This document shows, piece by piece, positions 1 through 64,000 of a DNA stretch of 64,000 nucleotides. This stretch comes from Thiomicrorhabdus sp. 6S3-12 (GTDB lineage: Bacteria > Pseudomonadota > Gammaproteobacteria > Thiomicrospirales > Thiomicrospiraceae): assembly GCF_017571475.1 (NCBI RefSeq), contig NZ_JAGETW010000003.1, forward strand, positions 124,001 to 188,000, in the 5' to 3' direction. The stretch's first letter is position 1. Each line of letters opens with the position of its first letter. Under the pieces are notes generated by a model. The model searched no databases, had not been told where the DNA came from, and was given only the letters and a program-made list of their open reading frames with translations. A program made the translations under genes and the position numbers.

Positions 1-2400
1 ATCCAATGCAGCATCGCTGATTTCAAAACCGATCTCACTTGCGCCAAGTCGGGCTTTAAGGCCCTGCAACTGAATTGAGGTAATCGAACGAATCTGCTCT
101 CGCCCCAGCGGATGAAAGACGACGATATCGTCAATACGGTTAATGAATTCCGGACGGAAATAGCCACCGACCACCTCCATTACATCCGCTTTCATCTCGT
201 CGTAACTCGCTGTTTGCGCCTTCTCCTGAATCAGCTGCGATCCCAGGTTCGAAGTCATGACAATTACGGTATTTTTGAAATCCACCGTACGCCCCTGACC
301 GTCGGTCAAACGTCCGTCATCCAACACCTGAAGCAGGATGTTAAAGACATCCGGGTGCGCTTTCTCCACCTCATCCAACAGAATCACCGAATACGGTTTA
401 CGACGCACTGCTTCGGTCAGATAACCGCCCTGCTCATAACCGACATATCCGGGAGGCGCACCGACCAGTCTCGCGACGGAATGTTTCTCCATGAACTCCG
501 ACATATCGATACGCACAATCGCATCGGTGGTATCGAAAAGGAAATCCGCCAGAGCTTTGGTCAACTCGGTTTTACCCACCCCTGTCGGCCCCAGGAACAG
601 GAAAGAACCATTTGGACGATTCGGATCGGACAAGCCGGCACGCGAACGGCGAATCGCGTTCGAGACCGCTTTCACCGCCTCACTTTGACCGACAACATGC
701 TGTTCAAGTTCCTCTTCCATACGCAACAGCTTGTCTCGCTCGCCTTCCATCATTCTGGCGACCGGAATTCCGGTCCAGCGAGCGACGACTTCGGCGATTT
801 CCGCATCCGTGACCTGGTTTCGCAACAGCTTATTGCCGCCATCTTCCTGAGCCTGCTGCTCTGCGGCTTCGGCTTCACGGATTTTCGCTTCCAACTCGGG
901 AATTTTGCCGTACTGGATTTCCGACATTTTGGCCAGATCACCGGAACGCTGCGCCACTTCCAATTCGGTACGCGCCGCATCCAACTGCTCTTTCCACTGC
1001 TGCGCGCCCTGTAGAGCCGCCTTGTCGCGTTTCCAGACCTCTTCCAGATCGGCATACTCTCTTTCCAGAGTTGCCACTTCTTCATTCAAGCTCTCAAGGC
1101 GTTTTTTGGAAGCCTCATCTTTCTCTTTTTTCAGCGCGACCTGTTCGATTTTCAGCTGAATCAAACGACGATCAAGCTTATCCATTACCTCCGGTTTGGA
1201 ATCGATCTCCATTCGAATACGCGAAGCCGCCTCGTCGATCAGGTCAATCGCCTTATCCGGCAGCTGGCGATCGGTAATATAACGTTGCGACAATTTAGCC
1301 GCGGCAACAATCGCCGGATCGGTAATAGCGACACCGTGGTGAATTTCATAACGCTCTTTCAGGCCGCGCAGAATCGCAATGGTATCTTCTTCGGTCGGCT
1401 CATCCACCAGCACCTTCTGGAAACGTCTTTCCAGAGCGGCGTCCTTTTCGATGTTTTCGCGATATTCGTCCAGAGTCGTCGCTCCGATACAGTGCAGTTC
1501 ACCGCGAGCCAGTGCCGGTTTAAGCATATTCCCGGCGTCCATCGAGCCTTCAGTCTTACCGGCTCCGACCATGGTATGAATTTCGTCGATAAACAGGATT
1601 ACGCTGCCTTCCTGTTTTTCAAGATCTTTAAGCAGCGATTTGAGGCGTTCTTCAAACTCGCCGCGGTACTTTGCGCCCGCCAGTAGACCGGCCAGATCCA
1701 GAGACAGCAGACGCTTGTTTTTCAAACCTTCAGGAACTTCGCCGTTAACGATTCGCTGCGCCAAACCTTCGACAATCGCGGTTTTACCGACTCCTGGTTC
1801 ACCGATCAGCACCGGATTGTTTTTTGTACGGCGCTGCAACACCTGAACCGCTCGGCGGATTTCATCATCACGCCCGATTACCGGATCCAGTTTTCCTGCC
1901 TCGGCTCGCGCCGTTAAATCCAAGGTGTATTTTTCCAACGCCTGACGGTTTTCTTCTGAATGCTGGTCTTGCACGCTTTCTCCTCCACGGACTTTATCAA
2001 TCGCTTGTTCCAGTTTGTTTTTATCGGCACCGGCTTTTTTAAACAGTTCGGCCGCCTCGTCCTGCACTTCCAGCAAAGCGGTAAAAAACAGTTCGCTGGC
2101 AATGAAACGGTCACCGCGTTTTTGTGCTTGCTTATCCATTAAGGTTAGAATGGAAGCCGCTTTCGGTGATAGCTGCAGATTCGCGTTACCGCTGACGGTC
2201 GGCAGTTTGCCGATTTTGTCGCTGACATTCGATCTCAGTAATGATAGATCGACCTGTGCCAACTCAAGAAGCCCGGACTGCTCATCCAGCAGTACCGACA
2301 GAATGTGTACAGGTTCGATATAGGCATGATCCTTACCTACCGCCAAGGATTGGGCCTGCATCAAAACCGACTGAAATTGAGAAGTAAATTTATCTTGCAT
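1..2400 (-). CDS. clpB: ATP-dependent disaggregase ClpB, C-terminus cut off by window edge
   Basis: AAA+ chaperone that works with DnaK to pull apart aggregated proteins in the cytoplasm. The visible 800 codons contain the Clp N-domain, a first ATPase domain with Walker A GEPGVGKT near residue 202 and the acidic box FIDEIH, the coiled-coil middle domain rich in Lys/Glu (about 400-520), and a second ATPase domain with GPTGVGKT near 607 and the pore-loop region GAPPGYVGY near 647. Family members have about 860 residues, so about 60 lie outside the window. The ATG at 2400 has a GGGAG ribosome site five bases upstream. A sigma-32-type promoter lies just upstream, matching the known heat-shock control of this gene. 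The middle domain separates it from ClpA and ClpC. Confidence 0.96.
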
Positions 2401-2431
2401 GATCACTCCCTTAAAACTCTATTTGGCTATT

Positions 2432-2460
2432 GATATAGGGATGAAAATTGGCCTTTCAAG
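2432..2460 (-). promoter_or_regulatory. Heat-shock (sigma-32) promoter of clpB
   Basis: Read on the minus strand, CTTGAAA (2460-2454) is followed after 13 bases by CCCTATAT (2440-2433). This is close to the sigma-32 consensus CTTGAAA-N13/17-CCCCATNT. It lies about 30-60 bases upstream of the clpB start, so both sequence and position fit a classical heat-shock promoter. Confidence 0.82.
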
Positions 2461-2562
2461 CAACTTAAATCAATTTCCGTGATTTTTATAGAGAAATCTG
2501 TCTTGATAACAGGTTTAATTGAGTCTGAATAATTTTAGGGAAGCGCGAAGAGAAAGAGTGTT

Positions 2563-3462
2563 ATGGATAATCTGTTTTTTATGTTTTCCAAGATCGCCTG
2601 GGCGTTTCTCAGTCCGAGTAATCTACTGATTCTGATACTGACACTCGGCGTCTTTTTTCTGGCGATTAACCGCATTGCAACAGCCAAAAAACTGTTGATT
2701 CCTACCGCCCTGTTCTTTTTCTCACTGATGGTTTACCCGATCAGCGATTATTTGATTGAACCGCTTGAAAACCGCTTCCATAAACCCGAAACACTGCCGG
2801 ATAATATCGACGGCATTATCGTCCTCGGAGGCGGCGAGGATCTTAAGCGATCGGACAGCTGGCAAGTTGCCGAGCTCGGACAGGGAGCCGACCGCTTTAT
2901 CGCCGCTTCGGAATTGAGTATTCTGTACCCGGACGCGCCGATTTTCTTCAGTGGCGGCAGCAGTTCTATCCGCGATAAAAAAACGCAAACCGTCTCCAGA
3001 CTGGCACCGAAAATTTTTCAGCAAATGGGTGTGGATCTCAAGCGCATCCGTTTCGATGAGAAAGCGCGCAATACCTATGAAAATTTTAAAAATCTAAAAC
3101 CGATGCTGCCGAAAGAAAACGGCAATTATCTGCTGATAACCTCGGCGTTCCATATACCAAGATCCGTCGGCATCGCACGCAAACAGCAGATCTCCGTAAT
3201 CCCTTACCCGGTCGACTACCGTTCGAACTCCGCGGAAAACCGCTATTTCGACATCGATTTCTATGACCGTCTTAAAGCGTTGGAACCGGCCTGGAAAGAG
3301 TGGATCGGCTTAACCGCTTACTATTTCACCGATAAAACCAGCTCCTGGTTTCCCAAGCCGCTGGCACATGACTTAACCTTGGATATTCATCCGCAAAACC
3401 CGGAACAATTCAGGGAATTCGCCCGCGAGACAGACAAAAGCGCCGACAAGCCGCTATCCTGA
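2563..3462 (+). CDS. ElyC/YdcF-family (DUF218) membrane protein
   Basis: A 299-residue inner-membrane protein with two N-terminal hydrophobic segments (about residues 13-32 and 40-62) followed by a DUF218 domain. The domain opens with IIVLGGGED near residue 86 and continues with FFSGGSSS near 128 and LLITSAFHIPRS near 190, the pattern of the ElyC/SanA/YdcF family. ElyC of E. coli affects peptidoglycan and undecaprenyl-carrier metabolism; the enzymatic role of the family is not settled. The gene is transcribed away from clpB and ends convergently with hemN. Family assignment is secure; the exact orthologue is not, so no symbol is given. Confidence 0.85.
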   Translation: MDNLFFMFSKIAWAFLSPSNLLILILTLGVFFLAINRIATAKKLLIPTALFFFSLMVYPISDYLIEPLENRFHKPETLPDNIDGIIVLGGGEDLKRSDSWQVAELGQGADRFIAASELSILYPDAPIFFSGGSSSIRDKKTQTVSRLAPKIFQQMGVDLKRIRFDEKARNTYENFKNLKPMLPKENGNYLLITSAFHIPRSVGIARKQQISVIPYPVDYRSNSAENRYFDIDFYDRLKALEPAWKEWIGLTAYYFTDKTSSWFPKPLAHDLTLDIHPQNPEQFREFARETDKSADKPLS

Positions 3463-3490
3463 ATACAGCCTGATGCCGTTTAAGCGCTCT

Positions 3491-3518
3491 AAAATAAAAC
3501 TCCCGCCAGTAGCGGGAG
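3491..3518 (-). terminator. Rho-independent terminator after hemN
   Basis: Stem CTCCCGC (3500-3506) pairs with GCGGGAG (3512-3518) around a 5-base loop. On the minus strand it is followed by TTTTATTTT. It lies 33 bases beyond the hemN stop, in the convergent gap with the DUF218 gene. Confidence 0.8.
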
Positions 3519-3550
3519 CAAAATCGAGCGATGCCGAAAAGTGCAAACGA

Positions 3551-4933
3551 TCAAATCACCTTTGAGAAGCGGTTCTGCATATCCGGTTTCAAATAGGCAT
3601 CAAACACCATACAGATATTGCGAATCAGCAGACGTCCTTTGGTGGTAACGTAGAGATCGTCCGTGGTCATTTCAATCAGACCGTCTTCGATCATCGGCTG
3701 CAGGTTTTTCAACTCTTTGGCAAAATACTCGTCAAAACGAATATTCCACTGTTTATTCAGCACGGCAAAATTGAGATGAAAATGTGAAATCAGACGGGTA
3801 ATCACATCGCGGCGCAATTCGTCATCTTCGCTCAATTGAACGCCTCTAAAGACTGCCAGATGACCTTCATCGATCGCCTGATAATATTCCTGCAGACTCT
3901 TGCGATTCTGTGCATAGGTGTTATTGATCAAAGAGATCGAAGTCGCGCCCATTCCGACCAGATCGCAATCGGCGTGCGTCGAATACCCCTGAAAATTTCG
4001 GTATAGCGTCTCGTCGCGCTGCGCAACAGCCAACTCGTCATCCGGCTTGGCGAAGTGATCCATTCCGATATAGATGTAACCAGCCTCCAGAAGGCGCTCG
4101 CTGGCGGCATGCAGAATTGCCAGTTTCTCGTCCGCAGAAGGCATGGCTTCAGGATCCATCTTTTTCTGCGTCGGGAAAAGGCTCGGCATATGCGCATAGT
4201 TGAAGATCGAAAAGCGATCCGGCTCCGCTTCCAGAACGCGATCCAAGGTATGAATGAAGCTTTTGGCATTCTGATGCGGCAAACCATAGATCAAATCCAC
4301 ATTGACCGACAGGAACCCGGCTTCGCGCGCGCCTTCCAGTACAGCAAACGTCTCCTCCTGAGTCTGAATCCGGTTAACCGCTTTCTGCACCTTCTCGTCG
4401 AAATCCTGAACCCCGAGGCTCATGCGGTTGAATCCCAGATCACGCAGCAATTTGACCGACTCTTTGTCCGCCTCGCGCGGATCGATTTCGATTGAATACT
4501 CTCCCGAATCATCGTCGAACAGATTGAAATGCTGACGGGTTTTCTGCATCAGCTGCGCCATTTCATCATTATTCAGAAAAGTCGGCGTGCCGCCGCCCCA
4601 GTGCAATTGCTCGACCTTGCGCGAAGAATCGAAGAGTTCCGCCTGCATTTCAATCTCTTTGAACAGGCGTTCAAGATAAGGCGTGGTTTTCGAACGGTCG
4701 CGAGTCCAGACTTTGTTACAGGCACAGAAAAAGCAGACCGTATCGCAGAAAGGAATATGGAAATACAGCGACAAGCCGCGACCGGAGTGATTGCTGCGCT
4801 CGGCGGCTTGACGATAATCCTCGAGCGTAAAGCTCTCGTCGAACTGTAACGCCGTCGGATAGGAGGTATATCGGGGTCCGGTCTGGTTATAGCGTTTAAT
4901 CAAATCGCTATCAAACTGAATACTCTGCTGCAT
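3551..4933 (-). CDS. hemN: Oxygen-independent coproporphyrinogen III oxidase
   Basis: Radical-SAM enzyme that decarboxylates coproporphyrinogen III to protoporphyrinogen IX in heme synthesis without oxygen. The cluster motif FCDTVCFFC places C63, C67 and C70 (C-x3-C-x2-C), the HemN spacing, with a further Cys two residues later. The N-terminal RYTSYPTA segment and the C-terminal HemN domain (about 360-440) are both present. I chose the ATG at 4933 over an upstream ATG at 4966 because AAAGGAG sits six bases before it; the product is then 460 residues, usual for HemN and longer than HemW. I saw no clear FNR-type palindrome upstream. Confidence 0.95.
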   Translation of the reverse strand: MQQSIQFDSDLIKRYNQTGPRYTSYPTALQFDESFTLEDYRQAAERSNHSGRGLSLYFHIPFCDTVCFFCACNKVWTRDRSKTTPYLERLFKEIEMQAELFDSSRKVEQLHWGGGTPTFLNNDEMAQLMQKTRQHFNLFDDDSGEYSIEIDPREADKESVKLLRDLGFNRMSLGVQDFDEKVQKAVNRIQTQEETFAVLEGAREAGFLSVNVDLIYGLPHQNAKSFIHTLDRVLEAEPDRFSIFNYAHMPSLFPTQKKMDPEAMPSADEKLAILHAASERLLEAGYIYIGMDHFAKPDDELAVAQRDETLYRNFQGYSTHADCDLVGMGATSISLINNTYAQNRKSLQEYYQAIDEGHLAVFRGVQLSEDDELRRDVITRLISHFHLNFAVLNKQWNIRFDEYFAKELKNLQPMIEDGLIEMTTDDLYVTTKGRLLIRNICMVFDAYLKPDMQNRFSKVI

Positions 4934-5085
4934 TATCCGCTCCTTTGAATTTTCAATGACCGACAAGCATAAGCGAAAGCTGAAATAAACAAGTTATTCT
5001 CGCTCAAGAGCGCCTGCCACTTAACTTTGAAAGTCTCGACCCTATTGCGAATTTTGCGCAGTTTTACCCGGTTTTAGTGCAAATT

Positions 5086-7314
5086 TCAGTCGTTCTTTTT
5101 CGACCGGATCAACCAAACCTGGTGAATCTTACTGTTACGCTTGAAGTCCTGAGGCATCGTCTCCTGAGTGACATCTTGCACGGCAAACTGCATCTGCACC
5201 AGTTCATCAAGCTTAAATTTGCGCAAATTATTCGAAAACACCATCACACCGTCGGTTTTTAGCAACGCCATCGCCTGGCGAATCAGCCAGCCGTGATCGC
5301 GTTGAATATCAAGAATTCCTTCCATCTTTTTAGAAGATGAAAACGACGGCGGATCCATAAAAATCACATCGAATTTCTGCATGGATTGATCTTTAGCTTT
5401 TTCCTGCAGCCAAGCAACCACGTCGGCTCTCTCAAGCTGGTGCTTACGGTCATCAATCTGATTGGCCCAGAAATTGTGCTGCGCCCAGTACAGATAGGTT
5501 TTCGACATATCAACACTTAAACTGGATTTCGCTCCGGCCACCGCTGCTTCCGCGGTCGCGGTCGCGGTATAGCAAAACAGATTCAAAAGGCTCTTGCCTT
5601 GTGCCAGCGAAGCCACCTTGGCGCGCACATCGCGATGGTCCAGAAACACACCAGTATCAAGATAATCGGTAAAATTCACTCTCAACTTGGTGCCATTTTC
5701 GGCAATCGTGAAATATTCCTGATTCTCTTCCATCTTCTCATACTGGCTCGTGCCTTTCTGACGCTCACGCACCTTGAAGATAATTTTTGCCGCATCAATC
5801 TCGAACACTTCCGGCAGAACCGCCATTACCTCGTTCAGGCGCTTTTTGGCCCTACCGCGGTCTACCGACTTAGGCGGCGCATATTCATTGACCACCAGCC
5901 ACTCGCCGGCCTCCTGAGTATGATAATAATCAATGGCTACGGCATATTCCGGCATATCGGCATCATACACGCGGTAAGCGTGCACTTTATTCTTCGTCGC
6001 CCATTTACGCAGTGTTTTCAGGTTTTTGCGCAAGCGATTAGCCACCATCTGCGCACCTTCGGACTGCGCCAGATCCGGGAAAAACTGTTGAACCTGTTCG
6101 GCCAGATTAATCCCGCCTTTCAAAGCCGGTGCCCGGTGTGCTGATGCTTCGATATCAAAACGCAACAGCTTACAACTCAATGGACCGTTGGCGAATTCAT
6201 GCGAGCGTTTAGCCTTTATCCCCAGATACATACCCAGTTCCGGATTACAGGTCAAAATCGCCGCATGCCAACCCTCAAATTGGTTTTTCAGATAGTTACC
6301 CAGTTCCAGGTACGTCTGTTTGACCTCTTCGAGTTCACCCAATCGCTCTCCATAAGGCGGGTTGCAAACTACCAGTCCGGCCTGCCAGTCCCCCCAGCGA
6401 CTGCCCTGCTCGACGGTCATCTGTTTGATTTCAATACTGTCGGCATAGCCGGCCGCTTCAATCGCCTCCTGCGCGATCTTCAGAGATTTATGCGACGCAT
6501 CCGAACCATAGATATCCGGCAAATGACGCAAACCTTCCGACTCACGCTGCTCGGCTTCGGCGATCAGCTGGTTCCATAGTTTTCGATTATGCTGTTTCCA
6601 GAAATTCAATTGCATCCGTTCGGCCTTCTCCAGCCCGGGAGCCAGATCGGAAGCCATCATCGCTGCTTCAATCAAAAAAGTACCCGAACCGCACATAGGG
6701 TCATACAGGCAGCCGCCCTGCTTGGCGATTTCAGGCCAACCGGCGCGCATCAGAATCGCCGCCGCCACGTTTTCTTTCAGCGGCGCAGTCACTTGCTGAC
6801 CTTCACGATAACCGCGCTGATGCAGGCTGTAACCGATAAGATCGAGACTTAAAGTCAGCTTGTTTCGGTTCAGGTGCCCGTGAATCCTCAACTCAGGATT
6901 AATGGTATCCACCTTAGGCCGCGAATTAGCTCGCTCGCGGAAATGATCGACGATTCCGTCCTTGATTTTGAGCGCGCCGTAATGGCTGTGATCAATCCCC
7001 ATTCCCTTACCGGAAAATGAGACTGCAAAAGAACCGAAAGCATCCATATGCTGACTCCAGTCGAGCTTGGCGACCTCGGTCGTCAACTCTTCCTGATTAC
7101 TCAAAGTCGTTTCCAGAAGCGTCAAAAAGATTCGGTTTGCCAGGCGCGACCATAAACAACAGCGATACAGCACTTCTTCGTTTGCCTGAAATGCAACGCC
7201 ACGCGGCTGAGCCTTGACCTCGCTGGCGCCGAGAGCGATTAATTCCTCTCTGCAAAGTTCACTTAAACCACCGGCTGTGGTAGCAAAACAAGAGTGCATG
7301 GTCTGGCTATTCAT
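5086..7314 (-). CDS. rlmL: Bifunctional 23S rRNA methyltransferase RlmKL
   Basis: A 742-residue fusion of two SAM-dependent RNA methyltransferases. The N-terminal half has a THUMP-type RNA-binding region and an m2G enzyme with the catalytic NPPYGERLG motif near residue 317 (modifies G2445). The C-terminal half is an RlmK-like domain with DPPSFSSS near 655 (forms m7G2069). Length and domain order match the E. coli fusion protein, previously called YcbY. It is divergent from the transglycosylase gene, with a 128-base gap holding no obvious strong promoter. Other bacteria split the two activities; here the frame is intact. Confidence 0.95.
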   Translation of the reverse strand: MNSQTMHSCFATTAGGLSELCREELIALGASEVKAQPRGVAFQANEEVLYRCCLWSRLANRIFLTLLETTLSNQEELTTEVAKLDWSQHMDAFGSFAVSFSGKGMGIDHSHYGALKIKDGIVDHFRERANSRPKVDTINPELRIHGHLNRNKLTLSLDLIGYSLHQRGYREGQQVTAPLKENVAAAILMRAGWPEIAKQGGCLYDPMCGSGTFLIEAAMMASDLAPGLEKAERMQLNFWKQHNRKLWNQLIAEAEQRESEGLRHLPDIYGSDASHKSLKIAQEAIEAAGYADSIEIKQMTVEQGSRWGDWQAGLVVCNPPYGERLGELEEVKQTYLELGNYLKNQFEGWHAAILTCNPELGMYLGIKAKRSHEFANGPLSCKLLRFDIEASAHRAPALKGGINLAEQVQQFFPDLAQSEGAQMVANRLRKNLKTLRKWATKNKVHAYRVYDADMPEYAVAIDYYHTQEAGEWLVVNEYAPPKSVDRGRAKKRLNEVMAVLPEVFEIDAAKIIFKVRERQKGTSQYEKMEENQEYFTIAENGTKLRVNFTDYLDTGVFLDHRDVRAKVASLAQGKSLLNLFCYTATATAEAAVAGAKSSLSVDMSKTYLYWAQHNFWANQIDDRKHQLERADVVAWLQEKAKDQSMQKFDVIFMDPPSFSSSKKMEGILDIQRDHGWLIRQAMALLKTDGVMVFSNNLRKFKLDELVQMQFAVQDVTQETMPQDFKRNSKIHQVWLIRSKKND

Positions 7315-7442
7315 GACTTTTCCTTCAATCTTTAATTGCTGCTCATTTTATCCGCTTTTGGCTGTTACTTTGGCTTTGTTTCAGTAGAATAGGGAAAACT
7401 TATCCATTCAAATATATAGAGATAACTTTTAGAGGGGCTTCG

Positions 7443-8702
7443 ATGTTTAAACCAAACCGACTTTGCTTAAAGTCAGGCGCCCGCGGGCTTGCTCTGACCG
7501 TTCTGAGCGGTGCACTTTTCTGGAACCAGGCCTCTGCCGAAGAGATCGTTTTCAGTCCTCAGGACCAGGAGCAGTTTCAGGAGTGGATACAAACGTTTAA
7601 ACAGCAAGCCCTGTCGCAGGGAATTTCTCGCCAGACCCTGGATTCGGCATTTTCCAATCTGACACTAAGCGATAAGATCCTGCAATCGGATCGAAAACAA
7701 CCGGAATTCACCCGTACCTTTTTTGAATATCTGCAGAGAGCGGTTTCACCTACCCGAATCGAGAACGGAAAATCGAATTACCGGCAGCAATCGGAGCTCT
7801 TAAAGCAAGTCGAAGCGAAATACGGTGTTCCCGGCGTTTATCTGACCGCCTTCTGGGGAATGGAAACCAATTATGGCGCTTACACCGGGTATGACCCGAT
7901 CATCCAATCACTGGCCACCCTTGCATTTGATCCGCGACGCAGCCGTTTTTTCTCTAAAGAACTTATCGCCGCACTGAAAATTCTCGATCAGGGACACGTA
8001 ACGCTTGAAGAAATGAAAGGTTCATGGGCAGGTGCTATGGGCCAGGTTCAATTCATGCCGAGCAACTATCTGAAATACGCGGTTGACGGTGACGGCGACG
8101 GTAAAATCAATCTATGGAAAAGCATTCCTGACGCCCTGTATTCGGCAGGCAATTTCCTCAATCAGCTTGGTTGGCAGGCTCAGCAGGAATGGGGCGAAGA
8201 GGTGAAACTGCCGGAAGGCTTTGACTACGCTTTGGCCGACGGAAAAACACGCCGCCCTATTCAAGACTGGCAGGCAATGGGCGTACGTACGATCAATGGT
8301 GAGGATTTAAGTACCAAGATTGATTCTGCGATACTGGTTCTTCCCGGTGATTACCGAGGCCCGGCCTTTCTAGCCTATGACAACTATAAAGTGATCAAAC
8401 GCTGGAACAACTCGACCAATTACGCAATCGGCGTTGGCTATCTGGCCGATCAGATCCGCAACAAGCCGAAACTAAGTAAAAGTCGTCCGGAAGATGATAA
8501 GGGGCTGAGTTATGAAGAAATTACCGAAATTCAAAACCTGTTAAATCAACTGGGCTTCAATGTTGGTAAAGCGGACGGCATTGCCGGCTCGAATACTCGC
8601 AGTGCTTTACGAGATTTCCAAAAATCGATCGAAGTGCCAGCTGATGGCTACCCTTCTTTAAGAATGCTGAAATACCTGCGACACGCCATTAACAACGCCT
8701 GA
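7443..8702 (+). CDS. Lytic murein transglycosylase (MltB type) with peptidoglycan-binding domain
   Basis: Periplasmic enzyme that cleaves the glycan strand of peptidoglycan and forms 1,6-anhydromuramic acid. Residues 1-32 form a signal peptide ending in ASA before EEIVF, with no lipobox Cys, so the protein is probably soluble rather than a lipoprotein. The SLT_2/MltB fold contains the catalytic Glu of FWGMETNYGAY near residue 141 and the GAMGQVQFMPSNYL motif near 199. Residues 357-415 form a PG_binding_1 domain (EIQNLLNQLGF ... GIAGSNTRSALRDFQ). The 419-residue length matches the family with a C-terminal binding domain. The start has GAGGGG five bases upstream. Confidence 0.93.
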   Translation: MFKPNRLCLKSGARGLALTVLSGALFWNQASAEEIVFSPQDQEQFQEWIQTFKQQALSQGISRQTLDSAFSNLTLSDKILQSDRKQPEFTRTFFEYLQRAVSPTRIENGKSNYRQQSELLKQVEAKYGVPGVYLTAFWGMETNYGAYTGYDPIIQSLATLAFDPRRSRFFSKELIAALKILDQGHVTLEEMKGSWAGAMGQVQFMPSNYLKYAVDGDGDGKINLWKSIPDALYSAGNFLNQLGWQAQQEWGEEVKLPEGFDYALADGKTRRPIQDWQAMGVRTINGEDLSTKIDSAILVLPGDYRGPAFLAYDNYKVIKRWNNSTNYAIGVGYLADQIRNKPKLSKSRPEDDKGLSYEEITEIQNLLNQLGFNVGKADGIAGSNTRSALRDFQKSIEVPADGYPSLRMLKYLRHAINNA

Positions 8703-8739
8703 TCTTACGCATTGCTTCCTCCTGCATACGGCAAGGATG

Positions 8740-9522
8740 CTAAATGGATTCGTATGGTGAGAAATCGTCTTCTTCGTTAAGTGCCGCACTCAATTCCAAA
8801 TTCGCCATAGATGGCAGATTTGAAACGTCTTCTGAGAAATAACCACTGAGGTCAACCGCCTGAACCAACTGCTGTACCAGCGCTTCAATCTGGCCTCCAA
8901 TGGTTCCGTCCTCCAAAGAAGCATAATCAAGAAAGTATTGCAGATCCCTATGGATGACATCGTTATTCGTCTGCGTTTCAGAAAGCGATACATTATCCGA
9001 TACAGGAACCGACTCCCCCGTCAAAGCCTCTTCAAGTGAAAGTAATTCTGCCGTTTTCGAAGGAGATAAACGTTCAGCCAATAAATCCTCAGCCAAGGCA
9101 TGCTCATCCTGCGAGCTTAAGAACAGACTATGATCGTCAAGCAAAGCACTATCAACAAAATTTTCCGAAGCCATTGACTGATTCAGCAACTCTGTCAGAC
9201 TACCCAAAACCTGATTCAAACCGTTATCAGGATTAGCCAGAGCCAATTCAACCACCGACTGGATAAAGCTGCTGCTACTGGAAACTGCTTCTGTCTGCGC
9301 ATCCACATTGAGGTTAACGACATCGGCGTCCAGTAAGAGTTTTTGATTTTCGAAAAGCGTGATTACTCTGTCGTCAGACAAGTGTACGGTACAAGCAGCA
9401 TCGTTTCCGGTCAGGACAAACTCATTGAACTGCACCGAATCGCCCGCTTTCGCCGTATGCAAAGCACTGCCGGAGGCGATCTGTACGACACCCTCTGCCG
9501 ACTCGATTTTAGCCACTTCCAT
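8740..9522 (-). CDS. Acidic protein with retention-module-like N-terminus, function unknown
   Basis: A 260-residue acidic protein with no signal peptide. Residues 1-75 (EVAKIESAEGVVQIAS ... DSVQFNEFVLTG ... VHLSDDRVITLFENQ) look like the N-terminal retention module of LapA/BapA-type giant adhesins, where such a domain anchors the protein in the type I secretion outer-membrane channel. Here it is followed only by a Ser/Leu/Glu/Asp-rich region rather than long adhesin repeats. I chose the ATG at 9522 because GGAGG sits seven bases upstream; an ATG at 9567 lacks a site. A FecR-like or simply acidic regulatory protein is an alternative reading. The next gene upstream is the equally unusual repeat protein, separated by a terminator. 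Confidence 0.55.
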   Translation of the reverse strand: MEVAKIESAEGVVQIASGSALHTAKAGDSVQFNEFVLTGNDAACTVHLSDDRVITLFENQKLLLDADVVNLNVDAQTEAVSSSSSFIQSVVELALANPDNGLNQVLGSLTELLNQSMASENFVDSALLDDHSLFLSSQDEHALAEDLLAERLSPSKTAELLSLEEALTGESVPVSDNVSLSETQTNNDVIHRDLQYFLDYASLEDGTIGGQIEALVQQLVQAVDLSGYFSEDVSNLPSMANLELSAALNEEDDFSPYESI

Positions 9523-9610
9523 TTTTCGTCCTCCGCTCTCGCTACTTTGCACCCATAGAGTAAACATCGTTTACAAAAATATATTACTTAAAACTAAAAA
9601 GTTTGCATAC

Positions 9611-9624
9611 TGTCCTTAAGGACA
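9611..9624. promoter_or_regulatory. 14-bp perfect palindrome upstream of the retention-module-like gene
   Basis: TGTCCTTAAGGACA reads the same on both strands. It lies about 90 bases upstream of the ATG at 9522, in AT-rich DNA just before a possible promoter (minus strand ATGCAA, 16 bases, TAATAT). Its size and place suggest an operator for a dimeric regulator, but no regulator can be named from the sequence. Confidence 0.4.
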
Positions 9625-9703
9625 ATACGAAAAAAAGCAAAAATAGCAGAATCACTCAAAAAAAGAAGAGTAAAGGAATTAGGGCATTAACTTGAAGGTA
9701 ATA

Positions 9704-9728
9704 AAAAAGCACCCATTGGGTGCTTTTT
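9704..9728 (-). terminator. Symmetrical rho-independent terminator
   Basis: AAAAAGCACCC (9704-9714) and GGGTGCTTTTT (9718-9728) form an 11-bp stem with a 3-base loop. It follows the stop of the Gly/Leu-rich protein gene by 24 bases on the minus strand. The symmetrical tails would allow it to work in both directions. Confidence 0.85.
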
Positions 9729-9751
9729 ACCACTTCGAGAAAAACGAGGGC

Positions 9752-10723
9752 TTAGAAAGAAAGCAGACCGCCAAGATCCAGCGAAGAATCCGACCCTAGA
9801 GACAGAAGATTCATTACGCTTCCGGTCAAAGACGCATCACCACTACCGTCAGCAGAAGCGCTGCCGCTTGCGGAACCGCCGAAATCCAGTCCACCAAGCA
9901 GACCGTCTAGCAGATCATTACCCCCAAGATCCAACAATCCAGCGATGTCCAGAACACCACCCATGTCACCGCCTGTCAGACCGCCAAGAGCTCCGGAAAT
10001 CATTCCATCTTCGCCAAGTAGCGCATTCGTTACGTTATAAGCAGGGAAAACATGATGCAGAATGCCGGCGGCCGCCACCATGTTTTCACCACCTGCGTTA
10101 GGGAAAATATCCGGAATCACCATATCGACGACATCGCCAACCAGCGGTAGACCTTTAGCAAAACCGACAACGACATCCAATGAATCCGGATCCGCTAGAT
10201 CACCCGTACTTTCCGAGGCAAAAAGCGTTCCCGCCGGGATGTTGCCGCCGATAGCATTTCCGCCAAGAGAAATATCGTGAAGAAGTCCGGTCACCATACC
10301 GACCTGATCACCAAGCGGACCTTCGTGCAAGGTCGTGATGATTCCAGTTACAGGCCCTTCAAGTGCCGGAATCGCTTTCAAATGTCCCACCACGGCACCA
10401 AGCGCATCACCACCCAGTTCACCCTCTGTTGTATTAGGGGCAAGAACCGGCAGCAAAGCGGAAAATGCAGGAAGGGTTTTAAGTAGCGCGACAGTATTAT
10501 CAATCAGAACAGGACCCGGAGCGATTTGATGCAGAGTGGAAATCAATGTATCACCCGCAGGAAGTGCTTTCACAGCACCGATAATATCCATGATGTTTGT
10601 CGTATCGTCCGAAGGAGTCGCCTGGTCATAACCGGTAACTGCCTTGGTGTTCAAAATGTTCACTAGCGAAAAAATCGCGTCAGATGAGTCTGTTTTACCA
10701 GCATTCAATAAATCAAGTGCCAT
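9752..10723 (-). CDS. Gly/Leu/Asp-rich protein with degenerate internal repeats, function unknown
   Basis: A 323-residue, strongly acidic and hydrophobic protein that I do not recognise. It has no signal peptide and no Cys. A repeat built around K-x-[LI]-P recurs at residues 52-55, 82-85, 116-119 and 190-193. Each copy is preceded by a hydrophobic stretch of about 10 residues and followed by more Leu/Ile/Val with His, Pro or Gly turns. From about residue 240 it becomes Gly/Leu/Asp-rich (LGGLTGGDMGG, LLDGLLGGLDFGG), then Ser/Gly-rich, and ends in LDLGGLLSF. Lack of an N-terminal signal with a hydrophobic acidic C-terminus would suit type I secretion, but that is inference. The start has CGGAG about ten bases upstream. 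Confidence 0.6.
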   Translation of the reverse strand: MALDLLNAGKTDSSDAIFSLVNILNTKAVTGYDQATPSDDTTNIMDIIGAVKALPAGDTLISTLHQIAPGPVLIDNTVALLKTLPAFSALLPVLAPNTTEGELGGDALGAVVGHLKAIPALEGPVTGIITTLHEGPLGDQVGMVTGLLHDISLGGNAIGGNIPAGTLFASESTGDLADPDSLDVVVGFAKGLPLVGDVVDMVIPDIFPNAGGENMVAAAGILHHVFPAYNVTNALLGEDGMISGALGGLTGGDMGGVLDIAGLLDLGGNDLLDGLLGGLDFGGSASGSASADGSGDASLTGSVMNLLSLGSDSSLDLGGLLSF

Positions 10724-11271
10724 CTTATCTATACTCCGAATATTTTATATAATGATCGGTCAATGTTTTTATTCCTGCAGGCACTTAGAATTTTATATTT
10801 TGGCCTGCTCATTAAATTGACAGCACCAATCTTACCCAAGCCAGTAAACAATCTCTACACCCAAAAACCTCAATAATTCATTTTTTTACTGTAAAAATTA
10901 TTTAAAAAAAATATATCTTTAATTTTCAACAAGTTACATAAAAAACAGGCTTTATCATATTTTTTTATCTTCAAATAGAAGTAATATTTTTCAGTTTTTA
11001 CTAATACTTTTCTATAAGACATATAAAGCCACAATAAGACGATTATTTTTAAATTAATTCAGTGCATTAATGCGCAAATAAAACTAAGACGCTACAAACA
11101 GTGCACTTAATACACAATACAATTATCTTATAGCCAGAATTATGAATTGACATCTGACAGAATGAGAAGAGACGCACAGACAGGTATTCCGTGCGTTTTT
11201 TTGGCCACCTAGACCTCTGAACAGAAGCTTTGCCTAGAGAAAATAAAGATCAAACACTGCCAAGCCGTTTG
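10724..11271. other. AT-rich intergenic region, no gene seen
   Basis: About 550 bases with very low GC and no convincing reading frame. It holds the presumed promoter of the Gly/Leu-rich protein gene at its left end. A perfect palindrome GCATTAATGC (11064-11073) sits in CAGTGCATTAAT, and a near copy, CAGTGCACTTAAT, lies about 38 bases further on. An orphan plus-strand terminator lies near the right end. Confidence 0.5.
11172..11203 (+). terminator. Orphan plus-strand terminator, possible small-RNA end
   Basis: ACGCAC (11172-11177) pairs with GTGCGT (11191-11196) around a 13-base loop, followed by a run of seven T on the plus strand. The only plus-strand gene upstream ends 2.5 kb away with other genes in between. 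The terminator may therefore belong to a short untranslated transcript starting in the AT-rich gap. Confidence 0.5.
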
Positions 11272-11754
11272 CTACGAACGATTTTCTTTTTTTAAGAACA
11301 GTTCACTCAAAACCAATGCGATGGCGCCAAGCGTAATAGCAATATCGGCAACATTAAAGGTTGCATAATGCCAGGTGCCTATATAAAAATCGATAAAATC
11401 CGTCACCTTACCTTGCATCACTCTGTCGATAAGATTACCGACTGCACCGCCCAGAACGAGGTTGATACTGACGGTTTCCAAAGAGACTTTTGCCGGTAAT
11501 TTATACAACCACCACAGTAAGAAACTGCTCATCGCTACCGCTAATCCTACGAAGAACCATCTCTGCCAGCCGCCCATATCCGCTAGAAAACTGAATGCTG
11601 CACCATGGTTGTATGCCAACGTCCAATTCAAATACGGCAAAACCGCAATCGGCTCGCCAAAACTCAAATAGGAAACGGCCAGATATTTCGTGAGATGATC
11701 AAACAGGATTACCAGCACGGCAATCCACAAGGTTTTTAAAGCAGTGGCACTCAT
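11272..11754 (-). CDS. lspA: Lipoprotein signal peptidase (signal peptidase II)
   Basis: Inner-membrane aspartyl protease that removes the signal peptide from diacylglyceryl-modified prolipoproteins. Four hydrophobic segments span the 160 residues. The catalytic aspartates lie in GNLIDRV (about D110) and NVADIAI (about D137), and the NHGAAFS motif near residue 49 is also conserved. As in many gammaproteobacteria the gene follows ribF-ileS, but here a clear terminator separates it from ileS, so it may have its own promoter. Its substrates in this window would include LptE. Confidence 0.95.
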   Translation of the reverse strand: MSATALKTLWIAVLVILFDHLTKYLAVSYLSFGEPIAVLPYLNWTLAYNHGAAFSFLADMGGWQRWFFVGLAVAMSSFLLWWLYKLPAKVSLETVSINLVLGGAVGNLIDRVMQGKVTDFIDFYIGTWHYATFNVADIAITLGAIALVLSELFLKKENRS

Positions 11755-11777
11755 TATTGCTCGCCTTTAAAAGTCAT

Positions 11778-11805
11778 AAAAAAACCACGAAGACTTCTCT
11801 CGTGG
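11778..11805 (-). terminator. Rho-independent terminator between ileS and lspA
   Basis: On the minus strand CCACGA (11805-11800) pairs with TCGTGG (11790-11785), followed by seven T. It lies 137 bases past the ileS stop and only 24 bases before the lspA start. It could therefore reduce lspA read-through from the ribF-ileS unit. Confidence 0.75.
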
Positions 11806-11941
11806 CTCTAGAAAGTTAATTTCTGCTCAGGTCGCCATCTGCGTTATGCCATTTCAAGGCAGAAAATGTGAGCTTATCAATATAAGCAACCATTCTCTAA
11901 CACTGAAATGGCTTACCAGATTAGTGAAATAAGTCTATAAA

Positions 11942-14797
11942 TTAAGCGAAGTGACGGACTTCGCCCTCACCCTCGACATTATCCACACAACGTTGACACA
12001 GATCCTCATGACCCTCAATCGAGCCGACCTCTTCACGATGGTGCCAGCAACGGGCACACTTGGCATGTTCGGTGGCCTTCGCTTCAATCCATAGACCATT
12101 TACTTCGGATTCGATCGCCGTTGCAGTTTTTTCTGCTGCAGGCAACACTTTCGCTTCCGATGTAATCAAAACAAAACGCAACTCTTCATCAAGCTTGTTC
12201 AATTCCGCATACAGCGTTTCATCGGCAAACAAAGTCACTTCCGCAGTCAACGAGCCTTTAATGACCTTGTCGTTACGCAACTGTTCAAGCTGTTTAGAAA
12301 CCGCTGAGCGCACATCCATAATTTGCGTCCAGTAATCCGAATTCATATCCGTGGTTTCATCCAGCATCGTCAAACCTTCGTACCAGGTCGCGACAAAAAC
12401 CGTTTTTTCTCGTTCGCCCGGAATCTCTTGCCAGATTTCTTCAGCGGTAAAACTCAGAATCGGCGCGATCCAGCGCGTCATAGCCTCAACGATATGATAC
12501 AAAGCGGTCTGTGCCGAACGACGTGGCAAACCATCCGCCTTACAAGTGTATTGACGGTCTTTGATGACATCCAAATAGAAAGCCCCCAGTTCAATTGAAC
12601 AGAAATGGGTCACTTTCTGATAGATATTCAGGAAGTTGTACTCATCGTAGGACTCGACAATCTCTTTCTGCAACTGAGCAGCATGACCGACAGCCCATTT
12701 ATCAAGAGGCAACAGATCCTCGTAGGCAACCATATCTTCAGCCGGATTAAAGCCGTTGATATTGGCCAATAGGAAACGCGCGGTATTACGGATACGGCGA
12801 TATGCGTCTGCAGTACGGCTGATGATCTCGTCGGAAACCGTCATTTCATAACGGTAATCGGCAGCTGAAATCCATAAACGCAGGATATCCGCACCCAATT
12901 TATTAGCGATCTGCTGCGGCGCAACGACATTCCCTTTGGACTTAGACATCTTTTTACCGTCTTTATCTACAGTGAAACCATGCGTCAGCACCTGCTTGTA
13001 TGGGGCTTCGCCGTCAGTCGCCAAGGCCGTCAAAAGGGATGACTGGAACCAGCCACGATGCTGATCGGAACCTTCCAGATACAAATCAGCAGGCGTTTGC
13101 AGTTCTGCGCGCTCCTTAAGCACCGTCTGATGCGAAATTCCGGAGTCAAACCAGACATCCAGAATATCAGTGACTTTTTCATAATTGTCCGCTTCATCAC
13201 CTAACACTTCCGCCGGATCAAGGTCATACCAGGCGTCGATCGATTTTTCTTCGACCATAGACGCAACCTGCTGCATGATCTGGACCGTTTGCGGATGCAT
13301 CTCACCAGTCACTTTGTGTACAAAAATCGTAATCGGCACACCCCAGAAGCGCTGACGGGAAATACACCAGTCAGGACGCCCTTCAATCATGCCTTCGATA
13401 CGGTTTTGACCCCACTCAGGAACCCATTTGACCTGCGGAATCGCTTTCAATGCAGCATCACGCAGTCCCACTTCTTCCATAGAGATAAACCATTGCGGCG
13501 TGGCTCGGAAAATCAGCGGCGTTTTAGTACGCCAGCAATGAGGATAGCTGTGCTCGATCACTTCAATATGCACCAGCGCCTGATGTTCTTTCAGCACTTC
13601 GATGACATGATCGTCGACATTCAATACATTCTCACCTTCGAACAATGGCGTTCCAGCGACGTAATTCCCCGCACCATCAACCGGGCAATCCACTTCCAGA
13701 TCGTACTTCTGACCGACCGCAAAGTCTTCAACACCATGCCCCGGCGCGGTATGTACACAGCCGGTACCGGCCTCGGTGGTAACATGATCGCCAAGGATCA
13801 GAGGCACGATTCGCTCATAGAAAGGATGCTGCAGACGGATCAGGTCAAACTGTTCCCCTTTACCGTAAGCAATCACTTTATATTTATCAAACTCCCAGCG
13901 AGCCATGGCGTCTTTGATCATCGCCTCGGCAAGGAACAGACGTTCCGGCCCGTTCTCGCCTTCCACCTGAACCACGGCATATTCCAGTTCCGGGTTGATC
14001 GATACCGCCTGGTTGGCAGGAAGAGTCCAAGGTGTCGTCGTCCAGATAACAACTGAAAGAGGCCCTTCTCCGGTATGGTCTTCAACGTGATGACAACGCT
14101 TAAAGAACGCTTCTTCATCAACCACTTTAAAACGCACATCGATCGACTTGGAGTGTTTATTCTCATACTCCACTTCCGCTTCAGCCAGTGCCGAGCGACC
14201 GCCTACTGACCAGTAAACCGGTTTGGTTCCCTTAACCAGGTGACCGTTTTCGATGATTTTCGCCAGCGCACGGATTTCGTCCGCTTCGAATTTGAAATCT
14301 TTGGTCAGATAAGGGTTCTTCCAGTCGGCCATAACCCCCAGACGCTGAAAATCAGCCATCTGCCCATCAACCTGCTTCTGAGCATATTCTCGGCACGCTT
14401 GACGGAAATCGGTCGCATTGATCTTAACGCCAACCTTGCCCTTCTTCTTCTCGACATTCAGTTCGATCGGCAGACCGTGACAGTCCCACCCTGGAACGTA
14501 AGGCGCATCAAAACCGCTAAGACCTTTGGATTTGACAATCATATCCTTCAGAACTTTATTCACTGCATGGCCGATATGAATATCCCCATTTGCATACGGA
14601 GGACCATCATGCAAAATAAATTTCGGGCGTCCGGCCATATGCTCTCGAACCGTTTCATAAAGCCCGTCATCTAACCAGGTTTCAACCTGTTTAGGCTCGC
14701 GGTTCGGCAGATTTCCGCGCATAGGGAATCCTGTCTCCGGCAAATTCAAAGTCGGTTTATAGTCAGTGGTTTGACTGTTCTGGTTATCTTTGCTCAT
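11942..14797 (-). CDS. ileS: Isoleucyl-tRNA synthetase
   Basis: Class I aminoacyl-tRNA synthetase charging tRNA-Ile in the cytoplasm. The 951-residue frame has the HIGH signature ([11 protein letters not shown]) near residue 73, the CP1 editing domain with [10 protein letters not shown] near 250, KMSKS near 614, and a C-terminal zinc-binding segment with CARCWH and CQRCVDN (about 911-938). This arrangement is the bacterial IleS type 1. Its start overlaps the ribF stop by four bases (ATGA), so the two are translationally coupled. It also charges the minor tRNA-Ile2 encoded at 47.7 kb once that tRNA is modified. Confidence 0.98.
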
Positions 14798-15777
14798 GCG
14801 TTACTCTCTAAAACGTCAATCTGTTGCGCGTTCAAATAATATTCTTCAAAAAACTGTCTCGCCTGCGCGGCATCTTTCTCTATCTGCACGCGAAGCTGTT
14901 CAATGCCATCGAATTTCATTTCCGGACGGATAAAATGGCGTAATTTAACAATAATATGTCGACCGTATAAGTCCTGCTGCCAATCAAACAGATGCACTTC
15001 AATCGACGGTCTGATTCCATCCACTGTCGGTCGCAACCCGATATTGGCTACGCCCGGCCAGGATCTGTCGGCAATGCCATCGACTTCCACGGCAAACACC
15101 CCTTGAACCGGCATCTGCATTCGTTTCGGATTCAGATTCAAAGTCGGAAAACCAATGGTTCTCCCCAGCTTCTGGCCGTGAATCACCCGACCGCTAAAAC
15201 CGAAAGGTGCCCCCATCAAACGCTCGACACGGGCCAGATCCGGTTTTTCAAGTTCTGTACGGATGCGCGTACTACTGACGCGCTCATTATCGATACAGTA
15301 AGTCGGCATATCCGTAACCGTGAAACCGAATGTTTTACCCGTTTCCTGCAAAAAGGCAAAATTGCCTCGACGTTCCTTGCCGAAGCGGAAGTCGTCACCA
15401 ACGACCAGATGCTTGACCGCAAACGCATCGACCAGAATCTGTTCAACGAACGCTTCTGCCGTCATATTGGCGAACTGCTCGTTGAAATGAACACAAAGTA
15501 CATAATCGATATGGGTCGAATTGAAGGCTTGCAGCTTCTCGCGCAGATTCATCAAACGAACCGGAGCCTTATCCGGAGCAAAATATTCAATCGGCAGCGG
15601 TTCGAAAACCATAACTACGCTGGGCAGCCGAAGCTGCCGGGCTTTTTTCGAGACTTCCTGCAAAACCCGACTATGGCCTAAATGAATACCATCGAAGTTC
15701 CCAATCGTTAAAACACAACCTTCGGAAAATTGCGCTCTAAAACGAGTCAAATTGTGCAGTCCGCGAATCAGTTGCAT
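14794..15777 (-). CDS. ribF: Bifunctional riboflavin kinase/FAD synthetase
   Basis: Converts riboflavin to FMN and then FAD. The N-terminal nucleotidyltransferase half carries [14 protein letters not shown] near residue 27 and SSTRIR near 168. The C-terminal riboflavin kinase half starts with [19 protein letters not shown] near residue 194. The 327-residue length and both domains are standard for bacterial RibF. It is the first gene of a ribF-ileS unit, with a promoter about 45 bases upstream. It overlaps ileS by four bases. Confidence 0.96.
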
Positions 15778-15817
15778 TTCTGTTTTACTGGGCCGTCATT
15801 TAAAAATTGAGCCGTAA

Positions 15818-15847
15818 ATTATAGCTTATAGAGGCCCTTAAAGTCAG
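15818..15847 (-). promoter_or_regulatory. Predicted sigma-70 promoter of ribF-ileS
   Basis: On the minus strand CTGACT (15847-15842) and TATAAT (15823-15818) are 18 bases apart, about 40 bases upstream of the ribF ATG. The -10 is perfect and the -35 matches four of six positions. Confidence 0.6.
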
Positions 15848-15900
15848 TTACTGATTCACGATATAACGAAATTTTATTAGTAAATCAATTCGTTAAAAAC

Positions 15901-17430
15901 CTATCGTTTCAGAAGCCGCTTCGGATTAAGTCCTACCGCCACTAAAATCACAATATAAATCACGATCGACCCGAAGACCAACAGCGCCAGCCAGCCAAGA
16001 CGCTGCCAGACATCGAAAGCCAGCCACTCGGAAATATCCGGATTGACCGCGACAAGAAATCCGATCAAAGCGATATTCGCGACCAAAATTTGCAAACTCA
16101 GCTTTACCCAGCCCGCCATAGGCGAAAAAACACTCTGCTTTCTCAAGTACCAGTACAGCAGCCCCGCATTCACAAAAGCGGATATCGAAGTCGCGGCCGC
16201 CAGACCGACATGGGCAAAAGGCCCGATCAACAGCAGGTTAAGCACCGTATTCGTTACCAAAGCGATAACGGCGACCCTGACCGGCGTTTTCATATCCTTG
16301 CGCGAATAAAAGGCCGGCGCAAGAATCTTAACCAGAATAAAGCCGAGCAGCCCGAAAGAGTACGCCATCAAACTCATACCCGACATGGATACATCTTTTT
16401 CGGTAAAGGCACCGTAGTAGAACAGGCTGACGATCAGAGGCTCCGCCAGCAAAAGCAACCCCAGCATAGCCGGGACGCCGATCAGGAAGACCAGTCGCAA
16501 AGCGGAATCCAAGTCCTCCTGAAATCCTTGCCAATTTTCGTTCGCCGCTTTTTTAGACAACCCCGGCAAGACGACCGTCGCCAAAGCCACGCCGAAAACG
16601 CCAAGAGGAAACTCCATCAAACGGTCGGAATAATACAGCCAGGAGACCGATCCTGTGACCAGAAAAGAAGCCAGAATTGTATCGACCAACAGATTGATCT
16701 GCGCCACGGAAACACCGAACAGAGCCGGCAACATCAAGCGTTTTACTTCACCGACTCCGGGATCCGACTCCCGACTCGGCGATGGCAAAAGCCCGAGTCT
16801 ATACAGAAACGGCAGGTGAAACAGCAGTTGTACCACCCCGGCAACCAAGACCCCCCAGGCAAGCGCCATAACTGGAATATCCAGTAAAGGCGACACCCAA
16901 ACGGCAAAAGCAATCAGAACCAGGTTCAGAAAAACCGGCGTAAAGGCCGGAACGGCAAACTGATTATAGGTATTCATAATCGCCGAGGAGAACGCGACCA
17001 GAGAAATCAGCAACAGATAGGGAAAGGTGATCGCCAACATATCCGAGGCGAGTGCAAATTTTTGCGGATCATCCAGGAAACCCGGCGCAAACACCATCAT
17101 CCAAAGCGAAGAGCCGAAAACCCCGAAAGCGGTCAGTAGCAGCAAAATACCACCGAGCCGGAAGCTGATTGCATTAACCAGATGTTTAACCGCCTGCTTA
17201 CCGCGTTTTTCCTTGGCCTCCGCAAGAACCGGGACAAATGCCTGCGAAAAAGCCCCTTCCGCAAACAGGCGACGAAAAAAATTCGGAATCTTAAAGGCGA
17301 CAAAAAAAGCGTCCGCGCCCATTGAGGCACCAAAATAGCGGGCGATCACCACATCCCGAATAAAACCCAGGATGCGTGAAATCATGGTCATACCGCCAAC
17401 CGTTGCAGTCGCTTTTAAAATCTGTTTCAA
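15901..17430 (-). CDS. murJ: Lipid II flippase MurJ
   Basis: Multi-pass inner-membrane protein of the MOP superfamily that moves the peptidoglycan precursor lipid II across the membrane. The 509 residues begin with the family N-terminus (ATVGGMTMISRILGFIRDVV) and show about 14 hydrophobic helices with conserved ARYFGAS and FRRLFAEGAFSQAFVPV motifs. The start is TTG at 17430 with AGGA seven bases upstream; no better ATG lies nearby. It ends 124 bases before ribF and is divergent from the acetolactate synthase gene. A weak promoter (minus strand GTAAAA-like -35 and TAAAAT at 17473-17468) lies about 40 bases upstream. Confidence 0.96.
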   Translation of the reverse strand: MKQILKATATVGGMTMISRILGFIRDVVIARYFGASMGADAFFVAFKIPNFFRRLFAEGAFSQAFVPVLAEAKEKRGKQAVKHLVNAISFRLGGILLLLTAFGVFGSSLWMMVFAPGFLDDPQKFALASDMLAITFPYLLLISLVAFSSAIMNTYNQFAVPAFTPVFLNLVLIAFAVWVSPLLDIPVMALAWGVLVAGVVQLLFHLPFLYRLGLLPSPSRESDPGVGEVKRLMLPALFGVSVAQINLLVDTILASFLVTGSVSWLYYSDRLMEFPLGVFGVALATVVLPGLSKKAANENWQGFQEDLDSALRLVFLIGVPAMLGLLLLAEPLIVSLFYYGAFTEKDVSMSGMSLMAYSFGLLGFILVKILAPAFYSRKDMKTPVRVAVIALVTNTVLNLLLIGPFAHVGLAAATSISAFVNAGLLYWYLRKQSVFSPMAGWVKLSLQILVANIALIGFLVAVNPDISEWLAFDVWQRLGWLALLVFGSIVIYIVILVAVGLNPKRLLKR

Positions 17431-17617
17431 GTCCCGTTCCTACATTCAATGCGCAAAATTTACAGGCATTTTAGCAGAGCTTGCCCTCAGTAAAAGCCAG
17501 TGCCGACCTTCAATTGACCTTATTCGCCGGAAAAATTGCACAAATTTATTTTTATACTGAATTATGCGAATATAGAACTTGATTCCCAAACTAATGTCTG
17601 CGACAAAGGACTCCCTC

Positions 17618-19249
17618 ATGAAAGCGGCTGAATTGTTTGTCAGGTGTCTCGAAAACGAAGAGGTTGAATATATTTTCGGCATTCCCGGAGAAGAAAATCT
17701 CGACCTGATGGACGCCTTGTTGGATAGCGACATTCAGTTCATTTTGACCCGCCATGAACAAGGCGCGGCCTTTATGGCGGATGTTTACGGACGTTTGACC
17801 GGAAAGGCCGGCGTCTGCCTCTCTACGCTGGGGCCCGGTGCGACCAATCTGGTTACCGGCGTCGCCGATGCCAATATGGATCGCGCGCCGGTCGTCGCAA
17901 TCGCCGGTCAGGCCAGCACCAACCGGCTGCATAAAGAGAGCCACCAGGTTCTCGACCTGGTCAATCTGTTTGAACCGATCACCAAATACAGCACGCAAAT
18001 TCTGACACCGGAGATTATTCCGGAAGTCGTGCGTAAAGCATTCAAAGTTGCAGAAGCGGAAAAGCCCGGCTGCAGCTTTATCGACTTTCCGGAAAATATT
18101 GCCGAAAAACGTCTCAATAAAAAACCGCTTAGACGACAAAGTCCTCTTCCTTCTTTTGCGCATTCCGAAAAAATCCGCCAGGCGGCGGAACTGATCAGTC
18201 AGGCGCGTTATCCGGTTATTATCGCCGGCAACGGCGTTATCCGCTCCAAAGCGAGCCATGCACTGATCGAGTTTTCCAGCAAATTGAATATCCCCGTCGC
18301 CACCACTTTTATGGCCAAAGGTGCTTTACCCTGCCGCAGCCCGCTTTCATTAGGCACAATCGGACTACAGGCGCACGATTACATTTCCTGTGGAATTGAC
18401 CAAGCCGATCTGATCATCTGTGTCGGCTATGACATCGTCGAATATCATCCGCAACTCTGGAATCAGGAAAGCAACTGCAAAATCATTCATATCGACAGCA
18501 AACCGGCCGAGGTCGATGAATTCTACATTGTCGAAGCTGGCTTGATCGGCGATATCGGACACGCCCTGCAAGGAATCGCGGCACTGAGTGACCGTCACCC
18601 CGAAAGCCCCTATTTACCGGTCAAAAAAGAAATTGAAAAGCACTTCCACGAGTTCGATCTGGACGAAAGTTTCCCGATCAAACCGCAGAAGATCCTGCAT
18701 GAATTGCGCCAGGCGTTGGACGCCGAAGACATTGTAATTTCTGATGTCGGCGCCCATAAGATGTGGGTTGCACGCATGTACCAGACTCAGGCGCCCAATA
18801 CCTGCATTATCTCCAATGGATTTGCCTCGATGGGGATTGCTCTACCCGGGGCCATTGCCGCCAAACTGGCCAAACCCGAACAGATTGCGGTCGCTGTCAC
18901 GGGCGATGCGGGTTTTTTGATGAATATTCAGGAAATCGAAACCGCCGTACGCTTGCAGATCCCGATTATTGTTCTGATCTGGAACGACGCCAGCTACGGC
19001 CTGATCAAGTGGAAACAGATGAATCAGTTCGGACGTGAAAGCCATATCGCCTTCGGTAATCCTGACTTTATAAAGCTGGCCGAAGCTTTCGGAGCAAAAG
19101 GGTATCGCATCGATTCGGCAGAATCCTTAAAACCCACCCTGCAGCAGGCGATCCAAGACAATACCGTTGTGTTAATCGATTGTCCGGTGGATTATTCGGA
19201 AAACCTGAAACTCACCGAAGAGCTCGGAAAAATGATCTGTCCGGTTTAG
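17618..19249 (+). CDS. Acetolactate synthase, large (catalytic) subunit type, lone gene
   Basis: Thiamine-diphosphate enzyme that joins two pyruvates to give 2-acetolactate. The 543 residues hold the N-terminal ThDP domain with the activating Glu in LTRHEQGAAFMADVYG near residue 47, a central transhydrogenase-fold domain, and the C-terminal ThDP/Mg motif GDAGFLMN ... N near 429. I chose the ATG at 17618 with AAAGGA eight bases upstream rather than 17579. No small regulatory subunit, acetolactate decarboxylase or other branched-chain gene is adjacent, so whether it serves valine/isoleucine synthesis or pyruvate overflow (AlsS-like) is open. A related ThDP enzyme with another substrate cannot be fully excluded. 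Confidence 0.85.
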   Translation: MKAAELFVRCLENEEVEYIFGIPGEENLDLMDALLDSDIQFILTRHEQGAAFMADVYGRLTGKAGVCLSTLGPGATNLVTGVADANMDRAPVVAIAGQASTNRLHKESHQVLDLVNLFEPITKYSTQILTPEIIPEVVRKAFKVAEAEKPGCSFIDFPENIAEKRLNKKPLRRQSPLPSFAHSEKIRQAAELISQARYPVIIAGNGVIRSKASHALIEFSSKLNIPVATTFMAKGALPCRSPLSLGTIGLQAHDYISCGIDQADLIICVGYDIVEYHPQLWNQESNCKIIHIDSKPAEVDEFYIVEAGLIGDIGHALQGIAALSDRHPESPYLPVKKEIEKHFHEFDLDESFPIKPQKILHELRQALDAEDIVISDVGAHKMWVARMYQTQAPNTCIISNGFASMGIALPGAIAAKLAKPEQIAVAVTGDAGFLMNIQEIETAVRLQIPIIVLIWNDASYGLIKWKQMNQFGRESHIAFGNPDFIKLAEAFGAKGYRIDSAESLKPTLQQAIQDNTVVLIDCPVDYSENLKLTEELGKMICPV

Positions 19250-19284
19250 CGAACGTAACGAAAGCTAACGGTAAAAAGCGGATA

Positions 19285-19314
19285 TAAAAAAACCGGGCAA
19301 TGCCCGGTTCTTTT
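19285..19314. terminator. Bidirectional terminator between acetolactate synthase and rpsT
   Basis: CCGGGCA and TGCCCGG (within 19291-19309) form a strong stem flanked by an A-run on the left and TTCTTTT on the right. It lies in the 88-base gap between two convergent genes and would serve both. Confidence 0.85.
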
Positions 19315-19337
19315 GTAACGCAATTAAAGCAGGCTAA

Positions 19338-19601
19338 TTAAGCCATCGCTTTAATACGAGCGTTGATACGGCTCTTAGAACGTGCTGCTTTGTTCTTGTG
19401 GATGATGCCTTTACGCGCCATACCATCAAGTTTAGACTGAGCTGCACGGAAAAGTTCGTTTGCTTTCGCCTGATCACCAGAATCGATTGCTGCTAGAACT
19501 TTTTTAACTGCAGTACGCATTTCAGAACGCATTGCAACGTTATGTTGACGGTTTTTTTCCGCTTGACGAGCGCGTTTAGCCGCTTGTGCTGAGTTTGCCA
19601 T
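19338..19601 (-). CDS. rpsT: Small-subunit ribosomal protein bS20
   Basis: Primary 16S rRNA-binding protein of the 30S subunit. The 87-residue, very basic helical protein has the usual N-terminus ([20 protein letters not shown]) and the C-terminal [13 protein letters not shown] segment. An upstream TTGGAG gives a good ribosome site. The mRNA leader is about 145 bases, long enough for the autogenous translational control known for S20 in E. coli. As in many relatives it lies close to murJ and the ribF-ileS cluster. Confidence 0.98.
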
Positions 19602-19753
19602 TGTAAAACTCCAATTGTTTTTACGTGTTAACGATCCGTAGACCTATCATTAACAATTAACACAACATCCTGCTCCGGAATCCGGAATGTGGATGACTAC
19701 TTGTGACTGTGCGATACTGAACGAGTCAGTGACGCATTAAATTGAGATTGCGT

Positions 19754-19781
19754 ATTATCCAGCTTTAACAAGTAAAGTCAA
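19754..19781 (-). promoter_or_regulatory. Predicted sigma-70 promoter of rpsT
   Basis: On the minus strand TTGACT (19781-19776) and GATAAT (19759-19754) are 16 bases apart, each matching five of six consensus positions. The implied start near 19747 leaves a leader of about 145 bases that contains several short inverted repeats. The rest of the 335-base gap up to the MotA-like start shows no clear plus-strand promoter. Confidence 0.72.
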
Positions 19782-19936
19782 TCACTTGCAGGCCATCTCG
19801 CAGCAAAGTGTCGTCTTCGTACAGATAACCTGACATTATTCCACTTAAAAGCTGTGGAAAATCATCTTAAAATGCCTGATTATCTGTTTTAATGCTTGTA
19901 TATCAACCGACAGTTGTTTAAAGGATTTAACAACTT

Positions 19937-20731
19937 ATGAATATTTCGATAAGCGCATTGTTCGGCTTTATCCTCGGGTTAGGGCTGTTCATTGCCGCCA
20001 TTATTTTCAATACCGATAATTACCTGATGTTCTTCAGCCTGTCGAGCCTGTTAATGGTTATCGGCGGAACCATTGCCGCAGCAATGATCTCTTACGACGG
20101 TCGCTATGTCATGCTGGCTTTTAAAGAGATTATGTTCACCATGGTCAGTACCAAAGTGAACCCGATCAAACTGTATGAAGATGTCGGAGACCTGATCGAC
20201 TGGTCGAAAATTATTCGCAAACAGGGCTTGGTCATGCTGGAGAAAGTGATTGATATGCCGGAAGACGGCCAAAGCTTTCTTAATCAGTCGTTTGTCTTCT
20301 TGCTTTCCGGATACAAGGGCGGCCACCTGTACAACCTACTGCAGCACTCTCGCGAATCGATTTACGACAGTAATATGCGCCCCGCCAAGGTATTGCAAAC
20401 CATGGCGGCAACCGCCCCAGCCTTCGGTATGGTCGGAACCCTGGTCGGCTTGATTATTATGCTCAACAGCATGGAAGGCGACCCGTCCAAAATCGGTGGT
20501 GGTCTGGCGGTAGCCCTTTTAACCACTCTGTATGGCGTACTGATTGCTCAATTGATTCTCAAACCGGCCGCACGCAAACTTGAACACAAACAGGATCTTG
20601 AAGCACAGCGCAACCAGATCCTCAGTGAAGGCATTGTGCTGCTCTCCGAAGGCGCTTCACCGTCACTGATTGAGGACACCATGAACTCCTATCTGCATCC
20701 GAAATACCAGTTCCGTCGAGCCGAGCGATAG
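19937..20731 (+). CDS. MotA/PomA-type stator protein
   Basis: Inner-membrane proton or sodium channel subunit of a flagellar-type stator. The 264 residues show four membrane segments: about 5-25 and 31-50, a long cytoplasmic loop, then ATAPAFGMVGTLVGLIIML near 160 and GGGLAVALLTTLYGVLIAQL near 185. Conserved prolines and glycines of the MotA_ExbB domain (TAPAFGMVGT) are present. The 264-residue length and double TM hairpin are closer to PomA/MotA than to ExbB or TolQ. It is followed three bases later by its MotB-type partner. No flagellar structural or chemotaxis genes are nearby. The ribosome site AAAGGA is about 11 bases from the ATG. Confidence 0.88.
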   Translation: MNISISALFGFILGLGLFIAAIIFNTDNYLMFFSLSSLLMVIGGTIAAAMISYDGRYVMLAFKEIMFTMVSTKVNPIKLYEDVGDLIDWSKIIRKQGLVMLEKVIDMPEDGQSFLNQSFVFLLSGYKGGHLYNLLQHSRESIYDSNMRPAKVLQTMAATAPAFGMVGTLVGLIIMLNSMEGDPSKIGGGLAVALLTTLYGVLIAQLILKPAARKLEHKQDLEAQRNQILSEGIVLLSEGASPSLIEDTMNSYLHPKYQFRRAER

Positions 20732-20734
20732 CCT

Positions 20735-21451
20735 ATGGAGCAGCAACCTATGGATCAAGAAGAACCGCAGCACTATACGCCCCCGGCCAAGCCGAAAAAA
20801 TGCAGCAGCGAAGAGACTGACGATTGGATGGTCACCTATGCCGATGCAATGACCTTGGTAATGGGTTTCTTCGTACTGATCCTTTCAATGTCGATGATCA
20901 ACCAGAGCAAATTCGAGGAGGTATCGGCGGCGATTGACGAGGGGTTATTGAAGAAAGAGAAAAAACAGAGCATCTCCCCCTTAAACGAATTAAACAAGAA
21001 CCTTTCCCAAACTCTTCTGGAGCATCAGGTTCTGCCGCAAGAAGCGATTGAGCAGGGAGATAACTATTTAAAAATCGACTTGCCGGGCAACATTCTGTTT
21101 GCAACCGGTTCCGCTGAATTAGGTAGCGGATCAAGCAGACTGATCGCCGATATTGCCAACGACATTAATGCATTCAGCCTGCCTGAGTTCAATATCGAAA
21201 TTGAGGGGCATACCGACGACATCCCGATCAGCACAGTGCGCTTCCCGTCGAACTGGGAACTCTCATCAAGCCGTGCGATCAGCGTTCTGCAGGTTTTTCT
21301 CGCTCAAGGCGTTGATGGCAACCGTCTGAAAGCGATCGGTTACGCCGAAACCCGTCCCAAAGTTCCCAACACCGATGCTCAAGGCAATTCGATTAGAGAG
21401 AACCAAAAACTCAATCGCCGTGTAGAAATCAAAATCGCCAGGAATATTTAG
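20735..21451 (+). CDS. MotB-type stator protein with OmpA domain
   Basis: Partner of the preceding MotA-like protein. It has one membrane helix near residue 35-55 beginning with WMVTYADAMTLVMGFFVLIL, whose Asp (about D37) is the ion-carrying residue of the family. The periplasmic OmpA-like peptidoglycan-binding domain runs from about 110 to 235 with IEGHTDDIPISTVRFPSNWELSS and RAISV. At 238 residues it is shorter than E. coli MotB (308), mostly in the linker. An ATG at 20750 has a better-placed GGAG and would give 233 residues; the start is therefore uncertain. OmpA, MotB and the Asp together make a stator function likely; the ion cannot be told. Confidence 0.88.
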   Translation: MEQQPMDQEEPQHYTPPAKPKKCSSEETDDWMVTYADAMTLVMGFFVLILSMSMINQSKFEEVSAAIDEGLLKKEKKQSISPLNELNKNLSQTLLEHQVLPQEAIEQGDNYLKIDLPGNILFATGSAELGSGSSRLIADIANDINAFSLPEFNIEIEGHTDDIPISTVRFPSNWELSSSRAISVLQVFLAQGVDGNRLKAIGYAETRPKVPNTDAQGNSIRENQKLNRRVEIKIARNI

Positions 21452-21546
21452 AATATTAACCGCGAAAACACGAAGTTCACGAAAGGTTAGAAGATTTTAG
21501 TTTGAAAAAACGATGAAGGAAATTGCTCAGTTCTTAAAACCCAACT

Positions 21547-21593
21547 AAAAAATGAGATTTTTGGTTCAAGATCAAGGCAGGTTTTAGCGACGT
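21547..21593. repeat. Imperfect 47-base direct repeat, copy 1
   Basis: This copy and 21671-21717 match at about 37 of 47 positions (AAAAAA-YGAGATTTTT ... TTTA-RCGA-GT), offset by 124 bases. Both lie in the 328-base gap between the convergent MotB-like and rlmH genes, where no reading frame is convincing. Confidence 0.6.
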
Positions 21594-21670
21594 GAAGAAA
21601 AGAATAACCTTAGAAACGAATAACCTTGAAATTAAAAATACCTTTGTAAAAGCTAAAAACTAACCGCACA

Positions 21671-21717
21671 AAAAAACGAGATTTTTTGTCCAAGGTCGCG
21701 GCAAGCTTTAACGAAGT
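21671..21717. repeat. Imperfect 47-base direct repeat, copy 2
   Basis: Second copy of the repeat at 21547-21593. Its inner part also forms one arm of the inverted repeat at 21682-21766. Confidence 0.6.
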
Positions 21718-21766
21718 TTACTATAAATAAATGAGCTAAAGCACAACAAAGAGATTGGACAAAAAA
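21682..21766 (-). terminator. Long-loop inverted repeat downstream of rlmH, possible terminator
   Basis: TTTTTTGTCCAA (21682-21693) and TTGGACAAAAAA (21755-21766) are perfect 12-base complements separated by 61 bases. On the minus strand the second arm is followed within a few bases by a T-rich run. The structure lies 14 bases beyond the rlmH stop, so it may end the long leuS-to-rlmH transcript, although the loop is unusually large for a simple terminator. Confidence 0.4.
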
Positions 21767-21779
21767 GACGTTTTACCAA

Positions 21780-22250
21780 CTATTCCCTATGGTAGGGGTG
21801 GTTTTGAATGACCGACCAAGCTCGATAGATCTGTTCGGCAACCAGAATCCGCACCATCGGATGCGGCAGGGTCAGTTTGGACAGACCCCATTTCCATTGT
21901 GCCTGATCAATCAGGCTTTTTTCCAGGCCGTCCGGCCCACCGACAATCAGTGCGATATCCTGACCGCTGCCTAGCCAGTCTTCCATCTTATCCGCCAAGC
22001 CTTTCGTGGTAACCTGTTGACCGTGCTCGTCGAGCACTATCAAACGCGCCCCTTTCGGCACAGCTTCCAGAATACGTTTGGCTTCCTCGGCTTTCATCTT
22101 ATCGACCGAATTGCTTTTACCCCGGTTGGCCATCGGCAGCTCGATCAGTTTCAAGGCGCAGGCTTTAGGCAGACGCTTCGCGTACTCCTGATAGCCATCC
22201 TGAACCCATTTGGGCATCTTCTGCCCAACGGTAATAAAATGAATAACCAT
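21780..22250 (-). CDS. rlmH: 23S rRNA pseudouridine-1915 N3-methyltransferase RlmH
   Basis: SPOUT-family methyltransferase acting on pseudouridine 1915 of the assembled 70S ribosome. The 156-residue length, the LIVGGPDGL glycine loop near residue 103 and the invariant C-terminal HPYHRE end are diagnostic. It lies 12 bases after rsfS and has no strong ribosome site, so translation is probably coupled. It is the last gene of the leuS-lptE-holA-proA-nadD-rsfS-rlmH series. Confidence 0.96.
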   Translation of the reverse strand: MVIHFITVGQKMPKWVQDGYQEYAKRLPKACALKLIELPMANRGKSNSVDKMKAEEAKRILEAVPKGARLIVLDEHGQQVTTKGLADKMEDWLGSGQDIALIVGGPDGLEKSLIDQAQWKWGLSKLTLPHPMVRILVAEQIYRAWSVIQNHPYHRE

Positions 22251-22262
22251 AGCTGAGGAAAC

Positions 22263-22631
22263 TTATTCCGCCGCGTCTTTTGTATCTAAACGCGTCGCCT
22301 GAGATTTAATATCCCAAAGTTTCTCTAGAGCATAGTGAGCGCGAGCGCTTTCTGTCATCACATGCACGATAATATTCCCCAAATCTACCAGCACCCAGTC
22401 CGGTTGAGGCCCACCTTCAACGCCCAAAGGCGGCTCGCCGGCTTCCTTGAAGGCCTGCTCAACATGCGAACCCAAAGCGCGAACATGGGTAGTAGAGGTA
22501 CCGGTACAGACGACCATAACATCGGCAAAAGAACTGACACCTTCGATATCAATCACTTGAATGTCGCGCCCTTTGCTGTCGTCCAAAGTTTTGACCACTA
22601 GATCCGTTGCTTGCTGTGTATCCATTGCCAT
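22263..22631 (-). CDS. rsfS: Ribosome silencing factor RsfS
   Basis: Binds ribosomal protein uL14 and blocks subunit joining when nutrients are short. The Iojap/RsfS domain shows MVVCTGTSTTHVRAL, GVEGGPQPDWVLVDLG and IIVHVM. An upstream ATG at 22655 has no ribosome site, while GGAG lies 12 bases before the ATG at 22631 and the protein then aligns with the start of E. coli RsfS; a third ATG at 22625 is also possible. The gene sits between nadD and rlmH as in most gammaproteobacteria. Confidence 0.93.
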   Translation of the reverse strand: MAMDTQQATDLVVKTLDDSKGRDIQVIDIEGVSSFADVMVVCTGTSTTHVRALGSHVEQAFKEAGEPPLGVEGGPQPDWVLVDLGNIIVHVMTESARAHYALEKLWDIKSQATRLDTKDAAE

Positions 22632-22682
22632 TGGCTTATTTATCTCCTGAGTCATTCGACTGAATTAAATTTATGCGTACCC

Positions 22683-23309
22683 TTACTGGTAAAGCGCATG
22701 CTTCTTGATGTATTGCACCACCCTGAAAGGCGTCAGGTAATCCGCTTCAAAACCCTTTCTCAGCCCTTCCCGTATCCGGGTCGAACTGATATCCAACTGA
22801 GTAATCGCCAGCTCCATAATCTGTCCGGAAAGCTGGCTGAATTGTTTAACTTCTCGCTCTCTGAATTCTCTGGCTTCTTCGCCCTGTAAATGCAGATCCT
22901 CTCCGGGACGATGCATCACAACGATATTTGCCAACTGCAGAATTCTCTGCCATTGATGCCAGGAACAGAATTTCGCGTAGGCATCAGTCCCCATCATCAG
23001 CACCAAACCGGTCTCTTCCTCGGCGAAAAGCGCCTTCAGCTCCGCAAGCGTATCAACCATATAAGACGGCCCGCCGCGTTCAATCTCGATTTTATCGAGG
23101 ACAAACTCTGGCTGCGCCTCAATCGCCAGTTCAATCATTGCGCAGCGCTGTGCGGCGGAAACCGTCGGCTCTCCACGATGTACCGGCTGATAACAGGGAA
23201 TGAAGCGTACCTGCTCCAGGCCGAGCAACTGCTTGACTTCAAGAGCAGCTCTCAAGTGCCCGTAGTGAATCGGGTCAAAAGTACCGCCGTTAATGCCGAT
23301 CAGACGCAA
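22683..23309 (-). CDS. nadD: Nicotinate-mononucleotide adenylyltransferase
   Basis: Transfers AMP to nicotinic acid mononucleotide to give deamido-NAD in NAD synthesis. The nucleotidyltransferase signature GGTFDPIHYGHLRAA is near residue 8 and the ISSTRIREG motif near 175. The 208-residue length is normal. The start is TTG at 23309, with AAGGTGG four bases upstream, nine bases beyond the proA stop. Position next to rsfS agrees with the identification. Confidence 0.95.
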   Translation of the reverse strand: MRLIGINGGTFDPIHYGHLRAALEVKQLLGLEQVRFIPCYQPVHRGEPTVSAAQRCAMIELAIEAQPEFVLDKIEIERGGPSYMVDTLAELKALFAEEETGLVLMMGTDAYAKFCSWHQWQRILQLANIVVMHRPGEDLHLQGEEAREFREREVKQFSQLSGQIMELAITQLDISSTRIREGLRKGFEADYLTPFRVVQYIKKHALYQ

Positions 23310-23318
23310 AATGCCACC

Positions 23319-24572
23319 TTACTTACGAATGGTTCCATCGCCCAATACGATATATTTCAGCGAAGTCAGTCCTTCCAGACCGACCGGTCCGCGGGCATGG
23401 AATTTATCGGTACTGATACCGATCTCCGCTCCCAAACCATACTCGAATCCATCCGCAAAACGGGTCGACGCATTCACCATCACCGAACTGGAATCCACTT
23501 CGGCCAGAAAGCGGCGTGAGGTGGAAAAGTTCTCGGTAATGATCGATTCAGTGTGCCCGGAGCTGTATTGCGCAATATGATCCATCGCCACATCGACGTC
23601 TTCGACCACCCGGATCGACAGAATAGGCGCCAGATATTCAGTCGCCCAGTCTTCATCGGTTGCCGGATTGGCCTCAATAATCGCACACGTCTTAGCACAA
23701 CCGCGCAACTCGACCCCTTTTTCGGCATACAGCCTGGCCAGTTCAGGCAATACTTTCTTCCCCTGAGACTCGGCAACCAGCAAGGTTTCCATGGCATTAC
23801 AGACCCCGTAGCGATGGGTTTTGGCATTCAATGCAACATCAATCGCTTTGGTGAAATCCGCATCATCATCAATATAGACATGGCAGATGCCGTCCAGATG
23901 TTTGATCACAGGTACACGCGCACCTTGGCTGATACGTTCAATCAGTCCTTTTCCGCCTCGTGGAATAATGACATCCACATATTCAGGCATGGCGATAAGG
24001 TGACCGACCGCTTCGCGATCGGTTGTCTCCACGACCTGCACCGCCGTTGCCGGAAGATCCGCAGCTTCAAGCCCTTTGGCAATACATTGTGCCAATGCCT
24101 GATTGGAAAATTTAGCTTCGGAACCACCACGCAGGATCGCCGCATTTCCCGACTTTAAACATAAGGCAGCCGCATCCACGGTGACATTCGGGCGCGATTC
24201 ATAAATAATTCCGACCACACCCAACGGCACACGCATCTTTCCGACCTGAATACCGGAAGGACGGAACGACATATCACTGATTTCACCGACGGGATCCTGC
24301 AAAGCGGCAATCTGACGCAGCCCTTCCGCCATGCCGGCAATCACCTTGTCGTTCAGTGCCAGACGGTCCAGCATCGCCGCATCCAGCCCATTTGCCTCAC
24401 CTGCCTGCAGATCTTTGGCGTTTTCCGCCTTCAGCATCTCAGCGCTGTCTTCAAGCTGCTCGGCAATCGCCAAAAGCGCACGATTTTTCTTTTCGGTATT
24501 GGCACGCAATAAAACACGCGAAGCGGCGCGTGCGGCCTGCCCCAGTTCGGTCATATATTGCTCAATATTCAT
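23319..24572 (-). CDS. proA: Gamma-glutamyl phosphate reductase
   Basis: NADPH-dependent reduction of gamma-glutamyl phosphate to glutamate semialdehyde, the second step of proline synthesis. The 417-residue aldehyde-dehydrogenase-fold protein carries the N-terminal family segment, [10 protein letters not shown] near residue 208 and the catalytic Cys region [14 protein letters not shown] near 253. It lies between holA and nadD, a placement seen in several gammaproteobacteria, with proB not in the window. The start has AGGA five bases upstream. Confidence 0.97.
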
Positions 24573-24604
24573 TTCTAGTCCTATCCGTTTGTTTTTCTTC
24601 TTCG

Positions 24605-25636
24605 CTACGAAGCCATTTTAATCACTAAATCGTTTAACGCCGACCAGATCTCCTGCTCGCCGGACACGGCCTGCTGGCCTTTGATTTTCAAATCGATCTG
24701 CAGAGCCTGAGCCAGATACGACTGCCAGGCATGGTAGTCCTGACGTTGCAGCGCTTGCCGATATTGCGTCTGATTCACCTGCCATACCTGACACTGCTTG
24801 AACGCCTGAGCCAGAGGAACCTGCTTGCTGAGAAACTGCAGTTCAGACAACAGCCGTAACTCGCGGCTCAGAAGCCAAAGTACGATCGGCGCCTCAATGC
24901 CTTCCTGCTGCAGTCGCTGCAAAATCTGCATACTGGCATGTCGCTGGCCTTTCAATATCGCAGTGCCGAGAGCAAACAGCTGATAATGTGCCTGATCAAC
25001 AACATTCTGTAGAATTACCTCGCCGTTCACCTGATTCGTCTCGCCACTCGGGTAACGCAGCGAAAGTTTAATCAACTCCTGATCGGCCGCGAGCAAATTC
25101 CCTTCGGTACGTTCGGCAAGAAGGCTGGCTGCTTCCTGATCCAGTTGCAACCCGAGGAAACTGGCTCGCTGCATAATCCATTTCGGCAGCGCTTCGACCG
25201 GCACGGTTTTGGTTTGCACCACCATGCCGGCCGCTTCAATTGCTTGAACCCATTTACTTTTCAGCTGTCGGGAATCGAGTTTTTCGCAAAACAGCAAAAC
25301 GACCATTTCAGGATTTTCCTGCTGCCACTGACAGAATTGCTGAATAAAAGCGCCGCCTTCTTTGCCCGGCGAACCTTTGGGCATATTGACCAAAAGGTAC
25401 TGGCGGTCGGCAAACAGAGAACCGGCTTGTGTTTCCATTTGCAGCGCCTGCCAGTCAAAGCCGGCATCCACTTCAAAACTTTCGCCTTTAATAAAACCTT
25501 CGTTTTTCAAACGCTGACGAATCGCATCCCCGCAGTCACGAAGATACAGCGGTTCCTCTCCGTAAAACAGATAGATCGGCTTGATCGCGAATTGCGGTGT
25601 TTGAACCTGATTTAAAAAAGCGCTGGCGAGAATCAA
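24605..25636 (-). CDS. holA: DNA polymerase III subunit delta
   Basis: Clamp-loader subunit that opens the beta sliding clamp. The 343-residue protein has the N-terminal [16 protein letters not shown] segment typical of delta, a Walker-like region without a functional P-loop, and the C-terminal helical collar domain. The start is TTG at 25636, 12 bases beyond lptE, with GGAA upstream. Overall sequence divergence is high in this family, so the assignment leans on the N-terminal motif and on the leuS-lptE-holA gene order. Confidence 0.92.
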
Positions 25637-25648
25637 AAAGCTTTTCCG

Positions 25649-26200
25649 TTATTTCGGTTGCAGGTATTGCAGACGGCGTACAATCTGTTCGGCAATCTCA
25701 CGCGCCATCAGCTTTTCCAGCTCATAACGTTCCTGATTTGCCGCCATCACACCTTGCGGATCGATCTGTCGATCACGGTAGGCAAAAGCCTTATCCGTCA
25801 ATAAAACCTTGCCGCTCGCATCACGTATCTGATACGGCTGAGACCAGCGAATAAATTCCGCAGTAGACTCTCCGATCGCCGACACCGAAGTACGCTTGGC
25901 GCTTTTTCGCGTTGAACCGAGAATCAACCCGATCTCACGATTAATCGCCTGGGCATTTTGTGTCGAAATGAGTTTCTGCACCGTTTCCACTTCGACCGAA
26001 GGCGGCATGAGATTTTTCAACTCGCGTTTAATCGCACTGTCGGTATCCGGCTCGGCCTGCAAAAGAATCGTTTTAAGTTCGGCATTGGCAAACTGTACCT
26101 CGCCCCCCGAACCACGCAGCTGAAAACTGCATGCACCGAGCTGCACAACCAAGAGCGCTGCACCTATAACCAGCAACCAATTTTTCAGCATTTTTTGCAT
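25649..26200 (-). CDS. lptE: LPS-assembly lipoprotein LptE
   Basis: Outer-membrane lipoprotein that plugs the LptD barrel and helps insert lipopolysaccharide. The start at 26200 (AGAGG seven bases upstream, better than 26206) gives a signal peptide ending in the lipobox LGAC near residue 22, then FQLRGSG. The rest matches LptE size (183 residues) with LLTDKAFAYRD and the C-terminal MAREIAEQIVRRL helix. It sits between leuS and holA, the conserved place of this gene, formerly rlpB. Confidence 0.93.
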   Translation of the reverse strand: MQKMLKNWLLVIGAALLVVQLGACSFQLRGSGGEVQFANAELKTILLQAEPDTDSAIKRELKNLMPPSVEVETVQKLISTQNAQAINREIGLILGSTRKSAKRTSVSAIGESTAEFIRWSQPYQIRDASGKVLLTDKAFAYRDRQIDPQGVMAANQERYELEKLMAREIAEQIVRRLQYLQPK

Positions 26201-26240
26201 CGACATTCCTCTGTTCTGCCTATTAATCAGGTCGCGTCAA

Positions 26241-28904
<2,664 letters not shown>

Positions 28905-28953
28905 TCAACCAGGCAATTTGAACTGTTGCTATCGAAAAATAAATAAGTTCAGT

Positions 28954-28983
28954 ATTATATTAGGGCGTGCAAGCCTTTGCACG
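28954..28983 (-). promoter_or_regulatory. Palindrome and -10 box in the leuS upstream region
   Basis: A perfect TATAAT (minus strand, 28959-28954) lies about 110 bases before leuS. Seven bases upstream is the inverted repeat CGTGCAA-GCCT-TTGCACG (28966-28983), which covers the expected -35 position, where only GTGCAA is found. A weak -35 with a palindrome over it suggests a regulated promoter. Confidence 0.5.
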
Positions 28984-29071
28984 TTAGTTTTGCAAATGCC
29001 CGGCGAAACCGGTCGAAGTGAGTCCGCTGCATAGACAATACGCCAGAAGAAGAGCCAATCAGGAGATAATA

Positions 29072-29461
29072 ATGAGCAGCAATAAAATGTTGAAAGCCTA
29101 CCGCACCCTTTTGAATCACGCCAAAGAGAAAGCCACCCTGGCCGAATACAAGACCTGGCAGGTTCTGGGGCACGCGATCGAGCAAGCTGAGCAGGCCGAC
29201 CACGACCTGGCAGATCTGACAGCCAAAGAATTCCAACAAGTTCAAAAAGATGTTAACGAAGACATCAATATTCTGGCCGAATACCTTAATGATGTGGAAA
29301 AAGGCGTTGACGAATTTCTGGACATGGATCTGCCGGTACTGGAAAAAATCCTTATCGACAAGGCACTAAGCCTTTCCGATCCAACTCAGATCACGGTTTT
29401 GCGCCTGCGCATTGCCGCGGCAATGGACGAAGAACACCCGGCTTTCAACCCGCCACATTAA
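29072..29461 (+). CDS. YbeL-like (DUF1451) protein lacking the zinc ribbon
   Basis: A 129-residue helical, acidic protein of unknown function. Its helices, the LTAKEFQQVQKDVNEDINILAEY stretch divided over residues 49-71 and the DPTQITVLRL segment near 103 resemble E. coli YbeL, whose gene is also next to leuS. YbeL-type proteins end in a zinc ribbon with two CxxC motifs; this one has no Cys at all and stops after PAFNPPH. The ATG at 29072 has AGGAG six bases upstream, clearly better than 29018. It is divergent from leuS and convergent with lnt. Confidence 0.65.
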   Translation: MSSNKMLKAYRTLLNHAKEKATLAEYKTWQVLGHAIEQAEQADHDLADLTAKEFQQVQKDVNEDINILAEYLNDVEKGVDEFLDMDLPVLEKILIDKALSLSDPTQITVLRLRIAAAMDEEHPAFNPPH

Positions 29462-29491
29462 AAGCCATTGCAAATAAGCTACTAATAAGCC

Positions 29492-31006
29492 TCACCCCTT
29501 ACGCTTAAACAGGCGGCCTGAGAGACTGAAAAGCAGGATCAGCCCGACCAGCAAGACAATCGGCAAGCGCTGCCACTGTGCGTAAGGAGTCAATCCTTGA
29601 TAGGGTTGAACTTCCGTTCTTAAAACCCCTTCCTGATAGGGTTCAATTTCTGCCTTAATCCGTCCATCCACACCAACGACAGCGGTATAGCCGGTATTGG
29701 TGGCGCGAGCAATTTCTCTTCCCAGCTCCAACGCACGCATCTGCACATCCTGCAACTGCTGAGCCGGTTCCAGCGTATGTGCGAACCAGGCGTCGTTCGA
29801 CACGGTTACCAGATACTCGGCCTGCGGCAACTGTCTGGCCAACTCTTCGCCAAACGCCATTTCGAAACAGATACTCAATCCCGCTTTATGACCGCCAAGT
29901 TCGATCGGCTGCTGATCGGCAGAACCGGCACTGAAAGTAGCATAAGGAATTTCAAAAAGGCCGCTTAAAAAGCGGAAAGCTCTATCGAAAGGAAAGTATT
30001 CACTGAAAGGCACCAGATGATGCTTATAGTAGCGGTCTTCGACCTTGCCGACATTAATCAGCGCATTGTAGTAATCTTCACTGTCCCGCCCTCCAGCAAT
30101 TACACCGACCAGAATATCTTTCTGCAACAGTTTCGCATCGGCAATAAAGCTTCTCAAAGCGCCTTTATGCACAATGTCAAAGTACGCCGGCACTGCCGTC
30201 TCCGGCCAGACAATGACATCGGCATCCAGGTTCATTTTGGTCATCCCGATATAACGCTCAAGGGTAGGAAAGAACTCATCGGACAGCCACTTCCTTTCCT
30301 GCGGAACATTGCCTTGCAATAGAGCAATATCAATTGGCTTTCCACTCGGCTGAACCCATTCGACTTTTTGCAACATACCACCGGAAGTCCAAAGAACTGC
30401 CAGAACCAGACTACTGAGAATCCAGGTTCTCTTGGTAAACAGCAGCACCAGTGCACCGGCACTTAATGCCAGCGCCCAGCTAAGACCCCAGACACCTAAT
30501 ATCGGCGCATAGCCATCCAGCCAGGTATGCAGATGGGAGACCCCGGCCAACAGAAACGGATAGCCGCCGAACAACATACCTCTAAGCAATTCAAACAGCA
30601 CCCACAAGGCCGGAAAAAGCCCTAGAAGAGTCAATGCCGGACGCGACTTGAACTTGACCGACATCCAACCGGCCGCAGAGATAAACATTGCCAGATAAAG
30701 AATCCAGCCAAAGGTCAATAAAACCGCCAACGGAAGCAATACTTCGGCAAAAAGGTAAATACTGGAGAAAAGCCAGCTGACGCCTACGCCGAACAAACCC
30801 AACCCGTACCATAATCCGAGTTTCGCGCCATCATACGGCGTCGCCGCTTTCATCCACAGGGCGAACAGACCGGCCAAAGAGCCGAGCATCACAGGAGAAT
30901 ACCCAAAAGGCGCAAACGCCATAACCGCCAAACCGCCTAAAACCAGAACAGCCAGATGCTCTCGTCCCGGGCGCATAAACCCGATTACCCGCTTTAAGAA
31001 TTTCAC
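29492..31006 (-). CDS. lnt: Apolipoprotein N-acyltransferase
   Basis: Inner-membrane enzyme that adds the third acyl chain to the N-terminal Cys of lipoproteins. Six or seven N-terminal membrane helices (residues 15-215) precede a periplasmic nitrilase-fold domain. The catalytic triad is visible: Glu in WPETAVPAY (about 269), Lys in YYKHHLVPFSEYFPF (about 326) and Cys in LSICFEMAF (about 378). The start is GTG at 31006 with AAGGA upstream. It follows corC as in the usual miaB-phoL-ybeY-corC-lnt order, but a terminator lies between them. Confidence 0.96.
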   Translation of the reverse strand: MKFLKRVIGFMRPGREHLAVLVLGGLAVMAFAPFGYSPVMLGSLAGLFALWMKAATPYDGAKLGLWYGLGLFGVGVSWLFSSIYLFAEVLLPLAVLLTFGWILYLAMFISAAGWMSVKFKSRPALTLLGLFPALWVLFELLRGMLFGGYPFLLAGVSHLHTWLDGYAPILGVWGLSWALALSAGALVLLFTKRTWILSSLVLAVLWTSGGMLQKVEWVQPSGKPIDIALLQGNVPQERKWLSDEFFPTLERYIGMTKMNLDADVIVWPETAVPAYFDIVHKGALRSFIADAKLLQKDILVGVIAGGRDSEDYYNALINVGKVEDRYYKHHLVPFSEYFPFDRAFRFLSGLFEIPYATFSAGSADQQPIELGGHKAGLSICFEMAFGEELARQLPQAEYLVTVSNDAWFAHTLEPAQQLQDVQMRALELGREIARATNTGYTAVVGVDGRIKAEIEPYQEGVLRTEVQPYQGLTPYAQWQRLPIVLLVGLILLFSLSGRLFKRKG

Positions 31007-31038
31007 CCGTTTTTCCTTAATTCCATTTATTCACAGCA

Positions 31039-31058
31039 ACTTAGGCTAAAACCTAAGT
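31039..31058. repeat. Short inverted repeat just upstream of lnt
   Basis: ACTTAGG-CTAAAA-CCTAAGT forms a 7-bp stem with a 6-base loop, 33 bases before the lnt start. It shares the ACTTAG arm sequence with the neighbouring terminator, so alternative pairings between the two hairpins are possible. Confidence 0.5.
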
Positions 31059-31075
31059 GCCATTGAGATACCGCC

Positions 31076-31108
31076 AAAAAAAACGGCTAAGTTACTCACT
31101 TAGCCGTT
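31076..31108 (-). terminator. Strong terminator between corC and lnt
   Basis: On the minus strand AACGGCTAAGT pairs with ACTTAGCCGTT (11 bp) around a 5-base loop and is followed by about eight T. It starts 24 bases after the corC stop. Confidence 0.88.
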
Positions 31109-31131
31109 CTTCCTGACACCTTAGCGCGCTT

Positions 31132-31992
31132 TTATATCGCTTGCTCGACCGCCTGCTCTGCCCCATCCTCTTTCAGCGGACGGACTTCGAACAGTTCGGC
31201 TCGACGTTCGCTGGCCTTGGTGACGCGAATCACCAGCTTATCGACAACAAATTCTTCATCAACAGCCGGAACATGTCCGAACTGAACGGCCATATACCCC
31301 CCCAGAGTTTCCGACAGATCTTCATCGATATCAAGATTGAAGAAACCGTTAAACTCGTCCAGTGGCGTAATCGCATTCACCGAATAGATTTCACCGGCAC
31401 GCTTCTGGATATTATCGTTCTCTTCCTCATCGTGCTCGTCTTCAATGTCACCGACAATCTGCTCGATAACATCTTCAATCGTCACCAGACCGGCCAGTTC
31501 GCCATATTCGTCAACCACCAGAGCCATATGGTTACGGCTCTCTTTAAAGTCCCGCAGAAGCACATTCAAACGCTTGCTTTCCGGAACAAAGACCGGCTCG
31601 CGATAGATCGCCTGCAAATCTTCCTTACTTTGCAACTGCCCTTTAACCACGGCACGAAAAACGTCCTTGGCCAAGAGAATTCCGACAATCTTTGTGTCTT
31701 CGATAACCGGATAACGCGAATGCGAACTCTCCAGCATCTCCTCCAGAATCTCGTCCAGAGGCTCGGTTGCATCGATCAATTCAATCTGCGGGCGCGGAAC
31801 CATAATGTCGCGCACACGCGCTTCCGAGACCTGCAGCACTCCTTGGATCATCAACAGAGCGTCGGCATCAATAATCCCTTCATTGTGAGCTTCTCTAAGA
31901 GACTCAACCAAATCTTCTCGACTCTCCGGTTCGTCCGAAAATACCTTCCCAAGACGCTCTAACCACGAAGAGCCGCTACTACTGTCACTCAT
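31132..31992 (-). CDS. corC: CorC/YbeX-type CBS-domain protein
   Basis: A cytoplasmic 286-residue protein with two CBS domains (about residues 65-195: VRDIMVPRPQIELID and MALVVDEYGELAGLVTIEDV) and a C-terminal CorC_HlyC transporter-associated domain (about 205-275). Once linked to cobalt and magnesium efflux through CorA, the protein is now also connected with ribosome maturation because of its conserved place between ybeY and lnt. It lacks the membrane domain of full-length CorB/CNNM relatives, as is normal for YbeX. The ATG has a distant AAAGGTG site. Confidence 0.93.
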   Translation of the reverse strand: MSDSSSGSSWLERLGKVFSDEPESREDLVESLREAHNEGIIDADALLMIQGVLQVSEARVRDIMVPRPQIELIDATEPLDEILEEMLESSHSRYPVIEDTKIVGILLAKDVFRAVVKGQLQSKEDLQAIYREPVFVPESKRLNVLLRDFKESRNHMALVVDEYGELAGLVTIEDVIEQIVGDIEDEHDEEENDNIQKRAGEIYSVNAITPLDEFNGFFNLDIDEDLSETLGGYMAVQFGHVPAVDEEFVVDKLVIRVTKASERRAELFEVRPLKEDGAEQAVEQAI

Positions 31993-32037
31993 TTACTAAT
32001 TTTCACCTTTAGTGATTTTAATTCTTTAACTGCCCGA

Positions 32038-32517
32038 TCAGGAGTTATCCTGCTCGTAAGGATCTGCATAACCAAGGCGCTGCATGATCTCTTTTTCCAG
32101 AGACTCCATCTCTTCGGCGTCTCGTTCTTCTATATGGTCATACCCCTGCAAATGCAAGGTGCCGTGAACAATCATATGCGCCCAGTGTGCTTCAAGCGGT
32201 TTACCCTGTTCCCGTGCTTCTTTCTCGACGACCTCGGCACAGATCACCAGATCACCTAAATAAGGCAGCTCTTCGCCCAATTCCAAAAGCCCTGGAGGCT
32301 GCTCAAAAGGGAAAGACAAAACATTGGTCGACTTATCCTTGCCGCGGTAATCGCGATTTAAATCCTGACTTTCCTGAGGATCGACAATACGGACAACCAT
32401 TTCAACTTCCTGATAGGCGAGATCGTCCTGCAAGGAGATACCCACCCACTTTTTACACTGTTCCAGAGTCGGTATACTCTGCGGCTCTATAGCCCACTGA
32501 AGATCAATATCCAACAT
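32038..32517 (-). CDS. ybeY: Endoribonuclease YbeY
   Basis: Metal-dependent endoribonuclease involved in 16S rRNA 3-prime maturation and ribosome quality control. The zinc-binding motif [11 protein letters not shown] (H-x3-H-x5-H) is at about residues 115-125, preceded by [15 protein letters not shown]. The upstream TTG at 32544 is unlikely; the ATG at 32517 gives 159 residues beginning [11 protein letters not shown], aligning with E. coli YbeY. It lies between phoL and corC as expected. Confidence 0.95.
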
Positions 32518-32572
32518 CGCTGCCCCCAAACTGCTCACCACCAAAAAACTCGATTCAAACAGACAAACAGTG

Positions 32573-33577
32573 CTACTTAGCTACACCGGTTTGCTCTTTG
32601 GCCGCTTCCTTGCGGCGCGCCTCTTTACGATCGTATCGATCGTAAGCATGCACAATTTTCTGTACCAGACGATGACGTACGACATCCTGAGCCTGATAAA
32701 AGGTGAAGCCGATTCCTTCAACCCCTTCCAATACCTCTATGACATGCCGTAAACCGGATTTCTGATGACGCGGCAGATCACATTGCGTGATATCGCCGGT
32801 AATCACCGCCGTCGAACCGAAACCGATTCGCGTCAAAAACATTTTCATCTGTTCCGTCGTGGTGTTCTGCGCTTCGTCGAGGATGATAAATGATTCGTTT
32901 AGAGTTCGCCCGCGCATAAACGCCAAAGGCGCCACCTCAATCACATTCTTTTCCAGCAGGCGCTCGACCGTTTCAAATCCCATCATTTCGAACAAGGCAT
33001 CAAACAGCGGGCGCAGATACGGATCGACTTTCTGACTTAAATCACCCGGCAAAAACCCGAGTTTTTCACCGGCTTCGACCGCCGGACGAGTCAATACGAT
33101 TCGGCGCACTTTTTCATTTTCCAGCGCTTCGACCGCGCAGGCAACCGCCAGATAGGTCTTACCGGTTCCCGCAGGGCCGATTCCGAAATTAACATCATGC
33201 TGCTGAATCGATTCGATATAGTCGGCCTGATTTTTATTACGCGTCTTGATCGTTTTGCGACGGGTTTTGACCAGCACCTGTTCTGCATCCAGCGTCTGAG
33301 CCTGATCATGACCGTGCTCATGCAAAACCAGATGCACCTTCTCCGGCAACAATGTCTCGTCGGCAGTCATGGCAAAAAGCTCGCGAACGACCTCTTCCGC
33401 TTTATGCACACGATCCGCCAAACCGGTTATCGAAACCAGAAAACCGTGCAGATTGATCTCCACCCCCAAACGCAATTCAACCTGACCGAAATGCTCGTTG
33501 TGCCAGCCACAGAGATTCTGTAGCCGCTCGTTATCTTCTGGTTCTAAACGAAACTGAATGGTATGCAGTGCTGACAA
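32573..33577 (-). CDS. phoL: PhoH-like ATPase PhoL (YbeZ)
   Basis: P-loop ATPase with helicase-like features, thought to act with YbeY on RNA. Walker A is [11 protein letters not shown] near residue 133, Walker B is [10 protein letters not shown] near 232, and [14 protein letters not shown] follows. The 334-residue length is normal. The start is TTG at 33577 with AGAGG seven bases upstream. It lies 55 bases before ybeY, in the standard order, while a stem-loop separates it from miaB. Confidence 0.95.
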
Positions 33578-33620
33578 AGATTCGCCTCTTGTTTTAGCGC
33601 CAACGAAGATGCCGCTTGCG

Positions 33621-33648
33621 GAAAAGAAAGAGCGCCCGAAACGGGCGC
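33621..33648 (-). terminator. Stem-loop terminator between miaB and phoL
   Basis: GCGCCCG (33632-33638) and CGGGCGC (33642-33648) form a 7-bp GC stem with a 3-base loop. On the minus strand it is followed by the pyrimidine run CTTTCTTTT. It is 47 bases past the miaB stop. The T-run is interrupted, so read-through into phoL is likely. Confidence 0.65.
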
Positions 33649-33695
33649 CTTATTATGTTTATTTAATACAGTTTTCAATGAATTTACAAGGCAAT

Positions 33696-35123
33696 TTATA
33701 AAGCATGATATTGCGGAGCGGAAAATTTATCCGCCTCCGGCGTCGCTACTATCTCGCCTTTCAGGGAATTGGTATAAGCCTCGACGATTTTAACATCGAT
33801 AAACTGACCGATCAGATCCGGAGAACCTTCCACATTCACGACACGATTGTTCTCGGTTCGACCGGCAATTTCGGTAAAAGAATTTCGCGACAGACGTTCG
33901 ACCAAAATTCGCTGTACAGTACCGACCATTGATTCGGAAATCGCCTGAGTCTGCTTGTTTAACTGCTCCTGCAAATGATATAAGCGACGTTTTTTCTTAT
34001 CCATCGGTTCTTCATCCGGATAGGCTGCTGCAGGCGTTCCCGGACGTGCCGAGTAGATAAAACTGAAGGAGCGGTCGTAATTCATTTCCTCGACCAGTTT
34101 TAACGTCTCTTTAAAGTCATCACAAGTCTCTCCAGGGAAACCGACAATAAAATCACCCGACAGGCTCAAATTGGGACGAAGCGCACGGATTTTACGAATA
34201 GTCGACTTATATTCGATCGCCATATGGTTACGTTTCATCATCGCCAAAACCCGATCCGAACCGGACTGAATCGGCAAGTGCAAATGCGAAACCAACTCCG
34301 GCACCTCGGCATAACAATCAATAAGCGATTGCGACATTTCATTCGGATGCGAGGTGGTATAGCGGATACGGTCAATGCCTTCAACTGCGCGCACGGCATG
34401 AATCAACACGGCCAAATCGGCAATCTCGCCATCCGGCATTTCACCACGATAAGCATTAACGTTTTGCCCCAGAAGATTGATTTCACGCACCCCTTGCTCG
34501 GCCAGCGAACGAATTTCATGCATAACATCTTCAAACGGACGACTGACCTCTTCTCCGCGCGTATAAGGCACAACACAGAAGGTACAGTATTTGGAACACC
34601 CTTCCATCACCGACACCATAGCCGAGACCCCGTTTACTTCCGGTTCAGGCAGGTTGTCGAATTTCTCGATCTCCGGAAAGGAAATATCAATAACCGCTTT
34701 TTTCTTTTTAATAGACTCGTCATCACGCATGGCCAGCGCCTGGTCGATCATCGCCGGAAGACGATGCAATGTCTGCGGCCCGAAAATGACATCCACACTT
34801 GGTGCACGCTGGCGGATTACCTCGCCCTCTTGAGAGGCGACACAACCGCCTACTCCTATAATGCGATTCGGCTTTTTCGCCTTCCATTTCGACCAGCGCC
34901 CTAGTTCCGAAAAAACCTTTTCTTGGGCTTTTTCTCGCACCGAGCAGGTATTCATCAACACCACATCAGCGTCTTCCGGATCTTCAACCAGCTCCAAACC
35001 ATAGGTTTTTTCCAACAGACTCGCCATTTTGTCAGAATCATATTCATTCATCTGACAGCCGTAAGTAATCACATAAAGGCCGCCATCAAAAGGCCCTTTA
35101 TTGGCAGAAGAAGATTGTGACAT
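33696..35123 (-). CDS. miaB: tRNA-2-methylthio-N6-dimethylallyladenosine synthase
   Basis: Radical-SAM methylthiotransferase that adds the 2-methylthio group at A37 of tRNAs reading UNN codons. Three domains are visible: the N-terminal UPF0004 domain with [11 protein letters not shown] and further cluster cysteines, the radical-SAM core with CSKYCTFC near residue 171, and a C-terminal TRAM domain (about 370-440). I use the ATG at 35123 (475 residues) because the longer frame from 35174 adds a non-conserved leader; its ribosome site is modest. It heads the miaB-phoL-ybeY-corC-lnt series. Confidence 0.96.
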
Positions 35124-35320
35124 GAAAAAATCTCGCGTTAAAGCACCCGCAAAACCGAAACGCATACCGGCCACAGCTAGGTCACTGAAATTACTATAAA
35201 ATTTAAGGGCGCATATTCTAACACAGAGTACGAACAGAAAGAAAAGGAATAGACTTAAGAGAATTTAAACAGAAATACAGCTTTGACCTGTAGTGTATCT
35301 TGGAAAACAAGGCCTATCAT

Positions 35321-35947
35321 TCAGATTTGCAGACAGGCCGTAGCTCCACCATCGGGAGGAAGGTTGCTATCAATACGCACAACACCCTTATCAGCAATGC
35401 CGTCGTCCAATTTGATATCCATACCATTGACAATATTCGGCGCCTCGGAAAAGTTTGCGCTATAAGAGATACAAACATAATTTTTGCCTGGCTCGAGATT
35501 GGCAAACGCGGTCGCTGAAGAAGTGATCAGGTTTGAGTAACCGGCCGTAAAACTTCCGCCATCGTCCATCAGTGGAACAGGATTCGGTGTTTTCAGAAAC
35601 CCCTGATCGAAGAGTTCCCCAAAGAAAAAATTATCGCCTGGCGAATTTGGATTCAAATGGTTTGAAACTTTATAAAGGATCTTTTTGCCGTCCAGATGAC
35701 TATTGGTCGGCGCAGCGGATCTCGCAGAGCCGGGATAAAACCCCACGCGGTCTTTGTAAGCATAAATCGAGGCTTGCAGCGCTTTCAGGGCGTCCGTATC
35801 CGCACTGATTTTCGCAGAGTGGGTCATCTCCTGACCTTTCAGAATGCCACTCAACAGCAACCCGATAATCAGCAGTACTATAGCAACTTCCACCAACGTG
35901 AAACCGGCTTGCGTATCACTATAGCTTTTGAAATCTGCGGATTTCAT
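35321..35947 (-). CDS. Type IV pilin-like prepilin
   Basis: A 208-residue prepilin. After a 15-residue leader, AG is followed by FTLVEVAIVLLIIGLLLSGI, a textbook class III signal with Glu at +5. The leader is long for this type. The rest contains YAYKDRVGFYPG and a C-terminal KNYVCISY ... CLQI pair of Cys, which could form the disulfide of a pilin D-region. It is clearly a paralogue of the next gene upstream (LKGQEM-x-x-SAKI versus LKGQEMINAAKI). GGAG is seven bases before the ATG. It is separated from that paralogue by a terminator and lies 197 bases before miaB, with no strong terminator of its own. Pseudopilin or minor pilin are the alternatives. Confidence 0.88.
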   Translation of the reverse strand: MKSADFKSYSDTQAGFTLVEVAIVLLIIGLLLSGILKGQEMTHSAKISADTDALKALQASIYAYKDRVGFYPGSARSAAPTNSHLDGKKILYKVSNHLNPNSPGDNFFFGELFDQGFLKTPNPVPLMDDGGSFTAGYSNLITSSATAFANLEPGKNYVCISYSANFSEAPNIVNGMDIKLDDGIADKGVVRIDSNLPPDGGATACLQI

Positions 35948-36260
35948 AGCCCACTCCTTACCGAGTCGAATTTAAACCTCATTTGCAAAAGGCCTAGCAA
36001 ACTGCCCATACCAACGAAAACCCAATAAAATCACAGGATTACCGACACAGAGTAACCTTTTTATAAGGAGGCTTGCACAGAAAAAGAAGCAAAGTTGATC
36101 GACAATAAAATCTGATCCGTCAAAACAAACGGCCGATTTAAGCCATTCAGGAGCCACACAACAAAAAAGAGGTAGGCAGAATTTACATTCAAGGTTTTAC
36201 AGACATTAAAAAACCCGCCTAAGCGGGTTTTTACAAAAGCTTAATATTTCTATCTAAACT
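35948..36260. other. Intergenic leader between the two pilin paralogues
   Basis: No gene. The right end holds the terminator of the upstream paralogue. A possible minus-strand -10 TATAAA near 36060 lies about 110 bases before the downstream pilin, with only a poor -35. I found no sigma-54-type GG-N10-GC site. Confidence 0.4.
36207..36233 (-). terminator. Terminator after pilin-like gene
   Basis: AAACCCGC (36211-36218) and GCGGGTTT (36223-36230) form an 8-bp stem with loop CTAA. On the minus strand a T-run follows. It is 28 bases past the stop codon. Confidence 0.88.
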
Positions 36261-36917
36261 TTAGATTTCAAGACAGATGTTAGCACCACCAGCTGGATCA
36301 GAAGCATAACGCACGATACCAGTTGTATCTACACCATCATCGAATTTAACATCCATACCTACCGCAATCGCTTCAGCATTATCAGTAGAGGTTGTATATG
36401 AAATACAAACATAGTTTTTATTCGCTTCAACGGTTGGATAAGTAGCGTAATGGTTTGTAATCGCAGCTGCTGCAGAACCATCTTCTGCGTAACCAACTGT
36501 AAACGCACCACCGTCATCTACTTCAGGAGAAATATTTGGTGATTTCAAAAATCCTTCATTATTCAAGTCAGCAAAAACATTTTCAGTACCTGATGTTGAA
36601 ACGCTAGCCGCTGTATACCCTGTTGTAGCAGTAGTCAAAATATTTCCAATTTCAATGCCATTTAGAGCAGGGTTCGTTGGAGCCGTTGCTCTTTCAGTAC
36701 CAGGATAAAAACCAGCACGATCTCTATAAGCATAGATTGACGCTTGCAATGACTTCATTGAGTCTGTATCCGTTTTAATTTTTGCCGCATTGATCATTTC
36801 CTGCCCTTTAAGTACACCACCTAAAAGCAGACCGATAATGACCAGTACGATTGCGATTTCAACCAGCGTGAAACCTTTTTGCGCATGGCGCTGAGCTTTC
36901 ATGTTTTTCACATCCAT
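36261..36917 (-). CDS. Type IV pilin-like prepilin
   Basis: A 218-residue prepilin with leader ending QKG and mature start FTLVEIAIVLVIIGLLLGGV (Glu +5). It shares with the downstream paralogue the YAYRDRAGFYPGTERA region and the C-terminal KNYVCISY, GMDVKFDDG and ICLEI segments, two Cys included. The ATG has AAGGA eight bases away. Codon use is more AT-leaning than its neighbours, similar to the porin and ribosomal protein genes, which hints at high expression. That would make it the better candidate for a major pilin subunit. It follows the two-component pair by a 226-base leader. Confidence 0.88.
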   Translation of the reverse strand: MDVKNMKAQRHAQKGFTLVEIAIVLVIIGLLLGGVLKGQEMINAAKIKTDTDSMKSLQASIYAYRDRAGFYPGTERATAPTNPALNGIEIGNILTTATTGYTAASVSTSGTENVFADLNNEGFLKSPNISPEVDDGGAFTVGYAEDGSAAAAITNHYATYPTVEANKNYVCISYTTSTDNAEAIAVGMDVKFDDGVDTTGIVRYASDPAGGANICLEI

Positions 36918-37143
36918 CTCTCTGTTCCTTTTTATTTATAAACTTTAAAAGTTTGGGTTTAAGCTTTATTAAAAGTTAAAACAATTCAATCTTTAAAGCG
37001 TTAAGACCTTAGGACTAATTAAACACACTCGTTCTCTAGAAAACAAGCCTATTCGAACGCATATTCTTTAAAAATTAATTTCAATTAAGGGCGCCCCTAC
37101 TTTTTTTAAAAAACATTGACCCAAAAGAGTATACAGAAGCTAC

Positions 37144-38223
37144 CTATTCAAAGGTCTTAGGCATCAGAAGATTAAAGCCAAAGTGCTGGCTGCTTTGCTG
37201 AAAACGAATTTCACCATCAATTTTTTTCAGTAATTCTCGGGCCAGAAAAAGCCCCAATCCCAGACCACTTTCACTGGTCGTCCAAAAGGGTTCAAACATT
37301 CTTTCCGGCTGCAAAACCACTCCGGGAATTTTGCGACTATGGATTTGAATCTCTACTTTATTCGGTTGAGGATTTGCGCTCAGATAAATCGTCAATTCAC
37401 TATCGACATTATGATCACGAAAATTACCGAGAACGTTTTTCAACACCTCGATCAGCAGGTCACGATTCAATATAACTTCCGCTTCACCGAGCACCTTACA
37501 GTTCAGTGAATACATCTGCACCACTTCTTGCACGGCCTCTTTAAGAGAAAAGGCCATTATCTCGTCATGGCTAAACGAAGGGTTTTTCATGCTTTGAATG
37601 GTTTTTTGTGCCCTATCTGCCATAACCGGCAGTGTTTTTTTCAACCTGTCGGCCAATCGAATCTTATCTTCATCCTTATCGATTTTGGTTACCTGAGAGC
37701 TGAGCAAGTCAATGAACTGGGCAATATTTTTGATTTCATGCTGAACAAACAGTTGATAACGCTCCAACCGTTTCTGCGTGGAAGATACCTGATCTTCTTT
37801 GAGAATGACGTCCCTCTCAAGAATACTGAAAAAAGTTTCCAAGACAAGATTTGCTAGAGAACCGCTACGGGCAGTCTGACGGCTAAGCTGTAAGACAATA
37901 TCCAAAGACATATCGCCGTGATGAATCTGATGAAAAAGTTGTACCGACTTCTTAGTCGGAACACCGCCCAGCTGGATAGTCTTTTCTTCACCAAACCAAT
38001 ACACCTTGGCAACAACCTGATAAACCCCTATCCGGTGAAGCACCGACCAGGCTCGGCGAAAAAAAAGTAGCGTATCGAGATCAACTTCTTGATTGAACTG
38101 ATGCAGCTCGGTTAAGGATTGACTTAATAAACGGGTACGACGGATATAGTAGAACCCTATAGCCGTCGTAACAAGAATGATCAGTGCCAGAACAAGGGCA
38201 CTGGAAAGTTCAAAAATGGACAC
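37144..38223 (-). CDS. Histidine kinase, PrsK-like, with single N-terminal membrane helix
   Basis: A 359-residue sensor kinase. One membrane helix (about 7-27) is followed by a roughly 120-residue cytoplasmic region with no recognisable PAS or GAF domain, a phospho-acceptor His in LFVQHEIKNIAQF (H162), and a HATPase domain (about 245-355) with VLKNVLGNFRDH and the G2 box ESGLGLGLFLARELL. The usual Asp-x-Gly of the G1 box is not evident (HSRKIPGVVLQP). The H-box style resembles PrsK, the kinase of PEP-CTERM/EPS systems. The gene follows its response regulator by 36 bases, so the two are a pair. The signal sensed is unknown. Confidence 0.8.
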   Translation of the reverse strand: MSIFELSSALVLALIILVTTAIGFYYIRRTRLLSQSLTELHQFNQEVDLDTLLFFRRAWSVLHRIGVYQVVAKVYWFGEEKTIQLGGVPTKKSVQLFHQIHHGDMSLDIVLQLSRQTARSGSLANLVLETFFSILERDVILKEDQVSSTQKRLERYQLFVQHEIKNIAQFIDLLSSQVTKIDKDEDKIRLADRLKKTLPVMADRAQKTIQSMKNPSFSHDEIMAFSLKEAVQEVVQMYSLNCKVLGEAEVILNRDLLIEVLKNVLGNFRDHNVDSELTIYLSANPQPNKVEIQIHSRKIPGVVLQPERMFEPFWTTSESGLGLGLFLARELLKKIDGEIRFQQSSQHFGFNLLMPKTFE

Positions 38224-38259
38224 TTAAATATTCTGAATAGCAATATTTACAGACCGGGA

Positions 38260-38877
38260 CTATTCGTATTCCGGACGTTCAATATTGTATTTTTTAATCA
38301 AATAATAGACATTTTCACGCTTCAAGCCAAGACGACGAGCGGACTCATGTACATTAAAATTGGTATCCGCAAGGATTTGACGCAGCATTTTTTCTTCCGC
38401 TTGATTACGCACCGGCTTCACTCCCTCACCCATAGGTGCGTTAATCTGCATTTTCTGAATCCCTTCATCTGCTCTAAGCTTCTGATTCTGTTCGTAAAAA
38501 AGCACCGCTCGCTTTACCGCCAAAACCAATGCGGATTCGGAGATGGGCTTTTCAAGGAAATCGAACGCCCCTTCCTTAAGCACTTCATATGAAGTCGCCT
38601 TAGCGTCCTGACCGGTCAAAACAATTACCAGAGTCATCGGATGATAAATCCCGATCCAATTCAAAACATCGACACCTTCTTTGGTGGTATGTTCATTCGG
38701 CGGCATCCCCATATCAAGAACAACAATAGGGTATTCATAATCTTCAAACGCCGCTTTCGCAGTTTGCTGGGATTCCGCTTCATCGACGTCATAACCTTCG
38801 GCCTCAAGCGCAAAAGCCACCATCCCGCGCAACGCCGGATCATCATCAACCAAAAGAACTTTTAATGGTTCACTCAC
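38260..38877 (-). CDS. Response regulator with Fis-type DNA-binding end, no AAA+ domain
   Basis: A 205-residue regulator. The receiver domain (1-120) has the acidic pocket DDD at 11-13, the phospho-acceptor D55 in VVLDMGMPP, Thr near 88 and K110 in FLEKPIS. A linker leads to a Fis/NtrC-type helix-turn-helix at about 160-200 (LADTNFNVHESARRLGLKRE). The receiver style (MGMPPNEHTTKEGVD) resembles PrsR, which normally carries a sigma-54 AAA+ domain; here that domain is absent, so it cannot act as a standard sigma-54 activator. The start is GTG at 38877. It follows the RTX-like prepilin by 73 bases with no terminator, so co-transcription is likely. Confidence 0.88.
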   Translation of the reverse strand: MSEPLKVLLVDDDPALRGMVAFALEAEGYDVDEAESQQTAKAAFEDYEYPIVVLDMGMPPNEHTTKEGVDVLNWIGIYHPMTLVIVLTGQDAKATSYEVLKEGAFDFLEKPISESALVLAVKRAVLFYEQNQKLRADEGIQKMQINAPMGEGVKPVRNQAEEKMLRQILADTNFNVHESARRLGLKRENVYYLIKKYNIERPEYE

Positions 38878-38950
38878 CCTATTTCACTCCAATTCACACA
38901 CTCTTTACTGGGTAAATAGTTTACCGCCTTATCAGACTCATGCAAGATTT

Positions 38951-40549
38951 TTAATCTTTTATTTGAATTGCACTGAAATTACGGAAAACACCGATATCAT
39001 CGGATGCGTCTTCATTAATTAAAGCTTCAAACTCAGCAACGGTCATTCCTTCAACTTCCAAAGTGTTATTACCTGACTCACCGTCAACAAGTGCATTGGC
39101 TCCGAAGGTAAGATTATCCGCTGTTGCAGTAAAGCGCATAGTGTCATTACCATCACCCATAACAATTTCACCATCCATCGTATTACCATGGAATGTCAGA
39201 GTATCGTTATCACTTTCTTTGTTATCTTTACCGCCAGAGGAAACCAAAGCGCCATCTGAAATAGCCCCGTAAATATCGATGGTATCGTTACCATCCCCGG
39301 CATCAAACAGGCCGCTGACGCCTCCTTCGATCAGAGCGATATCCGAACCGATACCCATGGTCACTACGCCGATAATCGAACCTTCAACCGTCAAGCGGTC
39401 ATCACCTTCATTCAAGTCCGCATTACCACCTTCAACAACGCTACCTTCAAGGTAAAGTCGGTCATCACCGTCTTTCAGGTTAACAACCGCAGACAGGTCG
39501 CCCGCTTCAATCGGATCACCGTTTGCATCCAGAAGAACATTACCTTCCTCATCCTGTTTGGCACCAATATAGAATGAGTTATCTTCTCCGGTTCCCACGT
39601 TCAAGTCATTGGCATTATCAACATTTCGCAGATAAATAACCTCATAACCGCCATAATCAGGCCCCTCGTTTTCCAAGGTAAAACCGCTTAAGCGGTCAAG
39701 TACCTGCTGCTTGATCTCGTAGGCGGAAATGGTAGCGATCTGATCATCATACTCGTCATCATCGAAATATTGTTTTAACAGGAACATGTCGCCATTACAG
39801 TTCTCAAAATCCTTTGCACTCCAATTCAGACCATTACAACTTGAAAGCGAAATACCCCCTGACCCGTTTTCATTAAATGCAACAATAACCGCCGGAATAT
39901 CCTCTACCTCAATTTCGTCCGCCGTAGGCGCTATACAGTCCTGAGCCGACTTTTTACAGACCGTATAGTTTTTACCTGCTGTACCATCCACCTTGTCAGT
40001 TGGTCGAGTATCCAAACCAAAAAACGGCAACGTAATACTGATTCTTGCTGTTGATGGCTTATTATCATTCGCATCAGTGGTAATCAACTGATTGGCGAAG
40101 TAGCTCGGTTCATATTTCCCATACATTTCTTCCTTCACGGAACCTTCGATAGAAACCATCTCCGTATACTGAGTCACGTCTCGCGTCACACCGTACGCAA
40201 AAACATTGCCATAATCGTCACTGGCATCAGCACGAGCACGACCGATATCATCATATGGCACCCAACCCTCAGCTCCTGCGCAAGTTCCGTCAGCGTTACG
40301 GTTTTCCCGTCCATCCGGGTTGGCGTCCGTATCCGGACACGGCATATAGAAATTGACCATGACATAATCGAGCATGGCGCGCTTAGTCAATTTCAGGTTA
40401 TTCATAGTATGATTTTGCTTGGCATTATCGAGATAAGCACCCAAAGTCGTAATCCCTGCACCAAATACCAGACCGACAATTAATAAAACAATGGCGATTT
40501 CAACTAAAGTGAAACCAGAATATTTTCGATAAGATGTGGGAATATTCAT
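38951..40549 (-). CDS. Prepilin with RTX-like Asp/Gly repeat domain
   Basis: A 532-residue prepilin of unusual build. The leader ends at G12 before FTLVEIAIVLLIVGLVFGAG. Residues 65-125 contain the PCPDTD and DG element shared with the other prepilins here. Residues 358-502 carry seven repeats with cores GDDRLYLEG, GDDRLTVEG, GSDIALIEG, GNDTIDIYG, DNDTLTFHG, GNDTMRF and GNNTLEVEG. They are spaced about 19-27 residues apart and resemble the calcium-binding beta-roll of RTX proteins in degenerate form. The protein is strongly acidic. Its ATG overlaps the stop of the gene before it by four bases with AAGGAG upstream, so it is in the same operon. A calcium-dependent pilus tip or surface adhesin is a reasonable guess. 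Confidence 0.8.
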   Translation of the reverse strand: MNIPTSYRKYSGFTLVEIAIVLLIVGLVFGAGITTLGAYLDNAKQNHTMNNLKLTKRAMLDYVMVNFYMPCPDTDANPDGRENRNADGTCAGAEGWVPYDDIGRARADASDDYGNVFAYGVTRDVTQYTEMVSIEGSVKEEMYGKYEPSYFANQLITTDANDNKPSTARISITLPFFGLDTRPTDKVDGTAGKNYTVCKKSAQDCIAPTADEIEVEDIPAVIVAFNENGSGGISLSSCNGLNWSAKDFENCNGDMFLLKQYFDDDEYDDQIATISAYEIKQQVLDRLSGFTLENEGPDYGGYEVIYLRNVDNANDLNVGTGEDNSFYIGAKQDEEGNVLLDANGDPIEAGDLSAVVNLKDGDDRLYLEGSVVEGGNADLNEGDDRLTVEGSIIGVVTMGIGSDIALIEGGVSGLFDAGDGNDTIDIYGAISDGALVSSGGKDNKESDNDTLTFHGNTMDGEIVMGDGNDTMRFTATADNLTFGANALVDGESGNNTLEVEGMTVAEFEALINEDASDDIGVFRNFSAIQIKD

Positions 40550-41394
40550 TTGAATCTCCTTGAAGCAATCACTGCTTTTTTAGCCTGGTCCAGGGTAATG
40601 GGAATAACGTAATCTCTGTCCAAGCCGATCGTTGTCTTGACGAATGTCGTGTTAGTACCGTCACAATTTTCCTGCTCATTCGCAGACAGCGAACCAGGAC
40701 ATTGCTTATTTGCCGCATTGTAATAATAAGCCTCGTCTCCATTCGCTCCCCAAGAAATCGCTACAGCAACTACGTTGGAATCCTCAATATCCCCGTTTTC
40801 GGCCGTCACCGTCAAGGCATCATTAGCAGGAGGCGTATAGATTGAGAAATATGGAGGATAATCCCCATTCACAGTCGCTGCATCCCACGAACCTCCATTA
40901 CAAAGCGCAGAATCTGGTGTCGCGTCACATACAACTTCATTTGTGCTGGTACATATCTTAAGATCCGTAGAATCAATCGCACCGGAAACGCCAAACACAC
41001 TGGCAGCATGACAAACTTGATTGGTATAACCCGCTGGATTAGCCGCAGAAGAGATAATTCTGTAAAAATACAAATTCCCCCACGCATCCCACTCTTTGAT
41101 ACCTAATTCATTATAAGGCAAACCACCCTCTGCACTGCTACAGACCAGGCCATTAAATTCCTCATAACCGTCATCATCTGTATCCGGACATGGAAGTCGT
41201 GAATTTACTGCAAGAAATGTTTCCAAAGCATCCTGAACTTTCTGGCTTTCATAAATCTGCTGCACGCGATGATCGGTATCAAAAACCAGCTTAAAAACAG
41301 TGTTAAAAGACATGATCAATATCCCTAACACTACCAGCGCGATCGCCATTTCAAGCAGCGAAAATCCTTTAATTAAACGCTTATTCATGGGCAT
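40546..41394 (-). CDS. Type IV prepilin-like protein with PCPD/DG motif
   Basis: A 282-residue prepilin. Leader MPMNKRLIKG is followed by FSLLEMAIALVVLGILIMSF (Glu +5). After the helix comes RLPCPDTDDDGYEEF, a Cys-Pro plus acidic loop resembling a DxDxDG calcium site, then AEGGLPYNELG and AWGNLYFYR. It is a clear paralogue of the prepilin at 42.5-43.4 kb (shared INQVC/TNQVC, ASVFG and VAISWGANGD). I chose the ATG at 41394 because GGAG lies six bases upstream; the ATG at 41406 has none. It overlaps the preceding gene by 10 bases and the following one by four. Confidence 0.85.
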   Translation of the reverse strand: MPMNKRLIKGFSLLEMAIALVVLGILIMSFNTVFKLVFDTDHRVQQIYESQKVQDALETFLAVNSRLPCPDTDDDGYEEFNGLVCSSAEGGLPYNELGIKEWDAWGNLYFYRIISSAANPAGYTNQVCHAASVFGVSGAIDSTDLKICTSTNEVVCDATPDSALCNGGSWDAATVNGDYPPYFSIYTPPANDALTVTAENGDIEDSNVVAVAISWGANGDEAYYYNAANKQCPGSLSANEQENCDGTNTTFVKTTIGLDRDYVIPITLDQAKKAVIASRRFK

Positions 41395-42419
41395 ATCGAA
41401 CTCCATTCATACCAACCTTTCGGAGATTCTTCCCAATAGAACCAACTCGGCTCTAACTTCCAGATATCCACATTTTTTGTTCCATCATATCCGGTATAAA
41501 CCGGATCCGTATTACCGTCACCATCATTATCGATATAGTTATCGTAATCATTGGTGTATTTGGCGTTTTCTCGGCAAATACGGCGCGCAAACAGCTGAAG
41601 CCAGTCCTGCTCATAACTGATCGCAACGAGTTTATCCGTTCTCGGGTCATCGGTATCCATTACCTTATTCAGTCCCGATACCGGATCTGCCGGATAGCGG
41701 AAATCGGTACCATCAACATAAAAGTCACTTGCGACCCCATCACTACCTAAATCAATCACAACAGCAATAAACCCATCTGCACCGTTCAAGGACAAAGCGC
41801 CAACTCCAGCGCCACCATTATCAGCATCAACAGCATCTTCGATTTTAATCGGTGTCAAAGGCGCATAAAGCCCGTCTTCATCAATTGTTGCGGTTGCCAA
41901 ATTATCCGTAAAATCCCGACTCGGTAAAACATATCGTTTATCGACGTAATACAGATAACGCCCCTCCTCAGCAAAAGCAAAAAACGGCTTCAGTGGACTG
42001 GCTGGATTGGCTGGATCATAAGCCAAACGCGGTAAAACCCCGCTCAACATCATATCGGCACCACCTGTACTGCATTGAACCCAATCAGCGATTCCATCGG
42101 CGCCAGTACCGTCGACGTTATCAGGACAAGGGAAATACCCCGGCCCCAAAGGCGGCTTAACGACCCCGCTAATATCAACATCGTAATAAAGTTCCGGTGT
42201 TAGCAATGCAAACTGCAAGAGACGCTGTTTAGCAACTCTTATATCAATAAAATCCTTCTCAATCGCCTTGTTTTTGAAGTTCCCGATAATAGTGCCTTGC
42301 TTTGAGGACAGCCACAAACCTGCAATAATGGCTATAACCACAACAAACAGCATAACCGCAATTCCCGACTGCCTTCTTGCGACAGGCTTCTTGGAATTTG
42401 GGAGGGAGAATAGAGACAT
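41385..42419 (-). CDS. GspK/PilX-like minor prepilin
   Basis: A 344-residue protein with a basic leader (KKPVARRQSG) before IAVMLFVVVIAIIAGLWLSS. The Glu at +5 is absent, as in GspK and some PilX-type tip pseudopilins. Residues near 80-110 carry GYFPCPDNVDGTGADG, and near 290-310 the acidic NDYDNYIDNDGDGNTDP looks like a calcium-binding loop. It is paralogous to the protein at 43.4-44.3 kb (QRLLQFALLTPELY versus QRLMSFAVLHPEIY). It has its own -10 box 35-40 bases upstream. Pairing with the next prepilin mirrors the A-B pair upstream. Confidence 0.78.
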   Translation of the reverse strand: MSLFSLPNSKKPVARRQSGIAVMLFVVVIAIIAGLWLSSKQGTIIGNFKNKAIEKDFIDIRVAKQRLLQFALLTPELYYDVDISGVVKPPLGPGYFPCPDNVDGTGADGIADWVQCSTGGADMMLSGVLPRLAYDPANPASPLKPFFAFAEEGRYLYYVDKRYVLPSRDFTDNLATATIDEDGLYAPLTPIKIEDAVDADNGGAGVGALSLNGADGFIAVVIDLGSDGVASDFYVDGTDFRYPADPVSGLNKVMDTDDPRTDKLVAISYEQDWLQLFARRICRENAKYTNDYDNYIDNDGDGNTDPVYTGYDGTKNVDIWKLEPSWFYWEESPKGWYEWSSICP

Positions 42420-42453
42420 ACTTGATCCGTTCAGGCTTAATTTCCTTACATCA

Positions 42454-42514
42454 AGTATAGTCTATTAAGATAAAAAGCTAAATATTCGAAAACTTGTCAT
42501 GCTTTAAGTTTTCG
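42454..42514 (-). promoter_or_regulatory. Hairpin and internal -10 box between the two prepilin pairs
   Basis: In the 101-base gap, the inverted repeat CGAAAACTT (42487-42495) and AAGTTTTCG (42506-42514) forms a perfect 9-bp stem directly after the upstream stop. A minus-strand TATACT (42459-42454) with a weak -35 lies between it and the next gene. The hairpin lacks an immediate T-run, so it may act as a pause or processing site, with a secondary promoter behind it. Confidence 0.45.
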
Positions 42515-42520
42515 ACTTTT

Positions 42521-43402
42521 TTACTCGAAGGCGTGCCGTTTTATCAACGCCATCTTTGCCTGATTAACGGTTATCCACTTCAGGTAATCCTTATCCTTTC
42601 CAGACGGAAAATAAATAAAATCCCTGTCGCCATCACAGTTTTCCAATTCTTGAGCCGTAGCATCAGTACAACTTGCATCATTAACCAAGTCCCCATTCGC
42701 GCCCCATGAAATCACAACAGCAACAACCCCCTCTTCCACTTTTACGCCACTAGGGTCATAGACATTCAGATTGAACGCACCGGTTCGTGTACCGTATGGC
42801 GGAGTATTAAGGTGAAAATAAGGCGCCTGGTAGGATGGATTAATATGAATGAAAGGCTCCGGCCTTGGGTCGACTGCATTAGTGCAAGCCACATCACAGA
42901 CATCATTACAATTTGAAGTGCCGGAAATATCCGCGCAATAGAAATTACTCGACGATGGGCAAAACCACAGATCTTCAATTCCTCGGTCGCCTTGACTGCC
43001 AAAAACACTCGCCGGTTGACACACCTGATTAATATATACGGCGCTTTGCGCTCTTTGATGCACTCGGTAGTAATAAGGATTACCCCAAGCATCCGTATTT
43101 GGGCTATTCAAATCCAGAAAAGGCAACCCACCCTCTCGAGCACGACAAACATACGCGCCAGACACCAGCTGCCGATCCTCCTTACCGTCGCCGTCTATAT
43201 CCGGACAAGGTAAAAACAAATTAACGCGGAGGTAAGCATCAATATTCTCTGCAAGTGCACGCTGATTTTGCGCCTCTTTACGCGGTGCAGTCGCATCAGA
43301 ATCAAATTTAAAAGCCTTAGTAATATATACCGTCAAAAAAGACAGTATCAATAGCGCAACACTCAACTCAACTAAAGAAAAACCAGTTATTCGTTTACTC
43401 AT
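42521..43402 (-). CDS. Type IV prepilin-like protein with PCPD/DxDGDG motif
   Basis: A 293-residue prepilin with a short leader MSKRITG and mature FSLVELSVALLILSFLTVYI (Glu +5). LPCPDIDGDGKEDR follows the helix, then REGGLPFLDLNSPNTDAWGN and YINQVCQPASVFG. Several Cys (CADISGTSNCNDVCDVAC) suggest disulfides in the periplasm or outside. It overlaps the preceding gene by eight bases, with GGAGG ten bases before the ATG. It is paralogous to the prepilin at 40.5-41.4 kb, so the pair was probably duplicated together with its GspK/PilX-like partner. Confidence 0.85.
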   Translation of the reverse strand: MSKRITGFSLVELSVALLILSFLTVYITKAFKFDSDATAPRKEAQNQRALAENIDAYLRVNLFLPCPDIDGDGKEDRQLVSGAYVCRAREGGLPFLDLNSPNTDAWGNPYYYRVHQRAQSAVYINQVCQPASVFGSQGDRGIEDLWFCPSSSNFYCADISGTSNCNDVCDVACTNAVDPRPEPFIHINPSYQAPYFHLNTPPYGTRTGAFNLNVYDPSGVKVEEGVVAVVISWGANGDLVNDASCTDATAQELENCDGDRDFIYFPSGKDKDYLKWITVNQAKMALIKRHAFE

Positions 43403-44324
43403 TACACTGCTGCCTCCAGTCAGATCCTACGGCATTGGTCAGCGGCTCATAAGCATTCATCCAGTGTGACAACAAAGGATCGACCTCCGTATATTTTGGA
43501 TTTGAACCATTGATTCGAGCCAGTTGACGACAGCTGCGAATCTGCATCAGTCTTTTCCATTCATCAAAGGTTACGCCAACAATCCGGTCATCTGTTTCAC
43601 TGTAAGCAAGCCCGCTAGACTGGCTTACAAAATAGTGATCGCCATCGGCATTCTCTGACAGCAAACCATCCGTTCCAGCATCAATAATCAGAAATACATA
43701 ACCCTCCACCCCATTCAACTGCAATCGCGGCATTTCTCCGACTTCGAATGCCTGCGGATTCAGTGGAGCAAAACGCATCACTCCGTTATTCACATAATTT
43801 GGATTTTGAAAACTGAAGCGCTCGTCAAGCACATAATAAAAACGCTGCGCAGGGGCAAAGTAAAACTCCCTGCTACTGATTTTCTGCGGTACATACCCCA
43901 TGCAATACCCCGCTCCATTACAATTTGGACCACCTGAATTATTGAGCGGATCTGGTACAAAACCGGTTTGCTCGGGATAAGCCGAATACGGCAAATATGG
44001 ATTTCCGCAGGTTGTCTCACCACCTAATAGAAAGCCATCGCCATCAAGATCCGGACAAGGAAAATAGCCAATAGCAGGAATATTGGATGCATCCAGTAAC
44101 TGAGAAGCACTATTGGTTTGATAAATTTCCGGGTGCAAAACAGCAAAACTCATTAGACGCTGCTTAACGAGCTCAAGCTGATGCAACTGCGATTGCAATT
44201 GCTGGGAACGAAAATAGCCACTTAAGCTGGAAAATCGACTACCAACCCACAGTGACGCGATTAATGTGAGAATGGTGAGAAACAATAGAACGCTATAACC
44301 CTGCTGTCTGTCCGAGTAACACAA
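43395..44324 (-). CDS. GspK/PilX-like minor prepilin, first gene of the operon
   Basis: A 309-residue protein with leader CYSDRQQG before YSVLLFLTILTLIASLWVGS, again without Glu at +5. It has the motif IGYFPCPDLDGDGFLLGG and several Cys. I place the start at TTG 44324, with AGAGG eight bases upstream. The ATG at 44357 lies at or before the predicted transcription start (about 44356) and has no ribosome site. GTG codons at 44327-44333 are the alternative. Its similarity to the protein at 41.4-42.4 kb and its overlap with the next prepilin support a duplicated gene pair. Confidence 0.75.
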   Translation of the reverse strand: MCYSDRQQGYSVLLFLTILTLIASLWVGSRFSSLSGYFRSQQLQSQLHQLELVKQRLMSFAVLHPEIYQTNSASQLLDASNIPAIGYFPCPDLDGDGFLLGGETTCGNPYLPYSAYPEQTGFVPDPLNNSGGPNCNGAGYCMGYVPQKISSREFYFAPAQRFYYVLDERFSFQNPNYVNNGVMRFAPLNPQAFEVGEMPRLQLNGVEGYVFLIIDAGTDGLLSENADGDHYFVSQSSGLAYSETDDRIVGVTFDEWKRLMQIRSCRQLARINGSNPKYTEVDPLLSHWMNAYEPLTNAVGSDWRQQCNE

Positions 44325-44362
44325 GACCACCACCTCTAATATGTAAAACAAATACATATTTA

Positions 44363-44391
44363 TTTATAACATGGTACAAAACAACCATCAA
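44363..44391 (-). promoter_or_regulatory. Sigma-70 promoter of the prepilin operon
   Basis: On the minus strand TTGATG (44391-44386) and TATAAA (44368-44363) are exactly 17 bases apart. The implied start near 44356 leaves a leader of about 30 bases to the TTG start codon. No competing terminator is seen down to the response regulator at 38.3 kb, apart from the hairpin at 42.5 kb. Confidence 0.7.
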
Positions 44392-44656
44392 GTATTTATA
44401 TACACTACTAATAAAACTTTACAATCCATTTAAAGGACTTAAACGCCACAACAATAGAAACAGGGAAATAAATAAAAACTAATATTTATGAGCGGAACGA
44501 TACTCCAAATACAGCGCTACAACGAAAGCAATTGTTTGCAGGATCTAATTCGTCACATAAGATTTTGAAGACAATCGAAACCGGAGAAACATCCGTATAA
44601 AACAGGCAGACGGGACAAAAGGGAGAAGTCGGAGATAATTTAACCCCATAAGATAA
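44392..44656. other. Intergenic region upstream of the prepilin operon
   Basis: About 265 AT-rich bases between the prepilin promoter and the porin terminator. I see no reading frame, RNA motif or convincing operator beyond the promoter itself. Confidence 0.4.
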
Positions 44657-44694
44657 AAACAAAAAAAACCCGCATAGCGAACTACACGGGTTTT
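44657..44694 (-). terminator. Terminator of the porin gene with TTCG tetraloop
   Basis: On the minus strand CCCGTGTAG and CTATGCGGG pair (with two G-T wobbles) around the stable loop TTCG. The outer stem is AAAA/TTTT and a run of eight T follows. It is 48 bases past the porin stop. Confidence 0.9.
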
Positions 44695-44742
44695 CATCAA
44701 GCTAATTTAAACTGGTTTAGACAAACTACACCAGCATTTAAA

Positions 44743-45741
44743 TTAGAACTTGTGCAGAAGACCAACTACAGTTGAAGTTACGTCATCAGTAGATTGCTGC
44801 ATATCTTTATCAGAGTTCATGTACTCGATGTAAGCTTTAGTTTTCTTACCTAGAGCGTAGTCAAGACCGATTGCGTAAGCAGAACCATCGTCAGCACCAG
44901 CTGCATCAAAGTCAGTTGTAGAGTACTTCAACTTAGGCATAAGTTTACCCATTTTGTAACCAACTTGCGCTTGGATGTTAGAACCGTCAGCACCAGTGTC
45001 TTGGAAGTCTTGGTATGCTAGGTTAGCGATTAGACCGCCAGCAGCGTACTGAGCAGAGATACGCATTTCAGTTGCATCATCACCACCAGTGATGTCTTCA
45101 CCGAAGTTGTTGTATGCAGCAGCTAGGTATAGACCGTCTTTCTGTGAACCGTACATAACTGCAACAGAGTAAGCATCAGTTAGGTCAGTATCGTCAGCAC
45201 TACCAGTAGTAGCAGCAACAGTATCTTCAGGAGATACACCAGCAGCTACAAGAGAGATACCAGCGAAAGAAGGAGAAACGTAAGCTAGAACGTTAGCTGC
45301 GCGAACTTCACCACCTTTACCTGCAACACCTAGACCACCAGTGATTGCTGATTTACCCATATCCGCAACACCATCGTTGAAAAGGTCTTTCGCTTGAGAC
45401 ATTTTGTATGGAGTGTCGTGACGACCAAGAAGAACTGTACCGAAACCACCGGCAACACCAACTACAGCGTTACGAGCGCCTAGAGATTCAGAAGCTAGAG
45501 CTTCTTTACCACCAGCTACATCAATCTGCCACTCTAGGTGGTAAACTGCTTTAAGGCCGTTACCTAGATCTTCAGAACCTTTAACACCAACGCGAGAAGC
45601 GTAAGAGTTTACAGTAGTACCTTTATCAGTGGTGTTTTCGATACCAGCGTTTAGTTGACCGAAAAGAGTTGGAGCGTCAGCCATAGCTACAGGAGCTGCA
45701 ACTGCAGAAGCGATTGCTAGAGCAATAACATTCTTTTTCAT
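44743..45741 (-). CDS. Gram-negative trimeric porin
   Basis: Outer-membrane diffusion pore of the 16-strand porin family (Porin_4 type). The signal peptide MKKNVIALAIASAVAAPVAMA is followed by the mature start DAPTLFGQLNAGIE, and SYASRVGVKGSEDLGNGLKA with VYHLEWQID is typical of this family. The protein ends in LLHKF, with the C-terminal Phe required for barrel assembly. Codon choice is highly biased (GCAGCTACT-type, AAC, GGT), unlike most neighbours, which points to very high expression. It has a near-consensus promoter with two inverted repeats around it. Substrate preference cannot be read. Confidence 0.93.
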   Translation of the reverse strand: MKKNVIALAIASAVAAPVAMADAPTLFGQLNAGIENTTDKGTTVNSYASRVGVKGSEDLGNGLKAVYHLEWQIDVAGGKEALASESLGARNAVVGVAGGFGTVLLGRHDTPYKMSQAKDLFNDGVADMGKSAITGGLGVAGKGGEVRAANVLAYVSPSFAGISLVAAGVSPEDTVAATTGSADDTDLTDAYSVAVMYGSQKDGLYLAAAYNNFGEDITGGDDATEMRISAQYAAGGLIANLAYQDFQDTGADGSNIQAQVGYKMGKLMPKLKYSTTDFDAAGADDGSAYAIGLDYALGKKTKAYIEYMNSDKDMQQSTDDVTSTVVGLLHKF

Positions 45742-45784
45742 TTTTTAATTCCTTAAATTAGTTTTGTTAAGGCACACACTTTGT

Positions 45785-45800
45785 GTTGCTTGGATGCAAC
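45785..45800. promoter_or_regulatory. GTTGC-N6-GCAAC inverted repeat over the porin -10 region
   Basis: GTTGCTTGGATGCAAC has 5-base arms around 6 bases. It begins downstream of the porin -10 and overlaps it. A second element of the same form lies 78 bases upstream. The position suggests a repressor or osmoregulator site. Confidence 0.4.
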
Positions 45801-45827
45801 TATAGGCAGATCAAAAATCAGCTGCAA
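45799..45827 (-). promoter_or_regulatory. Sigma-70 promoter of the porin gene
   Basis: On the minus strand TTGCAG (45827-45822) and TATAGT (45804-45799) are 17 bases apart, 58-86 bases before the ATG. It matches four of six -35 and five of six -10 positions with ideal spacing. Confidence 0.72.
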
Positions 45828-45862
45828 GTTTTTTTTGTCTTTTTACAACAAAGTTCCCTTAT

Positions 45863-45878
45863 GTTGTATTTTTGCAAC
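45863..45878. promoter_or_regulatory. Second GTTG(T)-N6-GCAAC inverted repeat upstream of the porin
   Basis: GTTGTATTTTTGCAAC repeats the form of the element at 45785-45800, centred 78 bases further upstream (about -75 from the predicted start). Two like sites flanking one promoter hint at cooperative or looping control. Confidence 0.4.
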
Positions 45879-45928
45879 ACAATCGGCCTTTAAAACTTGA
45901 TCCAGCGCAAAAAACAAAAATCGCAGCG

Positions 45929-45957
45929 ATAAAAAAACCCGCACAAGGCGGGTTTTT
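45929..45957 (-). terminator. Terminator of rplM-rpsI
   Basis: AAAAACCCGC (45933-45942) and GCGGGTTTTT (45948-45957) form a 10-bp stem with a 5-base loop, with a T-run on the minus strand. It is 35 bases after the rpsI stop and could also act in the other direction. Confidence 0.88.
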
Positions 45958-45991
45958 GAAACAAAACGATTGGTGTTGTAAAAATACCAAA

Positions 45992-46384
45992 TTAACGTTT
46001 TGAGAACTGTGGACGACGACGTGCTTTACGTAGACCAACTTTCTTACGCTCAACCTGACGTGCATCACGAGTCAATAGACCACGTGCACGCAATGCAGAA
46101 CGGTTTTCTTCGCTATATGCAACCAGTGCACGTGCAAGACCGTGACGTACCGCACCTGCTTGACCAGTTGTACCACCACCTACAACAGTGATGTAAGCAT
46201 CAAACTGCTCAAGGCTTTCAGTCGCTTCAAGAGGCTGGTTGATAACCATTAGGTCTGTTTCACGAGCGAAATACTCATTGATATCACGACCGTTTACTAC
46301 CATCTTACCTGAACCTGTTTTTAGGAAGACACGAGCTACCGAGTTCTTACGACGACCTGTTCCGTAGTATTGTTCTGTTGCCAT
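45992..46384 (-). CDS. rpsI: Small-subunit ribosomal protein uS9
   Basis: Ribosomal protein whose C-terminal tail reaches the P-site tRNA anticodon. The 130-residue protein starts [20 protein letters not shown], contains [21 protein letters not shown] near residue 68 and ends RRRPQFSKR, all invariant family features. It lies 11 bases after rplM, the near-universal rplM-rpsI pair. Confidence 0.99.
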
Positions 46385-46395
46385 CTTTCTACCCC

Positions 46396-46824
46396 TTAAA
46401 TATCAAGCGCTTTAGGTTGTTGAGCCGCATGTGGGTGTTCAGTACCCGCATACACTTTTAGCTTTTTGAACATTGCACGACCTAGAGGACCGCGAGGCAA
46501 CATTCCTTTAACCGCAAACTCGATCGGACGGTTTGGCGCCTTATCCATCAACTTCTCGAAGTTGGTAGATTTAAGGTTACCCACATAACCAGTTACGTGG
46601 TGATACATTTTGTTTTTACGCTTGTTACCGGTTACAGCAACTTTTTCCGCGTTTACAACAACAATGTAGTCGCCGCAATCAGCATGAGGAGTGTACTCAG
46701 GCTTATGCTTACCACGAAGACGAGCAGCGATTTCAGCTGCAAGACGACCTAAAGTTTTACCTTCAGCGTCAACAACATACCAGTCACGTTTGATTTCAGC
46801 TGGTTTTGCAACAAATGTTTTCAT
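46396..46824 (-). CDS. rplM: Large-subunit ribosomal protein uL13
   Basis: Early-assembly 23S rRNA-binding protein. The 142-residue frame shows [17 protein letters not shown], the [16 protein letters not shown] region and [18 protein letters not shown]. It is the first gene of the rplM-rpsI operon, about 110 bases downstream of a good promoter, so the leader could carry translational control, though I could not recognise the known L13 leader structure. Confidence 0.99.
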
Positions 46825-46935
46825 AATTTGTTCCTAATAAATAAATGTAATCCAAATCCAAAGGACTCAAACCTGCGGTTTCAATCCACTTACTGTTTAA
46901 CGGGCAATAAGGGGGAAGGATTAATTAAGCACGCG

Positions 46936-46964
46936 ATTATACAAACTCACAAAGCAGACCGCAA
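46936..46964 (-). promoter_or_regulatory. Sigma-70 promoter of rplM-rpsI
   Basis: On the minus strand TTGCGG (46964-46959) and a perfect TATAAT (46941-46936) are 17 bases apart. The implied start is near 46929, about 105 bases before the rplM ATG. The rest of the 289-base gap holds nothing I can identify. Confidence 0.75.
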
Positions 46965-47113
46965 TGCTTTTCTTGAATAATTTGAGTTTCAAGTAATTGA
47001 ATTTGCTATGCAAAAGGAAGAAACAGAAAGATTGAAAAATAAAGGGACGGAAATCGGCAAAAACACGACATTTAATATCTCGTGACCGCTTTATTTTCGT
47101 TTAGTGGCACACC

Positions 47114-47467
47114 TCAAGCGGAAGGCAAAGCCATTTTAGATTCGAACACATCCGGCTGTACATTAAAAAGCGCTTCTATCGCAATCGCCATCAGCTTGTC
47201 AAAAGAGGTATTAGAAACTTTAACCGCAAGCTCTTTAGTCAGGATTTTGCCCGCTCTTTCGCCATCCGGCTTACCAGTACAGTCGGCAACAAAATAATAA
47301 CGGCCGCCATTCCACTCAAATTCGGCATCTTCAATTGTCACATCGCCGGGGAGCTTAAACCATTGACCGTCGCAGGCACTTTTAGATATAAATGCAGCCC
47401 CACCCGCTATGCTATAACTATTATGCGACAGACAGACCAAACCTAGCTTTATATAGAAAATCGACAC
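47114..47467 (-). CDS. Small hypothetical protein
   Basis: A 117-residue frame that I do not recognise. I place the start at GTG 47467, where GGAGG sits six bases upstream; codons further up offer only TTG without a site. The N-terminal 30 residues are moderately hydrophobic but do not make a good signal peptide. The central ACDGQWFKLPGDVTIEDAEF and EWNGGRYYFVADCTGKP look like a small beta-rich domain with two Cys, followed by a helix KVSNTSFDKLMAIAIEALF. It stands alone between rplM and the tRNA gene, with no terminator or clear promoter. It could be a real orphan gene or a decayed one. Confidence 0.5.
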   Translation of the reverse strand: MSIFYIKLGLVCLSHNSYSIAGGAAFISKSACDGQWFKLPGDVTIEDAEFEWNGGRYYFVADCTGKPDGERAGKILTKELAVKVSNTSFDKLMAIAIEALFNVQPDVFESKMALPSA

Positions 47468-47652
47468 GCCACCCCTCCCAACAGCCGGCAAACCCAAGTA
47501 AAAAATTTTACAGAGCCTGTACTTTTTAGCAGGTTTAAGCAAAAACAACAAGTAAAAAAAATCAATTAACGCAATAGTTTTAGCCTATTTAGCCAGAAAA
47601 AGCATCAAACAGCGAACAATGCCGAAAATAATAGAAACAAGACAAAAGAAGA

Positions 47653-47729
47653 TGGTGGGCCCTCACGGACTTGAACCGTGGACCTGCCGATTATGAGTCG
47701 GATGCTCTAACCAACTGAGCTAAGGGCCC
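47653..47729 (-). tRNA. ileX: tRNA with CAU anticodon, most likely tRNA-Ile2
   Basis: A full cloverleaf can be drawn: acceptor stem GGGCCCT/AGGGCCC, D arm with AGCTCAGTTGGTTAGAGC, anticodon loop CTCATAA (anticodon CAT), T arm with GGTTCAAGTCC, discriminator A and an encoded CCA (47655-47653). CAU could mean elongator Met or the minor Ile2, whose C34 is changed to lysidine by TilS. The overall resemblance to E. coli Ile2 (CCCTTAGCTCAG, ACTCATAATCG) and the position just after rpoD, where E. coli has ileX, favour Ile2. The first anticodon-stem pair (T27-C43) is mismatched. Confidence 0.9.
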
Positions 47730-47773
47730 GAAAAAGACATATACCTGACAAGGCATACTATAGATTGCGCGCT

Positions 47774-47801
47774 ATTATAGCGACTATCCCATTTCAAAGG
47801 A
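47774..47801 (-). promoter_or_regulatory. Promoter of the tRNA gene with GC-rich discriminator
   Basis: On the minus strand a perfect TATAAT (47779-47774) is followed by AGCGCGC, the GC-rich discriminator typical of stable-RNA promoters under stringent control. The -35 is poor (TCCTTT at the right distance; TTGAAA lies too close). The implied start is about 40 bases before the tRNA. Confidence 0.55.
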
Positions 47802-47886
47802 ACTTTTAATACCGATTTAAAATCCGGAACATGAAAAACACTCACTACATCCAACGAACAAATAGCACATAACCGCTTGGATACAA

Positions 47887-47924
47887 ACAAAAAAACCCGC
47901 AAGACGACAGCCTTACGGGTTTTT
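47887..47924 (-). terminator. Terminator of rpoD
   Basis: AAAAACCCGCAAGAC (47891-47905) pairs almost fully with GCCTTACGGGTTTTT (47910-47924), with a T-run on the minus strand. It is 24 bases past the rpoD stop and separates rpoD from the tRNA promoter. Confidence 0.9.
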
Positions 47925-47947
47925 CAGTCCTGATCAAATTGGCAAAT

Positions 47948-49732
47948 TTAATCCAAGAAACTCTTCAAACGTTCGGCACGGCTCGGATGACGAAGCTTGC
48001 GCAACGCTTTTGCCTCAATCTGACGGATACGCTCACGGGTAACATCAAACTGCTTACCAACCTCTTCCAAGGTGTGATCCGTATTCATACTAAGTCCGAA
48101 ACGCATACGCAGAACCTTAGCTTCACGAGGCGTCAAAGTATTCAACATCTCACGCACAGTCTCGCTCATACCCTCGGCATCGGCGGCATCCTGAGGCGCA
48201 AGAATATTAGAATCCTCGATAAAATCACCCAGCGACGAATCTTCATCATCACCGATCGGCGTTTCCATAGAGATCGGCTCTTTAGCAATCTTCATAACCT
48301 TGCGGATCTTGTCTTCCGGCATCTCCATCTCGATTGCCAATTCTTCAGGTGTCGGCTCACGCCCCATTTTCTGAAGTAACTGACGCTGAATACGATTCAA
48401 CTTATTAATCGTCTCAATCATATGCACCGGAATACGGATGGTACGCGCCTGATCGGCAATCGAACGGGTAATCGCCTGACGAATCCACCAGGTCGCATAA
48501 GTCGAGAATTTGTAACCACGGCGATATTCGAATTTATCCACCGCTTTCATCAGACCGATATTCCCTTCCTGAATCAGATCCAGGAACTGCAAACCGCGGT
48601 TGGTGTACTTTTTGGCAATCGAAATAACCAGACGCAAGTTCGCCTCGATCATCTCGCGCTTCGCTTTGCGCGTATTGCTTTCCGCTTTACTCAGATCTTT
48701 GTAGACTTCCTTGTAAAGAGCGATCGGCATGCGCTCTGCTTTTTCGATCATCGCCAAACGCTTTTGCGCACGCTTGACATCATTACGAGCTTCTTCCAGC
48801 TTGGAAGCCAGATCCGGACATTTCTCTTTAAGACGGTCAACTAACGCATAATCTGTTTCCTGACCCACGAATTCTTCAAGGAAAAGTGCTCGCGGAACGC
48901 GAATACGACGCTGCACCAGATCCACAACCACGCGTTCCTGCTCGCGGATAGACTTGATGCGGTTTTTAATGTCGCGAATCAAGGCATTTGAGAAAAGCGG
49001 AGAAATTTTAACGCCTTTCAGATGCTCAACAATCTCTTCTCGAATTGCCAAAACTTTTGGATCATCACCACCAAGTTCTTTTTCCAGACCCAGTGCTTTG
49101 TTCTGCAAATCACGAAGCTTATCAAGGAATTTAGCCAATTCCTCTTCATCAATACCGTCTTCTTTCGGCTCGTTGTTATCGTTGTCCGGCGACAACTCTT
49201 CAACCGGTACATCAACCAGATCTTCAGGTCGAACAAACCCTTGAACAACATCGGCGACTTTCCCTTCACCGTCGTCCATTCGATCAAAGGCATCCAGAAT
49301 ACTCTTTGCAAAGTTCGGGTACTTAGCCAAGGCATCCAGCATATCGCGGATACCCCATTCGATACGCTTGGCAATATCGATTTCACCATGACGGGTCAAT
49401 AGGTCAACCGACCCCATTTCGCGCATATACATACGAACCGGATCGGTGGTACGGCCGAACTCGCTGTCCACTTCCGCCAAAGCGGCAATCGCCGCCTCTG
49501 CCGCCGCATCATCAAAAGCGCCGCCATCATCGGCCATCAGTTCATCTTCATCCGGAGGACTGTCAAACAGACGAATACCAAAGTCTTTAAGAATGGTTAA
49601 TACTTGCCCAAGCTGATCTTCTTCAATATCATCCGGCAAAACATCATTTACATCGGCGTAAGTGAGATAACCCAACTCCTTCGCGCGCTCAATCAAATCT
49701 ATTAACTGCTGTTTTCTTTCGACTTTGGTCAT
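47948..49732 (-). CDS. rpoD: Primary RNA polymerase sigma factor RpoD (sigma-70)
   Basis: Main housekeeping sigma factor. All regions are present: region 1.1 at the N-terminus, an acidic non-conserved insert (about 165-250 with [17 protein letters not shown]), region 2 with [20 protein letters not shown] and [18 protein letters not shown] near 390-420, region 3, and region 4 with [24 protein letters not shown] near 560-585. I use the ATG at 49732 (594 residues, starting [10 protein letters not shown]); a longer frame from 49798 is unlikely. It has its own extended -10 promoter in the gap after dnaG, in addition to read-through. Confidence 0.98.
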
Positions 49733-49819
49733 GCTTTGTCCCGACTGTAATTTACAATAAAACGAGAAATGGCTTAATCCAGGGCCTTTTCTGGCCACCC
49801 TGGAAAAACCGAACTCGCT

Positions 49820-49828
49820 ATTATATCA
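49820..49828 (-). promoter_or_regulatory. Extended -10 promoter in front of rpoD
   Basis: On the minus strand TGATATAAT (49828-49820) matches the extended -10 form TGnTATAAT perfectly, about 90 bases before the rpoD start. No good -35 is seen, as is allowed for this class. Confidence 0.6.
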
Positions 49829-49889
49829 AATTTTTCAAATATTTAGAATGTGTGTTTTTATTAATCTCAGGTTTTGTTCGAACTGGCGC

Positions 49890-51668
49890 CTATTTCTTTT
49901 TCTTTATTTCCGTCAGACGTCCCATTTCCTGCTCGTTCCACCCCTGAGAGCCCAGGCGAATTTCATCCAGCTGCCTGGCCAGCAACAGTGACAACTCTTT
50001 CAACTCGTTAATTAAAAAAGTTTCATCGTCCGGAAGATCCGAAGCTACGACCAAAGGCAAAAACACATCCATACCAAACTGCTTAAAGACCCCATCCACC
50101 TGACTGAAATCCTGAGAAGTTATCGACTGCGCCTGCATTCGCTTGAGTAATTCCGCCAAAAGCAAATAATCCTTTTCGCTCTGGGTACTTAGATTTTGCA
50201 AAAGCCCTGTAGAAAATATTTGGCTCCATTGCGGATTTTTCAAGAGCACACGAACAATTTTTAACGGCACACTCAGAACTTTAGGCATGGGAAGCGCCTG
50301 CTGTCGTGCATTTTTTGCTTGCCCACGATTTTGCGAACTCCCGGAACGAACGCCAATCTGCTGACCCAGAACCCAGTCTTTCATACCAACCAGATCCGCC
50401 ACTCTTTCCAAGAGCTTGATTTGAACCACGCCACGCGCATTTTTAATATAAGGCTCTGCCAAGGCGACAAATCGCTGTCCGCCTTCAACACTCTGCACGT
50501 CTCCGCCAAGACGGGACTGCAAGCCATTCAACAGGAAATCGGAGAGCAAATACGCTTGATCGACTCTCCTCTCGAACGCTTCAACCCCTTCCTTGCGCAC
50601 CATAGAATCCGGGTCCTCTCCATGCGGCAAAAACAAAAACTTCGCCATCCGCTGCCCTTCCATCATCGGCAAAGTAATATCCAGAGCTTTCCAAGCCGCC
50701 TTAACTCCCGCCTCATCACCATCAAAACAGAACACAACCTCATTGACCTGACGAAACAGCAACTCAAGATGTTCTTGGGTCGTCGCCGTGCCCAACGTAG
50801 CGACCGCATTGCGAATCCCGAACTGAGCCAGGGCCACAACATCCATATACCCCTCAACCACCAGAATACGTTCGACAGGCACGCGCGACTGGCGCATTTC
50901 ATACAGGCCGTACAAGGTATTGCTTTTGTGGAAAATCGGCGTTTCCGGAGAATTCAAATACTTTGGCTGCCCCTGATCCAGAATACGCCCTCCGAAAGCG
51001 ATGTAACGCCCGCGGCCGTCGCGAATCGGAAACATGATGCGTTCACGAAAACGATCATAAATCTTTCCGCCTTCTTTTTGCACCAGCATTCCCGCTTCGA
51101 TCAACTGCTTCTGCAGCGAAGCATCCGCCTTTAGCCCCTTCATCAAACTATCCCATCCCGGAGGCGCGTAACCGATTTTAAACTCTTTGGCTATCTCCGG
51201 CGTCAGACCACGTTTTTTCAGATAATTCTTTGCTTGCTCGGACTGTGGATGGTCACGTAACTGCATACGGTAGAAACGCGCCGCCATCTGCATAACATCA
51301 TACAGATCGCGCTGCTTCTGCTGACGCTGCTGCTCTTCTTGACGCTTTTGCGGACTCAACTGCTCGCGCGGCACCGGCATACCGTACATGGCGGCCAGAG
51401 TCTCCACCGCCTCGACAAAACTCAGACCGTCGTACTCCATCAAAAATGTGATTGCATCGCCGCTGGCACCGCAGCCGAAACAGTGATAGAACTGCTTTTG
51501 CGGATTTACATTAAAGGAAGGCGTTTTCTCATCATGAAACGGACAGCAGGCCTTATAAGTTGCACCGGCCTTTTTCAGAGGCACACGCTGACCGATCACC
51601 TGAACCAGGTCAGCACGCGCCAATACAGATTCTATAAACGACTTGGGAATTGTCCCGCCTTGAGCCAT
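49890..51668 (-). CDS. dnaG: DNA primase
   Basis: Makes RNA primers at the replication fork. The N-terminal zinc finger (CPFHDEKTPSF ... HCFGCGASGDAI, about 40-65), the TOPRIM core with EGYMDVVALAQFG near 270 and VFCFDGDEAG near 312, and a C-terminal helicase-interaction domain are all seen in 592 residues. It lies between yqeY and rpoD in the classical macromolecular-synthesis order. A terminator just upstream would reduce read-through from rpsU-yqeY, as known in E. coli. The ribosome site is weak. Confidence 0.98.
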   Translation of the reverse strand: MAQGGTIPKSFIESVLARADLVQVIGQRVPLKKAGATYKACCPFHDEKTPSFNVNPQKQFYHCFGCGASGDAITFLMEYDGLSFVEAVETLAAMYGMPVPREQLSPQKRQEEQQRQQKQRDLYDVMQMAARFYRMQLRDHPQSEQAKNYLKKRGLTPEIAKEFKIGYAPPGWDSLMKGLKADASLQKQLIEAGMLVQKEGGKIYDRFRERIMFPIRDGRGRYIAFGGRILDQGQPKYLNSPETPIFHKSNTLYGLYEMRQSRVPVERILVVEGYMDVVALAQFGIRNAVATLGTATTQEHLELLFRQVNEVVFCFDGDEAGVKAAWKALDITLPMMEGQRMAKFLFLPHGEDPDSMVRKEGVEAFERRVDQAYLLSDFLLNGLQSRLGGDVQSVEGGQRFVALAEPYIKNARGVVQIKLLERVADLVGMKDWVLGQQIGVRSGSSQNRGQAKNARQQALPMPKVLSVPLKIVRVLLKNPQWSQIFSTGLLQNLSTQSEKDYLLLAELLKRMQAQSITSQDFSQVDGVFKQFGMDVFLPLVVASDLPDDETFLINELKELSLLLARQLDEIRLGSQGWNEQEMGRLTEIKKKK

Positions 51669-51718
51669 ACAAAAGTCCGTTGATGAAAAGTAGAGATTAT
51701 CTTAATTCAAGTTCGGAA

Positions 51719-51758
51719 AAATAAAAAACCCGCCGGTGAAAATCACACAGCGGGTTTT
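51719..51758 (-). terminator. Terminator between yqeY and dnaG
   Basis: AAAACCCGC (51725-51733) and GCGGGTTTT (51750-51758) form a 9-bp stem with a 16-base loop and a T-run on the minus strand. Its position parallels the internal terminator of the E. coli rpsU-dnaG-rpoD operon. Confidence 0.82.
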
Positions 51759-51783
51759 CGTCAAACCGATGCATAGCAAACAA

Positions 51784-52239
51784 TTAAGCGTTCAATTTTG
51801 CCTTAATCAGCTTACTGACCTCGCCCATATCGGCGCGTCCCTGCATCTTCGGCTTTAGCAAGCCCATTACTTTACCCATATCCTGCATTGAAGCGGCGCT
51901 GGTTTCCGCCATCGCTTCGTCAATTAGAGCAGAAATTTCATCTTCAGTCAGCGCTTGCGGCATAAAATCCTGAATGACAGACATCTCATAGGCTTCTTGC
52001 TCAGCCAGTTCCGGACGCTCTGCATCCACATACTGCTGATGAGAATCTTTACGCTGCTTCATAGCCTTGTCTAAGATAGCAAGAACTTCCGCATCGTCTT
52101 CCAATGTCGTTTGATTATCAATCTCAACCTGTTTGATGGCTGCCAAAAGCGCGCGCACAACACCTAGGCGCGCCTTGTCTTTTGCCTTCATGCAGGCTTT
52201 CATTTCTGCCGTTAACTGCTCTTTTAATGCACTCGCCAC
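51784..52239 (-). CDS. GatB/YqeY domain-containing protein
   Basis: A 151-residue helical protein with the YqeY domain related to the tail of the GatB amidotransferase subunit (KARLGVVRALLAAIKQVEID, RKDSHQQYVDAERPELAEQE, MGKVMGLLKPKMQGRADMG). Its proposed role is in tRNA-dependent amidation or tRNA binding, but no function is proven. The start is GTG at 52239 with AGGA eight bases upstream. Its place between rpsU and dnaG is very common in proteobacteria. Confidence 0.92.
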   Translation of the reverse strand: MASALKEQLTAEMKACMKAKDKARLGVVRALLAAIKQVEIDNQTTLEDDAEVLAILDKAMKQRKDSHQQYVDAERPELAEQEAYEMSVIQDFMPQALTEDEISALIDEAMAETSAASMQDMGKVMGLLKPKMQGRADMGEVSKLIKAKLNA

Positions 52240-52256
52240 AAGTAAAGTCCTATGGA

Positions 52257-52472
52257 TTAGTAAAGACGAGTAGTACGACGGTTTTCGCGAGCAAGACGCT
52301 TAGCAAGACGCTTAACTGCAGCCGCTTTCATGCGCTTACGCGCCCAAGTTGGCTTTTCATAAAACTCACGCTTACGAGTTTCGGTCAAAACACCTGCTTT
52401 CTCACAAGCACGTTTAAAACGACGTAGAGCTACGTCAAATGGTTCTGTATCACGGATTTTTACGCTTGGCAT
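52257..52472 (-). CDS. rpsU: Small-subunit ribosomal protein bS21
   Basis: Small basic protein of the 30S subunit needed for initiation at natural messages. The 71 residues match the family throughout ([53 protein letters not shown]). AAGG is upstream of the ATG. It is the first gene of the rpsU-yqeY-dnaG-rpoD group, with a strong promoter about 130 bases upstream. Confidence 0.99.
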
Positions 52473-52981
52473 AATAATTACCTTTTAAATTCTTTAAAAT
52501 TCTATCGCTCAGGGCCGCAGTTACATGATGCATATCTCTACATTCTATTCGAGACGCCCTTTCTTTCCCTCGCAAGAATCAGGAAATAGCTGAAAACGCA
52601 GAATTATAAATTTACCCTGATTTTTTTGCAAACCTTTTTACAGAGAAACTCGCCATTCGGACAGAATAATTTTACTAACCGCGAATTTTCCGCTCAGAAA
52701 ACCCAAGATTAAAAATGTTTTCAACAACTTAAAGTCAATCCAAACTTGACGCTTTACCCGAGCCACTCCCGCAAAGGCCGTGCTTAATATTCCGCCATGA
52801 AGACGGAAGCAAAGCAGTGGATGACAACCGCCCTTTAACCGAAATGACAGCAAAATTCATTCAGCGCTCATACAATCATGCGCTATTGACAGGTTTCTCG
52901 GTTGTTTTTTGTTAAAATTCATCCACTCTTTATCCACCTTTAACCCGAGGCACTCGGCCTCTATCGAGAGAAAACAGTTAA
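52473..52981. other. Divergent intergenic region between rpsU and tsaD
   Basis: About 510 bases without a convincing gene. The left part holds the rpsU leader and promoter. The right part has a TTGACA near 52890 on the plus strand, 21 bases from TAAAAT, which is too wide for a good tsaD promoter. No RNA motif was recognised. Confidence 0.4.
52603..52631 (-). promoter_or_regulatory. Sigma-70 promoter of rpsU operon
   Basis: On the minus strand TTGCAA (52631-52626) and TATAAT (52608-52603) are 17 bases apart. The implied leader is about 125 bases. Confidence 0.75.
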
Positions 52982-54013
52982 ATGCTTGTATTGGGAATTG
53001 AAAGTTCATGCGACGAGACCGGCATCGCGCTCTATGACGGCGAAAACGGATTATTGGCACACCGACTTTACAGCCAAGTGGAATTGCATGCACTCTATGG
53101 CGGCGTAGTACCGGAGCTCGCTTCACGCGACCATATCCGCCGTATTATTCCTCTTATACAGGACACCTTAAAGGCGGCAGAACGACAAATCAGCGATCTG
53201 TCAGGGATCGCCTATACGGCAGGACCAGGACTGATCGGCGCCTTGCTGACCGGTGCTTCGGTCGCAAGAAGCCTCGCCTTCGCCCTGAACGTTCCTGCCG
53301 TCGGAGTGCATCACATGGAAGGCCACTTGCTGGCCCCGATGTTGGAAGAAAATAAACCGCAGTTCCCTTTTATCTGTCTGCTGGTCTCCGGAGGACACTC
53401 CATGATTATCCGCGTTGACGGCATAGGCCGTTACCGCCTCTTAGGCGACACCCTTGACGACGCGGCAGGCGAAGCGTTCGACAAAACAGCCAAGCTTCTT
53501 GATCTCGGCTACCCCGGCGGTCCGGAAGTTTCCAAACTGGCGCTACAAGGCAACGGTGAACGCTACAAATTTCCGCGCCCGATGGTCGACCGCCCGGGAT
53601 TGGACATGAGTTTCAGCGGGCTGAAAACCTACACCCTGAATACATGGAAGCAAGCTCAGAAAGAGAACGATGCAACGCTACAGACCAAAGCCGATATCTG
53701 CCGCGCTTTTGAGATGGCGGTTGCCGACACCTTGGCAATCAAATGCAAACGCGCTCTGGAACAGGAAGGATTGAATCGACTGGTCGTATCCGGCGGCGTC
53801 AGTGCCAACCGTGAAATCCGCGAAAAACTGCAAGGCCTGATGAAAAAACGTCGCGGAGAAGCTTTCTTCCCACGTCTGGAATTCTGCACCGATAACGGAG
53901 CAATGATCGCTTACGCCGGCGCGCAGCGCTTGATGGCCGGCGAAGAACAGGGTCTCAACTTTTCGGCCACGCCGCGCTGGTCGCTTGAAGAACTCCCTCC
54001 GATCGACTTTTAA
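52982..54013 (+). CDS. tsaD: tRNA threonylcarbamoyladenosine synthase subunit TsaD
   Basis: Transfers threonylcarbamoyl to A37 of tRNAs reading ANN codons, acting with TsaB and TsaE. The ASKHA-fold protein starts [19 protein letters not shown] and has the metal-binding [10 protein letters not shown] near residue 110 (two His), LVSGGHSMI near 135 and the C-terminal [13 protein letters not shown] with the metal Asp. The 343-residue length is normal. It is divergent from rpsU, the usual arrangement. The ribosome site is weak (GAGAG). Confidence 0.98.
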
Positions 54014-54047
54014 AAAAAACGCCCGAAACTTTTCGGGCGTTCTTGTT
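54012..54047. terminator. Bidirectional terminator between tsaD and plsY
   Basis: AACGCCCGAAA (54018-54028) and TTTCGGGCGTT (54031-54041) form an 11-bp stem flanked by an A-run and a T-rich tail. It lies in the 58-base convergent gap. Confidence 0.9.
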
Positions 54048-54071
54048 TTGAGCGATTGCCTTAACAGCCAA

Positions 54072-54665
54072 TCAATTCTTTTTAATCAGACTTTCTTCGC
54101 CGTTGAGCAGGCGCTGAATATTACTGCGGTGTCGCCAAAACAGAATCAACGTCATAACCGCCGAACCGATCACCCAGCTCATTTCCGCATCGATAAAATA
54201 AATATAAACCGGCGCCAACAGGGAAGCGACCAGCGCGGAAAGCGACGAGATTTTCAGAACCTTGGCGACAAACAACCAGGTTGCCACCACCGCCAGACCA
54301 ACTGGAAAAGAGAGTGCCAGAAGCATCCCCATCATGGTTGCCACGCCTTTACCGCCACGGAAACCGAAAAACAGCGGATACAAGTGACCGATAAAAGCGG
54401 CAAAGCCGATCACAAACACTTCTGCAGCGGAAAAGTCCAACTGATAAGCGAGCACAACCGGAATCACGCCCTTGAGCATATCCCCAAACAGCGTCACCGC
54501 TGCCGGCTTATTGCCGTACAAACGTTTAACGTTGGTCGCTCCGGGATTACCGGAGCCGCCTTCGCGCGGATCGCCCAATCCCATAACCCGGCAGACAATA
54601 ATTGCCGCCGATACCGATCCCAGCAGATAGGACAACGCTACCGCAAAATAAATCTCATAACCCAT
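54072..54665 (-). CDS. plsY: Acyl-phosphate glycerol-3-phosphate acyltransferase
   Basis: Inner-membrane enzyme that adds the first acyl chain to glycerol-3-phosphate in phospholipid synthesis. The 197-residue protein has about five membrane helices and the three family motifs: GSVSAAII near residue 16, GSGNPGATNVKR near 37 and FRGGKGVATMMG near 107. GGGG is upstream of the ATG. It is next to tsaD and folB, the common gammaproteobacterial neighbourhood. Confidence 0.97.
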   Translation of the reverse strand: MGYEIYFAVALSYLLGSVSAAIIVCRVMGLGDPREGGSGNPGATNVKRLYGNKPAAVTLFGDMLKGVIPVVLAYQLDFSAAEVFVIGFAAFIGHLYPLFFGFRGGKGVATMMGMLLALSFPVGLAVVATWLFVAKVLKISSLSALVASLLAPVYIYFIDAEMSWVIGSAVMTLILFWRHRSNIQRLLNGEESLIKKN

Positions 54666-54836
54666 TTTTTTATTCCCCTAAAAGCCCTGATTTTCTGTTT
54701 TTACTTTTTATTATCAGGCGTCTATTGAATTTGAATCGGCAGCAATTCTACCCGCTTGTTTAGGAAAAAGAAAACCGGGCACATAAAATCATTACAATAC
54801 GACGCATGACCATCAACACAACTGTAAGGAGTGGGT

Positions 54837-55199
54837 GTGCACGACATTATCTACATTGAAGGCCTGAAAACCGCCGCGATTATCGGAATTTATGACTGGG
54901 AAAAAGAACAGCGGCAACCGCTGATTTTCGACATTGAAATGAGTGTACCAATCGCCAATGCGGCAAAAAGCGATCAGATTGAAGACACCGTCGACTATAA
55001 GTCCGTGGCGGACTTTATTATTGAATGGGTCAGCAACAGCCGTTTTGATCTTCTGGAAACCCTTCTGGAACAGCTAAGCGAAGAACTGTTTGCGCGTTTC
55101 AGAGCGATCCACCATCTCAAAATCAAGATTGGCAAACCGCAAGCCGTCCCTCAGGCCAAAACCGTCGGACTCATTATTCAACGCAGCCGACAGAAATAG
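54837..55199 (+). CDS. folB: Dihydroneopterin aldolase
   Basis: Cleaves 7,8-dihydroneopterin in folate synthesis. The 120-residue protein starts MHDIIYIEGLKTAAIIGIYDWE, with the conserved Glu of the pterin site in DWEKEQRQP near residue 22 and a Lys in KIKIGKPQAVPQA near 98. I choose GTG at 54837 because AAGGAG (54826-54831) lies five bases before it; the GTG at 54831 overlaps that site. It is divergent from plsY and convergent with the FliG-like gene. Confidence 0.96.
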   Translation: MHDIIYIEGLKTAAIIGIYDWEKEQRQPLIFDIEMSVPIANAAKSDQIEDTVDYKSVADFIIEWVSNSRFDLLETLLEQLSEELFARFRAIHHLKIKIGKPQAVPQAKTVGLIIQRSRQK

Positions 55200-55210
55200 A
55201 CAGGAAGAAC

Positions 55211-55693
55211 TTAAATATCCTGAGATTCTTCTTGAAACTGCTCATGCAGCTGTTTTTGCTCCTGAGCAGCGCGTTTAATCATCGGGATCAACTGCTCCAT
55301 ATATAAACAAGCGTGCGCTTCGGTAATTTTATCCATCGCCGCATAATCCTCGGCAAACTGACGCTGATTCTGCTTCGAAAGATTGCGCATCACCTTATTG
55401 TATAAAACCTCACCACTGGCCAAACGGGTAATCGTTACCAGCTGTTCCGGACTGACCAGCGGCGCAAATTTCTGTACCACCCGATCATCAACCTGCGCCA
55501 TTTTATTTGCCAATGCACGGTAGGATTCCAGCTTTTTCTGTAGAACCGCATGCGAACTCTGCTCGCCGGAACTGAGACGCTTGGCGATCACATCATGCAA
55601 ACTTTCCACCACCTCATACGGCAGAGTAAACGTCACAGGACCGATCTCCAGAAAAAACTCGCCCGATTCATCGTGTTTTGCCGAAATTTCCAT
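55211..55693 (-). CDS. FliG C-terminal-domain-like protein (second of pair)
   Basis: A 160-residue protein with no signal peptide or membrane helix. Residues 10-42 (FFLEIGPVTFTLPYEVVESL, then HDVIAKRL) match in pattern the start of the next gene upstream. Residues 67-145 resemble the FliG C-terminal domain: VDDRVVQKFAPLV, LVTITRLASGEVLYNKVMRN, then a basic-acidic helix. This domain in FliG touches MotA and makes flagellar torque. No FliG N-terminal or middle domains are present and no flagellar genes are nearby. The ATG at 55693 has AAGGAG six bases upstream and lies 15 bases past the upstream stop. The end is divergent (KRAAQEQKQLHEQF). The function is unknown. Confidence 0.6.
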   Translation of the reverse strand: MEISAKHDESGEFFLEIGPVTFTLPYEVVESLHDVIAKRLSSGEQSSHAVLQKKLESYRALANKMAQVDDRVVQKFAPLVSPEQLVTITRLASGEVLYNKVMRNLSKQNQRQFAEDYAAMDKITEAHACLYMEQLIPMIKRAAQEQKQLHEQFQEESQDI

Positions 55694-55708
55694 CTCTCTC
55701 TCCTTCAA

Positions 55709-56173
55709 TCAGATATAGCGCGTTTCTTCGTCTAAAAACTCGATAACACCTGTCGCTTCCAATTCAAAAGTTTTCTCCACGATGCGGCGAATCGCATCTT
55801 TGGAAAGCGCTTCCGAAGGAAGAACCACATCCTGCAAATCGTCACTGATCTGCCGCGACAGTATGCCCCCGCTATTTTCCATAACCATCTGATTAAAGGT
55901 TTCATCTCCGGCCAAACGCATCAAAATCACCAGATCAGCACTCTGCAACTCCCTGAGCAGCTTCTGTAAATAAGACGGGCTAAGCGCTTTAATCCTTAAA
56001 CCGAGTTTAATGTAGCTTTGCAGTGTCGAATGATGCTCACCCCGCTCCAAAGCCATCAGATGCTCTAATGTAATCTGGAGCAGCGCCAGCGTAAAACGGT
56101 CGACTTTCAACGCGGCACAGCCAATATGTACCTGCCACTCATTTTCATGGATTTTCTTAATACCGACTTGCAT
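55709..56173 (-). CDS. FliG C-terminal-domain-like protein (first of pair)
   Basis: A 154-residue soluble protein. Residues 62-148 follow the FliG C-domain pattern well: LSPSYLQKLLRELQSADLVI corresponds to FliG DDRxLQxLLREVDxxDLALAL, then [35 protein letters not shown] and IVEKTFELEATGVIEF in place of IVRRLEEEGEIVI. The N-terminal 40 residues (WQVHIGCAALKVDRFTLALL) match its downstream paralogue. The two genes form a tight operon. They could act as modulators of a flagellar or other MotA-driven motor, or simply reuse the fold; the sequence does not say. Confidence 0.65.
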   Translation of the reverse strand: MQVGIKKIHENEWQVHIGCAALKVDRFTLALLQITLEHLMALERGEHHSTLQSYIKLGLRIKALSPSYLQKLLRELQSADLVILMRLAGDETFNQMVMENSGGILSRQISDDLQDVVLPSEALSKDAIRRIVEKTFELEATGVIEFLDEETRYI

Positions 56174-56495
56174 CCCGTTTCCTATAAGCGATTTTGCATC
56201 TTTTGCATTCTAACGTGTCCTTGCCGCCCCAAGCGACTTTAAATCAATATCCAGGCGGCAAACAAAACCTAAGCAAATTTTCGACCAGAGTAATGACTCC
56301 TGCCATGACCGAAATCAAAAAAAGTCAAACCGGCACAAAGACTTAAGCCTACCATGATCTTTAATCTCCCGGTTTCCATACTGAAAATGCCGTGCGCAAT
56401 ACAAATTTATGCATGAAATGCCCACACCCCTCTAGAGCAGACTACCTATCTATTGCATAATAGCTGGCAATTTTGAACCAATTTAGAAAACTAAC
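56174..56495. other. Intergenic region between FliG-like pair and midA-like gene
   Basis: 322 bases, no gene. Near the left end TTTTGCAT occurs twice in tandem (56192-56210). Close to the right end TTGCATAATAG on the plus strand could be a -10 region for the methyltransferase gene, with no clear -35. Confidence 0.35.
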
Positions 56496-57683
56496 ATGTC
56501 CAAGCACAAAAAGCTGCCGGCACCTTCCGAAGAAGCCAAGGAATTCAGCGAACATTTAAGCCAAAAGATCCGCACCTCGATAAAACGCCACGGATCGCTC
56601 AGCTTTGCACAATTCATGCAAAAGGCTCTTTATACACCCAATCTCGGTTATTACAGCAGCAGCCTGCCTAAAATCGGCAAAGGCGGAGACTTTATTACCG
56701 CCCCGGAAATTTCGCCGATTTTTTCCCGCTGCCTGGCCCGTCAGACACAACAAGTGCTTGAGCAGCTTGATGAACCCAACATTATCGAGTTCGGTGCCGG
56801 GCGCGGCATTATGGCCGCCGACATCCTTCTGGAAATGCAGCGCTTGGAACAAGACATTCATCGTTACTATATTGTGGAAATCAGTGCCGACCTGCAACAG
56901 CGTCAGAAAGCCTATCTGCGCGAAACACTCTCCGAAGAGCTGTTCAATAAAGTCGCCTGGCTTGAAAAACTTCCTGCGACACCAATCAGTGCGGTCATTC
57001 TGGCAAACGAAGTCCTCGACGCCATGCCGTTTGAGCGCTTACGCATAGAGCCGGAGAGAGCCCTGCAGGGGTACGTCTGCTACAATGAGGCAAAAAACAC
57101 ATTCGACTGGGATTACCAAACCATCACCGACTCCAAACTACAGCGTTTTGCCAACCAGTTGATCAAACATATCGGCAAGGTTTCCGACCTCGGCTATGAA
57201 ACCGAGATCAACCTCAACCTCGGCCCCTGGTTGAAAAGCCTGAGTCAGATTCTGTCCAAAGGACTGGTTCTATTGATCGACTACGGCTATACCCGAGAAG
57301 AGTATTACCAGCCGGCCCGGGTTATGGGGACTTTGCGCTGCCACTATCAACACAGAGCCCACCAGAACCCTTTCTTCTACCCGGGGTTGCAGGACATAAC
57401 CGCCCACGTTGACTTCACCGCAGTCGCCGAAGCCGGATTTGACGCCGGATTCCGTATCGCCGGCTACACAACTCAGGCGAATTTCCTGATGGGAAGCGGC
57501 CTGCTGGAGATGTCGGTGGATCCGCAGGCGGATATCGGCGAACAGATTAAGGTCGCACAACAGATTAAAACCCTGACGATGCCGGACGAAATGGGGGAAA
57601 ATTTCAAAGTTATCGCTTTAAGCAAACAGATTGACGACGGCCTGATCGGCTTCAAAGTTCGCGATCTGCGCCACCAACTTTAA
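56496..57683 (+). CDS. MidA/NDUFAF7-family SAM-dependent methyltransferase
   Basis: A 395-residue soluble protein of the DUF185 family. It has ISFAQFMQ-like GSLSFAQFMQKALYTPNLGY near residue 34, the GGDFITAPEISPIFSR motif, the SAM-binding IIEFGAGRGIMAADIL near 91, and VILANEVLDAMPFERL near 168. The mitochondrial member NDUFAF7 methylates an arginine of complex I subunit NDUFS2; the bacterial substrate is not known. It begins a plus-strand run with uppP, the VanZ-like gene and nnr, separated by small gaps. The ATG lacks a strong ribosome site. Confidence 0.92.
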   Translation: MSKHKKLPAPSEEAKEFSEHLSQKIRTSIKRHGSLSFAQFMQKALYTPNLGYYSSSLPKIGKGGDFITAPEISPIFSRCLARQTQQVLEQLDEPNIIEFGAGRGIMAADILLEMQRLEQDIHRYYIVEISADLQQRQKAYLRETLSEELFNKVAWLEKLPATPISAVILANEVLDAMPFERLRIEPERALQGYVCYNEAKNTFDWDYQTITDSKLQRFANQLIKHIGKVSDLGYETEINLNLGPWLKSLSQILSKGLVLLIDYGYTREEYYQPARVMGTLRCHYQHRAHQNPFFYPGLQDITAHVDFTAVAEAGFDAGFRIAGYTTQANFLMGSGLLEMSVDPQADIGEQIKVAQQIKTLTMPDEMGENFKVIALSKQIDDGLIGFKVRDLRHQL

Positions 57684-57697
57684 AAAAGAGAAAATAG

Positions 57698-58507
57698 ATG
57701 GAACCTGTTTTAGATTGGTTACAAATCACCGTTCTGGCTTTGATTCAAGGGCTGACCGAATTTCTGCCCATATCCAGTTCCGGCCACCTTATTCTGGTGC
57801 CGCAGCTTTTCGGCTGGCAGGATCAGGGACTGGCGTTTGATGTTGCGGTGCATATCGGAACCTTAAGCGCGGTTGTCCTCTATTTCAGAAACGACATCCG
57901 ACTTATGGTAATCGACTGGACGCGCTCGCTGATTACCCGTCAACCGACGTCGAACAGCCGTCTTGCATGGTGGGTTATTCTTGCCACCTTGCCGGCAATC
58001 GCTTTTGGCTTTGTTATCAACAACGGGCTTGAAGAGAGCCTGCGTAACCCGCTGATTATCGCCGCCACAACGATCGGTTTCGGTATCCTGCTGTGGTGGT
58101 CGGACATCAAAGGCCAAAAAATCCGCGACGAATACAGCCTGAGCTTTAAAGACATTACCGTAATAGGCTTTGCACAGGCTCTGGCGTTAATCCCTGGAAC
58201 GTCCCGTTCCGGCATTACCATTACCGCGGCTTTACTGGTCGGCCTGACACCTCAGGCCGCTGCCCGCTTCTCGTTTCTGCTATCGATCCCGATCATTCTC
58301 GGCGCCGGGATTTTGAAACTTAAAGATCTTCTGGAGAGTTCGCACCCGGTCCAATGGCAGGCGATGATCGGCGGCACACTGCTTTCCGCTATCAGCGCCT
58401 ATATTGTCATTGCACTGTTTTTAAAATGGATCAACCGCGTCGGCATGGCACCTTTCGCTTTGTACCGTTTCGCGCTTGGCGCTCTGCTGATCTACCTGTT
58501 TATCTAG
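57698..58507 (+). CDS. uppP: Undecaprenyl-diphosphatase (bacitracin-resistance protein)
   Basis: Inner-membrane phosphatase that recycles the C55 lipid carrier of cell-wall synthesis. The 269-residue protein has about eight membrane helices with the two active-site motifs LTEFLPISSSGHLILVPQLF near residue 19 and PGTSRSGITITAALLVGL near 165, including the catalytic Glu, Ser, Arg and His. It begins 14 bases after the methyltransferase gene and fits functionally with MurJ and ElyC-like proteins in the window. Confidence 0.97.
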   Translation: MEPVLDWLQITVLALIQGLTEFLPISSSGHLILVPQLFGWQDQGLAFDVAVHIGTLSAVVLYFRNDIRLMVIDWTRSLITRQPTSNSRLAWWVILATLPAIAFGFVINNGLEESLRNPLIIAATTIGFGILLWWSDIKGQKIRDEYSLSFKDITVIGFAQALALIPGTSRSGITITAALLVGLTPQAAARFSFLLSIPIILGAGILKLKDLLESSHPVQWQAMIGGTLLSAISAYIVIALFLKWINRVGMAPFALYRFALGALLIYLFI

Positions 58508-58517
58508 GAATACACAA

Positions 58518-58880
58518 ATGCGACGCTTATGGCTGATAACCGGCTGGGGATTGATCGCCGGCGTTTTTTACCTTTCCGTATTAACGCCCTATATTCCCAC
58601 GATCAAAGTGAGTAATATTGATAAGGCGTATCACTTTATCGCCTACTTTGCGCTGATGATCTGGTTTGCTCAGGCTTACGCAGCCAACAGACGCTGGATC
58701 ATCCTGCTGGCAATCATATTATTCGGCATCCTGATCGAATTCATCCAACCTCATTACGGTCGTGAATTCGATATAAAAGACATGCTCGCCAACAGCGGCG
58801 GCGCATTGATGGCATGGCTGATAAGCCTGCAAGGTGGCGACATTCTTTATCGCCGTTTTACCGTCAAGGCGCAGAGATAA
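58518..58880 (+). CDS. VanZ-like membrane protein
   Basis: A 120-residue inner-membrane protein with four predicted helices. The pattern DKAYHFIAYFALMIWFAQAY followed by FGILIEFIQPHYGREFDIKD and MLANSGGALMAWLI matches the VanZ-like family, in which the conserved His, Glu, Asp and Asn face the membrane centre. Function is not known outside teicoplanin resistance. It starts 10 bases after uppP and is probably co-transcribed. Confidence 0.88.
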   Translation: MRRLWLITGWGLIAGVFYLSVLTPYIPTIKVSNIDKAYHFIAYFALMIWFAQAYAANRRWIILLAIILFGILIEFIQPHYGREFDIKDMLANSGGALMAWLISLQGGDILYRRFTVKAQR

Positions 58881-58913
58881 CGCAAAAGACAGCTATCGTC
58901 CAGGGAGAATAAA

Positions 58914-60446
58914 ATGGAACCTCAGCAGAACCTAAGCCATACCCATTTATTCTCCGCGCAACAGAGTCGTCAGCTCGATCGCTTTGCGATTCGAACATTA
59001 GACATGCCCGGCATTCTATTAATGAAACGTGCCGCCTGGCACGCTTTCCAGACAACGCAGAATTTTTATCCCGCAATCGACAAATTCGACATTCTATGCG
59101 GCACGGGTAATAACGGCGGCGACGGATTCGCCTTGGCTCAGTTCGCTCGACTTCAAGGCAAAGAGGTCAGTATCTGGCTGCTGGGCGATACGCAGAAAAT
59201 CCAGAATGACGCCCTGACAACATTTAAAGAAGCCCTGGCTCTCGGCATCCCGGTTCAACCCCTCTCAAAATACCCCTCAGCAGCAAACCATGACAAAGAG
59301 CGACTGATCGTAGACGCCCTGTTCGGAACAGGACTGGATCGTCCTTTGAGCGCTGAACTGCAAACCCTTATTCATGCGATCAACGCCAAAGAATTTCCTA
59401 TCATTGCTCTGGATACGCCAAGCGGCCTGGACAGCAACAGCGGTCGAATTCTCGGCGCCGCCATTAAGGCACAGCACACCTGCAGCTTTATTACCTATAA
59501 GACAGGCCAATTCACTCTGCATGGCAAAGACCATTGCGGGCAAATCCACCTTTTCGACCTTGGCCTGCCTGATGACGCTTACCGACAAAATCTGTCCGAC
59601 AGTATCGGCATGCATGGTCTTCGCTACTGGCGCGATAGAATGCCCAAACCCGACAGCACGCACCACAAAGGGCGTGCCGGAGTAGATCTTCTGATCGGAG
59701 GCAACAGCCAAATGGAAGGCGCCCTGCAAATAGCCGCCTCCGGCAGCCTGCATTGCGGAGCCGGACTGGTTCACATCTATAGCCCGCACAGCGGCTATCT
59801 CCGAGACATCCCGGAAGTACAATGCCACGCTCCGGATAACAGCGATCTCAAAACCTTAATCGCAAAAGCCGGCGCAATCGCGATCGGACCCGGCCTTGGT
59901 CAGAATGACTGGGCGCGGCAAAGCCTGCAGCAGCTTATCGAAAATGCATACGACAAAACTCTGATCCTGGATGCCGACGCACTGAACCTTCTGGCGCAAA
60001 AAGACGATCCGGAAATTGCCGCTATCCGCAAAAATTTGCAACAAGGCCATAACGAATGGATTTTGACCCCTCACCCCGGAGAAGCAGCCCGCCTGTTAAA
60101 TTGCTCCGTAGAAGATATTCAAAATGATCGGGGGCATGCTATTCGCCAACTGCAGCAAAAATACGGCGGCATCATCGTTTTAAAAGGCAACGGCAGTTTG
60201 ATCTTCGACGGCAAACAAATGGAACTCTGTCCGGACGGCAATCCGGGAATGGCGGTTGGAGGAATGGGCGACCTGTTAAGCGGAATTATCTGCGCCCTTG
60301 CGGCACAGAGTACGGATTCTTTTGCGGCGGCTTGTCTGGGTGTCTATCTGCACGCCAATGCGGGTGACCGGGCAGCCGAGACGTTTGGTCTCGCCGGCGT
60401 CACCCCAAGCAGAATGCTCGAGTCGATCGGCAAGCTGCTTGACTGA
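58914..60446 (+). CDS. nnr: Bifunctional NAD(P)H-hydrate epimerase/dehydratase
   Basis: Repairs hydrated NADH and NADPH. The N-terminal YjeF_N epimerase domain has CGTGNNGGDGFALAQFARL near residue 61 and LDTPSGLDSNSG near 162. The C-terminal ribokinase-like dehydratase domain has ILTPHPGEAARLL near 382 and NPGMAVGGMGDLLSGI near 442 with the catalytic Asp. The 510-residue fusion is standard for proteobacteria. GGGAG is six bases before the ATG. It often sits next to tsaE, which is not the case here. Confidence 0.96.
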   Translation: MEPQQNLSHTHLFSAQQSRQLDRFAIRTLDMPGILLMKRAAWHAFQTTQNFYPAIDKFDILCGTGNNGGDGFALAQFARLQGKEVSIWLLGDTQKIQNDALTTFKEALALGIPVQPLSKYPSAANHDKERLIVDALFGTGLDRPLSAELQTLIHAINAKEFPIIALDTPSGLDSNSGRILGAAIKAQHTCSFITYKTGQFTLHGKDHCGQIHLFDLGLPDDAYRQNLSDSIGMHGLRYWRDRMPKPDSTHHKGRAGVDLLIGGNSQMEGALQIAASGSLHCGAGLVHIYSPHSGYLRDIPEVQCHAPDNSDLKTLIAKAGAIAIGPGLGQNDWARQSLQQLIENAYDKTLILDADALNLLAQKDDPEIAAIRKNLQQGHNEWILTPHPGEAARLLNCSVEDIQNDRGHAIRQLQQKYGGIIVLKGNGSLIFDGKQMELCPDGNPGMAVGGMGDLLSGIICALAAQSTDSFAAACLGVYLHANAGDRAAETFGLAGVTPSRMLESIGKLLD

Positions 60447-60457
60447 ACGATTCCCCT

Positions 60458-61564
60458 CTATTTCGGAAGAAATGCGTTCAACTGCTGCATCATCTGATAC
60501 AACTCGTCTTCGTTCTCCGCCATCAGGTTGATATGCCCCAGCTTACGCCCGGCTCTTTCCGCCTTGTCGTATAGATGCAGATGCGCCTTCGGCATTTTCA
60601 AAACTTCTTCAACCGGACCGGTTTCACCGATAATGTTCACCATGGCGGCCAATGGCTGTTTAGGCTGAGTCGACCCGAGAGGCAGACCACAAATCGCGCG
60701 CACATGATTCTCGAACTGACTAGTTTCCGCACCTTCAATCGTCCAGTGCCCGGAGTTATGCACTCGCGGCGCCATTTCATTGGCAACCAGCCCGTCTTCG
60801 GTCTCAAAAAGCTCCAGTGTCAGCACCCCGACATGATCCAACTCATCCAGCAGCTTATGCATATACTCTTCCGCCTGCTTCTGTACGTCTTCGCTGATTT
60901 GACGTGCCGGCGCAATTGTGTAGCGTAAAATGCCTTCGTGATGCACATTCTGCATCAACGGATAGTAGACATGCTCGTTATGCGCATTGCGTACCGCAAT
61001 AATTGACAGTTCACGGGCAAAATCGACGAAGCCTTCCAGAATCAGTTCGCGCTCGCCCAATTGCTGCCAGGCCTTCTCAACCTGGTCTTCGCTTTTCAAA
61101 ACCGCCTGACCCTTGCCGTCATAGCCTTCGGTCGTAGTTTTCAAAACCGCTGGCAGGCCGATTTTTTTCACAGCATTATGCAAACTTTCCAAAGAGTCGA
61201 CCACTTCAAAAGGTGCGCACGGAATCCCCAGATCGGTAAGCAGATTTTTTTCTCGCCCGCGATGCTGCGAGACATAAAGTGACTTCTCTCCCGGATAGAC
61301 CGGCGTTGTCTTGGCGATCTCGCGCACCATCTCAACGTCGGTATTCTCGCTCTCATAAGTAATAACATCGGCAAAATCGACCAACTGCTTCAGGTTATCC
61401 GCTTCGTCCGAATGCATATGCATATGGCCCAACAGAGCCGACGGTTCGTCTTCACTTACGCCATAAAAGGCGAATTTCTGCGCCAGTGGATAGCCGGCCA
61501 AAGCCAACATCCGGCCCAGCTGACCGGCACCTAAAACACCTACTTTCTTGCTGATCGGGGTCAT
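60458..61564 (-). CDS. purK: N5-carboxyaminoimidazole ribonucleotide synthase
   Basis: ATP-grasp enzyme that carboxylates AIR to N5-CAIR in purine synthesis. It starts with KVGVLGAGQLGRMLALAGYP near residue 7, has PAVLKTTTEGYDGKGQAVL near 137 and LFETEDGLVANEMAPRVHNSGHWTIE divided over about 252-277. The 368-residue length is normal. It lies downstream of purE but is separated from it by 150 bases containing two hairpins, unlike the tightly overlapping purEK of E. coli. It ends 11 bases from the convergent nnr. Confidence 0.97.
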   Translation of the reverse strand: MTPISKKVGVLGAGQLGRMLALAGYPLAQKFAFYGVSEDEPSALLGHMHMHSDEADNLKQLVDFADVITYESENTDVEMVREIAKTTPVYPGEKSLYVSQHRGREKNLLTDLGIPCAPFEVVDSLESLHNAVKKIGLPAVLKTTTEGYDGKGQAVLKSEDQVEKAWQQLGERELILEGFVDFARELSIIAVRNAHNEHVYYPLMQNVHHEGILRYTIAPARQISEDVQKQAEEYMHKLLDELDHVGVLTLELFETEDGLVANEMAPRVHNSGHWTIEGAETSQFENHVRAICGLPLGSTQPKQPLAAMVNIIGETGPVEEVLKMPKAHLHLYDKAERAGRKLGHINLMAENEDELYQMMQQLNAFLPK

Positions 61565-61576
61565 GAGTCACTCCAA

Positions 61577-61624
61577 ATAAAAAACCGTAGGCGTGCATTT
61601 TAGCAAAATGCACCCGCTACGGTT
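61577..61624 (-). terminator. Long terminator hairpin between purE and purK
   Basis: AACCGTAG (61583-61590) pairs with CTACGGTT (61617-61624), continued inward by TGCATTTT and AAAATGCA. The minus strand then reads TTTTTTATTT. It lies only 13-60 bases before the purK start, so it could attenuate purK expression. Confidence 0.8.
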
Positions 61625-61675
61625 ACTTTCAAAAGCACTTTATATCAACGGCGTCCGACGGCAATCGGGGCGCGC

Positions 61676-61701
61676 AGAGCATCGCAAGCGCAAGATGCTC
61701 T
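61676..61701. repeat. Inverted repeat in purE-purK gap
   Basis: AGAGCATC (61676-61683) and GATGCTCT (61694-61701) form a perfect 8-bp stem with a 10-base loop. There is no T-run on the minus strand. It is 14 bases past the purE stop and may act as an RNA-stability or anti-termination element. Confidence 0.55.
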
Positions 61702-61714
61702 TGTCCGGCATTTA

Positions 61715-62218
61715 TTACTCTACTCGAGGATCCGGATTAGCCAGAACAGTCTCCGTCTGTTCAGTGCGGAAACGGTTAACCGCCTCGCGTACTTCAGGAT
61801 ACTGGTTTCCGACAATCTGTGCCGCCAGAATACCGGCATTCTTCGCACCGGCTTCACCGATTGCCAAGGTTCCCACCGGAATTCCGCCCGGCATCTGTAC
61901 GATAGATAGCAAAGAATCGTTACCGTTCAAGGCGCGCGATTTCACCGGCACGCCGAGCACCGGCACAACCGTTTTCGCCGCGACCATTCCCGGAAGGTGC
62001 GCCGCACCGCCGGCACCGGCAATAATCACCTGCAGACCGCGCTCTTGCGCCTGCTCTGCATATTCAAACATCAAATCCGGCGTACGGTGTGCCGACACCA
62101 CTTTAACTTCATGCGGAACGCCAAAAAGTTCCAGCATTTCAACGGAATGTTGCATTGTCGGCCAATCGGACTTAGAGCCCATAATCACACCAACAAGGGG
62201 AGCTGTTTGTTGTGACAT
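61715..62218 (-). CDS. purE: N5-carboxyaminoimidazole ribonucleotide mutase
   Basis: Converts N5-CAIR, the product of PurK, to CAIR. The class I PurE signature [14 protein letters not shown] near residue 9 and the [11 protein letters not shown]-type segment ([16 protein letters not shown]) near 68 are present in 167 residues. I choose the ATG at 62218; the GTG at 62227 is upstream with no ribosome site. It is divergent from the PhnD-like gene. Confidence 0.97.
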
Positions 62219-62287
62219 CGATATCACCCTAAATTTAGAAAAGGCGTCTATTTTCCTTATTTTTCAAACAAAATCAAATATTAAGTT

Positions 62288-62301
62288 TCAATAATTATTG
62301 A
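62288..62301. promoter_or_regulatory. 14-bp perfect palindrome between purE and the PhnD-like gene
   Basis: TCAATAATTATTGA is a perfect palindrome about 70 bases upstream of purE and 40 bases upstream of the PhnD-gene -10. It does not resemble the PurR box (ACGCAAACGTTTGCGT). Confidence 0.4.
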
Positions 62302-62340
62302 GTCGGAATAATTAAACAACCCCTTAATTTTATAAGGTTT

Positions 62341-62349
62341 TGCTATAAT
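62341..62349 (+). promoter_or_regulatory. Extended -10 promoter of the PhnD-like gene
   Basis: TGCTATAAT matches the extended -10 TGnTATAAT exactly, 35 bases before the ATG. No good -35 hexamer is seen. Confidence 0.62.
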
Positions 62350-62383
62350 TTTTGATTATCACTCAACCCAGGCCTTTTGATTC

Positions 62384-63322
62384 ATGCGATTCAAGCATTG
62401 CGCAAGCAGGCGTTCATTTCTAATGACGACTTTCGCCTCCCTGTTCGGACTGCACGGTTGTCAAAAAAACGATTACTCGCCCCAGGATTATGAACCAAAA
62501 GTGCTCGACTCCCCAAGTCTGAAACAGACGGAGTACGCCTTCGCCGTTCACCCTTTGCATAATCCATCAAGGCTATTCGAACTTTTCAATCCGTTAATGG
62601 AATATTTAAACGCCTATATTCCGGAAGCGCGCTTTCGACTCGAAGCCTCGCGCGACTATTCCAGCTACGACCAGAAACTGGCCGACGCTTCGGTCGAATT
62701 TGCTTTACCTAACCCCTATCAGACGGTAACTGCAATCGAATCCGGGCACTACAGAGTGTTTGCCAAAATGGGCGATGACCACAATTTCCGCGGTATCATT
62801 CTCGTCAGAAAAGACAGCGGCATTCGAAAGGTAACCGATCTGAAAGGCAAAACCATCAGTTACCCGGCTCCGACAGCCCTTGCCGCGACCATGATGCCGC
62901 AGTACTATCTGTATCAGCATGGCCTGAATATCAAAACCGATGCAAACAATATCTATGTCGGGTCTCAGGAATCATCTATTATGAATGTCCTGCACGGAGA
63001 AAGTGATGCCGGCGCAACCTGGCCGCCTCCGTGGGAACTGCTGGCGCAAGAAAATCCTGAACTGAAAGAAAAACTTGAGGTCAAATGGCAGACGGATCCT
63101 CTGCCGAACAACGGACTCATTGCGCGCAATGATGTTCCGCAACGACTTGTCACCCAGGTACAGCGACTGCTGAGCGAAATGCACACTACCCCGAGGGGCA
63201 GGGAAATTTTACAGACCATCTACCTTTCAAGATTCGAGGTTGCGGACAATGCCACTTATCAACCGGTGAAAGATTTCCTTGAAAACTTCCGGCAAAAAAT
63301 CCGCATTCCAGAAGAAGAATAA
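62384..63322 (+). CDS. PhnD-type periplasmic substrate-binding lipoprotein
   Basis: A 312-residue periplasmic binding protein of the phosphate/phosphite/phosphonate (PhnD-like) family. The N-terminus combines a twin-arginine-like SRRSFLMTTF with a lipobox LHGC at about residue 26, so it is probably a Tat-exported lipoprotein. The body has RFRLEASRDYSSYDQKLADA, ANPYQT-like ALPNPYQTVTAIESG, and GDDHNFRGIILVRKDSGIRK, then LKGKTISYPAPTALAATMMP. No ABC permease or ATPase gene is adjacent. Instead a HAMP-domain sensor follows by 23 bases, so the protein more likely feeds a signalling receptor than a transporter. The ligand is unknown. Confidence 0.85.
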   Translation: MRFKHCASRRSFLMTTFASLFGLHGCQKNDYSPQDYEPKVLDSPSLKQTEYAFAVHPLHNPSRLFELFNPLMEYLNAYIPEARFRLEASRDYSSYDQKLADASVEFALPNPYQTVTAIESGHYRVFAKMGDDHNFRGIILVRKDSGIRKVTDLKGKTISYPAPTALAATMMPQYYLYQHGLNIKTDANNIYVGSQESSIMNVLHGESDAGATWPPPWELLAQENPELKEKLEVKWQTDPLPNNGLIARNDVPQRLVTQVQRLLSEMHTTPRGREILQTIYLSRFEVADNATYQPVKDFLENFRQKIRIPEEE

Positions 63323-63345
63323 CCATAAAAGAAACCAATCCTTTG

Positions 63346-64000
63346 ATGCCGTTACAGATTAAATCCATAAAAAACAAACTGATTTTAAGCATTGCATTAA
63401 TCCACGCCGTGCTGATGACCCTGTTTATTTTTGACTTGGTACAGCGCCAGATGACCTTTCTGGAAAAAGAAACACGGGGGACGGCCATCGGCATCGCCAA
63501 GACACTGGCAACCAACAGCGTCCCCTGGATGCTGTCCAATGACCTTGCGGGACTGGCTGAAATCACTGACGCTCAGGCACAACAGGCCAATATTAACTTC
63601 GTGATGCTGATAAACACCGAAGGGAAAATTCTCGCTTATCACAACAACCGCAGCCCGCAACATCACGAAACCAGTATCGGTCGATTTCTGGAACTGCCGA
63701 AACACGACCCTTTCAATATGAAAAAAAGCGTCCACACCTACTTCGACGATGACAACGCCGTGGATGTCGCGATTCCGATCTGGAAAGAAGAAACACAACT
63801 GGGCTGGGCACGGGTTCAGCTAAGCCGCCTGAACACCACCAACAGCATTGAATTCATTACTCGTGAAGGCTTGTTCTACACTTTGATCGCCATCCTTTCA
63901 GGCACCGTAATGGCCTGGCTTATGGGGCACAATCTGACACGCAGGATCTACCGCCTGATCGATACGACCAAACGCATTCGCGACGGCGAACGAAATCTGC
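63346..64000 (+). CDS. Membrane sensor with HAMP domain, C-terminus outside window
   Basis: The frame is open to the window edge (218 complete codons). A first membrane helix (about 12-32) is followed by a periplasmic region with SVPWMLSNDLAGLAEI and NFVMLINTEGKILAYHNN, a CHASE/dCache-like sensor style. A second helix (about 176-196) leads into a HAMP segment (GHNLTRRIYRLIDTTKRIRD). The output domain, kinase, GGDEF or methyl-accepting, is not visible. The periplasmic binding lipoprotein directly upstream is a likely input partner. Confidence 0.8.
   Translation, partial: MPLQIKSIKNKLILSIALIHAVLMTLFIFDLVQRQMTFLEKETRGTAIGIAKTLATNSVPWMLSNDLAGLAEITDAQAQQANINFVMLINTEGKILAYHNNRSPQHHETSIGRFLELPKHDPFNMKKSVHTYFDDDNAVDVAIPIWKEETQLGWARVQLSRLNTTNSIEFITREGLFYTLIAILSGTVMAWLMGHNLTRRIYRLIDTTKRIRDGERNL

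Follow-up and report, generated by a model that had tools for sequence, protein, structure and literature searches.

This locus raises the question of what an acidic repeat protein without a recognised family does next to a small retention-module gene, and whether it belongs to a type I secretion system (T1SS) and the cell surface, as its initial annotation proposed. The window analyzed is a 64,000-nucleotide stretch of the genome of Thiomicrorhabdus sp. 6S3-12. The repeat protein gene (A), its neighbor (B) and the elements around them are listed in Table 1.

Table 1. Features of the A and B locus in window coordinates.
Feature	Position	Strand	Basis
Gene A, acidic LP-repeat protein with a Gly/Leu/Ser/Asp-rich C-terminus	9752..10723	minus	ORF, dN/dS, homologues
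Gene B, 260-aa short retention-module protein	8740..9522	minus	Weak NF033682 score, 5ix9 fold match
Promoter core GTAGAG-N4-TTTAC-N9-TAAGAT, common to paralogous A genes	10829..10858	minus	Pattern search, alignment
Shine-Dalgarno-like CGGAG of A	10734..10738	minus	Sequence; GGAG kept in 10 aligned upstream regions
Terminator-like hairpin after A, GCACCCAATGGGTGC, then a T run	9709..9723	minus	Sequence; absent from terminator-scan output
Palindrome TGTCCTTAAGGACAGTA before B, matching the adhesin-associated box exactly	9608..9624	minus	Pattern search

An acidic LP-repeat protein of Thiomicrorhabdus

Gene A encodes 323 amino acids with no cysteine, arginine or tryptophan, and with 30 aspartates and 7 glutamates against 6 lysines. 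The calculated pI is 4.05, the GRAVY is +0.50 and the translated ORF ends in LDLGGLLSF, as first described for an acidic protein free of cysteine. The N-terminus has no hydrophobic segment and hydropathy (19-residue window) peaks at 1.68 at residue 77, away from the N-terminus, which agrees with the earlier view that a signal peptide is absent.

The gene is almost certainly translated and tightly constrained by strong purifying selection. Compared to the closest homologue found (G020, 98% identity), the dN/dS of A is 0.020; the corresponding values are 0.017 for ileS, 0.044 for lspA and 0.135 for neighbor B. Given this ratio and the Shine-Dalgarno-like sequence, the possibility that the gene is not translated is very unlikely. 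The names lspA, ileS, trpS and rplR, as well as HlyD in two T1SS operons, were assigned by sequence recognition, unless a family match is cited.

Four K-x-[LI]-P motifs are located at residues 52, 82, 116 and 190, a number reached by none of 20000 shuffles of the same composition (mean 0.063, maximum 2). Self-alignment of residues 1–240 across a moving cut scored 59, which was equalled in 1 of 200 shuffles; thus, internal repetition is present but weak. The motifs that were originally placed at the center of the repeats are therefore real in A, but the lysine is not part of the core kept by its relatives, since K-x-[LIVF]-P occurs just once in six (L007–L012) of the 11 other homologous ORFs (L002–L012). 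The element that recurs across the family is LP or IP followed by hydrophobic residues, often with a glycine (LP-h-h-G). K-x-[LI]-P is a local feature; the relatives keep the proline better than the lysine.

Searches of Pfam, NCBIfam and PHROGs identified no match to A. Among PDB sequences, no match fell below E 0.2, and the A1 and A3 searches likewise gave E 0.2 or worse. The original impression of a protein from no known family holds in these collections, and no cytoplasmic family among the Pfam, NCBIfam and PHROG entries was matched. RTX nonapeptides (GGxGxD) were not seen by eye or matched by Pfam, the NF033682 retention module gave no match up to E 5, and no recognised T1SS target repeat was identified in Pfam or NCBIfam. 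An AlphaFold model of A, calculated from four sequences, had a pLDDT of 33 and for this reason was not used for a fold search.

Homologues were sought in three overlapping sets of genomes: 58 relatives, 62 from the order and 369 from the class. Credible homologues were found only within Thiomicrorhabdus, in 7 of 32 genomes including its own. With the A1 profile, two of the 369 class genomes were matched, one of them the genome itself; the other match, in G299 outside the genus (8.3e-5), contains two in-frame stops and was not considered credible. In this sulfur-oxidising marine bacterium, A is a repeat protein that is strongly conserved and specific to the genus. Conservation among the homologues runs along the whole length of A. 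In an alignment of 11 homologues, a GGDALGA block, an LLHxxS block and the LP/IP steps are kept, and the C-terminus presents GLLGG, then a Ser/Ala/Asp stretch and then a short hydrophobic motif. One homologue (L011) diverges from the others in the middle of the alignment.

The more divergent L012 aligns to A with a score of 265 (shuffle maximum 134), and with a score of 124 (shuffle maximum 114) when A is restricted to residues 1–240. Two further proteins, L088 and L116, exceed their shuffles against full-length A including its low-complexity tail (164 vs. 123 and 196 vs. 173) and fall below them against residues 1–240 (91 vs. 99 and 102 vs. 106). L012 and L088 are clearly related to each other in their N-terminal parts (161 vs. 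62 for shuffles). The relatives of A pass gradually into a set of LPIVG/GLLGG repeat proteins. The genome also contains an L012-like gene on L161, 67% identical to L012 over residues 1–167, that searches with A itself did not bring up. This third LP-repeat gene lies outside the window (G000 C13:232918-233808; L161:4419-5435) and encodes 338 amino acids. A literature search on Thiomicrorhabdus and its former relatives, in terms of type I secretion, biofilm, adhesin and retention module, found no description of these genes among the titles and abstract openings listed, which does not prove that none exists.

Gene order and the retention-module neighbor

The start of B was set at the ATG at 9522, which follows GGAGG (the ORF as listed opens at 9567). 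Against NF033682, whose cut-off is 50 bits, B reaches only 26. A predicted model of B has a pLDDT of approximately 70 in the N-terminal domain and less than 50 for most of the remaining residues. When the model of the N-terminal domain was searched against the PDB, the sole match with E ≤ 0.001 was 5ix9 (E 2.8e-4, TMt 0.79), which we take to come from Marinomonas primoryensis. The entry is described as a "cell surface anchoring domain". From this model, the N-terminal domain of B is predicted to have a retention-domain fold, and the earlier reading of B as retention-module-like agrees with the predicted structure, although the sequence score is below the cut-off. The likeness to 5ix9 is confined to this β domain; B is no giant adhesin, as it continues for only about 200 residues, most of them modelled with low confidence and mainly as helix. 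An NCBIfam match of B to Shiga toxin B (13.5 bits, cut-off 204.3) was attributed to chance.

Full-length B was found in 5 of the 32 genomes and adjoins A every time. In 17 other genomes, the B profile matches only the first 100 residues or so, within other proteins. The tripeptide AAG, as found in LapG-type sites, is missing from the B proteins of the window, G020, G013 and G025 and occurs once in that of G011, at residue 230.

The A genes may be considered in terms of two loci. At the first, present in the window and in G020, G011, G025 and G013, A lies between lspA-ileS and B. At the second, a paralogue of A is directly upstream of a long retention-module protein in the own genome (G000), G020, G025 and G013, and a more diverged LP-repeat protein takes this place in G014 and G031. 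The ORFs of the long proteins span 762–1092 amino acids in G020, G025, G014 and G031 and reach the contig end in G000 and G013. By genome search, they score above 50 bits against NF033682 in five of six genomes (51–64.4), with 47.9 in G014; when scanned as proteins, L015 and L019 score 53.5 and 56 bits. Matches to Pfam and NCBIfam families (tautomerase, JHBP and others) inside the repeats of the long proteins were presumed to be artefacts of composition.

Since A travels with secreted-adhesin genes, it is probably an exported part of a biofilm. On balance, we favor a reading in which A is a T1SS passenger or matrix protein of a LapA-type adhesin programme in Thiomicrorhabdus, with export and function predicted from sequence. 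Observations against this reading include that, in G014 and G031, A is kept beside trpS with no B or other retention gene adjoining, and that a distant likeness in G283, considered below, is of low complexity.

The conserved order of A followed by a retention protein at two loci would also be expected if A were not matrix but an accessory to adhesin export or anchoring. Such an A would work in the cytosol or periplasm, perhaps by binding the channel or by serving B or the long retention protein as a chaperone-like partner. The tight conservation of A, which is untypical of an exposed adhesin, agrees with such a role. We consider it quite unlikely, as A matches no known chaperone family and its relatives grade into LPIVG/GLLGG proteins that resemble bulk structural material.

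A palindrome and a promoter core

By comparing the upstream regions of A-bearing genomes, the palindrome TGTMCNNNNGKACAGTA was derived. Besides its exact copy before B, it is present before the A paralogue and before other LP-repeat genes. In the seven A-bearing genomes, the pattern produced 17 rows and its reversal none. Across all 32 genomes there were 49 rows, compared to two for the reversed control; merging rows on both strands of one site, with no other row dropped, left 42 distinct sites in 24 genomes. Half of these (21) are 83–202 bp upstream of a retention-module match, eight precede an A-type or LP-repeat gene by 139–216 bp and the other 13 are elsewhere, where distances run to the matched stretch or the listed ORF start and not to proven start codons.

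Since the palindrome was derived from A-bearing genomes, the fair test is provided by the other 25. There, by hand count, 14 of 26 sites are 96–158 bp before retention-module matches, and it is on this out-of-sample figure that our conclusion rests. The binomial tail for the overall placement (5e-87) assumes uniform placement, uses hand-listed genes and includes the seven derivation genomes. The palindrome is not universal, since an exact copy is missing within 450 bp of 42 of the 63 retention matches listed, and 8 of the 32 genomes contain no exact site at all.

Of the other 12 sites in genomes without A, four fall in rplR, one precedes a PilJ-GGDEF gene and two precede proteins of secreted type. 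Three more adjoin PEP-CTERM or similar proteins, and the last two could be assigned to no gene group. The rplR copies (L149–L152; G021, G026, G018, G004) occur, in four species, at one and the same place inside the gene for ribosomal protein L18 and are probably chance coding matches. The PilJ-GGDEF diguanylate cyclase gene has an exact copy approximately 100 bp upstream (G003 C1:2110573; L141:2574), which suggests that c-di-GMP synthesis may belong to the palindrome regulon. The two secreted-type proteins (L142 and L143; G030 and G016) look similar and carry G[WF]GxWC...QQEP near the N-terminus; the L143 protein has no Pfam match. The three short PEP-CTERM or similar proteins (L145, L147 and L148; G007 and G008) were assigned from a Pfam match for L145 and by eye for L147 and L148, with the palindrome downstream in L145 and upstream in the other two.

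Several observations concern individual genomes. In G031 and G014, exact palindromes are located 147 and 139 bp upstream of the LPIVG/GLLGG repeat proteins L116 (425 aa) and L118 (441 aa), respectively. One site in G014 precedes a 163-aa protein that has no Pfam match. The two exact palindromes of the own genome lie elsewhere than at the LP-repeat gene on L161.

An exact palindrome is thus found in the promoter region of B and of the paralogous A, but not of the window A. Upstream of the latter, the best position weight matrix match was equalled by 196 of 500 shuffles, and the same search before its orthologues and the trpS copies likewise did not find the palindrome. What the window A and the paralogous A genes have in common is a promoter core. 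In the window, 105 nt separate the end of this core from the start codon (ATG) of the gene, and it lies within an AT-rich intergenic stretch of 548 bp (10724-11271) that precedes A. Seven exact sites were found in four of seven genomes and none with a reversed control. Six of the sites are upstream of A genes and one (G011:C38) is upstream of a retention-module gene.

The missing palindrome would also fit a cytoplasmic A with a structural or granule-coating role, as in phasin-like or inclusion-associated proteins, with the proximity of B being incidental. A start that does not resemble a signal peptide, a GRAVY that is positive, strong conservation and the location of A at trpS without B in G014 and G031 are all consistent with this. 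Yet the paralogue is upstream of a retention-module protein and has the promoter core in common with A, full-length B is found only beside A, and no Pfam or NCBIfam family, those of granule proteins included, was matched. We therefore regard a cytoplasmic A as unlikely and retain the exported matrix protein as the preferred reading.

The hairpin and T run directly after A suggest that the two genes are transcribed as separate units. A search of positions 8500–12000 against Rfam (E up to 1) identified two matches, both far below their gathering scores, of which one, to Phe_leader, spans this hairpin. The hairpin also bears on whether the palindrome before B is merely the terminator of A, or a chance repeat, with a spurious link to a regulon. 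A terminator scan does score the palindrome as terminator-like and, when two mismatches are allowed, the window has two matches compared to a shuffle mean of 1.53. With a separate hairpin already following A, and with the exact sites before retention-module matches in genomes that lack A, this explanation is very improbable.

The operator of the Chromobacterium regulators CviR/CsuR is given as CTGNCCNNNNGGNCAG in an excerpt of PMC12114271. Compared to the operator in that excerpt, the box before B (TTGTCCTTAAGGACAG) and that of G020 (CTGTCCTTAAGGACAG) have the same spacing and nearly the same half-sites, whereas many of the genus sites carry TGTAC/GTACA in one or both arms in place of TGTCC/GGACA. 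A further difference from CviR is that the autoinducer-binding LuxR domain PF03472 was found in none of the 32 genomes, and regulation by AHL quorum sensing was rejected as a result. Since GerE-domain proteins are encoded in the two T1SS operons of the own genome, they are the natural candidates for a regulator that recognises the palindrome.

Type I secretion and the LapA-type comparison

Of the 32 genomes, 30 have a TIGR03375 match above the cut-off and 31 have a match to the LapG family (PF06035). The proposal that type I secretion genes should be sought elsewhere in the genome led to two TIGR03375 ABC transporter genes (C11 and C16), each beside a HlyD-like gene and a GerE gene. No match above the cut-off was found in the window, or near A in the other A-bearing genomes. 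The suggested link of A to type I secretion or surface display receives indirect support: the predicted fold of B, the paralogue beside a retention_LapA protein, the palindrome and the T1SS and LapG-family genes of the genome speak for it, and the window itself contributes no TIGR03375 match above the cut-off.

A C-terminal profile built from eight A proteins was searched against 397 gene calls that included those eight. It found the A family and L012 (3.4e-6), and neither the long retention proteins nor the more diverged LP-repeat proteins among these calls. Since the long retention proteins were missed, a shared T1SS signal is a visual resemblance only, and a common export signal for A and these proteins was dropped. 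The C-terminal motif is conserved within the A family without being statistically shared with the long retention proteins.

An LssB homologue (L093:9329-11524) has a C39 match of 23.8 bits, just above the cut-off of 22, and there are several GG pairs in the A sequence. Both would suit a bacteriocin- or signal-like T1SS cargo precursor, with an LssB-type ABC transporter cutting it at Gly-Gly through a C39-like domain. The C39-like domains of LssB-type transporters are not known to be active, which counts against such processing. In addition, an N-terminal double-glycine leader is not visible in A, and its 323 amino acids are conserved throughout. This is one of the least probable accounts of A.

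A possible parallel was identified in G283, from another family of the class, where a 1371-aa Gly-Leu repeat protein has ABC-exporter fragments at a distance of 3.7 kb and a HlyD gene (304 bits vs. TIGR01843) at 5.5 kb. The likeness consists of the GLLGG repeats and this setting; it is to the repeats of L012 and not to A itself, and the match (E 1.4e-7) is of low complexity and may be compositional. In this region (L162; G283 C1:3836000-3854000), the ABC-exporter gene is broken up over two frames, and a protein with a Mur-ligase domain is encoded between the repeat protein and the exporter and HlyD genes.

Under the preferred reading of A as an exported matrix protein, A would be made without a Sec-like signal and would leave the cell through an LssB-type T1SS by means of its Ser/Ala/Asp-plus-hydrophobic C-terminus. 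Its place of action would be extracellular and its partner there would be B, held in the outer-membrane channel by the predicted N-terminal retention fold. The genes would be controlled by a LuxR-type regulator with a GerE domain, whose own gene lies in the T1SS operons. What was computed is the conserved gene, the link between its paralogue and LapA-type proteins, the fold of B, the pairing of A and B, the promoter core and the enrichment of the palindrome in genomes without A; type I export, an extracellular site, contact with B and control by GerE are what we infer. The main weak points of this reading are that the window A has neither a palindrome nor T1SS genes close to it, that an export signal common to A and the long retention proteins finds no statistical support, and that the A model has a low pLDDT.

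A more ambitious form of this reading, which we put forward tentatively and consider rather unlikely as a whole, is that A is the founding member of a new genus-specific LP-repeat class whose proteins are small and strongly conserved. In this arrangement, matrix exported by a LapA-type T1SS would be combined with B as a mini retention protein. Since B has no LapG site, it would be a permanent outer-membrane anchor that c-di-GMP signalling could not release. Control would be exerted at a CviR-like palindrome by a LuxR-type regulator of the T1SS operon that has no autoinducer domain. The preferred reading, if right, would already give LapA-type systems controlled by c-di-GMP a second kind of component, in which a small passenger other than an adhesin is joined by a mini retention-module protein. 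The palindrome would also serve as a genus-wide DNA marker that predicts the surface-attachment regulon of these sulfur-oxidising bacteria.

LapA-type retention modules are known from the Lap system of Pseudomonas fluorescens, for which an excerpt of PMC13090378 gives [T/A/P]AAG as the site for LapG. A differs from LapA-type adhesins in having no retention-module match of its own, and B differs in its length of only 260 amino acids, its score of about half the NF033682 cut-off and the absence of any AAG in four of five B proteins. What the Thiomicrorhabdus loci have in common with LapA-type systems is the predicted retention fold of B, the long protein at the paralogous locus that exceeds the NF033682 cut-off in five of six genomes, and the T1SS and LapG-family genes of the own genome. 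In the two long proteins that were checked, the retention module is followed by TAAG (L019) or VAAG (L015), of which VAAG is not a strict fit to the site as given in that excerpt and TAAG is consistent with it.
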